A DNA stretch of 64,000 nucleotides from Ditylenchus dipsaci (lineage: Eukaryota; Nematoda; Chromadorea; Rhabditida; Anguinidae): the NCBI GenBank assembly GCA_004194705.1, contig SADC01000048.1:222752-286751 (forward strand), read 5' to 3'. Below, piece by piece: positions 1 through 64,000 of this stretch; position 1 is the stretch's first letter; each line of letters begins with the position of its first letter. The notes beneath the pieces are model-generated. The model was given only the letters and a program-made list of their open reading frames with translations. It did no database searches and was not told the origin of the DNA. A program made the position numbers and the translations under genes.

Positions 1-880
1 CCAAACATCCAAATGCCATTACTTTGGAAAAGCACAAAAGCTCCAGGGGCAAAAACATTCCCACACATTGAACTATCTATTTGTGCAGGCTTAAGTAAAA
101 AGTATCCAGCCCTTTGTTTTCATCCAGGATACAATATTGTTTCTTGAAAAAGTCCTGTTTTGTAAAAAATTAGCAGTATATAAGCAGTAAAAAATAATTG
201 GGTTGGCCAAACGAGGTGCTTCTATAAATATTTGACTGAAAATTTTGATATGCCCTTTTTGTTTTCTTTATCACTCAATTCTAAAAAAAATTCTTTTAGC
301 TCGATATATTTTACCGAATTATTTTTATTTGATTTTGAAATTTAAAAAAATTAGCCCTGAATAAAAAAAATATATTGGCTTGGTCACGAATCAAAAATTA
401 TTTTTTAATCATTTTAAAACTGGTTCCTATTTCTTATCTTACTACCATTGCTGTGAATTTCGGAATTCCGGCACCGGGCACCGCACCGGTGCCATTTACA
501 GCACTGCTTACTGCTTTGTAAAATTTTGCTTCAAAAACAAGGATTAACTGAAGTGCGCCTTTGAAAATTTTAGGATATTTTAGATTTTGGCTGTAATTTT
601 TTTTGCGCACTAGAATGTAGCCCTGAAACCATTCGGTTAATTTTGATAGGTTGTTAGAAAGCCGAAATCCAGAAATACATGCTAGTGCAAAAAAACTACA
701 GCAAAGTTTAAAGAAAAACACTAAAAAGAAAAATTCGGCAATTTACTGGTGACTTTCAGACTTTTGAGGGCGCAAGTCAATTTATTCCACAGAATTAAAA
801 GCAACCCCTTAAATTTAAAAACACACATTTGAGTCCGTCCTAACACACACTGCCCGAGGTTTTTTTACTGAGCTGTGTAA
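1..880. other. no gene recognised; A+T-rich flank
   Basis: No convincing exon or RNA gene was seen. ATTGGGTTGGCCAA near 197 looks like one end of a mariner terminus with no partner found. The upstream exons of the DM-domain gene that begins at 1879 may lie here or before the window. Confidence 0.4.
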
Positions 881-1260
881 TGGCTCATTTATAAACGTTG
901 TCGTCGTCGTTGGAAAAAGTGTTTTATAAAGGCACTTTTACGCCAACGACGACGACAACGACGACATATTTATAAAAAATCCAACGCCAACGACAACGAA
1001 AATTTTTCTTCCAAATTAAACAAAATTTGCATTTTAAGTCAGAATTTTAAGGATTAACTATATTCTCCACACGTTTTCCCTTGAAATCTCGTATGAGAAT
1101 GCGAAATTTGTCCAATTTTGAATGAAAAATTTCGTTGTCTTTGGCCTCGTCGTTGTCGTTGGCGTTGGAGTTTTTATAAATAGGTCGACGTTGTCGTCGT
1201 TGGCAAAAAAAAGGTTATATATAAAAAAATATTTCAACGACAACGTTTATAAATGAGCCA
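881..1260. mobile_element. 380-bp MITE, PIF/Harbinger-like, TAA target duplication
   Basis: Terminal inverted repeats begin TGGCTCATTTATAAACG and the element is a near-complete foldback. Its inner arms are rich in CAACGACGACG and the complement. It is flanked on both sides by TAA (878-880 and 1261-1263). A 3-bp TAA-type duplication is typical of PIF/Harbinger elements, so that assignment is an inference from the duplication. No coding sequence lies inside. Confidence 0.8.
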
Positions 1261-1878
1261 TAAAAGTTTCGTGATAACCCTGTGTTTTCCAAAAAGGTCA
1301 AAAAGCGACAAAATTTGGCACGCTTTGTTTTATACACAAAAAATTGTCAGGTCTGTGATACCAAGAAGCTTTAAAAATTATTTTTTACTATAAGGTAGGC
1401 ACAAAGGCTAGAAAAATTAAAAATTAGTCTAAGTGTCAGTATGTGTTTAAGCAATTAGTGTTTTCAGCAAAATATTTTTTCTGACCACTTTCAAAAACTG
1501 AACTGATGTGTTGCCTTAAATAGATTTGTAACTTTCCCAGCTGCAAACTATAATACTAGCAAGGCAAGCTATAACAAACATTAAAATTATTATTATTATT
1601 CTAGCTATAATAGGGGTATTAGGGCATTTAGCGTAGACCCACCTACCCACCCACAATTAACTATATCCTTGTTTTTTGCAGTAAGCTAATTTGTTTTTAT
1701 TGTCGAATATTCTTTCTTTTTACCAAAGTTCAAAAAAGGCTGGCCTTTTAGATATTTATCAGCAAAATTATCTAGCAAACACAATTATAGATAGCTCAAA
1801 AACATGTAGTTTGTTGAACCTTGTTGATCCCCTTAATGTTTCAAATTAGCATTGGACTAATTGTTTTGTTGGTTGCAG

Positions 1879-7786
<5,908 letters not shown>

Positions 7787-8024
7787 AAGCCTACTTTTAA
7801 TTGATTTTAGTGTGAAGATAGCACGATTCTTGTCTGTTTTTTTGTGGTTTTACATGTGTATTATCTTTCAAGTCAAAGATTTTTCTCCAATATTTTAATG
7901 GATTTTCACCAAAAAGAATTCTATTTATATTTGTGATGACTTGTAACGGTATTGTCGGTCTTTTATCACCAAAAATCAATTGTTTATGTGTATAGTTATT
8001 TGTAGCTAAATATATTTTTTCGTT

Positions 8025-8030
8025 AATAAA
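8025..8030 (+). terminator. poly(A) signal AATAAA of the DM gene
   Basis: This AATAAA is about 240 bases after the stop codon at 7784-7786, in an A+T-rich 3' region. It is the best cleavage signal visible and sets the 3' end of the transcript near 8045. Confidence 0.6.
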
Positions 8031-8325
8031 ATTTTATTGAGACTTTTTGATATTACGCGATTTAAAGCTGGATGTAAGCTAGGTGAAATTGAATTGGTAT
8101 GTTAATCGTTTTACTTTATCGTATTTCTTTTATCGTTGGGTATGTTCCTTTATCGTACCTTGAGTTTCAACCTGAATGAATTTAACAAGGTAAATGGCCA
8201 TCGCCCAACCCTTTGCCTAACTGGTTTTTCTTTTAATAACATGCGCAATTCAGTTCAAAAATAAAATTTTAAATTTTTGAAATGAATAAGAAGGAAGACG
8301 GTATAATCGGTGTACATACTCTTAG

Positions 8326-8681
8326 GGTATGGACTTGGCAGGCAGGACTTGGATCTTAAAAAGCAGGATTTTGAATAAAAAAATCTTTTAAAAGCAGGAC
8401 AGAAAATATTTATTCGCATTATTCGCACAACAATAAACCTCACAAATCACTTCTCACTATTAATTATTTCTATATTTTTCACTTCTTTGCGCTTCCTTGA
8501 AAAGATCCTTGTTTTGCAGAGAGTAGTCGAAAGCTTCTTCACACTTCAACGGAATTGTGTTAAAATTAAAGCTGCGAATAATTTACTGCAAAAATACCTT
8601 TTAGGAAGTACAAAAATTCCTGCTTTTTTGAAAACAAAAAGCAGGAAATTCCTGCTAAAGCAGGACATCTGGCCACCCTGT
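8326..8681. mobile_element. hAT-like MITE with GCAGGA words
   Basis: The right end read on the minus strand begins CAGGGTGGCCAGATGTCC, a classic hAT terminus. The left end near 8326 (TAGGGTATGGACTTGG) is a weaker match. The interior repeats GCAGGA/TCCTGC. No convincing 8-bp duplication was found, so the borders are approximate. Confidence 0.45.
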
Positions 8682-8689
8682 TCACAGCT

Positions 8690-9110
8690 TTGTTCAAAAA
8701 TATTAGTTTTTCTGCGGTGTTCGGATCAAGCTGGCTCTTTTTGTAATGGAAAATCTTCCTTAAGTTATTGAAGAGCTGCTCACTGGCCACGGTAGTCGAA
8801 GACGCTGTCCTCAACACGGCGGTCTTGGATTCTGGGATCGAGGAAGAGAGCCAAGCGGTAGATTTTGAAAACAATCAGTAAAACAAAGTCAATGATTTCA
8901 ATCAAAAATAACTTTTGTTTTGGAGTCCGCCAAACCTGTTCTCGATCTTCGCTTGGAGCATTTCCTTTTCAACGTAGAGCTCTGGCACCACTATTTTTGC
9001 CAATTCCTTCGCCAAATTTTTGAACACTTTCAATCTGGAGGCCGATGTGGGAGTCATCCTTGCACAAATCCAGCGACGAAGCTTCGGCTAGTTCCAGGAA
9101 AAGAATGAAA
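8690..9110 (-). pseudogene. hAT transposase C-terminal remnant
   Basis: The minus strand reads as the hAT C-terminal dimerisation region: ASEQLFNNL and then LDPNTAEKLIFLNK, corresponding to the ASERVFS...N.EKLLFL block of the family. Upstream, in other frames, are YRLALFLDPR (the FLDPR motif) and a helix with NLAKELAKIVVPELYVEKE. Several frame changes and stops separate the pieces, so this is a dead copy. It abuts the MITE at 8326-8681. Confidence 0.65.
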
Positions 9111-9795
9111 ATGACGACAAACAGAAATTCTAATACACAAAAGTAATGTGAAAGGAAATATTCTTTCCTTTTTAAGACTAAAAATTTTAACGCATTTTTG
9201 TGATTTTGGGATAATTTTGGGATTTTCGAATGAGAACCGGTGGGATTTGGGATTTTGGATTCTGAAACTTTGGGATTTGGGATTGGGATTTCTAAAATTT
9301 CTAAGACTCTAATCCCGAGAATCCCATGGGATTCCAATCCTACGCCCAAGTATTACACGTCATAGCTGTGTATAACTGCTCAATACAGGATCACCCCAGG
9401 GGTATACATTTCGTCGGTGAGTACCCGAGCCCCGGGTATGTTCATTTACTACAACTTATTATATTGAGGTTAAGTACCCCTCCGATAAAAGTAAGTAGTG
9501 AAAAAAAATTTTTTAATGTTTGGAATAAATAAGAAGAAAGACGGTATGATGCAACTGTGCCAAGAAAAAGTAAATGGATGAATATTTTTTCTGCCTTGTT
9601 TTTCGAATCGAAAGTGCCTTGTTTTTTGAGTTTTAGAGAGAAAATATAAGAAATGCCCTGATTTGGCTTTTAACACGTGAATTACCACCTGTACAACGGT
9701 TTATACATATGCAGAATTTCATGTTGATCATTTTTCAAAAAAAATATGCACGGGTGTTGGGACGGGTCAAGTGACCTGAAAAACGGTTGACCACT
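9111..9795. other. no gene; GGGATTTTGGGATT words
   Basis: 9190-9340 is a cluster of TGGGATTT/AAATCCCA words ending in a CCCATGGGATTCC palindrome. The rest is A+T-rich sequence without recognisable features. Confidence 0.4.
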
Positions 9796-10190
9796 GACCA
9801 CTAGGGTCTGCAGGCGCCTATCGGCGCCTATGCCGTTCGGAAACATTGGTAGTTCAGGCACTACTCCTGTGGTTCGAGAACATTAGTGGTTCATTTACAA
9901 TAATAGTTCGGGTAGATTTATCTTTCGAGTGCGTTAATGCTTAGGCTAGATCATCCACCTTACCTATTAACCACCTACTCTACCTAGTCTACTCTCGCCT
10001 ATCCTCGCCTATTTTCGCCTACCTCGCCTACTCTCGCCTATCCTCGCTTATCCTCGCCTACCCTTGCCTATCCTCACCTATCCTCGCCTACCGCGCCTAC
10101 CCTCGCCTATTTAGCCTACTATAACGTACACCTGACCTGGTCCCCAGGGTGTACGCTATATCAAAGTTTAACTGTAGAGATTATTTCTGA
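9796..10190. repeat. dispersed ~390-bp repeat with (TCGCCTAtcc)n, copy 1
   Basis: Collinear with 52285-52620. Both begin ACTAGGGTCTGCAGG, contain GTTCGGGTAGATT and GATCATCCACC, run through a 9-11-bp tandem TCGCCTA array, and end with CGTACACCTGACCTGG and an ACTGTAGAGAT block. The end resembles the inner side of a pogo/Tigger terminus. No coding sequence. Confidence 0.75.
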
Positions 10191-11072
10191 ACACTTAACG
10201 GTACTTATTGGAAACACAGTTAAACCGAGGGCTGAAAAAAAAGGAACAAAAGAGAGAAGATACCTGAGGCCAAAGCGAGGGAAGACAGCATCAACAGAGA
10301 AGAGAGCCAGAATTTTTAGTACTACAGCGAAGTACTAGAGCGCACCTACCCCATTAAAATGGAGGAGTTTCGATCGTTCAACCTTGACAAACTTTACGAA
10401 AGGCTTTCTTGGACGACAATACATTTCTTGAATGGCTGCCAAATTCGGGATTAATTCACTCGGTCCGAACTTGCTTATGCGGTGGGAAATTTTTGGAAGC
10501 AAGTATCTGAATATTATGTGTGCGAAAAGTGATATTGATTGATAGAATTGATGAACTATTGAATAAAATTAGTATGTGTCGCTGTTTTAAAAAAAATATG
10601 AGGTGTGACCCCAACCCAATAAGTACCGGCAAATATTTTCGAATTCCCTGTGAGATCATAGGACAAGCACACTAAGCAAGTACAGTGCGTGTCAAAATTA
10701 CAATAAAAAATCGGCTACGCAAGCTCTTGCTAAGACGATTTCCTATTGTTTGGGAGCTGACCCTCGAAAATCTGCTACTTCACTCGAGATCCTTTATAGT
10801 ATTCGTGAAGAAACGTAAAGACGCCTGAAAAAATTTTACGGCAGTTTAAAAAATATTTGGAAATCAACCCGGCAAAAGACTACATAGTCAATTTTTCAAG
10901 AGTGACCGCGTAATATTGACACACCCTGCACATTCTTTGAGCATAAAACGCCGAATATGAAAAAGAACCGAACATCGCATGCCGTATATTTGGGAAAATT
11001 CCCTACAAAGAAGTGCAGATCGGGAAAAAATTTGCCTATTAAGTAAGCATTCGCCCAATAAATTTGAATTGA
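10191..11072. other. no gene recognised
   Basis: Mixed unique-looking sequence. I saw no splice-bounded exon, tRNA or clear inverted repeat here. Confidence 0.35.
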
Positions 11073-11246
11073 CTAGGGTTGGCTGTTCGGGTACCCGTTT
11101 TCGGGTAATTGGAACCGAAAGCCGGTTTTTTTCCGGGTATCGGTTCGACTTGGGTACCCGAAAGTTTCGGCTTTCGGTTCAGTTCGGGTACCCGAAAATT
11201 TTGAGTATCGGTTCGGGTACTCGAAAGTCGGAGACCGATTTTAAAT
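11073..11246. repeat. CGGGTACCCG word cluster behind a TAGGGTTGG start
   Basis: It begins TAGGGTTGGCTGTTCGGG and continues as overlapping GGTTCGGGTACCCGAAA words, which are self-complementary. No matching CCAACCCTA right end was found, so this is a one-ended member of the hAT-like word elements. Confidence 0.55.
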
Positions 11247-11436
11247 AGTAGGATCGAACGTTCACAACGATTTGTTTGTTTGTAACAGACTGAAAATGTT
11301 TCTGCATATTTATTTTTATTTAATTTAGTGTCACACTTTCAAAAAAAATTTAAATCATTATGAAGACCTGCGACTCTAGTTTTTAATGAGACATCATTTG
11401 TTGCATCATCTTTGAAAAATATAATACAAGAATGTA

Positions 11437-11867
11437 TTAGGTTGTGTAAAAAGTTTTGACAAAAAGTACGCGGTGAAAATTCAAAAAATATTTTTCCGAA
11501 ATATGTCGTGAAACGACATTTCTAGGGGTAAAATGACACGCTGAGCACGAATCTGTGCTCAGAAATGGCTCGAAGCTCATTTCTTGTTAAAGGTATGGCA
11601 AAGTTGCCAATTCGTTGGAAGAAAGTTGTTAATTGTTGTGGGGATTACTTTGAATAAATTTGTTTTAACTTGTGTAGATGAATAAAATGTAAGAAGTTAA
11701 AATGGCTCTTTTCTCAGCTTTTCATGAGTCGCACGGCATTTCTGAGCACAGATTCGTGCTCAGCGTGTCATTTTACCCCTAGAAATGTCGTTTCAAGACA
11801 TATTTCGGAAAAATATTTTTTGAATTTTCACCGCGTACTTTTTGTCAAAACTTTTTACACAACCTAA
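11437..11867. mobile_element. 431-bp mariner-type MITE
   Basis: Inverted ends start TTAGGTTGTGTAAAAAGTTT, the form of Tc1/mariner termini, and are bordered by TA on both sides (11435-36 and 11868-69). The arms match over more than 100 bases, including a TGAGCACGAATCTGTGCTCA palindrome mirrored in each arm. The short centre is unique and non-coding. Confidence 0.85.
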
Positions 11868-11956
11868 TAAAAGTATGAAGCAAATAAAAACAGCAATTTG
11901 GTTGATACGTTTACATTAATGTATTACATTTTTCAGAAGCAATGTAACAAATGATA

Positions 11957-12302
11957 TTGGGTTGGTCCATAAATTCGCGGTTGGTTATACACAACTCGCA
12001 AGGTTTCTGCATGGGTTTCACAAGTTTTTAATAATACATGTCATTGAAAATTGATAGATGAGTTTCAAAATCACGATTTTATTTGTATAATTAGAACAAA
12101 TTTTTTTGATGGGTTTCAAAATTAAAATTCAAAACACGAAATTTTAATTTTGAAACCTATCAAAAAAGTTTGTTCTAATTATTCAAATAAATTTTCGAAA
12201 CCCATCTATCAATTTTCAATGCACGTATTATTAAAAACTTGTGAAACCCATGCAAAAACCTTGCGATGTGTATAACCAACCGCGACTTATGGACCAACTC
12301 AA
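11957..12302. mobile_element. 346-bp mariner-type MITE
   Basis: Arms start TTGGGTTGGTCCATAA and end in the complement (TTGAGTTGGTCC read inwards), flanked by TA (11955-56 and 12303-04). The element is almost entirely foldback, with GGGTTTCAAAATT blocks in both arms. Non-coding; likely moved by a mariner transposase in trans. Confidence 0.85.
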
Positions 12303-13283
12303 TATCTCAATAGAAACCATAATTTCAGGGCTACATCATGGTGTTAAAACTTTTTGAAAAAGATGAAAATTTGACGCTACTTGTATTATACAAGTAGCAT
12401 TCTTGCAGACGAAGCGACGGCTTCAGCAACAGGCTGCCGGTCACTTCTTAGACTGACGGCGCTTTCGTTCATGATCTGGAAAATATGCGGTAACCACAAG
12501 TAAGACGTAATGTCTACCGCTTACTCCAGTAAAAAAGCTTACGACGCATTCGCTTCTTACGCCATTTGGCTTGCATATTTTCAAAGACCAGAAAGCGGGG
12601 ACAGAGCGAAGAGCTTGAATTTCCAAGAACTGACTTGATAACTAAAAAATAAGACTTATTGGTAGATCTTAAATCATGAAGAAGAAGCAGGTTGAAACTA
12701 ATTAAAGGAATTCAAAGAGAGCAGTATTCAGACCATCAAAATAAAAAATAAAAGAGTAGGCGATCAGGAAATACCACCGAAATGATATTGGAAGTACTGG
12801 AGTAGGGCTCAGATGACCATTACTGATAAGAGGAACATTGATGAGAATAATTGTTGTGAAAAAATTTAACTATAATTGCAAATAATTGAGAACGAGTTGA
12901 ATCGCAAGAAAGAAAAAGCAATTTGAATCGCCATTTTTGAATCGCAGCAATTTGAATCGTGATCAAAATGCGATTCAAATTCAAATGACTGCGATTCACG
13001 TGAATCGCGGCTTTTTGACTCACGACGTTTTTGAATCGCGATTCACGTGAATCGCAGTCATTTGAATTTGAATCGCATTATGAGCAGAAACAGTTTTTTG
13101 GCCGCTGATTCAAAAAATGCTCAAAAATTCATATTGCCAACACTGCTTGTATATACCCCCCCCCAAATCAACTTTTTTTTCAAAAGTGTTTTAAAACACC
13201 CTATATCGACTCAAAATCGCCTCAGGAGTTCAAAAAAGACATTATTTTTGAGTTTGGTTAATAAAAAATTGAGTTTTGGACAC
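12303..13283. repeat. no gene; GATTCACGTGAATC word cluster at 12930-13080
   Basis: 12303-12930 holds nothing I recognise. 12930-13080 is a foldback built from GCGATTCACGTGAATCGC words, with the same left and right arms TTTGAATTTGAATCGCAT in inverted orientation. Confidence 0.55.
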
Positions 13284-13291
13284 TTTTAAAT

Positions 13292-15404
13292 GGTTCATCC
13301 TCCTTTCCGCACACTCCTTTCCGCAAACTCTTTTCCGCAAAACTCCTTTCGCAAAACTCCTTTCCGCAAACTCTTTCCGCAAAACGCCTTTCCGCAAAAC
13401 TCCTTTCCGCAAACCTCTTTTCCGCAAATTTTTATAAATAAGAGTTTTGGTCAATATTTGTTTTAAATTATTTCAATTTTCCTTTTCGTTGTTTCTCAAA
13501 ATGGTACTGGGTGAAATGGGTTCCTGTTTTTGTCTATGTTTTTGCTCTTGCGTGTGCTTTTTCTCTTATGTCAAAATTTTTTGGTATTAACTGTATTTTT
13601 ATAGATAATGGCGTCAATGAGTAAAACGAGCAAAGGAAATGTGCTAGTGATGTGTAACGGTTATGAAATGCGCAAAAGCCTATTCAAATTCTGTAAAGAC
13701 AGTTCAGAACTGGCGTTGCGTTAGAATCTGTGGTGGAAGAGCAACCTCCAAATATGGCTCAACTGAGGATCTGATGCAAAAAAAGTCGCACACGTGTCGG
13801 AGAAGTCAAAGCAATTTCCAGGCATGTTATATTCTTTATTATTTCTCATGTAACGCATTTTTTAGTTACGTCAAGGCATCGTGCAAGTGAAAGAAGATGC
13901 AGTGCGAACTATTGGAATGAGGTCTGGTCTCATCGTGGAAGCTGCCAAATCTAATCTCTCGGATGAACAGCTGATATTTTTGCTTTCTGATCTCTACCTA
14001 CAGCAGATGGTTCAGAAAATACGCAAACCAATTGGAGCATCGAGTGTTGACAAGCCAGTGGACGAAATTGCCTGGATTGATTGCTTTAAGAACACGAAGC
14101 AAGGTCATAGGTTTTTATTGCACGATTCAAGGTAGTTTTTTACATCACTTATTGTGTGTACACGTTTTTCATAACTACTCAGCCAAATGAGCCAGTGATT
14201 TTTGCGTTCCTTTCCGAAATGGGTATTGGTCTTCTTCTTCTTTTATGAGAAAGAAGCTATTATTATTTTAGGTGTATGCTTTCGATACCCTCTTCTACTC
14301 TCAATTGAAACAGAAAGGGCCAAAGAAGGTATTTCACTGGACAAATAATGTTGATCTATTCGAATTCGATCTTCTGCTTCTTCCAATTCACTCCCTGGGT
14401 CATTGGTCATTAGTGGTATGCTTTAGCGAATCGATACATGGCTTGTAACGTAATTTTTATTGTAGGTTATCAACGTTGAAGAGGGCATGATCAGCTATTA
14501 TGACTCACTGCACGAGGATGGCAATCCACATTTAGATTTGACAAGGCACGAGTTTTTTCAGATGCTACTAATCCAGGCCTATTTTTGTAGGGAGTTTCTG
14601 CAGAAATACGCGATAGAAAGATGCTTCACTGAAGTAGATTTGATGCAATGGCTTGTTTTTAGCCCAAAGTATGGTCTATTCTTTCTAGATATGTAGACTA
14701 GTTACAATTTTAGAATATTCCTGCGCAGAACAACACCTTTGATTGCGGAGTATTCGTCTGCCGATTTGCCGAAAGTGTTTGTCATCGTGAAAAGTTTAAT
14801 TTCTCTCAGGCCGAAATGGAAGAGGCTCGAAAGAACATGGTCAAAGAAATTACCGCCGGAAAATTACTAGAAATTTTCAATGTCTTTTGCCTATTGTTGC
14901 TTTATTTATGCGTGTTATTGAATGTTGATTTATTTGAACGAAATAAAGCTCACCGGAACACAGATGCAAAACCCTTTTTTCACAGTGTATGTTACATGAC
15001 TATCACACAGAAAAATATAATCAAAATATTTTAACAAGCGAATTAAAATTTATCTTACGTCACTTTTTTCACAGAAAGTTTCAAAAACTTCATTGTGAAG
15101 ATACCCGTTTAAAGGAGGGACGAAAATAAGACACACCCACCCCACCCTCAGGTTTACTCGTTCCATAAAGAAGGGTAAATTTACCGCAGGAAGAAATTTA
15201 CCGCGGGGAACTTCTAGAAGCCCCAATTACACCCAGTACCATTTTGAGAAACAACGAAAAGAAAAACTGAAATAATTTAAAACAAATATTGACCAAAACT
15301 CTTATTTGCTCTTATCTTAAAAATTTGCGGAAAGGAGTTTTGCGGAAAGGAGTTTGCGGGAAGGAGTGTGCGGAAAAGGATTTTTGCGGAAAGGAGGGTG
15401 AACC
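13292..15404. mobile_element. 2.1-kb TIR element carrying a SUMO-protease gene, 8-bp target duplication
   Basis: The ends are GGTTCATCCTCCTTTCCGC and its complement GCGGAAAGGAGGGTGAACC. A perfect direct duplication TTTTAAAT lies on both sides (13284-13291 and 15405-15412). Each terminal repeat has subterminal tandem TCCTTTCCGCAAAAC units followed by about 90 bases of close inverted identity ending at CCCAGTACCATTTTGAG (right) and its complement (left), so the inverted repeats are about 180-225 bp. The interior holds the Ulp1/C48 gene, with no transposase seen. An 8-bp duplication fits hAT, Zisupton or some Mutator-like groups; the ends do not show the hAT TAGGGTTG/CAGGG form. Superfamily unassigned. 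Confidence 0.85.
13608..15034 (+). pseudogene. Ulp1/SENP-type cysteine protease gene (C48) with FLYWCH-like N-terminus, frame-broken
   Basis: Exons can be placed at 13608-13821, 13866-14131, 14272-14415, 14466-14668 and 14714-15034. The C48 catalytic parts are all present: VYAFDTLFYSQL, GHWSLVV (His at 14401), YYDS (Asp at 14502), AQNNTFDCGVFVC (Gln at 14726, Cys at 14744), and the helix FSQAEMEEARKNM near the end. Ulp1/SENP proteases mature SUMO or remove it from targets. The N-terminal part reads NGYEMRKS and, after a one-base frame change, NWRCVRICGGRATS and KKSHTC, which resembles a FLYWCH zinc finger. The usual WLND block before VYAFDT is not found. Phases disagree at the second and fourth introns, a stop follows residue 39, and the first intron needs a GC donor. 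This may be decay or base-call errors. The gene sits wholly inside the inverted-repeat element. Confidence 0.75.
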
Positions 15405-15412
15405 TTTTAAAT

Positions 15413-16022
15413 TTCGACTTTTTACCTGTTTTATCATGTTTTAGTCACTGGAGCTGGGCAAAAATAATCTCTAAATGCATTTTTGTTCAAGAGTCTTGCT
15501 CGGAATTATGTCTAAGGTAAGTGAGTGCGCGCATCTCTAACCTACCAAGCCCCCTGCGCCCCCTTCGGGGTGCTCCCAAACACCATTTCGGGTTCTCAAA
15601 CACCATTTAACCAAGCCCACTGCGCCTCCTTCGGGGAAAAAATTATCAAGTTTCGGTAATGGCAATTCATCTAGAAACTGAGCTATGGTCAATTTAGCAA
15701 GTTTGGTACCGAAATGCGTCCCGATCGTTGATCTCTTCAGGAAAAATCTGAAAAAAATTTGAAATTTTGGACCCCACTTTTGGCGCGAATTTGAAAAAAT
15801 CTGATTTTTTGAACACGCGAATTTGAAAAAAATCTGATTTTTTGAACTTTGAAAGGCAAATTAATTTGAATTTTTTTCGAATTCTGAAAAAATAAAAAAA
15901 CAACCTAGGTAATTTACCTAGCTTCAAATGAGCTATTATACAGGTTTTTCGATCGCTCAGCATTGCTGTAGGCGTGTCAAGAGAAAAAAAAGTCAGAACG
16001 CCAAAATAACCAAAAAACGTGT
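15413..16022. other. no gene; fragment of the common hairpin repeat (15430-15640)
   Basis: 15430-15640 matches the common repeat described at 32340-32620 (TCACTGGAGCTGGGCAAAAA, GTGAGTGCGCGCATC, CCCCCTTCGGGG), followed by a direct partial repeat AACACCATTT. The remainder to 16022 is A+T-rich with two copies of GCGAATTTGAAAAAATCTG. Confidence 0.5.
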
Positions 16023-16030
16023 ATTTTTTC

Positions 16031-16129
16031 TAGGGTTGCGTAATTCTCTGGAGAAATACTTTTCTCCGGGTAATTACCCGGGTAATTACCCGGAGAATTA
16101 CCCGGGTAATTACCCATCACCCAACCCTA
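16031..16129. mobile_element. 99-bp hAT MITE made of CCCGGGTAATTACCC words, perfect 8-bp duplication
   Basis: Ends TAGGGTTGCG and CACCCAACCCTA. Exact duplication ATTTTTTC at 16023-16030 and 16130-16137. The interior is a chain of GGGTAATTACCCGG palindromes with one CTCTGGAGAAATAC spacer. This perfect duplication shows that the word-filled units are mobile. Confidence 0.85.
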
Positions 16130-17016
16130 ATTTTTTCGAAAAAATGCTTTTTTGTCCTGCAAAGTCATGCATTTAATTTGTATATGTTACAGCAATAATC
16201 TTCGCCATGAAATTATGTGCAATCTGATCACTTGATGCAAAATTAGTCATAAATTAAAATGTGATATATTGTCGCTTAAGGTTGGACAAAAATGCGAAAC
16301 TTAGGAAAATGGCCATTTTTTACCACTTTTTTCATATTCATTTGTCCTGTAGCGGCTTTTTAATCCGATAAGGTGATGGTGCAATCTTATTTTTGTTTGA
16401 ACTAGAGCATATCAGCTATTCAATGGTATATCATTTGTAAAGAAAGGACGGTACTTTTTTCTGCCCCCAAATTACTTTTTCTGCCCCAATTTTTTTTATA
16501 TTTTGTTTATTTATTTATGTTTTTATCTGAAAATGGAAATTTGTTCGAGTCATCCAACGCAAAATCAAAAAGTAGTTAAAGGTCATCTGTATCAGAATTT
16601 TGACTTCAGGTGAAAAATTTTGAGTTATAGACTATTTTATGTTTTGAAAAATGCCCCCTAATTTTTTGGGCAAATCTTTTTCTTGCCGTAAAAATACTTT
16701 TTTTTGCCGCAAAAGGTTTTGCCGCAGAAATACTTTTTGTTGCCGTAATAATACTTTTTTTCTGCCGTAAAAAACTTCTTGTTGCCGCAGAAAAACTTTT
16801 TTCTGCCGCTAAATTACTTTTTTCTGCCGCAACGCATATTTTCGACTTAGTCCTATCTCGATTATAGGCTATATCTTGGCAACTAAGCAATAATAACAGC
16901 AAAAATCCTTACAGTCAAAATTGGATTCAACGAAACCTTGAAACCTAGATGATCTAGGCTAGATCGTAAAAATTGTCTCGGAACCAGAAAAGAGCCAAAA
17001 AAATTAGATTTTTATC
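16130..17016. repeat. no gene; TGCCGCAGAAATACTTTTT tandem units at 16680-16830
   Basis: 16680-16830 carries about seven imperfect units of 20-27 bp containing TGCCGY...ACTTTTT. A related array with GCAGCAAAAAAGTATTTT lies at 23030-23150. The rest is unremarkable. Confidence 0.55.
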
Positions 17017-17125
17017 TAGGGTTGAGTGATGGGTAATTACCCGGGTAATTCTCAGGGTAATCACCCGGGTAATAACCCGGAGAAATACTAAGTATTTCTC
17101 CGTAAAGAAAAATCGGAGAAATACT
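17017..17125. repeat. one-ended hAT-like element with GGGTAATTACCC words
   Basis: Starts TAGGGTTGAGTGATGGG and continues with GTAATTACCCGGGTAATT words and GGAGAAATACT, the same vocabulary as 16031-16129. No right terminus was found. Confidence 0.6.
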
Positions 17126-17865
17126 ATTTTTTAGTATCCAGGTGTTTCGGGTAACATCTAGATGGTTTGGGCACTATCCAGGTGATTTGGTACCATACCG
17201 GCTCAAGCAGGAATCACTTCCCGCTTGAGCCATGCTTTTCCTTACACTACTGGTCTCCTTTTTATGTCGAAGGTTCGACTCCAGCTGATACATTTTCATT
17301 ATTTTTTTTTCTGCGATATCTTCTTCATTTTTATGCTGATATCTTTTGAATGTTTTTATTTTACAAGTATAATAATTGCTTTCTTCATAGAAATTTTATG
17401 CAATTATGGTCGGACAAATATCACAATCGCCACTAACCATCTTTATATAGTATTTGGACTGTGTCTGTACGGATTTTGAATTCCCGCCAAATATTTTTTT
17501 CGGTCTATTCTGGCCTTTTTACCCCAAATTTTTGGCGGTGGTCAGCTCCGCATTTGTTGCGATGCACAACTACAGTTCCTAAGCTTTCGAATGAGCCTAA
17601 ACTTGCCCTACGGTGTGTAGCCGTTGGAGCTGTGAGCATGTCACAAACTTCATAATCTGAGGATTTTTGCCTATTTTTGGCTATATTTGAATTCCTTTCG
17701 AGACCAAGTGGCAGTATACGGGTCTAATTCATTGTCAAATCATTTGTTGTGGCTTATTTTTCATTTTGCATTTTTGGGTGCAGATATAATTTTTGCTGTT
17801 TTTGTAGATGGTGTTCAATTTTTCTCTCACTATTTATGACTCATTTTAGAATTTCAAGTGGTCGT
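17126..17865. other. no gene recognised upstream of the minisatellite
   Basis: A short hairpin GGCTCAAGCAGG...CCCGCTTGAGCC lies at 17200-17230. Open stretches at 17167-17660 have no recognisable domain. Confidence 0.3.
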
Positions 17866-20025
17866 CTACAAGCAGTGCCTCCAATTGTTCGTCTACATAC
17901 AGTGCCTTCAAGTGGTGGTCTACATACAGCGCTTCCAAGTGGTCGTCTACACCAGTGCCTCAAGTGGTCGTTACAAGCAGTGCCTCTAAGTGGTCGTCTA
18001 CACCAGTGCCTCAAGTGGTCGTCTACACCAGTGCCTTCAAGTGGTCGTCTTTATACAGTGCTTCTAATTTAATTATTTTTTGGTTTTGAGTACGTTTCTG
18101 TGGTCAATAAAATTGGTTGGTGCAGATTCGCCCTTTTTTAGAAAGTTTCCATTTGGTGTTAGGTATCAAGTGTCTTCATTCAACTTCAGCATCAAGTTCC
18201 AAGGTACGCTTTTTATTTTGCTGTTGATTTATGTTGTTGCTTATCTATATTTTATCAGGTTTCATTCCCTCGCTCTGAAGTGGTCGTTGCCTTAGGGTTG
18301 TCGGCCTACATTGTTATTCTACAGGTGGTCGTCTACAAACACTGCGCTCCAAGTTGGTCGTCTATAAGCAGTGCCTCTAAGTGGTCATCTAGAACCAGTC
18401 TTTATCCATATTCTTATCAGGTCAACTTCTCCGCGTTCTAAAGTTGTCGTTGCCTTCAGGCTGTCGTCTACAAGTGGTCGTTCTACAACAGTGCTTCAAG
18501 TCGTTGTTCTTCATTCCAGTGCGCCTTCAAGTGGTCGTCAACATCCAGTGCGCTTTCAAGTGGTCGTCTACATGCAGGCCTCCGGAAGTGGTCGTCTACA
18601 TACAGTGCGCCTTCAAGTGGTCGTCTAAGACAGTGCCTCAGTGGGTCTACATGCAGTCTATCAAGTAGTCGTCTACACAGTGCTCAAGTGCGTCTACATA
18701 CAGTGCCTCCAATGGTCGTCTTATGCATGCCCAAGTCGTCGTCTACACCAGTGCCTCAAGTGGTTCGTCTTTATACAGTGCCTTAAATTATCATTTTTGA
18801 TTTATGCGTACGTTTGTGTGGTCAATAAAATTGTTTGGGTGCAGATTCGCCCTTTGAAGGTTTTCAGTGATCTTCGGTCTCAAGTGGTCTTTCATCAACT
18901 TCGACATTAGATTCCAAGGTACGCTTTTTTGCTGTTGATTTAATATGGCTTTATCTTTTCTTATCAGGATTCAAGTTCTCCTCGCTCTGAAGTGGTCGTT
19001 GCTTTAGGTTTGTCGTCTACATGTCATGCCTACAAGTGGTCGTCTACATGCAGTGCTCAAGTGGTGGTCTACATCCAGTGCTCTAAGTGGTCTTCTACAT
19101 GCAGTGCCTCCAAGTGGTCGTCTACATAGAGTGTTCTAAATCTAATTGTTTTGATGTATTTGTACTTTTGCAAAGTGGTCAATAAATTGTTCGGGTGCAG
19201 ATGCCCTTTTTAGAGCTTTCCCATTGGTGTTCGGTATCAAATGGTCTCTCATCACATTCAGCATCAGTTCCAAGGTAGGCTTTTTATTTTGCTGTTGATT
19301 TATTGCGGATTTATTTTTTTCTTATCAGGTTCAACTTCTCTTCGCTCTAAAGTGGTCGTTGCCTCAGGTTGTCGTCTATATCTTACCGAAGTGGTCGTCT
19401 ACAACTGCGCCTCCAAGTGGTCGCCTACACCAGTGCCTCAAGTGGCGTCTACAACAGTGCCTCAGTGGTTGTCTACATCCAGTGCGCCTACAAGTGGTCA
19501 TCTACATTCAGTGCGCTTCAAGTGGTCGACTACATGCAGTGCTCTAATGGTCGACTACATGCAGTGCTCTAAGTGGTCGTACATGCAGTGCCTCCAAGTG
19601 GCCGTCTACATCAGTGCCTCCAAGTGGTCATCTACATCAAGTGCCTCTAGATCTAATTATTTTTAATGTATTCGTACTTTTGCAATGTGGTCAATAAATT
19701 TGTTTGGGTGCAGATACGCCCTTTTCGGAAGGTTTCTATCAGTGCTCGGTATCAAGTGGTCTTTCATCAACTTCGAAATCAAGATTCAAGTACGCTTTTT
19801 ATTTTGTCGTTGATTTATTGTGGCTTTATCTACTTCTTATCAGAATTCAAGTTCCTCTCGCTCTGAAGTGGTCGTTGCCCTAGGTGTCGTCTACACCTTT
19901 TGCCTCAAAGTGGTCGTCTACAAACAGTGCGCTCCAAGTGGTCGTCTACATACACTGCGCCTCCAAGTGGTCGTCTACATGCAGTGCGCCTCAAGTGGTT
20001 GTCTACATATTTGGTGTCTGTAAAG
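17866..20025 (+). repeat. 27-bp minisatellite in intron-bearing cassettes
   Basis: The basic unit is about 27 bp, AAGTGGTCGTCTAC followed by ATACAGTGCCTCC, with many one-base indels. It is arranged in larger cassettes marked by GGTGCAGATNCGCCC at about 18120, 18839, 19195, 19708 and 20080 (spacings about 719, 356, 513, 372). After each mark except the last comes TATCAAGTGGTCTTTCATC, then a GT...AG block such as 18204-18258 (55 bp, GTACGCTTTTTATTTTGC to TTATCAG), then GCTCTGAAGTGGTCGTTGC and a new run of 27-bp units; after the fifth mark only GTATCTAA follows. All three forward frames of the unit are open because 27 is divisible by 3, so long open frames here are not evidence for protein. A stray fragment lies at 22445-22495. 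Confidence 0.85.
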
Positions 20026-20229
20026 ATTATTATTTTGTCATGTATTCGTACGTTGTCAATTGTCAATAACAACGTTTGGGTGCAGATACGCCCTTTTTTT
20101 AAAAGTTCATGGTATCTAATAAAAAGGTTGATATGAATTTTAGTCAGATTTTATAAGTTTCAAAATACTTCTCTCATGTTTCTGGTCTATTAAATTTTTT
20201 AAACGACTAGAAGTCATCATATATTCTAG

Positions 20230-22234
20230 ATATGGTGCACAGTGCTGCGAAAAATTGGCGGGGAAATGCTTTAACTGTCACGGCGAAGATCACTACATTG
20301 GAAACTGTGAACAAGCTTGCGTACTTTGCAAATATCATCTTCCAGAAACTGCAAATGCGATCGCGAGATTTTTGGATGACTATGGCCGCCCATTCTTTCT
20401 ACTCGGAAAATGGCAGCTCTTCTCTTTGAAAATCTTTTGACGCATTGCACAAGGTTATATTTTCTTAATTTTTTGTTGTAACTGCTCAATTTTTTATAGA
20501 ATTGAGGAAATGCAAGAATTTTTGCCTGAAGACGAACCGAAAATCAGTTGGCGGCCCCAATCTGGTGCAGATACGCCAGGAGGGGCAGTCAGCTAATCTT
20601 CAGCTTCAAAACCGGTAAGGCTTCACAAAATCATATATTGTTTTTAGTTTTTTTAGTTTTTTGAACTTTAGGGCTCTGATGAAGTGTTCGATGAAGAAGA
20701 AATTGAATGGCTTGACGCTCCTGCTCCTAAAATAGTTCATGATGATCGGAGCATGTGAAAAGTCAAGAATTTAATGATATCAAGTTAGTTTTTAAAAAAG
20801 CCTTTTGTAACAAAAACTATTTTTACGCTTTATATCCAGGCTTCGAGAGATCTGTTTTGAGCTGCAAGATTTCTTCCAAGTTGTCGCTCAGAAGAGCCTT
20901 GAACGCCAAACAACACTTCTTCAAGGATTAGACGACTTTCTTGAAAGGCTCAGACGCGTCTTCGTCGACCTAATTTGGATTTGGAACTGTAAGACGAAAT
21001 ATTATCAAAATATATATTTCATTCAAAAATTCAGGTACGGATCTTTTGTCAACGGGTTCTCATCAATCACAAGTGATCTTGACATATCAATCAAAGGTTG
21101 CCCTGACGTAAGTTACCCTATTTTTGTAGAATTTTTTAAAAATTTATTCAGTTTAGATTAATCCAGAAAATAAGGCTCAGTGTCACACGTTTTTGAAGGA
21201 CCGCAATTTGGCCGAGGATCTCCACGTTGCGTTCAGCACTACACGGAAAATTACGGCTATGTTAGAAAAGAAGGAAGCGAGTTCTCACAAGTTCATTAAA
21301 ACTCCGAGATGGGTCTAAGGTTAATATAGAGTAAGCATTTTTCAAAAATTTTTTTAAATTTGCAAAAAAATTTAGTGTTGCGTTGATAATGGTCTGGCTG
21401 TAGCCAACTCAAGGCTAATTGCAGCGTATTCGAAATTCGAAAATTTCAGAACCAGTGCTTTTGGTAAATTTCTGTCTTTTATCACAAATTTTACTATTTC
21501 ATTTCAGCTGTCAAGTGGCTGGCCAAAAAACTCAATATTTGCGACGCATCCAGGGATCTCTTCGGCTTATTCGTACATCATCATGGCGGTCGCTTCAGCT
21601 CAAAAAAGTGGCTTTTTACCGTTTTTGCAAGAAGATGCCGAGTTGACTCCTTCATATATTGGTGTATGCAACATCGCTTTCGTGGTGCAGACTCGCCACG
21701 GGGTGAAGGCAGGACACGCTGGGGAAATCGTGAGTTTTTCTACATATTTTATACGGTTTTAATCAGACTAGCTTTAAGTTTGTCCACTTCTTCCAATGCT
21801 ACTACGACTACTTTCACAAAAAGAAGAACCGTAATCAGGAAGAAGTCATACAGATAAGAACGAAAAATTCCAATCAAGGCCATCGACGTAAACATGGGCA
21901 AAATGTGAATATCCAGGACCCCTTCGAGCTAAAGCGAAACCTAGGAGATACTTGCAACACCGTAAGTTAATTTTTTATTTTGATGATCGCATATATAATT
22001 TTATCTTAGACTTTTCGCGAGTGAAGGACTTTTTCAAATACGGCTTGAGGTATCTTCGAAAATGCGAGGTTAGCCTTTTTTCCATGTTCAAAAAATCAAA
22101 AAAAAATTCAGAAGTTTTCGTTAGAAGAGATGTATGAAACATAAACCACAGAGCGACACGAATTGCTTCTTGAGCGCCTTTTGAAGAAACGCAAGATGGG
22201 TCTGTTTGATGTCCGAAACGAAAATAATCAGTAG
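20230..22234 (+). pseudogene. decayed TUTase / non-canonical poly(A) polymerase gene with CCHC zinc knuckle
   Basis: Exons, each with GT-AG borders: A 20230-20453, B 20500-20614, C 20672-20782, D 20840-20988, E 21035-21107, F 21157-21320, G 21376-21463, H 21508-21729, I 21772-21961, J 22010-22068, K 22112-22234. Exon A has a CCHC knuckle, CFNCHGEDHYIGNC. Exon E has the nucleotidyltransferase motif YGSFVNGFSSITSDLDI (GS plus the DxD metal pair). Exon G has VDNGLAVANSRLIAAY, H has VKWLAKKL and AYSYIIMAV, and I has the PAP-associated helix and IQDPFELKRNLGDT. These are the order and motifs of the TUT4/TUT7/CID-1 class, which adds U or A to RNA 3' ends. Frame changes occur in exons A, C, D, F and H, there is a TAA in exon B, and TAA occurs in exon K before the final TAG. 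Either a pseudogene or poor base calling; the intact DM gene nearby favours decay. Confidence 0.75.
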
Positions 22235-22286
22235 TACAATACATTTGTTGCTCCGTTACCGTTATTTGTTACCGTTATTTTGTTGC

Positions 22287-22292
22287 AATAAA
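22287..22292 (+). terminator. poly(A) signal AATAAA after the TUTase-like gene
   Basis: AATAAA about 55 bases after the last exon's stop, a distance usual for nematode genes. It supports exon K as the 3' end. Confidence 0.5.
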
Positions 22293-22299
22293 ACTTTTA

Positions 22300-23578
22300 C
22301 CAAAATCGTGAATAGGAAAATAGAAACGGTTACTCTAATATCAAAAATCAAAAAAAGGTCAAGGAAAAATAAAAGGGTCGATTAACCCCAATAAGTTCTG
22401 AAAAGTTTAAAATTAAGACAGGCGCCAGAGGCGCCAGTTAAGCTATAAGCAGTGCCTCTAAGTGGTCGTAGAACAGTGCCTCAAGTGGTCGAGAGAATAA
22501 CGCCATTATCGGCCTTAGATGTATGTATTGTCGTTCTTTTCTCAAAATATAAGTTTTAAAAAAGGCGCCAGAGGCGCCAGTCAAGCTAGTAATACCTATA
22601 TTCAGCTAAATTTCTTGATATTATCTACCGTATTCTCTCTATTATTTCCACATGTGGGATTATTTTTCAATCAACCGAAAATCGGAAAAATTTAGGGTCG
22701 ATCTCGAGATTTTTGGGTGCTCAACCAAAATCTAAAAAGTGGAATTAAAAGAGTTCGTGGGAATTAAGAAAACGCAAGCATTAAGAATTTATTAAGAATT
22801 TATTCAGAAACTTTTTAAAGCCACTTCAATTTTACAATTTGATGCTCAAAAGGGAGCTTAGATGTTGAATTTTAGGGTTCAGGTAAGATACCCGGCATGA
22901 GTTCACAAAAACTGGCCGAAAATTGGACTTTAACAGAAAGTGGCGACAGACAGACACATGCCAAATACTATCTAGAGATTTATAGTGAAAATGCTGCGAA
23001 GAAGGCATGTGAAGCAAAACAATATTTGCAGCAAAAAGTATTTTAGCAGCAAAAAAGTATTTTAGCAGCAAAAAGAAGTCTTTTTGCAGCAGACAAAATT
23101 AGCAGCAAAAAAAGTCCTTTGGGAGAAAAAAGTATTTTTGCAGCAAGGAAAATCTCTGCCCATTATAAAAAATAAATGAGAAGTTTTTTCGAAACATGGT
23201 GTAAGCAAAAGTAAAAATAATCACATGCACAGAAATTTAAATTTTTTCGAGTCAGGCAAACATTTTTGTAATTTTACAACAAAAGAAATTTGCATGCAAT
23301 AAATTTTTGTGCTACTTTTGACTGAAATAATAACAATAATAATAGTCATATATCTTTCTATTAAAATATTCGTATTTCAAGCATCTAATCCACAAAGAAA
23401 ATTTCATATAGAATTTTCCATGTAAACATGTTTTTGAAATTATTTTGTATTGTTTTCTTTGATTTTAATGTCAAAGTTTCATGAAGAATAAATAAACAAT
23501 CATTAAGAAATTCAGCAAATTCATGTTTTGAAAATAAAAGTCTCATAAAAGTCCAATTTTGCCCAGGGATCGATTTTG
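22300..23578. other. no gene; GGCGCCAGAGGCGCCAG pair and GCAGCAAAAAAGTATTTT array
   Basis: AGGCGCCAGAGGCGCCAG occurs at about 22421 and 22564, bracketing a stray minisatellite fragment. 23030-23150 holds units of GCAGCAAAAA(G)TATTTT. No exon was recognised. Confidence 0.5.
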
Positions 23579-24797
23579 AATTGTGAATAACCGTTTTCAA
23601 ATTTCTTTGACATATATACAGTCGAGTCTTGATTGGGGTTGGGTGATGGGAATATTCCCGGTATATTCCCGGTCCGAATCTTAGATTCGGACCACCAATG
23701 GAAAATCGGTCCGAATCTTTTCGAAAATAAACATTTTAACTGGAGTGAAAAATCCTACGTGATCCAAAATCGCCCAATATCATCTTTTTTCAAAGTTTCA
23801 GCACCTGAAATCTTGCTTAAAACATGTTTTAAGTGGCGGTTGACACTTTTTGACAAAAAAATATTTTGACCAAAAATTTTTGAATTGTGAATAACCGTTT
23901 TCAAATTTTCTTTGACATATATACAGTCGAGTCTTGATTGGGGTTGGGTGATGGGAATATTCCCGGTATATTCCCGTCCGAATCTTAGATTCGGACCACC
24001 AATGGAAAATCGTCCGAATCTTTTCGAAAATAAACATTTTAACTGGAGTGAAAATCCCTACGTGATCCAAAATCGCCCAATATCATCTTTTTTCAAAGTT
24101 TCAGCACCTGAAATCTTGCTTAAAACATGTTTTTAAGTGGCGTTGACACTTTTTGACAAAAAAAATATTTTGACCAAAAATTTTTTGAATTGTGAATAAC
24201 CGTTTTCAAATTTTCTTTGACATATATACAGTCGAGTCTTGATTGGGTTGGGTGATGGGAATATTCCCGGTATATTCCCGGTCCGAATCTTAGATTCGGA
24301 CCACCAATGGAAAATCGGTCCGAATCTTTTCGAAAATAAACATTTTAACTGGAGTGAAAATCCCTACGTGATCCAAAATCGCCCAATATCATCTTTTTTC
24401 AAAGTTTCAGCACCTGAAATCTTGCTTAAAACATGTTTTTAAGTGGCGGTTGACACTTTTGACAAAAAAAATATTTTGACCAAAAATTTTTGAATTGTGA
24501 ATAACCGTTTTCAAATTTCTTTGACATATATACAGTCGAGTCTTGATTGGGGTTGGGTGATGGGAATATTCCCGGTATATTCCCGGTCCGAATCTTAGAT
24601 TCGGACCACCAATGGAAAATCGGTCCGAATCTTTTCGAAAATAAACATTTTAACTGGAGTGAAAAATCCCTACGTGATCCAAAATCGCCCAATATCATCT
24701 TTTTTCAAAGTTTCAGCACCTGAAATCTTGCTTAAACATGTTTTTAAGTGGCGGTTGACACTTTTTGACAAAAAAAAAATATTTTGACCAAAAATTG
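23579..24797. repeat. four tandem 305-bp repeats
   Basis: Units begin AATTGTGAATAACCGTTTTC at 23579, 23883, 24188 and 24493, spacing 304-305 bp. Copies differ almost only by homopolymer length. Each unit contains GGGTTGGGTGATGGGAATAT, the GGGAATATTCCCGG word and an inverted GGTCCGAATC...GATTCGGACC pair, so the tandem unit has swallowed a member of the hAT-like word family. Open frames repeated in each unit are a consequence of the repetition. Confidence 0.95.
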
Positions 24798-25467
24798 ACT
24801 TTTTGCTTGATGGGCCAAGGTAAACCAACCTGAACGGGTATCCAGATATTCTAAAAATATAACCACTTTTGGTTATATTATATTGTGTTATATTTAGATG
24901 AAGATTTTTATCTATTCTTTAACGGTTTTGATTGGTTTATTATGATTTGTTTAATTTTTTTTGGTTATTTGGACATAAAAAGATTTGAACCGAACCGGAC
25001 CGGCAAAAAAGGTTCAGACCGGGATAATTCCCGGGAATATTCCCGACAAAGATTCAGATCGGTCTTATTCCAACCGTAAAAGGCGTACAAAAGAGGGGGG
25101 AGTGATGGGCTAACCAGTCTATAGCTCCTCCCGTTTGGTTTTTTTTAGCATTTTTTAGTTTTTTTCAGCCTTATTCTGCTCTTTTTGCCATTTCAGCATG
25201 TAATTTAGCATGTAAGGTGAAGGGGATTCGCGATATCCCACGTGCACCGTCGACGCATAAAGTACCCGTTTGAAACGGGATATTTACCATCAAAATAAAA
25301 CTTTAGCTCTTAATTGACAAATTTTGAAATTCCTTTTTTCCTTTACAAATTATTTATTTCTCAGAAATTTTTTTGACCTAGTTGTAGAAAAGAGATGGAA
25401 TTGTTAGTTACAGAAAAAAAAATCAACATATTATGTAAAAATTTCGGAAAGCCTTTCGGGTCCAAAT
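24798..25467. other. no gene recognised
   Basis: A word segment GGTTCAGACCGGGATAATTC and GGGAATATTCCCG occurs at 25010-25050. The remainder holds nothing I can identify. Confidence 0.35.
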
Positions 25468-26384
25468 CAGGGCTGTTCACTCTTCCGGAAGATTCTTCCG
25501 GAGGGAAGAAATTTCTTCCTCTTCCTCTTCCGACCGGAAGAAGGATGAGGAAGATGGAAGAGACGAAAATTTTGGGTGGAAGAGGGATGAGGAAGACGGA
25601 AGAGACGAAAATTTGGGTGGAAGAGGGATGAGGAAGAGACGAAAATTTTGGGTGGAAGAGGAAGAGCAAATTTTTTCTGCATTATGCAAAGTTTTTCTGT
25701 TTTTCTGCTTCTGCGTCCGGTTGTGAAATTCTGAATCCCAAAATACCGCAATTAATGGCGAAGACATAGAAGAGAATATTTGGAACGTTTTAGCTACCAC
25801 GATTGGCAAAATTGGCATACGACCTCCTCATCATTCCAGCAACTTCACAAGCTCCAGAGAGAGGATTCTCAAGGCTGTCCATCAATTCGGGAGGAGTCAA
25901 AGGGTGCTCATTGCTGGTCTACTGCGAAGAAAGGTCTCGCTAGGCTTCAACTCCATCATATTGAATCAGCGATTATTTTTGATTTATTGCTGTTCTTGCT
26001 GACTGTTAAAACAAATAAATAATCATTGTCTCATCGTTAATACTCTCTTATCTTATCGTATTCTTCCGAAGAGGAAGAAATTTCTTCCTCTTCCTGGAAG
26101 AAATTTCTTCCTCTTCCTCTTCCGACCGGAAGAAGTATGAGGAAGATGGAAGAGACGAAACTTTTGGGCGAAAGAGGGATGAGGAAGAGGAAGAGACGAA
26201 AAATTTGCGTGGAAGAGGGATGAGGAAGATGGAAGAGACGAAAATTTTGGGTGGAAGAGGATGAGGAAGACGGAAGAGACGAAAATTTTGCGTGGAAGAG
26301 GATGAGGAAGATGGAAGAGACGAAAATTTTGGGTGGAAGAGGGATGAGGAAGAGGAAGAGCTAAATCAAATTTGAACAGAACTG
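25468..26384. mobile_element. 917-bp hAT element with transposase remnant and internal satellites
   Basis: Ends CAGGGCTGTTCACTCTTCC and, inverted, CAGTTCTGTTCAAATTTG. Perfect 8-bp duplication GTCCAAAT at 25460-25467 and 26385-26392. Just inside both ends are arrays of about 40-bp units (GGAAGAGACGAAAATTTTGG with GAGGGATGAGGAAGA), preceded by TCTTCCGGAAGATTCTTCC palindromes. Between the arrays is the plus-strand piece IPATSQAPERGFSRLS at 25833-25880, matching the hAT dimerisation motif PATSAxSERxFS, followed by a degraded tail. Non-autonomous. Confidence 0.9.
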
Positions 26385-26392
26385 GTCCAAAT

Positions 26393-26931
26393 ATGCGTTT
26401 TTGAGGAATAATTTTTTTCTCCGTGTTTTAAAGGCAAAATTATGGATTTTCTTCCAGAAACAGAATCGTTCAGACCTGCACTATTTATTTAAAAAAAACT
26501 ACACATCAATATGTTTGTTAGTTGCTGAGTTGCCCCGAAAGGGTCGAAAAGAGCTTGGCTGATCGGGGTTGAGGTGCGCACACACACCTCAGACACAAAT
26601 CACTCTGGTTGAATGAAGAAAGCTTGGAGGGGCTTGGTTGCTTGGAGTTGAGATGCGCACACCCACATAACTTAAACGCAATCACTCGAAAGTAACTCTG
26701 GATGCATGAAAAAACATGCATACCAGAGTTATTTACGCTTTAGCTACCTTCTCTTTTTCGTTTCTTTTTTTCAGCTCCCTCCATGCATCCAGAGTCACTC
26801 ACGAGTGATTTTAAAATAGTTATTTTGGTGTCTTAAGGATAAAGTTAGTATATTTATAGTGTTGTATAACCAGAGATCCCAAGTGAACGTAATATTTGAC
26901 AAACAGATCATATTCTTCATCGTATATTTAG
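26393..26931. repeat. common hairpin repeat copy (26520-26830)
   Basis: Contains GTTGAGATGCGCACACCCAC, the ACTCTGGATGCATG / CATGCATACCAGAGT hairpin and the short pyrimidine block TTCTCTTTTTCGTTTC ending TTCAG at 26747-26774. That block resembles the intron after the SUMO-protease exon at 45253-45282. Confidence 0.65.
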
Positions 26932-27118
26932 GAATCGCGAGAAGAATCTCATCAGAATTGAAGATCGCCAAACCTGGGCTGAAGAGTTTGTCAAAAAGAA
27001 TGTCCAGGAAGTGATATACTCTCTGAATGAGGTCAATGCAGGTGACCTCAGTAAAAAACGAATTTACTCAAATTTCCGAGAAATTGACAGCCGCTCATCT
27101 TCATGGAAAACCTTGTAG
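26932..27118 (+). CDS. orphan terminal exon, unknown protein
   Basis: An acceptor TATATTTAG opens a phase-2 exon reading about 61 residues to a TAG stop. It starts NREKNLIRIEDRQTWAEEF, continues VKKNVQEVIYSLNEVNAGDL and ends DSRSSSWKTL. Composition is typical of real coding sequence: charged, helical, no low complexity. No upstream partner exon and no poly(A) signal were found. It lies between two fragments of the common hairpin repeat, so it may be a captured exon like the one at 45085. No family recognised. Confidence 0.4.
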
Positions 27119-27239
27119 AAATTACAGTGGAAAATATGTTTTATCAATGTTTGTATTCTCTTTTTTATAGTAAGTTCTTTTTGGGTGTCTTGAACTATGA
27201 AAGATCTTCAAAAATAGAGTCAAACACATGGTTTTTTTC

Positions 27240-27612
27240 AGGCTCAAATTGTTTTACACCGCCAAATTACTGATTTACCCCGCCAAATTTGAATTTACTC
27301 CACCAAATTCGAATTTTGAGTCTAATTTTGCAGTAAATTTTGCGGGAATTCAAATTTTATAATAAAAAATCACTCGGATCGCCCAGAGTCCCAAACGGAA
27401 TGGCCAGAAGCCCCTGAAAGTTGGTTTTTTGGGGTTTACTAAAGAGGGGTAAACTTTTTGCAAAAATTCGATGAATTTCGTGGGGTAAATTTAAATTTGG
27501 CGGGGCAAATCAGTAATTTGGCGGGGTAAATGAGTATTTTGCTCAAAATTCAAATTTGGCGGGGTAAATAATTAATTTGGCGGGGTAAATCAGTGATTTG
27601 GCAGGTGAAATT
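27240..27612. mobile_element. foldback repeat of GCCAAATT(A)CTGATTTACCCC words
   Basis: Left side carries CGCCAAATTACTGATTTACC and TTGAATTTACTCCACC; right side carries the complement several times (TTTGGCGGGGTAAAT). Left and right halves pair over about 100 bases each. Termini and target duplication are not clear. Confidence 0.55.
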
Positions 27613-28840
27613 AGTTACAGTTGTTTTTTATAGACATGAACAAAAAGACTGGTAACTGTTTTTAATAAAAACAAATTTTCGACTTTAAGGAGGAAGAGGT
27701 GTTTTAATCTACTTTACCCTTCTCCTCTATAAATGTAATTCAATATTTGGGTATTTTATCACGTTTTAATCACTCGAGCTTGGTAATATAAATTCTTGAA
27801 TGCATATATGATTCGAGTCTTGTTCGAGGTGAGTGTATGACCCAACTCGCTTTTTCTCGATTTTTGATTAAAAATGCTCGATTTTGGCAGAGAAACTTTT
27901 AGAAAAGTCACAAACAAAATCAAAATCTCTTCTTGAATCCGAATCCGTTGAGATCAGATCAAATGATTCTTGTGCTTAGAGATACTCTTTAAATTAGATT
28001 AAATTTAAATTTTCAACCCACTCTTTGGGGGGGGGGGGGTGATAAAATAAGAGGGGGGATTAAATTATTGAAGCCAGCGTACGTTACTCAAAGTTTTGAA
28101 AAAAGTGCACTTAGCCAAAAAAAACTACAATTGGTCATTTTTTCGTCAGAAAGTGCCATTTTATCCAGTACTTATTGATCTTTTGAGCACCAAAAAAAAG
28201 ATTTTGACTACAAATTTCAAAAATAAAAAAGATTTTGGGTCCCAACTCTTTTAAAAAGGTAGATTTACGTTCCCTGATTCAACCTCATTTATCCCAACCA
28301 AAGTCAACAAACAAAGACCTTTCATTCCGTAACTAAAAATACAATGACTGAAATAAAAACAATTTCCGAAACACAAATCAAAAATTTATCGTTGTGAGAA
28401 ACACCATAATTTTGAACTTTTAATTGTTGTCACTGTTTTAGCTTTATATTATTGTCGGCCCGGAATTTTTTGAGTCAAAACCGTGATTTCAAATATTTTT
28501 GTAATTTTCGAAGTTTTTTTTTGAAATCCTTGGTGTCATTTAACAGAATATTAAATTCTTTGTTATATGAAATAAAAATACTGTTATTCACCTAATTCCC
28601 CTTCAGTATAATACCATTTGAAGTTAAAAATTTGAATGTGAGAATTTTTGACCATTTTTGCTATAAACTGGTAAAAAAATTGCGTTGGTACCCCAAGCTG
28701 ATTTGCTCCCTGAATATGAGTAATGTATAAATTTAGGCTTAGGCTTAGCAATCGTAGACCGGAATAGGTTAGGAAGACCTCGAGAATGTTCCTCGAAGCT
28801 TTAAAAGTATTCAAATGAAAAAGGGAATAAAGGGGGGAGG
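27613..28840. other. no gene recognised; partial common repeat at 27755-27840
   Basis: TTTATCACGTTTTAATCACT with ATTCGAGTCTTGTTCGAGGT matches the left part of the common hairpin repeat. The rest shows only A+T-rich sequence and a G run at 28030. Confidence 0.35.
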
Positions 28841-30830
28841 GGCTAAAATTAGAGAGGGGGGGGGTCTTAAATTTTTCAACCCCGCTCTTTGGGGGCGGTT
28901 GAAATTAGAGGGGGCGGGGGCTTAAATTAGAGTAAATACGGTATCTGAATTTTGGGTTTTAAATGTCAAAATTGAAAATTTTTATTTAAAAGTGCGGCAA
29001 AATCGGAATCTTAACGATATTTGGCACCAGACCGCCAAATATAATTTATATGTCAAATATAACCCTAGGTGGGAACAAACTCGAGGGGGTGTCGGGTTAT
29101 CGGCACTCGACTGTACCAAATTATTTTAACACTGGGCAGCCGGAGTTTCCTAAGAGTATATTCTGGTGCAAGGTTCCACGCTGAACACGATGGCGAAAAA
29201 AATGCAAAACGGCACCATGTGATGGTGAGCTGGCCTTCTGCTGGAACTTTAAAAAAGTAGGTCTCGTCATCTTTTTGTATCGCTTGTCGTGATTTTGGAC
29301 GCAAAGAAAGCGCAGATCAGAATTTTTCAAATGAGGTATCATCGAGGTTTTAAAAAATTTAGTTGAAAGAAATAATTTTGTCATAATTTTCGAAAACATT
29401 CTTGATACTTGAGTATTCAGAAAAAGTATGCCAATGCCATTTTTTCAGTTAGAGCACTAGGTCTAACTCCATCAGTTGGAGCATTACACTAAAAAATGCT
29501 TTGAAGCAAAGTGAAAATAAGCTTTTAGAGTGATTAGCATGACTCCCGTAAAAAGTTCAAAAAGGATTTGACGTAAAACTTTAACTTTGCAAAGGATAAG
29601 CCAAACTTTTGGCACCGTATTCGTGTTCAACATGGTCAATTCGCATATAAAACTGTCCTCAAACCCTACAAATTGAAGCGAAATTTTCAATCTAGTACAA
29701 GACAAAAGACATTTGAATTTCAAAAAATCGAGATTTGAATAGTTGTCGAAAGATTCACGTGATCTCCGACTTCCCAGTGTTAGATAATAGTATGAATAGT
29801 CTAAATGAATAGCCTAATATTACTTTAAAATATTGCTTTAATATAACTCTCTAATATTACTTTAAAGCAGGGTTCTCATCTCAAAATTTTGAAATAAAGT
29901 ACATTTGGCAACATAAAGTTTAATTTGTGCATTTTTCGTCAAAAAGTGCCATTTTATCCAGTGCTTGTTCAAACTTGAGCACCAAAACAAAGATTTTTGA
30001 CGTAAAATATTTAAAAATTCGGCGCTAGTAGCGAATACCCCCCCCCCAAGCATCCGACCTTTTAAATTGCTGTAACTGCCCTTGCAAACAACAAGTTTAG
30101 GCTTAGCCCTTAGGCTTAGGGGTAGGCCAGCGTACGGAAGTTGTGACTTATAAAGAGTTCACGCACATTTTCTGGGGTCTGGGACTTAAATTTGGGTACT
30201 TTTTACCCAAGTAAAAAAGTGAAAATCGTTGGTGGGGGGGGGGGTATTTGCTACTAGCGTCGAAAAATTCTAAAGATCTAGGGTACCAAATAAAGTACAA
30301 ATCTTTAAATATAGGACAGATGAGACGCCTTCTTTAAAATATAATATTACTCTAATATTACTAGTCTAGTATTACTTTTTATATCATGGTAGTGAAAAGC
30401 TTTATTTAAAAAATCATTTTTAGACTTTAATTCTAAGATTTTTTCAATATGTGAAAAGTGAAAAGTTCTTATAGCGAAGACAGCAGGGAAGTGTGGTCGT
30501 CTCTAATTTTTTTCTGGTTATGTAAGCCTCTGTAGTAGTAGTAGTGTGAACTTTGAAGAATTTACACATATTCATAGCAAGGATATATGAAGGCACTGTA
30601 TCTACCACCTTTGTGTTAGAAGATAGGAATCCCGAAGACATTCGTGAAAAGGTCACAAATTTCTGAAAAAAAGTTTAAAAAAAAATCTTCACAAAAAATT
30701 ACATTTTGAAAACGGCAACTTTCTACTTTTTGAAAAAACTGGCGTTTAATGAAAAAAAATTACGGTTTCAGTCTAGTTAAAACCAAATATATCTATATAA
30801 GTCGTTGAAAAACCACCCTCGCCCCCAGCT
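28841..30830. other. repeat remnants, no gene
   Basis: 28850-28960 is a CTTAAATTAGAG/GGGGGG fragment ending in AATACGG, related to the CCGTATTTCC foldbacks. 30110-30290 is the second copy of the 2730-2960 repeat. 29069-29390 has open frames on both strands but no recognisable protein. Confidence 0.45.
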
Positions 30831-31062
30831 ACTGTAATATAACCATCACACCCCCCCCCCCCAATAATTTTGGGAGGGTACCTAAAACCACCATTTTGAA
30901 AAAAGTTTTACAAAAGCCCTTGTCGGTAATGGCCAGGTTCTGAGCCTAAACCTAAGCTTACGCGTCCAAGCCTAAACTATAGCCTAAGCCCCAGGGGTGG
31001 AGTGGTTATACCACAGTAGCGTTTTTTTTGGCTGTTGGAAGGTATATTACAATAGCGCCGTA
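30830..31062. mobile_element. foldback with GCTACTGTAATATA ends
   Basis: Left GCTACTGTAATATAACC plus a C run; right GGTATATTACAATAGCGCC. Same termini as 32163-33046. Non-coding. Confidence 0.6.
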
Positions 31063-31227
31063 TTATCTTAAACAACTAACTTACACATCAAATATCTGTG
31101 TGATAATTCAGGCCAAAATATAATCGGGTAATAAACAAATATTAAATTAGCGATAGTCTGATCGGATTTCAAAATTAAAAGAACAATTTGATCATTCTAA
31201 CTTTCTCAAGCTTCTGTAATGCTGCTA

Positions 31228-31291
31228 CAGTCAACTCGCGATGGGACCCTTGTGGACCGGGCCGGGGTGCCGATAAATCGAGAGATGACTG
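31228..31291. mobile_element. 64-bp pogo/Tigger-type mini-element
   Basis: Ends CAGTCAACTCGCGATGGG and, inverted, CAGTCATCTCTCGATTT, with TA on both sides. CAGTC(A/G)ACTCTCG termini with TA duplication are characteristic of pogo/Tigger elements. Only about 20 bases separate the arms. Confidence 0.75.
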
Positions 31292-31483
31292 TATTAAAAA
31301 TTGATGATAGATACCACAAAAGCAGCAAAACCATTCTAAAATCAAGACTTTATTTACTTGTGGTATTTTTAGATTTTTTCATATTATTTTTTTAAGTCTA
31401 CGTTGAGCGATTCGTGCTTCAGGTATGCGTGTTGGCATCTTAGCTTCAAGTTGGCAAGCCCTGGGCTTAACGAGTTAGAGGTA

Positions 31484-31515
31484 CACTCACACACACATAC
31501 ATGTGTGTGTGAGTG
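31484..31515. repeat. near-perfect (CA)n/(TG)n palindrome
   Basis: CACTCACACACACATA followed directly by CATGTGTGTGTGAGTG, a 32-bp hairpin-forming sequence. Confidence 0.8.
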
Positions 31516-32162
31516 GATCATGTGTCCGAAACATGTATAAAAGACTATTTTGCCCGGCTTTTATTTATCATGACCAAGCATAACTTTTTATCAAAAATGC
31601 CCGCAAAAAAGTTTATTTAGAAGATCTTGGGTCAAAATCTTTTTATAAAATATATTCTAACGTAAGGCAACAAGGAAAAAAGTCAAATTTCAAAAAAAAA
31701 TTGATTTTTTTTTGTTTGAACGACCAAAAATGTATGTTTGTGACAAAAAATGTGACAGAAAGATATACAAAGCCTTAGGACTCGAGTGATAGCTGTACTA
31801 AAGAAATAGTAACTGATGAGATCAGCACTAAATAGCCAGAAAAAGAGGTCGTGAGAGTGGTTGCAGTCTTAGTTAGGAAATACTACTCTTAAAATCAATA
31901 AGTCATCATCTTCTATTTTGGACGTTACTAAACTGTGCAATTAGTCATCCGAAGCTGACACATCTGTTTCTGATCAGACTATGCAGTAGGGGTGGTTGTA
32001 GTTTTGGTTGGGAATAAACTATCAAAATCAATAAGTCATTCTCAACTATTTTGGACACTCACCAAACTGTGCAACTAGTCATCCCAAGCTAATGCATCCG
32101 TTTTTCGATCAGACCAAACAGTGTAGGAGATCCTTCCTTTGACCAGCAGGCACTGGAACATC

Positions 32163-33046
32163 GACGCTACTGTCATATAACAACCCCATCCCCCCCCCCC
32201 AAAAACCGACTTTTTGGGAGTGTCTAAAAACCATTTTTATGCAATAATTTTGCCATAAAGGACCGGAAAAGCAGTTTAAAGGGACTTATGGGCTGTATTG
32301 GGTGGGGGGAAGGGAATAATACAGGGGCCACTTTTTTTAGCTGATTTACCATGTTTTTCAACTCGGGCCGTGGCAAAAATAGACTCTATATGCATTTTAT
32401 GATCAAGTGTACTTCTCGGAAACATGTCTTAGGTAAGTGAGTGCACGCATCTCTAACTCTCTAACTCTCAAGCTTCCTGCGCCCTTTTCGGAGGCGCAGG
32501 AGGCTTGGGGGCTTAGAGTTGAGATGCGCACACCCACATACCTTAGACACAAATCACTCGAAAGCGACTCTGGATGCATGAAAAAACATGCATACCAGAG
32601 TTATTTATGCGGTGGCCCCATTATTCAAAACTATGTTCAACATCTTTATTTTTTCGCCGAAGAGCATTTCCCCTCGTTCTACAAGGTCGGCCAGAGGCCC
32701 AACACCCAAAAATTCAGCCTAGCACTCAAAAAGTGCTAGGCCTATGAGTAAACCCGCAAGTCCACCCCGCTGATCGGCTTGGTCCATGAAAAGTACTTAT
32801 ACTTATGCCTGCACTACAAGTTCCTGGGTTTGAAAGTATCCTTAGACGCTTAGAGAATTAGTACTCTAAGGATCCCAACCATCTCGAGAAGTGGCCCCTG
32901 TATTATTCCTTCCCCTCCCAATACAGCCCGCGATCCCATTTAAATTGCTTTTCTGGTCCTTTTATGGCGAAATTATTGTGTAAAAATGGTTTTTGACCAT
33001 CCCTAAAAAAGTCGGTTTTGGGGGGGGGGTATATTACAGTAGCGCT
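32163..33046. mobile_element. 0.88-kb foldback with nested common repeat
   Basis: Arms: left GCTACTGTCATATAAC, a C run, AAAACCGACTTTTTGGG and GGGCTGTATTGGGTG; right is the complement ending GGGGTATATTACAGTAGCGC. The outer ends repeat once more at 33050-33075. The loop contains a copy of the common hairpin repeat (32340-32620) and about 250 bases of other sequence, which splits the arms. Confidence 0.75.
32340..32620. repeat. common composite hairpin repeat, best copy
   Basis: In order: TTTACCATGTTTTTCAACTC, ATGCATTTTATGATCAAGTG, GTGAGTGCACGCATCTCTAA, a CTGCGCCCTTTTCGGAGGCG hairpin, GAGATGCGCACACCCACATA, AATCACTCGAAAGCGACTCT, and the GGATGCATG/CATGCATACC hairpin. Whole or partial copies lie at 15430, 26520, 27755, 37500, 44900, 45560, 50170, 53520, 55290 and 55880, in both orientations. 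I know no named family for it. Confidence 0.8.
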
Positions 33047-33648
33047 TTTGGGGGGGGGGGTATATTACAGTAGCACCGGAACATCTTCTTTGAAGCAATC
33101 TATCATGTTGTCTTCGATCCCGAAAATCACCACAAATTTTTCAGCTTGTCGGACGATTTAGGAACCAACAGTATAACAGTGTAACAAATAAAAGCCCCAT
33201 CTTTTCGATTCGAAAAACGACCTCACTTTCAGGGCGGTAAATTGAACGGAAAAGGACACTACTTTACTAATAAAAAATCACAGGCGTGTGTTCCGTGAAA
33301 TTCTGCGACATAAATAATGACCTGCCGACGTGTTGAAGTACGTCAGGGTCATATGACAGCAAAAAAATCCTCCAAATTTTTTTGCTTTTTTGAAAAGAGA
33401 AAAGTTTAAAAGATAAACCGCGGGACAAAAATAATAGCCATATGTTTCAGAAAATCTGGATAAGGAATAATAATATTTTTAACTATAATATGCGAAAAAG
33501 TTGCACTTATTTACCCTGGTGCCCCATTGCAGTTCCATATTAAAAATTTCTTTGATATTGCTAAAAAGATTAACCTTAATTTTTCACTTAAAAGTACGCC
33601 TATTAGGCTTGATAAATGCTAAGAATTTTATTTAAAAAATCACTTATA

Positions 33649-33886
33649 CCGTAAAACCTCTATTAAACGAGCACCCCTACAGTCAACGTTTTTCAAATTT
33701 TCTTTGCTTTTTTAACCCCAATATTGTTTATTTTTCGAAATGGACGACCACTCCTTTTGTAGAGTTTGTGAGCTCTACAAAATGAGTGGTCGTCAGTTTC
33801 GAAAAATCAACAATATTGGGGTTAAAAAAGGAAAGAAAATTTGAAAACAATAACTGTAGGGTGCCCGTTTAATAGAGGTTATACGG
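33649..33886. mobile_element. 238-bp CCGTA-family MITE with shared central hairpin
   Basis: Ends CCGTAAAACCTCTATTAAAC and its complement, TA on both sides. The centre 33747-33790 is ACCACTCCTTTTGTAGAG / CTCTACAAAATGAGTGGT, nearly the same hairpin as in elements of other families at 47666 and 53300. Confidence 0.85.
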
Positions 33887-35290
33887 TAATCTTTAACAGG
33901 GCTCGGAAACGTCCTATATTTAAGATTTGTCGTTTATTTGAGACCCGAAATCTTTAGAATTTTTGAAATTTTAGTTCAAATCTTTATTTTGTTGCTCAAA
34001 AATTAATATGCACTGGATAAAATGACAATTTTCAACCAAATGTCCTTTATTTTACCAAAATGTCCTTTATTTGAAAATTTTGATTTTCGAGCCCTGTCTT
34101 TAAATCAAATTTCTGGTTTGATATTAAAGAAAACTTGAAAGAAAGAAGCACCATAGGAAGCTAGGACAGCAGGGCGTGTAGTAGTCAGTTTTTTTTCTGC
34201 TTATCAAAGTCTGTGGAGTAGTAGTAGTGTTAAAATCATCATTTCTCACCGATCTTTTCTTTTAAACAAAAGCTGACATTCTGGGGAAAACGATGAAGTT
34301 AGCAACAAAGATGATATTACCGTCTATAACCCATTTTTTGGCCTTTTAAGTCAAAACAGCGATACCCCCTGCCCAAATACTATATAAAGATGGTTATCAT
34401 TGGTAAAGTTTTATTAAGAATTTCAAGTCAGAACACAAATATAATGCAGTAAGCACAAAAAGAGCAATATAGCGCAGGCCAGTAATAGAGTAGCACCCAA
34501 ATCAAAACCATGACAAACGACAATCTAGAAATTGCAAGGCTATTAAATTTTTTCTAGACAACCCAAAGGTCGACACATTAAAAAGGCACTTGTTGCACTG
34601 CGACTTATTTGGTGTAATTATTCGATTTTCTTTCGAAATATTAAAAATTTTGCTTTTCGAAATTTTTAGTTGAGTTTTTTTGATTATAATGACTATAGAC
34701 TCAATAAAATTAGTATTTGAAAAAAAAATAGTGGAAGTGTCTCTTTTCGGACAGCTGTATCGTTCTCAAAAAGTGTTTACTATCTGCAAAAAAATCAGGA
34801 AAAGGGTGATTTTTTTAGTCAAATCGATTTTGATGCTACAGAGTTAATAAAAATTGAAATCTACCTTGGCTAACAGCATGTTTTTCAGCTCAATAACCTG
34901 TAATATTCGAGTGTTTAATAAGGTTGAGTGGTCCGAAAAAATCAAGATTTTCAAATTTTTACAAAAAGAAATGCATTTTATTGTTTCGCAGCATGTTCTG
35001 GAGTTTTGTTATGATTTGCAATTTTTCTGTAAATAAAAAATGAAATTGATTTGACCAAAACAAAAAAGTGTCGGAAATTAACAGATGACATTCTGCATTC
35101 CGTTCAATGCCGGCTGGCCTTGCAAGCACCCAGAATCCGCTCTGCCTTAAAATACCGTAATTCCTCTAATTTCAGCTTCCCCCTCCAATTGCCACCCCCT
35201 CTGATTGCCGCTTCTGGTTTTATTCCTCAAATTTAAAGAAGGGTGGAAACTTTATATACGAATCATCTAGGTCGAAAGTCCAAATACACC
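33887..35290. other. no gene recognised
   Basis: A+T-rich sequence with a C/T-rich fragment near 35150-35240 (CCGTAATTCCTCTAATTTC), which is a one-ended member of the CCGTA foldbacks. Confidence 0.35.
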
Positions 35291-35972
35291 AAAATGTTCA
35301 CCTTATTAGTTTTACTTTACTTTTTGGTAAGTTCACTGACTTTTAAATCCGAAACCATCAAGCGATCAATTGCGACCATTTTCAGCTTTACTGTCAGCAA
35401 ATGCTGTAATTTGGAGATTTCATGCACATGACTGGCTGATATTGAATTGGACATCAGTAAAAGTTTTTTAAAATCTTAGCTCTAACAAATATTACTTTCT
35501 AGCATATATTTCACCTTCTGTATGATAGCTCAAATGAAAGCTCATAATCTTGGCTAGATTTCTGTATATGAAACGTGTGACTTGTCGAAAAAATTCAGAA
35601 AATATCAATCGAGGACGATTTTTACACAAAATTGTTAATAAAAGAAAAATAATATATGGTGTGTAGAGTTTCGTATATAAAGTTCCCCCTTCCTTCAGTT
35701 TGGCTGCCCTGAAAAAAACATTTGACCTAAAATTCTGCCCAAAAATCATAAAAAAATTTGAAAATAGGATAAAAACTTTCATTGTTGGAGTGTAAGTTAC
35801 TTAAAAATTTATGATCGAAAATCCCCTCAAAATTGAACCGCCACCACCCCCCTGGAGGTCGATCGAAAAAAGGGCCCCGGGCTGCAATTAGAGAGAATAA
35901 GGTTTAAGGGTAAAAAAGCAGTAAGCTTCGCGATCTCATTACAATAAATATGGTAGGTGACCAAAAACTTAC

Positions 35973-37171
35973 AGATGCATAGATGCTGCCAAGCTGTAGA
36001 GCAGCAAAATAATTGCAGTTTTGTGGCTGCACACACCACAATAATAGGACCAGGAGTCTACAAAGTATCGTGCATCTGCCATGGATTGATTCACTCGTCT
36101 GGGTATGACACCTTCTTTTTGAAGACAGTCACGATATTTACCGAAAGTATCTGCAGTTTTATCACACATTTAAGATCAAAAGTCAAACAAACTATTTGCT
36201 TACTCGCAGACTGCTTCTTGATTTCTTACTGTTACGCGGTTTTTAGCTAGCTGCTGTTCCAGCTATAAACTATAAAACTTACGAGATAAATCGAAAAAAC
36301 CAATACCGTAATTCTTCTAATTAGCCCCCCCCCCCCTCTAATTTAGCCCCCCCCTCTTTTTTGACTAAAACTTCAGAGTTAGGACCATTTTTAATTTACA
36401 ATTTCAAAATTTTTGGCATCCAGAAAATTTAGCCCCCGGGGCTAAATTACAGGAAATACGTATTTTTCAAAAAATGAATGAATTTCTGAATAACTATCTC
36501 GACCACCTTTTTCGAAGAAAATAGACTCATATTAGAAAAATTTTCGATTAGCTTCAATCAAAATTGTTTTTAGCTTAATATACCTATACCCCCACTACTT
36601 AATCAAGCTTGACCCCCACCAGTAAATCAGCTTGGGGGACCAAGGCGAAAATTTCATTTAAAAATTTTCCATTTTAAATTTTCAAGAAACAGGTCTCAAA
36701 ACCAATATATTCGCACTTTTTCATATTTTTATGCAAGAAAGTTATTGGTATTCAAGTTGGTGCGTAGTCGTTTGTCAAAAAATCCAGAAATGGAAAATTT
36801 GACAAACGTTTGTCAAAAATCCAGAATTGGATTTTTGACAAATGACTATACCCCAAAGTTTGCCTTGGTCCCCAAGCTGATTTGCTGGCGGGGGTTAATT
36901 GAGTGGTGGGCGTAAGGTAAAGTGCTCCATTTTTTTTTCAATTGGTCAAATTAATCTTTGGCTCTATCCTTCTATGGGAACTTAATTTTTATCTCGCAAT
37001 TTTTATAAACATTAATTGTTTAATTGATTACCTTCTGTACCTGTTCTCCACATAAGGTTTTTTCACCCTGGATCACTAAAGCAGTAGGCTTGATCTCTTT
37101 CTCTTTTCACAACCAGATTCACTTATTACTGAAATGAAGGCCAGTAAAAGATAACCAATGGACCACTTCAT
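35973..37171 (-). CDS. small secreted protein gene, partial model
   Basis: The minus strand has TTTTTACAG CC ATG, a trans-splice-like acceptor directly before a signal peptide at 37171: MKWSIGYLLLAFISVISESG. A second exon at 35973-36150 opens after a TGCAG acceptor and reads TFGKYRDCLQKEG, then SMADARYFVDSWSYYCGVC, to a GTAAGT donor. Joining after ESG keeps phase, but that donor (GTTGTG) is weak. Alternatively exon 1 runs to a GTACAG donor at 37040 with a one-base frame change. The 3' exon is not found. Cys spacing resembles small secreted nematode proteins, but no family is claimed. The long intron holds MITEs, including 36306-36460 and 36575-36930. Confidence 0.4.
36306..36460. mobile_element. 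CCGTA-family MITE with C/G runs
   Basis: CCGTAATTCTTCTAATTAGC followed by C runs on the left; GGGGCTAAATTACAGGAAAT on the right, TA on both sides. Confidence 0.65.
36575..36930. mobile_element. foldback with CAAGCTGATTTGCTGG arms
   Basis: Left CCCCCACTACTTAATCAAGC and CAGCTTGGGGGACCAAGGCG, right the complement ending GGGTTAATTGAGTGGTGGG. The inner loop carries TTTGTCAAAAAATCCAGAA direct and inverted repeats. Confidence 0.65.
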
Positions 37172-38130
37172 GGCTGTAAAAAGTTAATAAAATAATGTGC
37201 GCTGACAGCATTTTTTCACACCAAAAACTCTGATTTTAAACTCTAACACTAATGCTACTGTAAAAAAGTCAAAAATTGAGTCTAGAATCTAAAAAAAAAG
37301 TTTTTGTTTTTAAATTTCCGGAAACTCACTATAACAAATTTTGACAAAAAAATATTTTTGTGATGAAAAAATTGAATTTTTTCGATTGAAATTGGACTTC
37401 TTCCCCTGGGACCAAGGTCTAACGAAATTATAAAAGACTACGTAGATGACCAAAAAGTGGTTGTGTTGAGCGTTTTCTAAAGCGTTTTTACCAATGGAAA
37501 ATTACAAAAAAGACTTTTATAATGCATTTTAATCAAGAGTCTTGCTCGGTTCCAGTCGCTGGTCCGTCTGCGTGCGTATGTGATAAAAAAATTTTCGCTG
37601 AAAAGTGTTAATCGCCACCTGAAAACCGGTTTTAGCGTGTTTCGGCACCTGGAAAGTTGAAAAAAGATAATTTGCGTATTGTCGAACTAGGCAACATTCA
37701 CTATTTATTAACTCTCTATGGTCGAGCGCACATAAGAACGATCAAGGGAAGAGCAAACCAACACATACTAGTTCCGGAATTGAAAAGACCGCATTTTTTA
37801 TTCTCAGCCGCAAACTGAAAATAACTTCTTTGCAAAAAAAACTATGAAAATTATTATGAAGATAAGGTTAAGATTTCACACCTTGTGCCAACTTTTCTGT
37901 TCCTGATTTCTAATAATTAGCTGAATAAATTAACAGTGGTAGCTGATCAAATAGCGGTTTACAAAAAAAGAGCTAAATATGTTTTAATTGCTATGCCCAT
38001 AATAGTTTGTCTTGTTTGAGTCACTATAATTTGTAAAAATAACAAAATTATTGTTTTTTTTTTAATTTTAATCATACAAGACAGCTATATAACTGTAAAA
38101 AAAACTGACCACGTTTGCCTTTCTATCTTT
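37172..38130. other. no gene recognised; partial common repeat at 37500-37560
   Basis: ATGCATTTTAATCAAGAGTC with TTGCTCGG matches the left part of the common hairpin repeat. Nothing else identified. Confidence 0.35.
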
Positions 38131-38136
38131 TTGTTA

Positions 38137-38289
38137 CAGTCAAACCCTCGGTTGTCCGGCACCTCAAACATACTTTATTCGACCAAGATTGTCTTATTTT
38201 CTGTCAACTGAAACTCCAGTTATCCGGCACCACGACTATTGGCACCTTTAGGCCGGCTCCCCGAAGTGTCAGATACCCGAGTTTGGCTG
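38137..38289. mobile_element. 153-bp pogo/Tigger-type MITE
   Basis: Ends CAGTCAAACCCTCGGTTGTC and, inverted, CAGCCAAACTCGGGTATC, with TA at 38135-36 and 38290-91. An internal copy of AACTCCAGTTATCCGGCACC echoes the terminus. Confidence 0.85.
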
Positions 38290-39150
38290 TAATGTTGTCT
38301 TTTGCAACTGAAATCGTGATTATTTCGTTGGAGTTGTTTTAATCAAAATCACAAAAATGGCGACAAAATGAAGCCGAAATATCGCGAATGTGTTTTAGGT
38401 AAGAGAGATTTGACTGGGAGACCAAAATAATATTGGTTGCTCGATAACTACCAGTCGGAAAAAATACCGCTAGAAGCCTTTTTTTACAAAATAGCATGCG
38501 AAAATTCATCCATAAGTCATTTACTTCTAAACAAAATTTATATTTGCATAAACGCCATGACTATAAACCAACTCAATACTAGAGCTTTTAATTTATGTGT
38601 GATAGGCGATCGTGGGTTTTGTTTGTTTCAGGTACTGACCAATCTTCAAAGTCCGATACTAGCAAGAAGGCGAACAGCTGGATCCTGCACCTCATAGCGT
38701 AGACGTACCGACTCAGTAAGATGGATGGTTCGGCAGTAAGCTTGTCAAAATACTGTGCAGGGCCTGGACTTGGATGGTTGAAAGACTAACAGCAACTAAT
38801 CTGAGACAAAAATCTGAAAAAAGTCCATTATCCAGTCTAAGAATCTTATTTTTCTGGTTCTGACTAGGGTTTGAATATCACTGGTCATTTTAAAATCCGA
38901 TGATCTGACCGGCCATTATTGATCATATTTGGTCATATTTGGTCATTTCCAAGTTTTAATTATTATTGCCGAAAAATCTTAAACCAATCAAAAGCAAACA
39001 AACATTATACTCATCATCAATATTCGTTTATTTAATAGTTACTTTCACTGGCTCTTCTAACTGTTGTTCCTATCTAGCCAGCTGTAAGAGGTCGGCATGT
39101 TTTTAGCATCAGGTTGTGTTTGATGAGTATAACTGTGTGGCGAGTAACTA

Positions 39151-39392
39151 CCGTATATGCTCTATTAATTAGACTCCCCCTAAGTTCAAAATCGTGTTTT
39201 TGCATTGTGTTTTCGACCCACTTTTTAATCACTTCTCTCAGGCAAGTTGCCAACCATTTGATAGCTCATCTTTCTAGCTACAAAATGGGTGGTAACTTGC
39301 CTGAGAGAAGTGATCAAAAAGTGGGTCAAAAACACAATGCCAAAATCACGATTTTGAACTTAAGGGGTGTCTAATTAATAGAGCATATACGG
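39151..39392. mobile_element. 242-bp CCGTA-family MITE
   Basis: CCGTATATGCTCTATTAATT and its complement, TA on both sides, near-perfect foldback (the TCACTTCTCTCAGGCAAGTT arm is mirrored). Centre 39253-39293 includes AGCTACAAAATGGGTGGT, a diverged form of the shared hairpin. Confidence 0.85.
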
Positions 39393-39499
39393 TAACTGTA
39401 AAACTTAACTGTAATTTTTAGAGTTTAACTTCCACAGTTATGTTTTACAGTTAAGAACAATTGCAAGCATAGTGACCGCGCTTCTTGAAATTTGGACGG

Positions 39500-40190
39500 C
39501 ATCCCGTTCCCGTCTTAGACCTTTTTGACCGGTCATCCAACCGGCTGTCCGAATTTTTTTCTAACGGCCGGCCGTCCATATTTTGCAGTCTTGCTAAAAT
39601 TTTCGCCGGCCGTCCACCGGCTGTCTGCTATAAATTTTTTCATGCCGGCCGTCCACCGGCCAGCAAAAATAGTAAAAAAACACATTAAATTTTCACCAAA
39701 TTTTTTTGCTTTTAATGAGTTTTAGTTAAAAAATAGTTATTAATTGAAAAATAATGAAGCAATGGCTCTATTCACTTTTACGGGCATTATTCATATTTCT
39801 CCCTCCTGCTGTTTTTTCTTCAAAAATGCCTTGGTCGAAAACAACAGGAACAACAATTTTTCAAAAAAAAAACAACAGGGGGGACCAAGCTAAAAAAAAT
39901 GCTCCGTAAAGGTGAATAGGGTTAGCATTTCAATACAGCAATTTCGAAAATATATTTTGAGTTGTATATTAAAAGTATGGATGCTGCAGTATAGTGGTAA
40001 TTGCCGTTAACACTACCTGATTTAATGATATCTTTAAATATTGTTGTAAGACCCTTTATAACACCTTAGAAAACCAAAGATTCAAGGTATAGTCTCGGTC
40101 TAGTACGAGACGGTCTCGGACGGGCCGGCCGTGGTCCGTCCCGTCCGAGTATGCCGTCGCCGGCATCTGCCGGACGGCCCCATGTTTACA
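39500..40190. repeat. CCGGCCGTCC word clusters
   Basis: 39525-39665 (CGGCCGTCCACCGGC words) and 40095-40185 (GGACGGGCCGGCCGTGGTCC) share a G+C-rich vocabulary that reappears at 54360-54500. Between them is a CCTTGGTCGAAAACAACAGG / GGGGACCAAGC foldback (39800-39900). Confidence 0.6.
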
Positions 40191-40478
40191 ATGAAGAGAG
40201 TTGACTGTGTGGTGGCCAACCACATCGGAACCGGTGTGCACTATGGCGGGGGTGTACATTATGGCGGGTGTACACTATGGAGGCAGTTGACGGAAGTAAG
40301 TCATATAACCAGGAAATTACCGGTCACATGACATTGCCTTTTTATCTTTTAGTTTATAAGCATACAATAGATCAGTTTATAAGTAGTATTATTCAAAAAA
40401 GATATTTTTAACATTTTCTACATTATTTTTTACAACAGCTATGAAATAATAGTTAAAAAAGTCTATCTTAATAATTTC

Positions 40479-41391
40479 TTAGAGGACAACACGGGGAGTA
40501 GGCGTTTGAGCAGCTGTAGGAAAAGTAGGTCTTGTGGTAGTGCTAGTGTGCTCTCCAATATTAAGAAAAGTACATAGCTCAAGGAGTTGCTTTGGCACTG
40601 CATCAAATACTGTCTGTGTCAAAGCTAAGTCTTCTTTAAGACATTTTTGGAAAGAATAAAAACGCCTAGAAAATATTTTAAATTCATTAAAGTTGATAAT
40701 TTTCTTGTGTTTCGTATGAAGTATTCTCAAGTTGCTTAACTACTGTCATCGGTTTTCCTGGGAAAAATCGATGGGGCAAAAGAGTTACCTACGCGAATTT
40801 TTCACTATTCTCAGATTTTTTTGAGCCATTCTGCAGTGTGCTCAAATAAAATTTTGAAAGGGTATATGGAATATTTTTTTTAATATTTCAAAAATGTGTT
40901 TTTCTGAAAAAAAATCCGTAACCTTGAGGCAAACACATACAGTCTACTCTCGTAAAGTGGCACTCCAATAAACTGTCACCCTCGATAAACTAGCACTTTG
41001 AAAAAGCCCTATTTGGCTGGCCGACAGAGAAATTAGGCAAAGTAACATCCCACTAAACTGGCACCCCGATAAACTGGCACCCAGGCTGGTCCCAGGGGTG
41101 CCAGTTTATCGAGAGTAGACTGTAATTTGAAAAGTTTTCAATTCAGCCTCTGCATTATTAATTTAGAGTAAGACTAAAAAAAACTAACTGGCAAACTTTA
41201 TGCGAGCGTTCATCTTTAAGAAAGTTCCACTGCAATATTAAAATAAAAAAGCGCATTAAATTTTTTATACTTACATCGAATTGGCAGTTCTTGACTATAA
41301 GAGTGTAATCCATACGGTAATCTTCGTCGCTCATTTCCAGCTTCACAAATGCTGGCAAGAAATAGATGATTAAAATAGTAAGGTATTGCAT
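40479..41391 (-). CDS. small secreted protein gene, three exons
   Basis: Minus-strand start at 41391 right after CTTTAAG AA, a trans-splice-like site. Exon 1 (41277-41391): signal peptide MQYLTILIIYFLPAFVKLE, then MSDEDYRMDYTLIVKNCQFD, phase-0 GTAAGT donor. Exon 2 about 41192-41224: WNFLKDERSHK, after an ATTGCAG acceptor. Exon 3 40479-40739, phase 0: contains FQKCLKEDLALTQTVFDAV, LLELCTFLNIG and a T/P-rich tail ending PTPRVVL and TAA. Predicted extracellular, 3 Cys, mucin-like tail. No family recognised. Phases agree in this model, but the acceptor of exon 3 is weak. A pogo-type MITE lies in the second intron. Confidence 0.5.
40940..41122. mobile_element. 183-bp pogo/Tigger-type MITE
   Basis: CAGTCTACTCTCGTAAAGTG and, inverted, CAGTCTACTCTCGATAAACT with TA flanks. 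Internal AAACTGGCACCC words repeat the inner terminus. It sits in an intron of the minus-strand secreted gene. Confidence 0.85.
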
Positions 41392-41393
41392 TT

Positions 41394-41634
41394 CTTAAAG
41401 GGCCTGACTTCTTCCTACTCGGTGGTCCCCCGCCAATTCAAAAATTTTCCCTTGATCATTGGACTTCTGTACGGATTTTTCTGCCACGTTTCTAACAAAA
41501 CTAGGCCTGAAATCAAATTTAGGCTTAGTTTTGTTAGAAACCTAGCGGAAAAATCCGTACAGAAGTCTAATGATCAAGGAAATTTTTGAATTGGCGGGAC
41601 CACCGAATAGGAAGAGGTCAGGCCCTTTTAAAGA
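41394..41634. mobile_element. 240-bp foldback with TTAAAGGGCCTGAC ends
   Basis: Left TTAAAGGGCCTGACTTCTTC, right the complement. Arms pair over about 100 bases, with TTTCTAACAAAACTAGGCC mirrored around a short centre. It starts a few bases from the start codon at 41391 and so occupies that gene's promoter side. Confidence 0.75.
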
Positions 41635-41757
41635 TAATTTTAAAGCTTTTAAAGACGGTAAGCTTATATAAATGTAATCTAGGTCGCTGATTTCCGAGTC
41701 TGGCGCCAAAAAGGTCGAACTACCCTAGAACTGGTCAAACAAGCCAAAAAAGTAGCA

Positions 41758-41838
41758 TGCCACCATGTGGGATCGAACGTGCGCACTCTTTTATGACGAT
41801 AAGATACAAAAGCTTACGCACTGCGCCACCGTAAAAGC
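41758..41838 (-). repeat. tRNA-like relic (possible SINE head)
   Basis: The minus strand has an A box TGGCGCAGTGCG (41817-41828) and a B box GTTCGATCCC (41769-41778) about 40 bases apart. The T stem does not pair well and the anticodon arm has an oversized loop, so this is not a working tRNA. A second A-box-like GGTGGCGCAGG lies on the minus strand near 41910-41922. Confidence 0.35.
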
Positions 41839-42468
41839 CTAAGTGACCGCTCCCCCCCCTCTAAAGAGTATTTTTCTGTAAGCGTACTAGGGCGTACTTT
41901 GGCTACAATCCTGCGCCACCGAGGCCTTTTTTAACCTATAATCGTTTCCCCACGTCTTTAAACTAAGAATATAGTTAATACTTGATACAAAATCGATCTT
42001 TAACGTGCAGAAAACACATTTTTAGAATTGGAAAAACAATTTTTCCAAAAAAATTTTGCCTTAGTCTCCCAAGACAAAATTGTGAATATATCAAAAAAAG
42101 TTTTTTTTACTTGGCGCCAAATATTTTTAAAGAGAATAAGGGCTGTATATGGAGGAGAGAGGAAAAAAGGGGGGCCACTTGGTCTCTTCTTAATTCGCTC
42201 AAAATCTGAGACTTTTGTTCAAAAGAAATGATTTTGTCATTTTGCACAAAAAAGTGCTTTAGATAAAGAAAGTATAGGGTCTTCAGAGTGTGTTGTGACA
42301 GTCGCAAAAGAATAGGAAGCTTAATTTAAAAAATGCTGGACAGAAAAATTTTTTTCGCTTGGAATACTCGGATTCCTGTTCAGCAGGGTCGATTTCTCTA
42401 GTAAACTGCACTTAAAACTTAAAATTCACAGTCAAATTTTGAATTCCGCTCGAGACAACAAATATTTA

Positions 42469-42911
42469 AAGGGGGATACATTTTATAGTCCGGATGCTTC
42501 GAATACCACTACGAGCATGCACACTTGTTTTGACTATTTTTTTATCTTTTTTTCTTTTCCTATTCATAACTTTTTTTAAATTAGTTGAACTGTAGTATTG
42601 AACTGTAAGCAGCCAGGTGTTAGAGTTATCACTTTTGAAAAAAAAGAAGAAATTTTTTCAATAAGATCAGCTAAAATAAAAATTTGACACAATAAAGAGT
42701 AAAATTTGCATCTAAAAGAAATAATTACCCGTAACTATTTGTGCTCTAACACCTGGCTGCCAATTTCGGTCTACTAGTACTATAGTTCAACTAATTTAAA
42801 AAAAATTATGAATAGGAAAAGAGAAAAAAATAAATAAAAAAATAGTCAAAATAAGTGTGCATGCTCGTAGTGGTATTCGAGCATTCGGTTTATAAAATGT
42901 ACCCCCTTGAA
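42469..42911. mobile_element. 0.44-kb foldback with AGGGGGATACATTTTATA ends
   Basis: Left AGGGGGATACATTTTATA and ACCACTACGAGCATGCACAC; right the complement ending AAAATGTACCCCCTT. Inner arms mirror AGCCAGGTGTTAGAG and TTAGTTGAACTGTAGTA. Non-coding. Confidence 0.75.
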
Positions 42912-42946
42912 ACACAGAAATTGCACTTTTTAATTGAGTTAGTATA

Positions 42947-43593
42947 CAGTCGACTCCCGATTTAGTGTACACCCAATTTAGTGTACACCTCGGTTCAGTG
43001 CACACCTGGACTCAATCATTTTGGCCGGCGGTTAATCAAAATGGACAATACTTTTTTCTCCGCCTAATTTACTTTTTTTCCGCCTAATTTCTTTTTTTCC
43101 GCCTAATTTTAACTTTGTTTTTATTTCGGCATTTTTCTCTTAATTTTTATGCTAATTTTTGAAAGTTTTAGTATTGTCGTGTAGCCCAGGATCTCATCTT
43201 TCCAACAAGCCATTAAGCTTTATCAGATAATTAAGAAATGTGGAGATTGAGGGGTTTTAATAAAATAAATTTTATTTTTATTTTATTTTTGAAACCTCTA
43301 AAAGTCTACCTTTCTAAAATCCTTCAATGAAGTTTTATAGCTTTTTGGAAAGCTGAGATCCTGGGATTCACGATAATGCTAAAACTTTAAAAAATTAGCA
43401 AAAGATTAACAGAAAATGCCGACATAAAATTAGGCGGAAAAAAAGAAATTAGGCGGAAAAAAAAGTAAATTAGGCGGAGAAAAAGTATTGTCCAATCAAA
43501 ATGACTAGAATGAACACTCAATTTAGTGTGCACTCGATTTAGTGTACACCTGGAGCCGGTCCCCAGGGTGTGCACTGAACCGAAAGTCGACTT
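42947..43593. mobile_element. 647-bp pogo-type element with nested CCGCCTAATTT foldback
   Basis: Outer end CAGTCGACTCCCGATTTAGT, right end mirrored (ACCGAAAGTCGACTT) with TA flanks. Sub-terminal TTTAGTGTACACC words. Inside, 43035-43500, is a second foldback with TTTCCGCCTAATTT triplets on the left and AAATTAGGCGGAAA on the right. Confidence 0.75.
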
Positions 43594-44395
43594 TAATGAA
43601 CTTTAGCCTAGTTTATATTAAAAAGGAAAAATCATTAACACATAATTATCAAATGAGTGTATATTTTCTTTATTAAACAAAAGCTCAATGAATCATAAAA
43701 GTATGGACTAAGTCATAGTTAAAAAGAGTGTAGTCTCATTGTACAGCCAAAAACAGAGATCCTTTTATGTGAACCACCCAATAATGATATGTATTGATTT
43801 ATGCTGAAAAAGCGGAAAGAAAGCTTTTATACAACAGTTTAATCGTTCTTTCCGACTAAAAAAGTCTAATTTTTAATTTTTGAGTAAAAAAGGTCACGAG
43901 GCTAAGAAACGCAATAAACATTTTGCAAAATATTGACTCTGCCGTGAGATACAGACCTTTAAAGTAAAGGGCGTCTATTATCACAAGAGGTTCTTCTATT
44001 ACAGCAAAAATAGTACACAGAATCTTCTTCTTTGAAAAGCCAAAAACTGGAAATTAAGAGCATTGTTCCTTTGTGGTTTTTTCCATTCTTTGCCTATACC
44101 TTTGGCTTTTTGGCTGAAATACACTATGTGTACCTGGCCGAAATCGGGTTTCAACCACTCTTGAGCAGTTTCAGACTGTGAAGCGGTATAGAATGAGTCT
44201 AAGCGCTGCGAGAATTTTTTTGGCTAAAATTTGATTTTTTTCATTGAGAGGTAGGAATTATAATGGGGTACGTGAATACCTGAAAAGTTAGTAAAAAATA
44301 AAAATTTGAACGTAATTTTTATATTAACCGTAGGAGGGTCACTTAAAAGGGTCGCTTCTGGGCACGTTGGAATGAACGGCTCTGAATTCTTTGGC
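43594..44395. other. no gene recognised
   Basis: A+T-rich sequence without exon or repeat that I can identify. Confidence 0.3.
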
Positions 44396-44544
44396 TACCA
44401 GACAATTTCTAATATTTTTAGAATTTGTCGCGCGACATTTTCTAATATTTTTCGGTGAATTTGGACAAAACAACCGAATTTACCGAAAAATATTAGAAAA
44501 TGTCGCGCGACAAATTCTAAAAATATTAGAAATTGTCTGGTAGC
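44396..44544. repeat. 150-bp hairpin with GTCGCGCGAC
   Basis: GGCTACCAGACAATTTC and its complement bracket a long stem containing TAGAATTTGTCGCGCGACAT; loop of about 20 bases. Confidence 0.8.
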
Positions 44545-44899
44545 CGAATTCTTTTTTTGTTGCCGTTGCCATCCATGTTATGTGCTAAACAAAAAAAAAG
44601 AGACTCTGGCGGTAATGATGCTACCTTTAGTTACCTATATTAAATTTATAAATTACAAAAGGTCAATTTGGGTAAGCACTCTCAAAAATAAAATCACACG
44701 AATCGTCCCAACATGCCGAGCCGCACACCGTGCATTCAAACCACAATATCTCATTCTCATAAAGCGAAATCGTGTTTCGACCACTTTTTTGAGAATCAAA
44801 AAAAAAACGACCAAAATTTGACCGATTTTTTTGTTTCTTCTTTTTTGCCTTGGTCTCAGAGCTAACCCAGCATAAATGGGTATCGAGATACCCTAAAAA

Positions 44900-45084
44900 G
44901 ATGAAACTTGAACATAGTTTTGTTAACTGAGGCCTACCGCGAAAAAAACTCTGGTATGCATATTGTTTTTAATTTCGAGTGATTGGTGTCTAAGGTATGT
45001 GGGTGTGCACATCTCAACTCCAAGCCCCCTTCATGCATCCAGAGTCACCTTCGAGTGATTTGTGTCTAAGGTATGTGGGTGTGC
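44900..45084. repeat. common hairpin repeat, copy left of the SUMO-protease exon
   Basis: TTGAACATAGTTTTGTTAAC, CTCTGGTATGCAT, and two direct copies of CGAGTGATT...GTGTCTAAGGTATGTGGG. The second ends exactly where the protease exon starts (45085). Confidence 0.8.
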
Positions 45085-45252
45085 GAATCGGAGGCTCTTC
45101 AAATGATCGACAGTTTTTCAGAGCCGGTGGATGAAGTTCTGGTGAAGGGATTTGGCATTGAGTCGAGGAAGCATGATTTCGACAAGCTGAAGCCTGACGA
45201 ATGGATCAACGACAACATATTCCACTACTACCTCAACCTGATTGTCCATAAA
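45085..45252 (+). pseudogene. SENP/Ulp1 catalytic-domain exon fragment
   Basis: The open frame reads ESEALQMIDSFSEPVDEVLV and KHDFDKLKPDEWINDNIF, then HYYLNLIVHK, matching the start of the C48 domain (the WLND...YL.L block that forms the SUMO contact face). It ends in a GTATCTTC donor. No following exon with the catalytic His/Asp/Cys was found within several kb, and no start codon context is present. It abuts a copy of the common hairpin repeat at its 5' edge; another copy follows at 45560. Most likely a piece carried by that repeat family. Confidence 0.7.
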
Positions 45253-45282
45253 GTATCTTCTCTCTTTTGTTCCTTTTTTCAG
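45253..45282 (+). other. 30-bp intron-like block after the SENP exon
   Basis: GTATCTTCTCTCTTTTG to TTTTTTCAG. Near-identical blocks occur at 55699-55727 and 26747-26774 inside or beside other copies of the common repeat, where no protease coding sequence is seen. Confidence 0.6.
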
Positions 45283-45559
45283 CCTTCTGTTCAACCCCAT
45301 CCATGCAAGTAGTACAAAGACCATACCTATGGACACTTACGAAGATAAGCCCATAGGTATGAGAGTTCGAGAACAGTTTTATGTCGACCTACATTTCGAA
45401 TCAATATTTCGAAATATCAAATAGTGCGACATAGGTATGGGTCAAGAAAGGGCGGAGCTTGACACACTCTCGTACATATGGGCTCATCTTTGAAAAGTGT
45501 CTCATTGGTATGGGGCATAAAGGCGGAATCCTTTGATATACAAAGCTTGTTTATATACT

Positions 45560-45760
45560 ACTACTCATGCATCCAGAGTAACTTTCGAGTGATTTGTGTG
45601 TAAGGTATGTGGGTGTGCGCATCTCAACTCCAAGCCTTCAAGCCACCTAAGGGAGCGCAGAAGGCTTGAGTGTTAAAGATAAGCTCACTCCGTCATTTTA
45701 GACATGATTCCGAGCAAGACTCGTGATCATAAATGCATATAGAATGTGTTTATGCCCGGC
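45560..45760. repeat. common hairpin repeat, copy right of the SUMO-protease exon
   Basis: CATGCATCCAGAGTAACTTT, AAGGTATGTGGGTGTGCGCA, CTCAACTCCAAGCC, then GACATGATTCCGAGCAAGAC and ATCATAAATGC. Direct orientation relative to 44900-45084. Confidence 0.8.
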
Positions 45761-45968
45761 TTGAAAGGGAAGTTCTGTAAGTTTGTGTATGATTAAGGCC
45801 ACCTTGACCCTTAAAAAATCGTAAATTGACTGTTTGATCTCAAATGAAACACCACGATGGCTCAGTACGATAGCACTGAACTCGGCACTTTTTATGGGAA
45901 TTTGCTGAACTGTGGCCTCCCGAAGTTTGGTATTCAGAAAAAACAGAATCTTTCTTAAAATCATTTAT

Positions 45969-46652
45969 ACTTAGACGCACAGTCATTTAAAAACTTATTA
46001 GACGCAAAATGAGTTGCTCTTTCTAATGAGCACAAGAACACTACAATATGTTGTGAATTTTGGCGAAATAATGTGTATTTTATTTTCAAAAAATCACAAT
46101 TTTCGACACTAATCTTTGGCGAAAAAAGAAGACCTGCCCCTTGTAACTTTTATTGCATCAGGAAAAAATATAATTTAGCATATTTCTGATGAAAAAATTG
46201 AAAAAAAAAGAATTTGAAGTTTGCTAGTCGTCCTAACTCTTTTAAGTTTTTGACGTAATTTTTTGAATCTGACATCTTGACATTGGATTCGAGGTCAGTG
46301 TATCTGATTTGGTTTTTAAACTATTCGTATAGTTGACTGCCTTTGACTGCCTAATTTAGAATTCCGCTCAAGACAATTAATATTTAAATTGTCTTAAATA
46401 TAAACCAATTTTTCCCCAAATTTTTGTCACAAAAATGCAAAATGAAATTTTTTTTCGGATGAATTAAAACTTACGAGGGTGAAGGTCGATTTCCTAATTT
46501 TAGTGGTTTTTTCGCCAAAAAGATGCTGATTTTTTGAAGAAAAGAAACACACTATTTCGTCAAAATTCACGACGGATTTCAGTGTTATTCAGCTCATTGG
46601 AAAGAAAAACTCATGCTGCGTCGAATAAGCTTTTGAATGACTGTGCGTCATT
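45969..46652. mobile_element. 0.68-kb foldback with GACGCACAGTCATT ends
   Basis: Left GACGCACAGTCATTTAAAA and AATGAGTTGCTCTTTCTAAT; right is the complement ending TGACTGTGCGTC. Arms pair over about 120 bases. Inner sequence includes a GAATTCCGCTCAAGACAA fragment (see 60200). Confidence 0.65.
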
Positions 46653-47230
46653 GAATTTTCACTGAGCATGAATTTTTTAAAGAAATATACTGGTTTTTGT
46701 TAGTACCGAACTTCGGGAGTTCACAGCTCGGCAAATTATTATCGAAAAATGACCAAAGTTATTACTATCGCACTGCGCACATCGTGGGCTTTAATTTGAG
46801 CCCGAACATTCAATTTCCCATTTTCGGATGGGTCCGATTTACTCAAACAATAAAGAGATATGTTCAAACAACGGTAACATGTAAACGGCCTTAGAAATGG
46901 CTAAAACCCGATTTCAGCCAAGTACAGATAGTGTATTCCGGCCTGCTTTTTTAAAAATTTTATTGACGCATATTCTAATTCTGTCTGGTTTAAAAACATT
47001 CTCAAAATTTATTTTATGAATTCTTCACCAAACCATCATTACATCTCGTTGGCTTCAATAGCATAAAAAATGTTTGCTTAGTTACGCCACATCATTACCC
47101 CCCGTTCACCAAAGAAAAATGCTGACAGATCTAGTTGTCTAAATGATTAATTTTCAATATACTATACATTCCATTACGCTCAAAATCACTAATTGCTATT
47201 TTGCTTTTTGCTAAATATATGTTTTCATGA
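46653..47230. other. no gene recognised
   Basis: Nothing identifiable apart from a fragment (GAACTTCGGGAG) that pairs with CTCCCGAAGTTTGG at 45925 and may be the outer arm of the preceding foldback. Confidence 0.3.
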
Positions 47231-47231
47231 T

Positions 47232-47870
47232 CCGGCACTTGTGGGGCCCATTTTTTGTTAACTGTAAATAGTGTTTAGACGTCTCCTAAGCAACTCTCAT
47301 CCGCTTAAATGATGAGATAGTTGTTTACTAACAATTTCCACACTAAAAACTAAGTTTAAAAAAAATTGGTTACCTAAGGTTGACCAATTTCCTTGGTCCC
47401 CCAAGCTTAACACAAACGTGGTAGGATACCTTAATATAGGATAATTTACCGTGGGGGACCTAGGCAATTGGTCAACCTTAGGTACCCAAACTTTTCTTGA
47501 AACCCCATTTTTTTAATGCGGAAATGGTTAGTAAACAACTTTTTATCGTTTTTAGCGTATGAGAATTACAGGGTGTGTCAGAATTACGCGCACTTTTTTT
47601 TTCAAATGAAAATTTTGTGGCGTTGCGTTTTTTCTATGAATTTTATGGATATATTTTTAAAATTAACCACTCATTTGTAGCTAAGAATGTCAGCTACAAA
47701 ATGAGTGGTCAAGGTTGAAAAATATTTTAAAATTTTATAGAAATATACAATGCCATAAAATTTTCATTTGAAAAAAGTGCGCGTAATTCTGACACACCCT
47801 GTACTTAGGAGACGTCTAAACACTATTTACAGTTAACGAAAAAAGCCGCTCTTTAGCCCCAAGTGCACAA
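47232..47870. mobile_element. nested foldback element, complete copy
   Basis: Outer arms: CCGGCACTTGTGGGGCCC and GTTAACTGTAAATAGTGTTT, mirrored at 47802-47870. Inner arms GTTTACTAACAATTTCC mirrored at 47527-47540, enclosing a further foldback CTAAGGTTGACCAATTTCC. The right arm is interrupted by the TA-flanked element 47569-47801. Confidence 0.8.
47569..47801. mobile_element. 233-bp TA-flanked MITE (CAGGGTGTGTCAGAATTA) with shared central hairpin
   Basis: Perfect ends CAGGGTGTGTCAGAATTACG and complement, TA at 47567-68 and 47802-03. Central hairpin 47666-47709. It is inserted in one arm of the surrounding foldback; the other arm keeps the unoccupied sequence. Confidence 0.9.
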
Positions 47871-48650
47871 GTACCATAATCCATCATGTTACTATTACCC
47901 ACTTCTAGCACTTTTCTTTCTCCACCTATGACCACTAACATTCGAATACGAGTCTCTTTGTACTAGAATCATGGAAATACAAAGTAGAAGGGAAGGATGA
48001 AATCACTCTTGCAACAAAAAGCAACTTACACGGACAAGGCACGAACATTCCGTGAAATATCGAAGAAAATTCAATATTAAAAATTAGCTCTATTAGAGCT
48101 AGCTGTTACAGACTTTAATATGCGAAATTAAAAAAAAGAACATTTGGTCAAAAACAGGAATTTGAAGGAAAAGTGCATTTATCTAGTGCTTATTGCCATT
48201 TTGAGCGAAAAAAAAGATTTTGACTAAAACTTCGAAAATGAAAAAGATTTGGGTCCCAAAAAATGACAAATCTTTTTAAAAGGACATATGGCTGAATAGG
48301 GCTTATTAAGGGCATTGCATACAAGTTTGGGGTCTGATTTTGTGATATTCGTGCTCAGCACGTCTGAAAACCCCAGGTAGCCAAAAGCTACAGTCCTTCT
48401 TTCTCGTGCTAATATCACTCGTAGTTAGTCGTTTGTAAATAACTTGAGCTATCTTTATACTGGTGCGCATTTTTCTAATTTTAGTCATGGACCCGTACAA
48501 AAGGTCCGAAGTTTATTTTTTGGAATAAAATAGGACAATTTATGAAGAGCGTTGCTAAAATCTTGGTTCAAACATAGGGTCTTTAACAAATGGCGTGATT
48601 TCCTCACACAGTTTCAGTTTTTTTTGCGTCTTTATATAATTTTTCAGAAA

Positions 48651-51600
48651 ATGGAGAGTATTAACCCGATTTGGATTATTCTGTGGACTTTCTATATTGC
48701 TGGCTTTGATGCGGCTGAGCCTCGCAAAAACTATCCAGCAAATGATATGTATTCTGAATTGATTCAAAGTCAAGCAGAGACCTGCGTGTAAATTTATTAT
48801 TTATTATTTTTTCTGAAACTTTTATACAAAATGAATTAATTGAAAAATGTTACTTAAATGGGCCGGAATGTTTTATATGGGGGTCGTCCGAAAACATGTT
48901 CAAAATACTTTTTCATGCGTTTTAGCTGCTAGAAAGTGTAGAGAGCATGTTTTTCAAGCGCGGTTTGTAAACATCCCCGTATACCGTATTTCCTCTAATA
49001 AGCGCGCCCGCTCTAATAAGCGCCCCGCCCCCTTCGACTTTGAGGGTCTGGATCTCAGTGTAGAAGCAATATTTTGCAAAGCTTTTGATATGTTTTCTTA
49101 ACTCCCACGAGGTTGACCTAGGTTGACAATTTCCTTGGTCCCCAAGCTTAACACAAACGTGGTAGGATACCTTAATATAGGATAATTTACCGTGGGGACC
49201 TAGGCAATTGGTCAACCTTAGGTACCCAAACTTTTCTTGAAACCCATTTTTTAATGCGGAAATGGTTAGTAAACAACTTTTTATCGTTTTTAGCGTATGA
49301 GAATTACAGGGTGTGTCAGAATTACGCGCACTTTTTTTCAAATGAAAATTTTGTGGCGTTGCGTTTTTCTATGAATTTTATGGATATATTTTTAAAATTA
49401 ACCACTCATTTTGTAGCTAAGAATGTCAGCTACAAAATGAGTGGTCAAGGTTGAAAAATATTTTAAATTTTATAGAAATAATACAATGCCATAAAATTTT
49501 CATTTGAAAAAAGTGCGCGTAATTCTGACACACCCTGTACTTAGGAGACGTCTAAACACTATTTACAGTTAACGAAAAAAGCCGCTCTTTAGCCCCAAGT
49601 GCACAAGTACCCATAATACTAGTCATCCCAAGCTGATACCGTATTTCCTCTAATAAGCGCCCCCCCCTTGACTTCGAGGGTCTGGATCTCAGTGTACAAG
49701 CAATATTTTGCAAAGCTGTTTGATACGTTTTCTTAACTCCACGAGCTCTACTGATTGCACTTTGTCGATTTTGGTTGAGCACCCAAAAATCTCGAAATCG
49801 AATTCCTAATTTTCCGATTTTTGGAGGTTTGAAAAATAAGCGCCCCGGGGGGGGGGGGTGGCTATTAAAGGAAATACGGTAACTCTATCGATCCTTCACC
49901 CTCTAATAATCCTCCACCCTTCACCCTCTAATAATCCTCCACCCTTCACTTTGAGGACCTATATCTCAGCCAGAGTAAGTATTTTGCAAATCTGTTTTTC
50001 TCATTTTCTTAACTCCCACCAGCTCCAACGATTCCGCTATTTCGATTTTGAATTTTCACTCAAAAATTTCGAGATTGACCCGAAATTTTTCATATTTTCG
50101 GGGGTGTGAAAATAAACCCTCCATGGGGGATTAATACAGGACATATACGGTATGGGTATTCTACTTCGTTTGGTCCCTGGATCTGGGAAAAAAGAGCCTT
50201 TAAATGCATTTTGTCTTGCTCGGAATTATTTCTAAGGTATGTGGGTGTGCGCATCTTTAACCTACCAAGCCCATGCGCCCTCTTGGGGCGCTTGGGGGCT
50301 TGGAGTTGAAAATGAGCACACCAACCTACCTCAGAATCCAATGATTCGAAAGTTACTATGGTAGCGTGAAACAGCATACATACCAAAGTTTCTTTACCGA
50401 AAGTGGTTCACCGTATTTTCTCTATTTATTACCCCCTCTCTAATAATTACCTTCCCCCCTCCCATAGGCACCCTGTATCACAGCTCAAAAAAAATTTTGC
50501 AAATCTGTTTGTACGTTTTCTTAATCACCACGATATTAGTTAATTCCACTTTTTAGATTTTGGTTAAGCACCCGAAAATTTCAAAATCAAAATAATTTTT
50601 TTCCGATTTTTTGGGGGTTGAAAAATTATTACCCCGGGTAATTAATAGAGAAAATACGGTAAACTGATTTTTTTGGGCGACGCAATACTGTATTTTTCTA
50701 TGTTTAGTTTTCCGGGACTTATTGTTCAACCTCTAAAAAATCTCATAGTTTTGTGGCCGATTTCCAATAAAATCTGAAATGGGGAAATAAGAGAGCTTCT
50801 TGTGATTAAAAAACATGAAAAACAATTTGCAAAAGCTTTTTTCTAGGCTGAGATAAAGGCGTTCAAAGTCGATAATGTGCGCTTATTAAAATCAATACGT
50901 ACGATTACTCGGGATCCATATGGGGGAGTTATTAGAAAGGGAGAAGTTATTACAGACAAGGAATTTTTTACAAAAAACGGTATTTTGTTGATGATTCAGT
51001 TTTACAATGAGAACAAAACTTGTTCAAATAAGATACTTCTTTAATTCCCCCATACTCTGATTTTTTTTTGAAAAGTGACGATTTGTTTGTTTGCATTGCA
51101 ACATCGAGTTGTTGCCAAAATATGGTTCTAAACAAAATTCAACCAGATTTGAATAGCACAAATCGTGTCAAGACTAGGGTTGGCACACAGTTAACTCGGT
51201 TTTTTGAAAAATTTTGACCTTATTTCATGTTTTTATACACTTTTGTATAAAATTTTGAGCATGTCAGCCTGCAATCGAAAGCTTGGAATGTCAGCTACAC
51301 GATGGTTTTAAAATTTTCTTAGATAAGTTCAGAAAATGTATCTATTTCAACGAAAACATTTTCGGGTAATTTCGGGTAAAATTACCCGAAATTACCGGTA
51401 AAATTACCCGAAAATGTTTTCATTGAAATAGATACATTTTTCTGAACTTATCTAAGAAATTTTAAAACCATCGTGTAGCTAACATTCCAAGCTTTCGATC
51501 GCAGGCTGACATGCTCAAAATTTTAGACAAAAAAGTGTAAAAAACATGAAATAAGGTCAAAATTTTTCAAAAAACCGAGTTAACTGTGTGCCAACCCTAG

Positions 51601-54600
51601 TCCAGGCTATCTCCTTAACAGCTCACACTCTTTTTTAATTTCATTTTTTTATTTTAGGAGCAACGAAATGTAGGTTTTATTCGATTTTTTACAACCTTAC
51701 TTTGAAGGAGCATGCTCGTGCATTTCATAAGTTAAGGAAGGGACCAGCAAATTTTTTTGGATTCTTCTGTACTTCTATCCTTAACTTAACTCGTTTTGCG
51801 TCAAATCTAGTATTTATGACCTTATGCTTCTTTCTAAAACTACGTAGTAAATGAAAAAAATCTTGATAAAAACGCACGTAAACTTGATTGAGAAATAAAA
51901 AAGTGCTGGCCCCGCATTTTCTTTGTGTCGGGCACGAGCATGCCCCTTTAAATACACTTTTTTATTTTAGGATACATTTGAATTGCAACGGGAATCTCGG
52001 TATGACGTCTGGGCGCCCAGCAAGCACTATGAAGTTTGTGCCATGCTTAACAGTGAGTGCAGTCAGAAGTAGGTTTAATGCTTCTTGATGAATCAGATTG
52101 GGTCAATCTATACTACCTTGGCCAAGCTTGGCCAAGTATATTGGCCAGGAGTCTTGGCAACACTTGGTCACCACATGTGGGTCACCAATACTTGGCCAAC
52201 ATTCTTGGCCAATACTCTTGGCCAACACTTTGCCAATATTCGCCTTTTGCAGCAATTAGTCGTAAAATTTGCTTACTAACAACTAGGGTCTGCAGGTTCG
52301 GGTTCGGGCACTATTCTGTGCTTCGGGAACATGAGTTGTTTATTTACATTAGTTGTTCGGGTAGATTAATCTTTCGATTGCGTTAATGGTCACGGTAGAT
52401 CATCCACCCACCTGTTAACCCACCTACTCTAGCTCGCCTAATGTCGCCTATCCTCGCCTATCCTCGCTTTTATTCGCCTACCTCGCCTATTCTCGTATAT
52501 CCTCGCCTATTTTGCCTACCCTCGCCTATTTCACCTACTATAACGTACACCTGACCTGGTCCCCAGAATGGACGTTATATCAAAGTTTGACTGTAGAGAT
52601 CCCACCTGAACACTTAATTATCCTATCTGGCTACCTACCCACTCTAACTGGCCATTTACATACCCTACCTGTCAGAACCTCAGAAAGTGCGCTTGAACAC
52701 AAATCCACCTTAAATCCAGGCTACGATCCACCGTCACCAATTTGGATCGCGAGAAATTTTTTTTGTAGAAGCAACTTTAATTATGCGTGTTTGTGCTTGA
52801 AAGATATCCAAAATGTTTTACTTGGGGTTCCGCAATGATATCCGAAATTAATTCGTGAAAAATGGCAGAAAAGTGAGCTTGAACACAAAAATTCACCTTA
52901 ATTCAGGCTAAAATCCACCATCACCGATTTGGAGCGCAAGGAAACATTTTTTAGAAGCAACTTGAGTTCAATAAAACATCAAACAAGAGTTTAATAAAGT
53001 TTGGGTACTATTCCATTGTACCCCCCCCCACCCCCCCAAATAAGGACCTATTCCAACCCAGCACTTGTGGAGGACCCAAATACATAAGCACTTAAAGCCT
53101 CTTAAGGGTCATCCGTGTGGGTTCCGAGGTGGTTATGCCTGAGCCAGGACTCTGTGGAGGTGAAGGCAGAATTTTTGGGAGGGGGCCGTTTCGTATTCGC
53201 GTTTCTCGTATTTGACAAAACTCGTATTCGCAGAATTTGAAGTTGTGTTCTTGGCGTTGTTATTTCGGCCAACTTTTGAAGTTCACTCTTCGATAAGTTA
53301 CCACTCATTTTGTAGCCAGTAAGATAAGCTACAAAATGAGTGGTAACTTACCGAAGAGTGAACTTCAAAAGTTGGCCGAAATAACAACGCCAAGAGCACA
53401 ACTTCAATTCTGCGAATACGAGTTTTGTCAAATACGAGAAACGCGAATACGAAACGGCCCCTCCGAATTTTGGATGGCTGAGCTCTGGCTCGCAGCCAAA
53501 AGCCGGACAATGGGGGAGGCCCTTTTCGCCGAAATATTGAAGATGTTGAACATAGTTTTGAATACTGGGGCTTACCGCATACATAACTCTGGTATTTTCA
53601 TGCATCCAGAGTCACTTTCGAGTGATTTGATACAATGGAATAAATCCTTATTTGGGGGGGGGGGGGTACAATGGAATAGCGGCAAAGTTTTCTAGTGATG
53701 GTTTGTTTTGTTGGGAAGTGTACCTTGTGGAAAAAGGAAAAATAATGACTGCGGAAAAAATAGGAAAAAGTTATGATTGAAAACTCATGGTGACCAAGCT
53801 TGGCCAAGCTTGTTTTGGATATTGGTCACTGACCAAACTTACTTTTTTTTGCTATGAAAGTGTTGGTGACCAAGCTTCGCCATGTTGGTGACCAAGTATT
53901 GGCCAACATTCTTGGCCAAGACATTATAGATTCTCACATTGGATTGTTGCAGACAAATCACAAGTTACTAAATTTTACCAATTTTACGAATATTTTCAAT
54001 TTTCAATTTTCTCAGTATTTTTTCTTTTTCGTTTTAGAAATTATACTTGCTTTAAACAGGGGTGATTGGGCTGGTTAGTAGAAACGAGTAGCGTCCGTTT
54101 TTTGCCTTGATCCTTCCTGTTTTTTTGCAATTTCCGGTCATTTTATTCACATTATCTGTTCATGTATTGTTGTTTGATTTATTTCCGGTTTATTTTTTTA
54201 GCAACATGGTGCGTAAAGAGATAGTCAACAAAATCAAGCTTCTCGTATAGCGTTGTCTGATATCGAACTTTTTTTGAAAAAAAAAAAGGGGTACCAAGGC
54301 AAAAAAACACCCGCTCCTCATATATGTCTGATAATTCCATCCTTTGCTGTTCCGTATAGATCGACTTGTGTCGCCGTCCGCCCGTCCACCTCCGTCTGTT
54401 AGCCGGCATTCCGGCCGTCCTCCCTCTTTTTTAACCGTCTCCGGTTGTTGAATTTCCCAGCGTCGTCCAGGACGGGACGGGGACGGGCTAGCAGACCCGC
54501 GCCTCACTATGCCCTTAGGTTAAGTTGCTTAGAATATCTAATCGGTGGTATACCAAGCTACAGACAAACCACTAAAGTGTTAACTTAAGGGTGACCTTCT

Positions 54601-57600
54601 GTAAAAAGTTTGGACTAGGATATGAAAACGACAACTCTGTTTATGGCTCTGACTGCGGCTGGCGTCAGTATATGTTGCCGCGAAATGACCCTGACTGTCT
54701 GGTGAGTTAAAAGAAGAAATGGAGATCCTGCCAGTTTAGTTACTAGAGTTACACAGTGCTCTAATGATTTCAAAGAATATTGCCGTATGTTTTTGATCTG
54801 TTTATACAGTCTAACAAATTTAAACAACACTTTGAAGTTAACTTTTTAAAACTTTAAAATCAAGGAAAATGAATACCTGGAAAACGAACTTCTTAAAACT
54901 ATCACCTTAATCAGTGACCACGAAGAGAATTGCTTCTGTAAACCAATACCTCCTTGACTGTTGATCAAAATATTTAAAAAGTCAACTGAACTGTTATTTT
55001 CGATTTTTCCTTTATTTAAGATCTATAATTTTTTGAGAACACAAATATTTACAATTCTTGAGATTTTCTGTCAAAATCTTCTATTTTAGTGCTCAAAACC
55101 AGATAAGAAATCAAATTGGCTAAAGTTCGTTATCCGGTCATTTACCGAAATCGTGTTTTGACCACTTTTTTGAGTATCCCAGGTCGTTATAAGGTGAGAC
55201 GGCAAAAGCGTTTTTCGAAAAAATTTTTGACCGAAATTTGATTTTTTCTCCTAGGTTCCCCGGGGTAGCCCAGCCTAAAAAAGCCTCTGGATACCATAAA
55301 AAGATTGAATTTGAACATAGTTTTGTGAACTGGGGCCTACGGCATAATAAACTATGGTATGCATATTGTTTTTAATTTCGAGTGATTTGTGTCAAAGTAT
55401 GTCTGTGTGTGCATCTTAACTTCGAATCCCCTCCATGGATCCAGAGTCACTTTCGAGTGATTTGTGTCTAAGGTATGGGGGTGTGCGCATCTCAACTCTA
55501 AGCATTCAAGCCTCCTGCTCCCCTTCGGGGGCGCAGGGGCTGGAGAGTTAGAGATAGCTTTTTTTTGAATCAGTGGTGTCTGAGGTATGTTGGTGTGCTC
55601 ATTTCACTCTAAGCCCCAAGCCCCAAGAACCCAATGTCTTGGCGCAACCGAACGTGGTGCATGAGGCTTGGGGGCTGTCATCCTTTGTTTTGGCCTCAGT
55701 ATCTTCTCTTTTTCGTTCTTTTTTCAGCCGTCCTTTAAGACAACTACCTCTTTCAGGGCGCAGGCGGCTTAGAGGTGGAATGCGCACACACACGTACCTT
55801 AGACTTATACTTTTGTACTTTTTTTGTTCTTTTTTTTGCCCAAAATCTTTTTTTTTGAAAAATGTACTTTTTTAAAAATTTTGACATATCATCCCTGATC
55901 CAGAGTCACTTTCGAGTGATTTGTGTCTAAGGTATGTGGCTGTGCGCATCTCAACCCCAAGCAACAAGCACTTTGCGCCCGAAGGAACCAGGGGGCTTAA
56001 TTGGTTAGAGATGCGCACACTCACTTACCTTAGACATGATCCCGAGCAAGACTTTTGATCATAAATGTAAAAGAAGCTCTTTTGCCAGCTCCAGTGACCT
56101 AAGCGGGGTAGAATACACTAATATAAGATGGTTTAGCTTGGTCTTTCAAGGCAAAAAAAGTCGATTTTTGACCAAAAATTTTTTTTTCGAAAAGTGTTTC
56201 CCAAACTTAAAAATATGCCAAATAACGACCTGAAAAGCTTAAAAAAGTGGTCAAAACACGATTTCGGGACATGACCGATAACTAATTCCTGCCGGCAAAT
56301 TGATCAAATCGTATTTTATTTAGCCAAATGTACCTTATTTAAAAATTTTTAGTTATTTTGCAGTTAGGATTCGACAGTCTTTTTTCAGCAATTTCAACAA
56401 AACTAAAAATTAGACACTTCTCAGCCAAAATAGGCGTTTCGAAGATGTAACTAAAATGATTGTTAATTTTTTCAAATATTATACAGCACAAAAAAATTTA
56501 AAAATATATTTAATTTTTGAAAATTTAGATTTTTTTTTCCTCGCAAGATAATCAAATCGAACAGGACTCCAAAAGCGGATTTGGCTGTGTGAAATTTAAC
56601 CCGGAAATTGCTAACTTTGACTGCGATACTGTGATTCATTCCGGACGCTTAAAGCTCACCATGAATTACACTAAAATATTTATAAAGCCAGGAGGAGAAA
56701 ATTGTAATGTCACTTTAAAAATGGTGTCCACCAAAAAGGTCTGTGAACACAAGAAAAAGGTGAGTAGCATGATTTCTGTGGTTCAGTGTCCAATGAGAAC
56801 AAAAATGTTTTTGAAATGATTTTTTTCAGCCCACTGTAGGCAATGAGCATGTTTTAGAGTGCAAAGGAGTTTGGTCACTTCTACTGCTGTTAAAGACAAG
56901 AAAAAGGAATACGATGAAATAAAACAGCTGCTGGATGAAGCAAAGAAAAGAAATCAAAATTTTGCGCACGATGATTTTGGAAATCTGTGAGTGAAATTAC
57001 AGGGTTATTCAAGTTTTTTAAACCTTTTCTTACAGGCATAATTTTTTTATAGGCCGAATTTTGAAATTTTGTAAACGCAGAAGAATCAAAATCGAAAAGC
57101 AGTTTTTTTAATACATAATGTCAAGAATACGATTTTCGCTTGGTCCCCCCTGTGGTTGGTCCCCCCTGTCTTCCAATTCCGCTTCGTCCTTAAAGTTTTT
57201 CCCGCTCAGCTGATTCTGCATCGATAGGAAGAGATGAAAGTCGGTGGGAGCCAAATCCGGACTGTATGGTGGATGTGACAGCACTTCCCAACCCAGCTCC
57301 AAAATCTTCGCTTGAGTCAATCTGGCAACATGAGGACGCGCATTGTCTTTGTCTCCCACCGCATTTGGCTCCCACCGACTTTCATCTCTTCCTATCGATG
57401 CAGAATTAGCTGAGCGGAAAAACTTTAAGACGAAGCGGAATTGGAAGAGTGGATCCAAGAATTCTTTGACTCAAACCTGTGAATTTTTACCGAGATGGAA
57501 TCAACAAGCTACCAGGAAGATGGCAGAAGTGATTGAGAACGGTGGTAAGTATATGGCGAATGATATATCAAACGATAGCCCGTTAAATTCTCTACATGAT

Positions 57601-60600
57601 GGTGTATTACATGTTGCATTGTGTTGTCAAAATTGTGGATAAAATTGGATTGAAAAAATGCGCACGAACTTATCGATAGACCTAATATATTTTTTGAAAG
57701 AAAAGAGAAAAAGTGTCAGATAACTAAACAGTTTTTTCAAAGGGATAAAATTATCAGATAGCCCTGGGACTCTGGTTTCCAACAACGTATCATTTGCTTG
57801 CAACATTTGAAAAAATCAGGCGAAAATGGTGCGAATCAGATAAATACCCGCAAAATTGGCATAGTTAATCAGCCTGGGCATATTAGCGTGTCACGGGCAA
57901 TTTGAAATTCAGAAAAAGCAAATTTGTTATTTGGTAAAGAGTATTCATAAGCTTTTAAATACATCAGCTTTGGTAGCTTAACTGTAAAATTCAGAAGTCG
58001 GTAGTAGTTGTCACATCTTAGATCCCCACCAGGCCTGGTTTTTGACTGAGTGACAAGTTGGTATTTCTTAATCTTTTAAATTTATCTGGTCCATACTTTT
58101 TTCGAATTTCAAAAAGCCCATAAAAGGCGCTGGTATGCTCTTTCAAAAAAAACTTAATTAGGGATGAAATCTGGCGAGCTTAGAAGAGTAACTTCCAATC
58201 GCTTCATGAGTTCCTTGATCTGTTACATTTTTGCTGTTTTTTAGGCTTAGTGCAAATATTTATAGTCCCTGGCATCACAAAAATCACAATTCAGGTTGTT
58301 TTTCGCTAGTAATGATACAGCAGTATCCCAATTGTGCTCCGCCGACCTAACGCGTCCATCATTGTTATGGTGTGCACAGATCAGGCTTATGATTGTGGCG
58401 ATTTGTAAGCTTTTAAAAGTAACATCCAACTATGCTTTTATAAGGGTTGGGTGATGGCCATATGGCGGAATATGGCCACCATTTCAAAATAGCCGGCCGC
58501 TGGACCAATCCTTTTACTAATTACTATCAAATATTTTCTAGCCGTGGAGATTTGCGGTAGGAGTGACTATAAAAATGACCGGGTTGAGGCATATGGTCGA
58601 TTTCAAATGACCGTACAGGCTCGATATCGAAGACAACTTAACTGTACAGTCAACCGCACAGCCACAGTTCACGGTCAGCATATGTCGAGCGTATGCTCAA
58701 GACTAGGCGGCCACAAAAAATGAATTGTCGCGTTTCTAATAAGTAGCTCCGAGTTCTAAATAGATTGGAAAAGTGCCCTTGGTTGGTAATTAAAAGAAAG
58801 GTTATTACTGACATCGATTTGACAAAAGAAATCGATAAGGCAAGATTCTAGAGACGCACAGTTTTCCGAAAATTTTTGAGTATTTTAGATCACGCTAGTT
58901 CATGTGCTATTCTTTTAGTTTTGACATCCACATGAAGAAAAGATGTCACATAAGTGTGCCGCTCAATAAATTGGGATGCAGAGAGACTGAGTACCCGCTG
59001 ATGAATGATGGAAAAAGCCCGAAAGAGGAGTTGTACCTGAGCTATGGCGCAAAGAAGAACTGTGGTGGTAGAAAGGCAGTTATCAAGATTGTAAGTATTT
59101 TTTTTTGAAAAATATCATTAAAAATATTTCAAGCTTTTGCATACACATTTATTGATTTCTTATATTCCAACTCTTTAATCACACTCTTTTATAATAAAGG
59201 ACCATCCTTAAAATGGTATAAACTCGAATTTAACTTTTTACGAATTTTCAAACTCCTACCAATTCTGTTTTTTTATAATTGTTATCGCCTTTTTGCTTTA
59301 GCTCTAGGTGTTTTTTTAAGCTTTTTCAAGAATTTGTGTGCTTAAAGGCATTAACATAGACAGTGAATAAGATGAAAAGCTATTCCAATCTTTCTTCCAG
59401 GCTGGTCAGGATCTTATTCGGTGTACTCTTGGTTGGAAGACGCTCTTAAAATCAACGCTCTAGACTTTTACAAAGGAAAATACACTTACAGCCTTATTCA
59501 TAGTTTTGGAAAGACCATAGGTGGCAAAAAATCTGAGGAAGACTCAAAAGTCGACAAAACATCAAGCAGGAGCACTCTGGTACAAGTCTAAGCGTCGGCA
59601 TGTTATCTACATTTGGTGCTACAGGAATAGCTTGCAACACAGTAAGCCGAGAGCTCAAAGTAGGTTTTTTGGCAGATGAAAATGCTTAGTACCTCTTAAA
59701 TTTTTTTCTAAACTTTTTGACTATTGCATAAACTATATAAGATGTGTCAACCATGAAAATAACATCGACTATGAAAATTTTATATTGACTATGTAAAACA
59801 TGCTGACTTTTTGAAATTCGTTGACTATACTTTTCCCAGCTCGGCTGCCTAAATATGGCCCGTGCACATGCCTCATTGGCTGGAAGGGTTTTCAAGCTTG
59901 CTCAAATTTTACACTTGGAGTCAACCCTACTAAAAAGCATACGTGATGCATTCACGCTATTCATGCAGCTTGTTTTTGCCACTGTCTGTAGAAAAATTCC
60001 AGTGCTTCAAAATAGTAAAAAAAGAGTCTTTTACTTTGTAAAGACCTCTCCCTGAAAAAAATTCAACTCAATATGCATAAACTCGATTTCAGCATACGGT
60101 AAATTCAGAAGCTTTTGGTTTTGGCATTTTGATCGACTTTCTTAATGGATTAATGTCCAGCCTAGTATATTTGCTTATAAAACTGCTCTTTACTTTTTAA
60201 CTAACTGTCGAACTTCCAATTCCACTCAAGACAACAAACATTCGAATACTCAGAAATTAAATTTTGTTCAAATATTTGTTGTCTTGAGTGGAATTCGAAA
60301 TCGGCACAATTTACAAGCAAATTGAACAAGCTGAGCAGTTTTAGCTGAAATATCAGCGTGAATGGCATATGCGCAAGAGAACAAACATTCGACCACTATC
60401 ACAGACAGCTGGATCAGTACCAACACCGAAAATTCACCAGTAAGTTGGAGTGCCAAAGCGGATACATTCATTGGGTTGAGCAGCTGCAGGTGGACTGTCT
60501 ATTGTGTCCTGGAATTCCAACAACATTAGGGTCTGGTCAACCACCAATGCCAATGCAACTAGCTTTGAGGAGGAGGAATCGATTTTGAAAATGGCCAATA

Positions 60601-60724
60601 TCACTATGACTCGTCTAGTAGCTGAGGACCAGGAAAAGCCACAAAAAGAAAAAGCCGGAAATGACTCAAAGAGTAATGGTTGTAGTAGTAGTATTTTGCT
60701 TGCTGGATTGATTTTAGTTTGGTG
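48651..60724 (+). CDS. secreted, probably GPI-anchored protein of unknown family, multi-exon
   Basis: Start ATG at 48651 follows TTTTTCAG AAA, a trans-splice-like site. Exons: S1 48651-48785 (signal peptide [18 protein letters not shown], ends QAETC), S2 51971-52052 ([25 protein letters not shown]), S3 56548-56759 ([18 protein letters not shown] to KKVCEHKKK), S4 56830-56986 ([17 protein letters not shown]), S5 58919-59090 ([28 protein letters not shown]), S6 from 59401 to about 59640, S7 near 59841, last exon about 60346-60724. Phases agree S1-S2-S3 and S4-S5, a strong sign of one gene despite introns up to 4.5 kb full of MITEs. S4 and S6 each need one or two added bases (several at homopolymers) to stay open. 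The C-terminus [11 protein letters not shown] + [10 protein letters not shown] looks like a GPI-attachment signal. S7 and the start of the last exon are uncertain. Confidence 0.5.
48981..49110. mobile_element. CCGTA-family MITE, truncated
   Basis: CCGTATTTCCTCTAATAAGC and tandem GCTCTAATAAGCGC, then the same body as 49639-49879 until ACTCCCACGAG, where the duplicated foldback begins. The right half is missing. Confidence 0.7.
49111..49616. repeat. second, truncated copy of the 47.2-kb nested foldback
   Basis: About 500 bases nearly identical to 47365-47877, including the nested CAGGGTGTGTCAG element (49307-49537, central hairpin 49401-49445). It lacks the left arm and begins inside the truncated MITE at 48981. 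Confidence 0.9.
49639..49879. mobile_element. 241-bp CCGTA-family MITE
   Basis: CCGTATTTCCTCTAATAAGC and, inverted, CCGTATTTCCTTTAATAGCC, TA on both sides, with C and G runs next to the arms. Confidence 0.85.
50411..50659. mobile_element. 249-bp CCGTA-family MITE
   Basis: CCGTATTTTCTCTATTTATT and, inverted, CCGTATTTTCTCTATTAATT. CTCTAATAATTACC words replace the AAGCGC words of the 49.6-kb copy; right flank TA, left flank CA. Confidence 0.8.
51175..51599. mobile_element. 425-bp hAT-type MITE
   Basis: Ends TAGGGTTGGCACACAGTTAA and complement; flanking 8-mers GTCAAGAC and GTCCAGGC agree at 6 of 8. Arms pair over more than 180 bases and carry GTCAGCTACACGATGGTTTT, related to one half of the shared hairpin; centre is TTTCGGGTAATTTCGGG. 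Confidence 0.8.
51700..51955. mobile_element. foldback with GGAGCATGCTCGTGC arms
   Basis: Left GAAGGAGCATGCTCGTGC and GGGACCAGCAAAT; right GTGCTGGCCCCGCAT and GGGCACGAGCATGCCCC. Closely related to 62690-62890. It lies in intron 1 of the secreted-protein gene, just before exon S2. Confidence 0.7.
52110..52225. repeat. TTGGCCAA word cluster
   Basis: Eight or so CTTGGCCAA words with GGTCACCACATGTGGGTCAC. A related cluster is at 53785-53925. Confidence 0.7.
52285..52620. repeat. TCGCCTA repeat, copy 2
   Basis: Collinear with 9796-10190: ACTAGGGTCTGCAGG start, GTTCGGGTAGATTAATC, tandem TCGCCTATCC units, CGTACACCTGACCTGGTCCC end. Confidence 0.75.
53165..53470. mobile_element. 0.3-kb foldback with shared central hairpin (third terminus type)
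   Basis: Arms: GGGGCCGTTTCGTATTCGCG, TCTCGTATTTGACAAAACTC and ATTTCGGCCAACTTTTGAAG, mirrored on the right. Centre 53300-53344 is ACCACTCATTTTGTAGCC / AGCTACAAAATGAGTGGT. The termini are unlike the CCGTA or CAGGGTG families. Confidence 0.8.
54360..54500. repeat. CCGTCCGCCCGTCC word cluster
   Basis: Same vocabulary as 39500-40190, with GGACGGGACGGGGACGGG on the right side. Non-coding. Confidence 0.5.
54501..55285. other. no gene recognised
   Basis: Intron 2 of the secreted-protein gene by the model above; nothing else identifiable. Confidence 0.3.
55290..56110. repeat. two or more copies of the common hairpin repeat
   Basis: 55290-55560 forward, with CCTGCTCCCCTTCGGGGGCG; 55570-55800 contains the GTATCTTCTCTTTTTCG intron-like block; 55880-56110 ends with GACATGATCCCGAGCAAGAC, CATAAATG and GCCAGCTCCAGTGACCT. 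Confidence 0.75.
57115..57458 (-). pseudogene. mariner transposase C-terminal part, inverted copy
   Basis: Minus strand reads [20 protein letters not shown], then [19 protein letters not shown], which holds the second and third catalytic Asp of mariner transposases (DD34D type), then [13 protein letters not shown]. The rest of the protein is absent. Located in the intron between exons S4 and S5 of the secreted-protein gene. Confidence 0.85.
57361..57560 (+). pseudogene. mariner transposase extreme C-terminus, facing copy
   Basis: Plus strand continues the same protein in broken frames: [26 protein letters not shown], then remnants matching the [11 protein letters not shown] end. The first 90 bases are the exact inverse of 57170-57260, so the two copies form a head-to-head palindrome. 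Confidence 0.75.
57600..58430. other. no gene recognised
   Basis: Intron sequence of the secreted-protein gene; no exon or repeat identified. Confidence 0.3.
58440..58700. repeat. GGCCATATGGC word cluster behind AGGGTTGGGTGATGG
   Basis: Starts AGGGTTGGGTGATGGCCATA and continues with GGCGGAATATGGCCACC. Only one end was found. Same introduction as the 305-bp tandem repeats and 17017. Confidence 0.55.
60200..60303. repeat. foldback GAATTCCACTCAAGACAACA
   Basis: CCACTCAAGACAACAAACATT on the left mirrors AAATATTTGTTGTCTTGAGT on the right. Single arms of the same family occur at 42440 and 46355. It lies just upstream of the last exon of the secreted-protein gene. Confidence 0.7.
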
Positions 60725-61690
60725 ATTGTGAATGCCTAAGTGTTTGGCAAGTGCCTGACTGACCTAAGTGCCTGACTAATTAATAATATATATTTGGAAT
60801 AAAAACTTCTTGCAATGAAACAACGTGGCGTTAAACCATAAAAAAAAGTTTACTTTAAGCATTCCTTTTTAGATTTAACATCATCAATAATTCGATACGG
60901 CCGTCCCTCACCAATAAATTTTGTGGGTTTAAGATTTTAGCCCCACATTCTAACACTGGAAAGGTGAACTGTACTAAAGGCAGCATCTGGTCTCAAATTT
61001 CATCCTGATTGCGTTAGCGATTAAAAGTCTTCAAAACTTTCACTCTGCGCCATCTGACTGGCAAATGTCTGCTAGTTGTGCCGAAGTCGTGTCGTTTAAC
61101 TAAAATGACTGCACAGTCGACGCACAGTCTTGATTCAACGACACACTTTGGCTGGTCCTGACTGCCAAAGTGGATTTCGATTTAACGGCAGTGTGGCGGT
61201 ATTGCGATCGGCGGACAGGACAGGTTTGGATTGGTTGGCCCAATATATGCCGATGTGATTTTATTAATCCATATCTCAGATAAAAAAATTTTTTACTCAC
61301 CAAACTTTTCCTAAATATTGCATCCGCTAACGTCCTGTATGCAAATTACACGTGTTTGTTGTACTGAAAAGGTCGAGATGCATTTGTTAGGCAAAAAACT
61401 TATTTTTAAAGCCATTGACTATTATTGTTGCGGTTGTTGTTGATCTGATTAACTTAACTTAAAAATGAAAAAAGTATAGATATTCCGGCGCTACTCAGTC
61501 AAATGGCACATAATTCAACTTTCGGAGTTTTTAGCGCCACTTTGCCGTTACGACTTTCTGACTTAAGGGATAAAGACGCAGTTAGTGATAAGGAAGATAA
61601 GGTTCAGCTCACCAGGAAACTGCCCATCGTGTAAAATTAAGCACATTGACTGAATTTTTTTGCACCATTTTGTAGGACGTCAAAAATAGT
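60725..61690. other. 3' flank of the secreted-protein gene, no other gene
   Basis: AATAAA at about 60798, some 75 bases after the stop, is the probable poly(A) signal. Beyond it, CAGTCGACGCACAGTCTTGA at 61114 is a loose pogo-like fragment. Confidence 0.45.
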
Positions 61691-61694
61691 ACGA

Positions 61695-61872
61695 GAATGT
61701 GCTGCTAATAGCTCTGATTTATTTTCAATTTTGGAAATATTTGGTAGGATGACCTTTCCGAAATCCCGAAAAATACCATGATACCGGTTCATTTTTTTGG
61801 GATTAAGGAAAAGTCGTTCTACCCAATTACACTGAAATTAAAAATAAATCAGAGCTACAAGCAGCAGATTCT
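61695..61872. mobile_element. 180-bp foldback
   Basis: TGCTGCTAATAGCTCTGATT on the left mirrors AATCAGAGCTACAAGCAGCA on the right. Confidence 0.65.
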
Positions 61873-62689
61873 TATATTATGGGTTGTTCAATAAGTTCTG
61901 TTATTTCTAACTTTTTCGGCCGGATATCCAAATCTCTTATTTTAAGACTCACATTATTTTGCCGATTTATTCACGAAAAAAGTCATAAAATCGACAAAAA
62001 AAGGATTTGCAAAAATTTGACTTTTTCGCTTGGTCCCCTGTGGTTCAAAAAACTAAAATGTTCCAATTCTCGCCAGAACAAAATCTCGCATTTTAATTTC
62101 ACATACAAGCAAGAATGTTACGCATGAGTAAAACACAAATAAAAACCGAAAAAATGCGAAATTTCGTTTTAGTGGGAATTTGAACATTTTCAATTTTTGA
62201 ACAACAGGGAGGACTAAGGCGAAACTAAGGCAAACTTGGTTAAAACGCGACCCCTCGGGACCGCTTAAAGATTGCGTGCATCGAAAGTTGCGTTATATGA
62301 AGGATCTAGCTAAGTCATTTTTTTAATTCTGGCGACATAGTCGCTTTAAAAGGTCGCGTTATATCAAGAGTAACTTTATATAGAGGATATATAGAGGTCA
62401 CTAAATATCCAGGTTCAACTGTACATCATTTTGAAGAAGCGACATCAAGAAAACCGACCAGTTAGTCAATTAGAAAAATTACGGTATGCTTTCGATTTGT
62501 TGTAAGATGGTTGTGATCTCATATACAAAAGTTAAAAATAGCCGGAAAACAAATAAGAATTTTTTTTGAATGAATCACAACTCTGAGCGTATTTGTGATT
62601 TATGTATGAAAAATTAGTTGAAGCACAAATACTCTCTTTGTTTTATTTTATGTGTGCGGTCTGCTTATTGCTGTTTAACTGAAAACCTT

Positions 62690-62890
62690 TTTTTGAAGGG
62701 GCATACCAGCGCGTTACACTGCATAAGGAGAGGACCAGCAATTTTTTTTCTCACCATTTTTTCTGTAAGCGTTCTACCTGATCCAACGAAAGTTTTCTCT
62801 ACCTTCTTTTGAAATTATGATAAAGTCATAAATATCAGATTGACATTTGACACAATTGCTGGTCCCCGGTGTAACTCGCTGGTATATTCT
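62690..62890. mobile_element. foldback with GGACCAGCAATT arms
   Basis: GCATACCAGCGCGTTACACT and GAGGACCAGCAATT mirrored by AATTGCTGGTCCCCGGTGTA and CGCTGGTATA. Same family as 51700-51955. Confidence 0.7.
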
Positions 62891-63420
62891 TTGAAAAACC
62901 AGCATATACCTTTATTTTTTTTAATATTATATTCACCCTTGTTTGTGTAATGTATCAATATATACGTATGTAAGTATTTAAGAGTCTGAAAGTCTGAGTG
63001 CATAACACTTCGCGCCGAATATTCAAATAATAATCATATAATAAATCGAAAAAGTTGTTGTTTCTCTAGCTTTCTTCGCTACTCCGTTAGGTTTGCTTCT
63101 CTGGGACGGCGAGAATTCCACGAAAAACAATTCCTTGGAGAATAATTCCGAGAAATTTGATTTTTGACGTATTTTCTGGTCAAAACTAAATTCTGACACC
63201 GGATTCGTGTTCAGCAAGGTCGATTTATATATTCAATTTGCAAAAAATTCGGGTGTCTAAAAATTGACTTCGACATTAAGATATATATTCGGCATACGGT
63301 AAAAAAAATTTGCAAAAATTTTATATATATGTGAAAAATGAGCTCAACTTTTACGTCCACTTTTGCTAATTTTTAAATTTGTAAGTTTGGATTTTTCGAA
63401 AAATATATTTTTAATATTTT
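62891..63420. other. no gene; likely promoter region of the 63.4-kb gene
   Basis: A+T-rich. No recognised element. Confidence 0.3.
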
Positions 63421-63425
63421 AAGCT

Positions 63426-63543
63426 ATGAAACATTTGGCGTCTCTAGCAGCTCTTATACTTTTTTGGCTACAAACTAATTGCCAACGCTGCGCTTCTGCA
63501 CAATATACTGTTGTTGACGGCGATTATAGATGTGGCTTTTGCG
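63426..63543 (+). CDS. first exon of a secreted protein, 3' exons not found
   Basis: ATG at 63426 follows TTTTAAG CT, a trans-splice-like acceptor. The exon encodes the signal peptide MKHLASLAALILFWLQTNC and a Cys-rich start (QRCASAQYTVV, then YRCGFC), ending at a GTATGT donor. The following exons must lie after the repeats at 63590-64000 or beyond the window. Third or fourth gene of this secreted type in 30 kb, which suggests a cluster. Confidence 0.55.
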
Positions 63544-63589
63544 GTATGTTGATTTTAAAACATATTCCGTTTTTTAATTTTTTCAATTA

Positions 63590-64000
63590 CAGTCAAACCT
63601 CGGTATAACAAACCCTTTGGTGACGGAAAAAATGTTCGTTATATCTAGGGTTGGCGAAAGGATCGGATTCCTTTGGTCCAAAGAATCGAAAAGTCGTTGG
63701 AGTCGAAATTTTCGAAGAATCGGATCGGATCGAAAGCCAATTTTTTTAAGAATTAACTCAGACTAAACTTATTATTTTTAGCTATTGGATTTCCGAGTTA
63801 GTATTTTAAATAACAAAACATGAGCAAACGAATAAAAAAATACAGTCGACTCTTGATACAGTGTACCCCTATATACCTATTCTCTCTAATACAAGGACAC
63901 TCTCTATTAGAAGGACACTCTCTATTAGAAGGACAGAGGTCCAGGGGGTTGAAAAATAGAAGCACACTCTCTCTATTAGAAGGACATCCCTTAGCGTTTT
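63590..64000. repeat. pogo-like and hAT-like fragments at the window end
   Basis: CAGTCAAACCTCGGTATAAC at 63592, a TAGGGTTGGCGAAAGGATCG word cluster at 63647, and CAGTCGACTCTTGATACAGT at 63844 followed by tandem ACTCTCTATTAGAAGGACAC units running off the window. Confidence 0.6.

What the first reader, a model, noticed from the sequence alone, without database searches (positions are those of the whole stretch)
13284..15412. SUMO-protease gene packaged in a 2.1-kb inverted-repeat element with a perfect 8-bp target duplication
Seen: inverted ends GGTTCATCC.../...GGGTGAACC, identical TTTTAAAT on both sides, and inside them all C48 catalytic motifs (His, Asp, Gln, Cys) plus a FLYWCH-like module. 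Known: Ulp1 domains ride on some plant Mutator-like elements, and FLYWCH fingers occur with Mutator-like transposases. Inferred: this is a mobile unit that carries its own desumoylating enzyme, possibly fused to the element's DNA-binding finger. I know of no described nematode element of this type, but could not search.
Basis: partly seen in the sequence, partly recalled or inferred. Interest (0 to 1): 0.88.

Follow-up and report, generated by a model that had tools for sequence, protein, structure and literature searches.

The report
Cut-down transposon with SUMO-protease-fused transposase gene
This is a shortened, probably dead copy of a nematode jumping gene whose longer relatives encode, one after the other, a DNA-binding finger, a Mutator-type transposase and a SUMO-removing protease, so the protease looks like part of the transposon's own gene and not stray cargo.

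Summary
A 2113-bp element (13292-15404) with inverted ends is flanked by TTTTAAAT. It sits inside a high-copy repeat: the 40 best matches to the joined flanks run straight across the junction, and the 3 I read have the 8-bp site once. Its left end matches the genome 52 times, in about 40 separate stretches.

The interpretation needs changing. Two 3.4-kb copies hold 1361 and 1375 bp more at one point, encoding a MULE transposase core between the FLYWCH-like finger and the C48 protease. The window copy is an internal-deletion derivative of a FLYWCH-MULE-C48 Mutator element, not a capture. Its frame is disturbed, and its family shows no codon bias (19/19/17): probably non-autonomous.

MULE lies just upstream of C48, same strand, at 25 places counted by eye, though most loci seen lack the partner. 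The C48 is SENP1/2-like.

Ulp1-bearing MULEs are known from plants, hydra and lancelet; my searches found no nematode case in print. Host: probably Ditylenchus dipsaci (inferred).

The parts
13284..13291 (.). left target-site duplication TTTTAAAT
   Evidence: sequence; three unoccupied relatives of the site have this 8-bp slot once, reading TTTTGAAT, TTTTGAAT and TTTTGTAT
13292..15404 (+). the element: internally deleted derivative of a FLYWCH-MULE-C48 Mutator-like element
13292..13520 (+). left terminal inverted repeat: terminus GGTTCATCC, 14-15-bp tandem units 13300-13428, inner arm 13436-13520
13605..13815 (+). FLYWCH-like finger coding region (frame disturbed in this copy)
   Evidence: family composite reading: PF04500 E 6.6e-4 over profile 2-61/62, below curated cut-off; alignment with 12 copies
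13866..14135 (+). coding region between the finger and the (missing) MULE core
   Evidence: open frame of 89 aa, no Pfam hit; present also in the long copies L015, L019
14237..14240 (.). deletion point: long copies L015/L019 have 1361/1375 bp more here, encoding the MULE core and a stretch that I read as the start of C48
14272..14418 (+). C48 exon with catalytic His (14401-14403)
   Evidence: PF02902 E 1.8e-6; SENP1 alignment
14466..14675 (+). C48 exon with catalytic Asp (14502-14504); 3' end approximate
   Evidence: SENP1 alignment; on its own no Pfam hit
14714..14880 (+). C48 exon with Gln (14726-14728) and nucleophile Cys (14744-14746); 3' end approximate
   Evidence: PF02902 E 2.4e-8; SENP1 alignment; 150 matches listed in the genome, itself included, from 391 candidates of which 150 were scored
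15223..15404 (-). right terminal inverted repeat: inner arm 15223-15307, tandem units 15324-15400, terminus GGGTGAACC
15405..15412 (.). right target-site duplication TTTTAAAT
   Evidence: sequence

Best explanation
The locus is a non-autonomous, internally deleted copy of a Mutator-like (MULE) DNA transposon with foldback-type inverted ends. The longer form encodes, in this order on one strand, a FLYWCH-like finger, a DDE MULE transposase core and a SENP/Ulp1-type SUMO protease, most likely as one protein. Shown: inverted ends, 8-bp duplication, unoccupied sites, many copies, two long copies with the MULE core between finger and protease, and MULE upstream of C48 at 25 places. Inferred: that the three parts are translated as one protein, that the finger binds the terminal repeats, that the DDE core cuts and joins, that short copies like this one move in trans, and that the protease strips SUMO from proteins at the transposition complex or at silenced element chromatin.
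For: Unoccupied sites: the joined flanks (160+160 bp) match across the junction in all 40 places scored of 3633 candidates, 92-96% identity; in 3 of 3 that I read, the 8-bp slot is present once. Ends: 52 matches. Of 17 loci with both ends seen (window included) 12 have a perfect duplication, 8 bp in 11 and 9 bp in one (L015); 5 are imperfect; 4 further fetched loci showed one end only (read by eye; L009 and L011 look like one duplicated insertion). Long copies L015 and L019 hold 1361 and 1375 bp more at window 14237-14240, with DGTYFCS, DFELAPVN and TNNHMEGWH stretches. Composite reading: FLYWCH 6.6e-4, MULE 7.9e-4, C48 2.9e-28, in that order, the first two below the curated cut-offs; best protein matches are FLYWCH-MULE proteins P0011 (5.1e-29) and P0012 (5.4e-20). 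MULE upstream of C48 on the same strand: 12 of 115 MULE matches and 13 of 150 matches of the window lineage's MULE exon, no overlap between the two sets. Second family (C517): MULE 7.2e-9, C48 3.6e-26, SENP1 7.3e-40, inverted tandem-unit ends.
Against: In the window family FLYWCH and MULE stay below Pfam's curated cut-offs, and single pieces gave no FLYWCH or MULE hit. Both long copies have frame breaks, so no uninterrupted FLYWCH-MULE-C48 frame was seen in this family; some breaks may be long-read assembly errors. No transcript was available. Of the 30 best C48 loci (+/-1.5 kb) only 8 have a MULE match, and of the 30 best MULE loci only 2 have C48. The C517 reading has no Pfam FLYWCH hit, and no matching target duplication was visible for it. 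P0005, a D. dipsaci protein that by eye joins finger-, MULE- and C48-like stretches, has no Pfam hit.
Confidence: 0.9

Rival explanations
1. Gene capture: a small inverted-repeat element picked up a host SUMO-protease gene as cargo.
For: The window copy alone shows C48 but no transposase; gene capture by MULEs is reported in plants (review PMC13317346, passages seen).
Against: Long copies have the MULE core in the middle, and MULE stands upstream of C48 at 25 places. The event in the window is a deletion, not a gain. In some ancestor the C48 domain must still have been gained.
Confidence: 0.06
2. A domesticated host gene: the protease at this locus is kept by the nematode for its own use and the inverted repeats are incidental.
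For: All four catalytic positions are still present in the window copy.
Against: Copies differ equally at the three codon positions (19/19/17); the frame is disturbed; the element is an insertion into a repeat.
Confidence: 0.02
3. Fragment of a Polinton/Maverick or Ginger element, which also carry cysteine-protease genes.
For: Ginger1 transposases carry Ulp1 or OTU domains (PMC2836005, passages seen); the Polinton protease is recalled.
Against: 8-bp duplications in most copies, copies of 3.4 kb or less among those compared, and a MULE-type core with a FLYWCH-like finger; Ginger2 elements make 4-bp duplications.
Confidence: 0.01

Closest known systems
Tm1 (Meloidogyne), Phantom-type Mutator/Foldback elements (PMC3169594; passages seen)
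   Same: nematode host, composite inverted ends with internal repeats, FLYWCH + MULE transposase, 8-10-bp duplications, many elements without transposase
   Different: 0 occurrences of Ulp, C48 or SUMO in the main text; most common duplication 9 bp, here 8 bp
Plant Ulp1-carrying MULEs (Kaonashi/KIU, Vandal; review PMC13317346, passages seen)
   Same: MULE that carries an Ulp1-type protease domain
   Different: the Arabidopsis ones are non-TIR and carry Ulp1 in one of three genes; here long inverted ends, and C48 follows the MULE core
Ulp1-encoding MuDR elements of hydra and lancelet (named in PMC2836005, passages seen; the Repbase reports were not seen)
   Same: animal Mutator elements with an Ulp1 domain
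   Different: their architecture was not available to me; no nematode is named in that list
Ginger1 transposases with C-terminal Ulp1 or OTU (PMC2836005, passages seen)
   Same: transposase with a C-terminal Ulp1-type domain: a parallel arrangement
   Different: Gypsy-integrase-like DDE core, not MULE
FLYWCH-MULE proteins of Galendromus (P0003), Globodera rostochiensis (P0004) and unnamed sources (P0001, P0011)
   Same: finger and transposase core homologous: P0001, P0003, P0004 to the C517 reading (1.7e-78, 1.7e-65, 1.2e-61), P0011 to the window-family reading (5.1e-29)
   Different: no C48 among their listed Pfam domains; P0001 ends where the nematode reading goes on towards C48

Membership tests
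Mutator-like elements (MULE), Phantom type | MULE DDE transposase domain (PF10551) in long copies | tested here: met
   window copy lacks it; composite reading of long copies E 7.9e-4 over profile 2-99/99, below the curated cut-off; second family C517 7.2e-9, above it; homology to FLYWCH-MULE P0011 5.1e-29
Mutator-like elements (MULE), Phantom type | N-terminal FLYWCH finger | tested here: inconclusive
   E 6.6e-4 over profile 2-61/62, below the curated cut-off in the window family; no Pfam hit in the C517 reading
Mutator-like elements (MULE), Phantom type | 8-10-bp target duplications | tested here: met
   12 of 17 loci perfect, 11 of them 8 bp and one 9 bp; 5 imperfect
Mutator-like elements (MULE), Phantom type | falls in the Phantom clade of a transposase tree | not tested
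   no Phantom reference alignment at hand
Foldback-type ends (as in Tm1) | composite inverted ends built of short tandem units, variable between copies | tested here: met
Ulp1/SENP SUMO proteases (Peptidase C48) | His-Asp-Cys triad plus Gln in the right order, with sequence similarity to SENP | tested here: met
   SENP1 alignment 1.3e-26 for the window exons, 7.3e-40 for C517
Ulp1/SENP SUMO proteases (Peptidase C48) | complete catalytic domain | tested here: not met
   window exons match the profile from position 30 and the family composite from position 25 of 217; C517 covers 2-205
Ulp1/SENP SUMO proteases (Peptidase C48) | SUMO-cleaving activity | not testable with these tools
   needs an assay
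Kaonashi/KIU non-TIR MULEs | no terminal inverted repeats, separate Ulp1 gene | tested here: not met
   long inverted ends; C48 follows the MULE core in L015/L019
Polinton/Maverick | large element with polymerase B and integrase, 6-bp duplication (recalled) | tested here: not met
   size and duplication differ: copies compared are 3.4 kb or less, duplications mostly 8 bp; polymerase and integrase were not searched for

The most novel reading that the evidence does not exclude
A nematode lineage of Mutator transposons carries a SENP1-type SUMO protease fused to its transposase as an anti-silencing tool: it would remove SUMO from the HDAC1/Argonaute silencing machinery that nematodes use in the germline, which would help explain why its Cys exon now has at least 150 matches in this genome.
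Probability: 0.2. Interest if true: 0.85.

Novelty: new variant of a known kind. Interest (0 to 1): 0.5.

Why it matters
Ulp1/OTU-type domains have joined transposase genes repeatedly (plant MULEs, Ginger1), yet their role in transposition is unknown. A nematode genome with several MULE-C48 families, beside MULE loci where no C48 was seen nearby, is a natural comparison. Argonaute-directed transcriptional silencing in C. elegans requires SUMOylation of HDA-1 (PMC8131101, abstract seen), so a transposon-borne deSUMOylase suggests a testable counter-silencing role. It also warns annotators that C48 'genes' in such genomes may be transposon parts.

Tried and rejected
Gene capture was set aside because the long copies carry the MULE core. 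A C48 tree (29 rows including 3 outgroups, FastTree on 101 aligned positions) does not group elements by MULE type, but support is poor; whether C48 was gained once or several times stays open. dN/dS was taken only from pairs with at least 30 codons and dS 0.15-1.2, stop codons dropped; pairs are few and not independent (L047 and L052 are duplicates): Cys exon 10 pairs, median 0.30, range 0.13-0.49; His exon 14 pairs, median 0.43, range 0.31-0.83; MULE 8 pairs, median 0.08, range 0.03-0.31, mostly from loci without C48 in view. A first codon-position count was spoiled by misaligned deletion copies and was redone on copies that hold each exon, 8 to 11 of 13 rows. Pfam on single pieces found no FLYWCH or MULE in the window family. 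The C517 finger gave no credible PDB match (best E 0.29). The last protein search (C48 region; 726 candidates) gave only P0006 (D. dipsaci), a Heterostelium protein and an unnamed one at E <= 1e-15, so no other MULE-C48 fusion showed there, but its sensitivity is limited. tRNA and Rfam scans of the window found nothing.

Full report
What is there. The window lies in a 227-Mb, 1359-contig genome without a name. At 13284-15412 a 2113-bp element is flanked by TTTTAAAT on both sides. Its ends are GGTTCATCC.../...GGGTGAACC, with 19 of the terminal 20 bases matching as inverted repeats. The ends are composite: ~14-15-bp CTCCTTTCCGCAAA tandem units outside, an 85-nt arm pair of 95% complementarity inside.

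Mobility. The left end gives 52 matches in the genome, by my count about 40 separate stretches on 23 contigs, the window's own two ends included; it is a lower bound, as 40 of 69 candidates were scored. I fetched 20 regions. Both ends are seen in 17 loci (16 of these 20, plus the window); 4 showed one end only. Of the 17, 12 have a perfect target duplication (11 of 8 bp; L015 shows 9 bp with an altered right terminus) and 5 an imperfect one (L010, L016, L018, L021, L025); this is read by eye, and L009 and L011 look like one duplicated insertion. The duplicated sequences differ from site to site. The window flanks belong to a high-copy repeat: the joined flanks match across the junction in all 40 places scored of 3633 candidates, 92-96% identity. 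I read three of those places: each has the 8-bp slot once, as TTTTGAAT, TTTTGAAT and TTTTGTAT. These are paralogous unoccupied sites, so the insertion and its 8-bp duplication are shown; the slot letters differ by one or two from the window's TTTTAAAT.

What it encodes. Two of the three C48 exons pass Pfam alone, and the joined exons match SENP1 at 1.3e-26 with His, Asp, Gln and Cys aligned. Within the window element I found no transposase. But copies L015 and L019 (3.4 kb) continue, at the window's 14237-14240, into 1361 and 1375 extra bases that encode DGTYFCS, DFELAPVN, CLFHLSKN and TNNHMEGWH stretches, which I read from my own knowledge as a MULE core, and after that a stretch that I read by eye as the start of C48; Pfam does not recognise this last part (the composite C48 match begins at profile position 25). 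A composite reading gives FLYWCH (6.6e-4), MULE (7.9e-4) and C48 (2.9e-28) in that order, the first two below the curated cut-offs, and its only protein matches at E <= 1e-4 are two FLYWCH-MULE proteins. The other short copies compared have eight other internal junctions, one of them shared by L009, L011, L012, L014 and L021 and one by L018 and L023 (read by eye). The window copy is therefore one of several kinds of deletion derivative.

Is the window copy working? Probably not. It has a frame break in the finger region that none of the 12 aligned copies shares, and a disturbed junction before the Gln/Cys exon that it shares with one of them, L018. Across copies, variable columns fall evenly over codon positions (19/19/17), as expected for neutral decay. 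If, as I infer, the assembly is the PacBio/CANU one of D. dipsaci, single-base breaks may partly be sequencing errors.

The genome-wide setting. PF02902 has 157 matches and PF10551 115 in this genome, both with 150 candidates scored. By eye, 12 of the 115 MULE matches have a listed C48 match within 2 kb downstream on the same strand (C517, C84, C328, C1216, C8 twice, C883, C364, C266, C1156, C882, C1177); by my rough estimate chance would give about 0.1, and I saw no pair in the opposite order in those lists. With the window lineage's own MULE exon as query (150 listed of 317 candidates), 13 have C48 about 1.0-1.5 kb downstream on the same strand (C1104, C1274, C1252 twice, C414, C1248 twice, C1105, C80, C1331, C431, C837, C1250); two of these are L015 and L019. 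In one search, 8 of the 30 best C48 loci and 2 of the 30 best MULE loci had the other domain within the held 1.5 kb; all 10 had the same order and strand. So most C48 loci and most MULE loci looked at have no partner in view.

A second family. C517 (L089+L029) has tandem-unit inverted ends, a MULE domain (7.2e-9) and a nearly full C48 domain (3.6e-26, profile 2-205 of 217; SENP1 7.3e-40). The context of its third acidic residue (TNNYAE, my splicing) differs from that of the window lineage (TNNHMEGWH), so two MULE lineages carry C48. No target duplication was visible for C517, and Pfam sees no FLYWCH in its reading. The C48 tree does not settle whether C48 was gained once. Between families the Cys exon shows dN/dS 0.13-0.49 (10 dependent pairs) and the His exon 0.31-0.83 (14 pairs), which suggests selection for the protease while the elements were active.

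Host. P0005 and P0006, both from Ditylenchus dipsaci, are among the 10 proteins matching the C517 reading. In the stretches it covers, P0006 repeats the C517 reading almost letter for letter by eye, though the His and Cys exons are missing from it. P0005 by eye joins finger-, MULE- and C48-like stretches in one predicted protein, but Pfam finds nothing in it. The D. dipsaci draft is 227,234,012 bp in 1,394 scaffolds, GC 37.5% (PMC6929663, passages). The identification is an inference.

Known relatives. Tm1 of Meloidogyne is a Phantom-type FLYWCH-MULE with foldback-like ends and no mention of Ulp, C48 or SUMO (passages). A 2019 MULE survey has 0 occurrences of Ulp, C48, SUMO or protease. Ulp1 in MULEs is reported for plants, hydra and lancelet. 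Searches for a nematode case gave none: 0 papers; 0 papers; 27 papers with three of four terms, 20 listed; none of the listed titles names one; 7 not seen. A survey of transposons in plant-parasitic nematodes has 0 occurrences of Ulp1 or C48. Repbase was not available, so a Repbase-only nematode entry is possible.

Mechanism. Shown: element, insertion, deletion derivative, domain order. Inferred: translation as one protein, FLYWCH binding the ends, MULE doing cut-and-paste, short copies moving in trans, C48 removing SUMO. The bold reading is that the protease counters SUMO-dependent Argonaute silencing (HDA-1 SUMOylation, PMC8131101, abstract). Nothing here tests it.

Noticed in passing
window 43034-43502: 451-bp foldback element (43043-43493) with CCGCCTAATTT tandem-unit inverted ends and a perfect 9-bp duplication AATCAAAAT: another MULE-like short element.
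   Followed up: partly
window 16667-16832 and 23046-23162: Tandem-unit arrays (TTTTGCCGCAA type) in opposite orientation 6.3-6.4 kb apart, possibly ends of a larger foldback element; no matching duplication seen; between them a weak nucleotidyltransferase-like fragment (20811-21161, PF22600 E 0.0022, below cut-off).
   Followed up: partly
window 12960-13086: Inverted repeat with 50-nt arms, 96% complementary, just left of the element; the element's flanks belong to a repeat with 3633 candidate places in the first look.
   Followed up: partly
window 23574-24796: 305-bp unit tandemly repeated 4 times at 97%.
   Followed up: no
window 17854-20009: Clusters of a ~27-bp minisatellite AAGTGGTCGTCTACA...CAGTGCCTCC.
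   Followed up: no
P0006 (D. dipsaci protein): Annotated protein joins a transposon C48 fragment to an LSM14/FDF protein: a chimaeric gene model or a real exonisation.
   Followed up: no
L018 and L023: What looks like the same insertion on two contigs (C86, C1137), probably two haplotypes of a heterozygous assembly.
   Followed up: no
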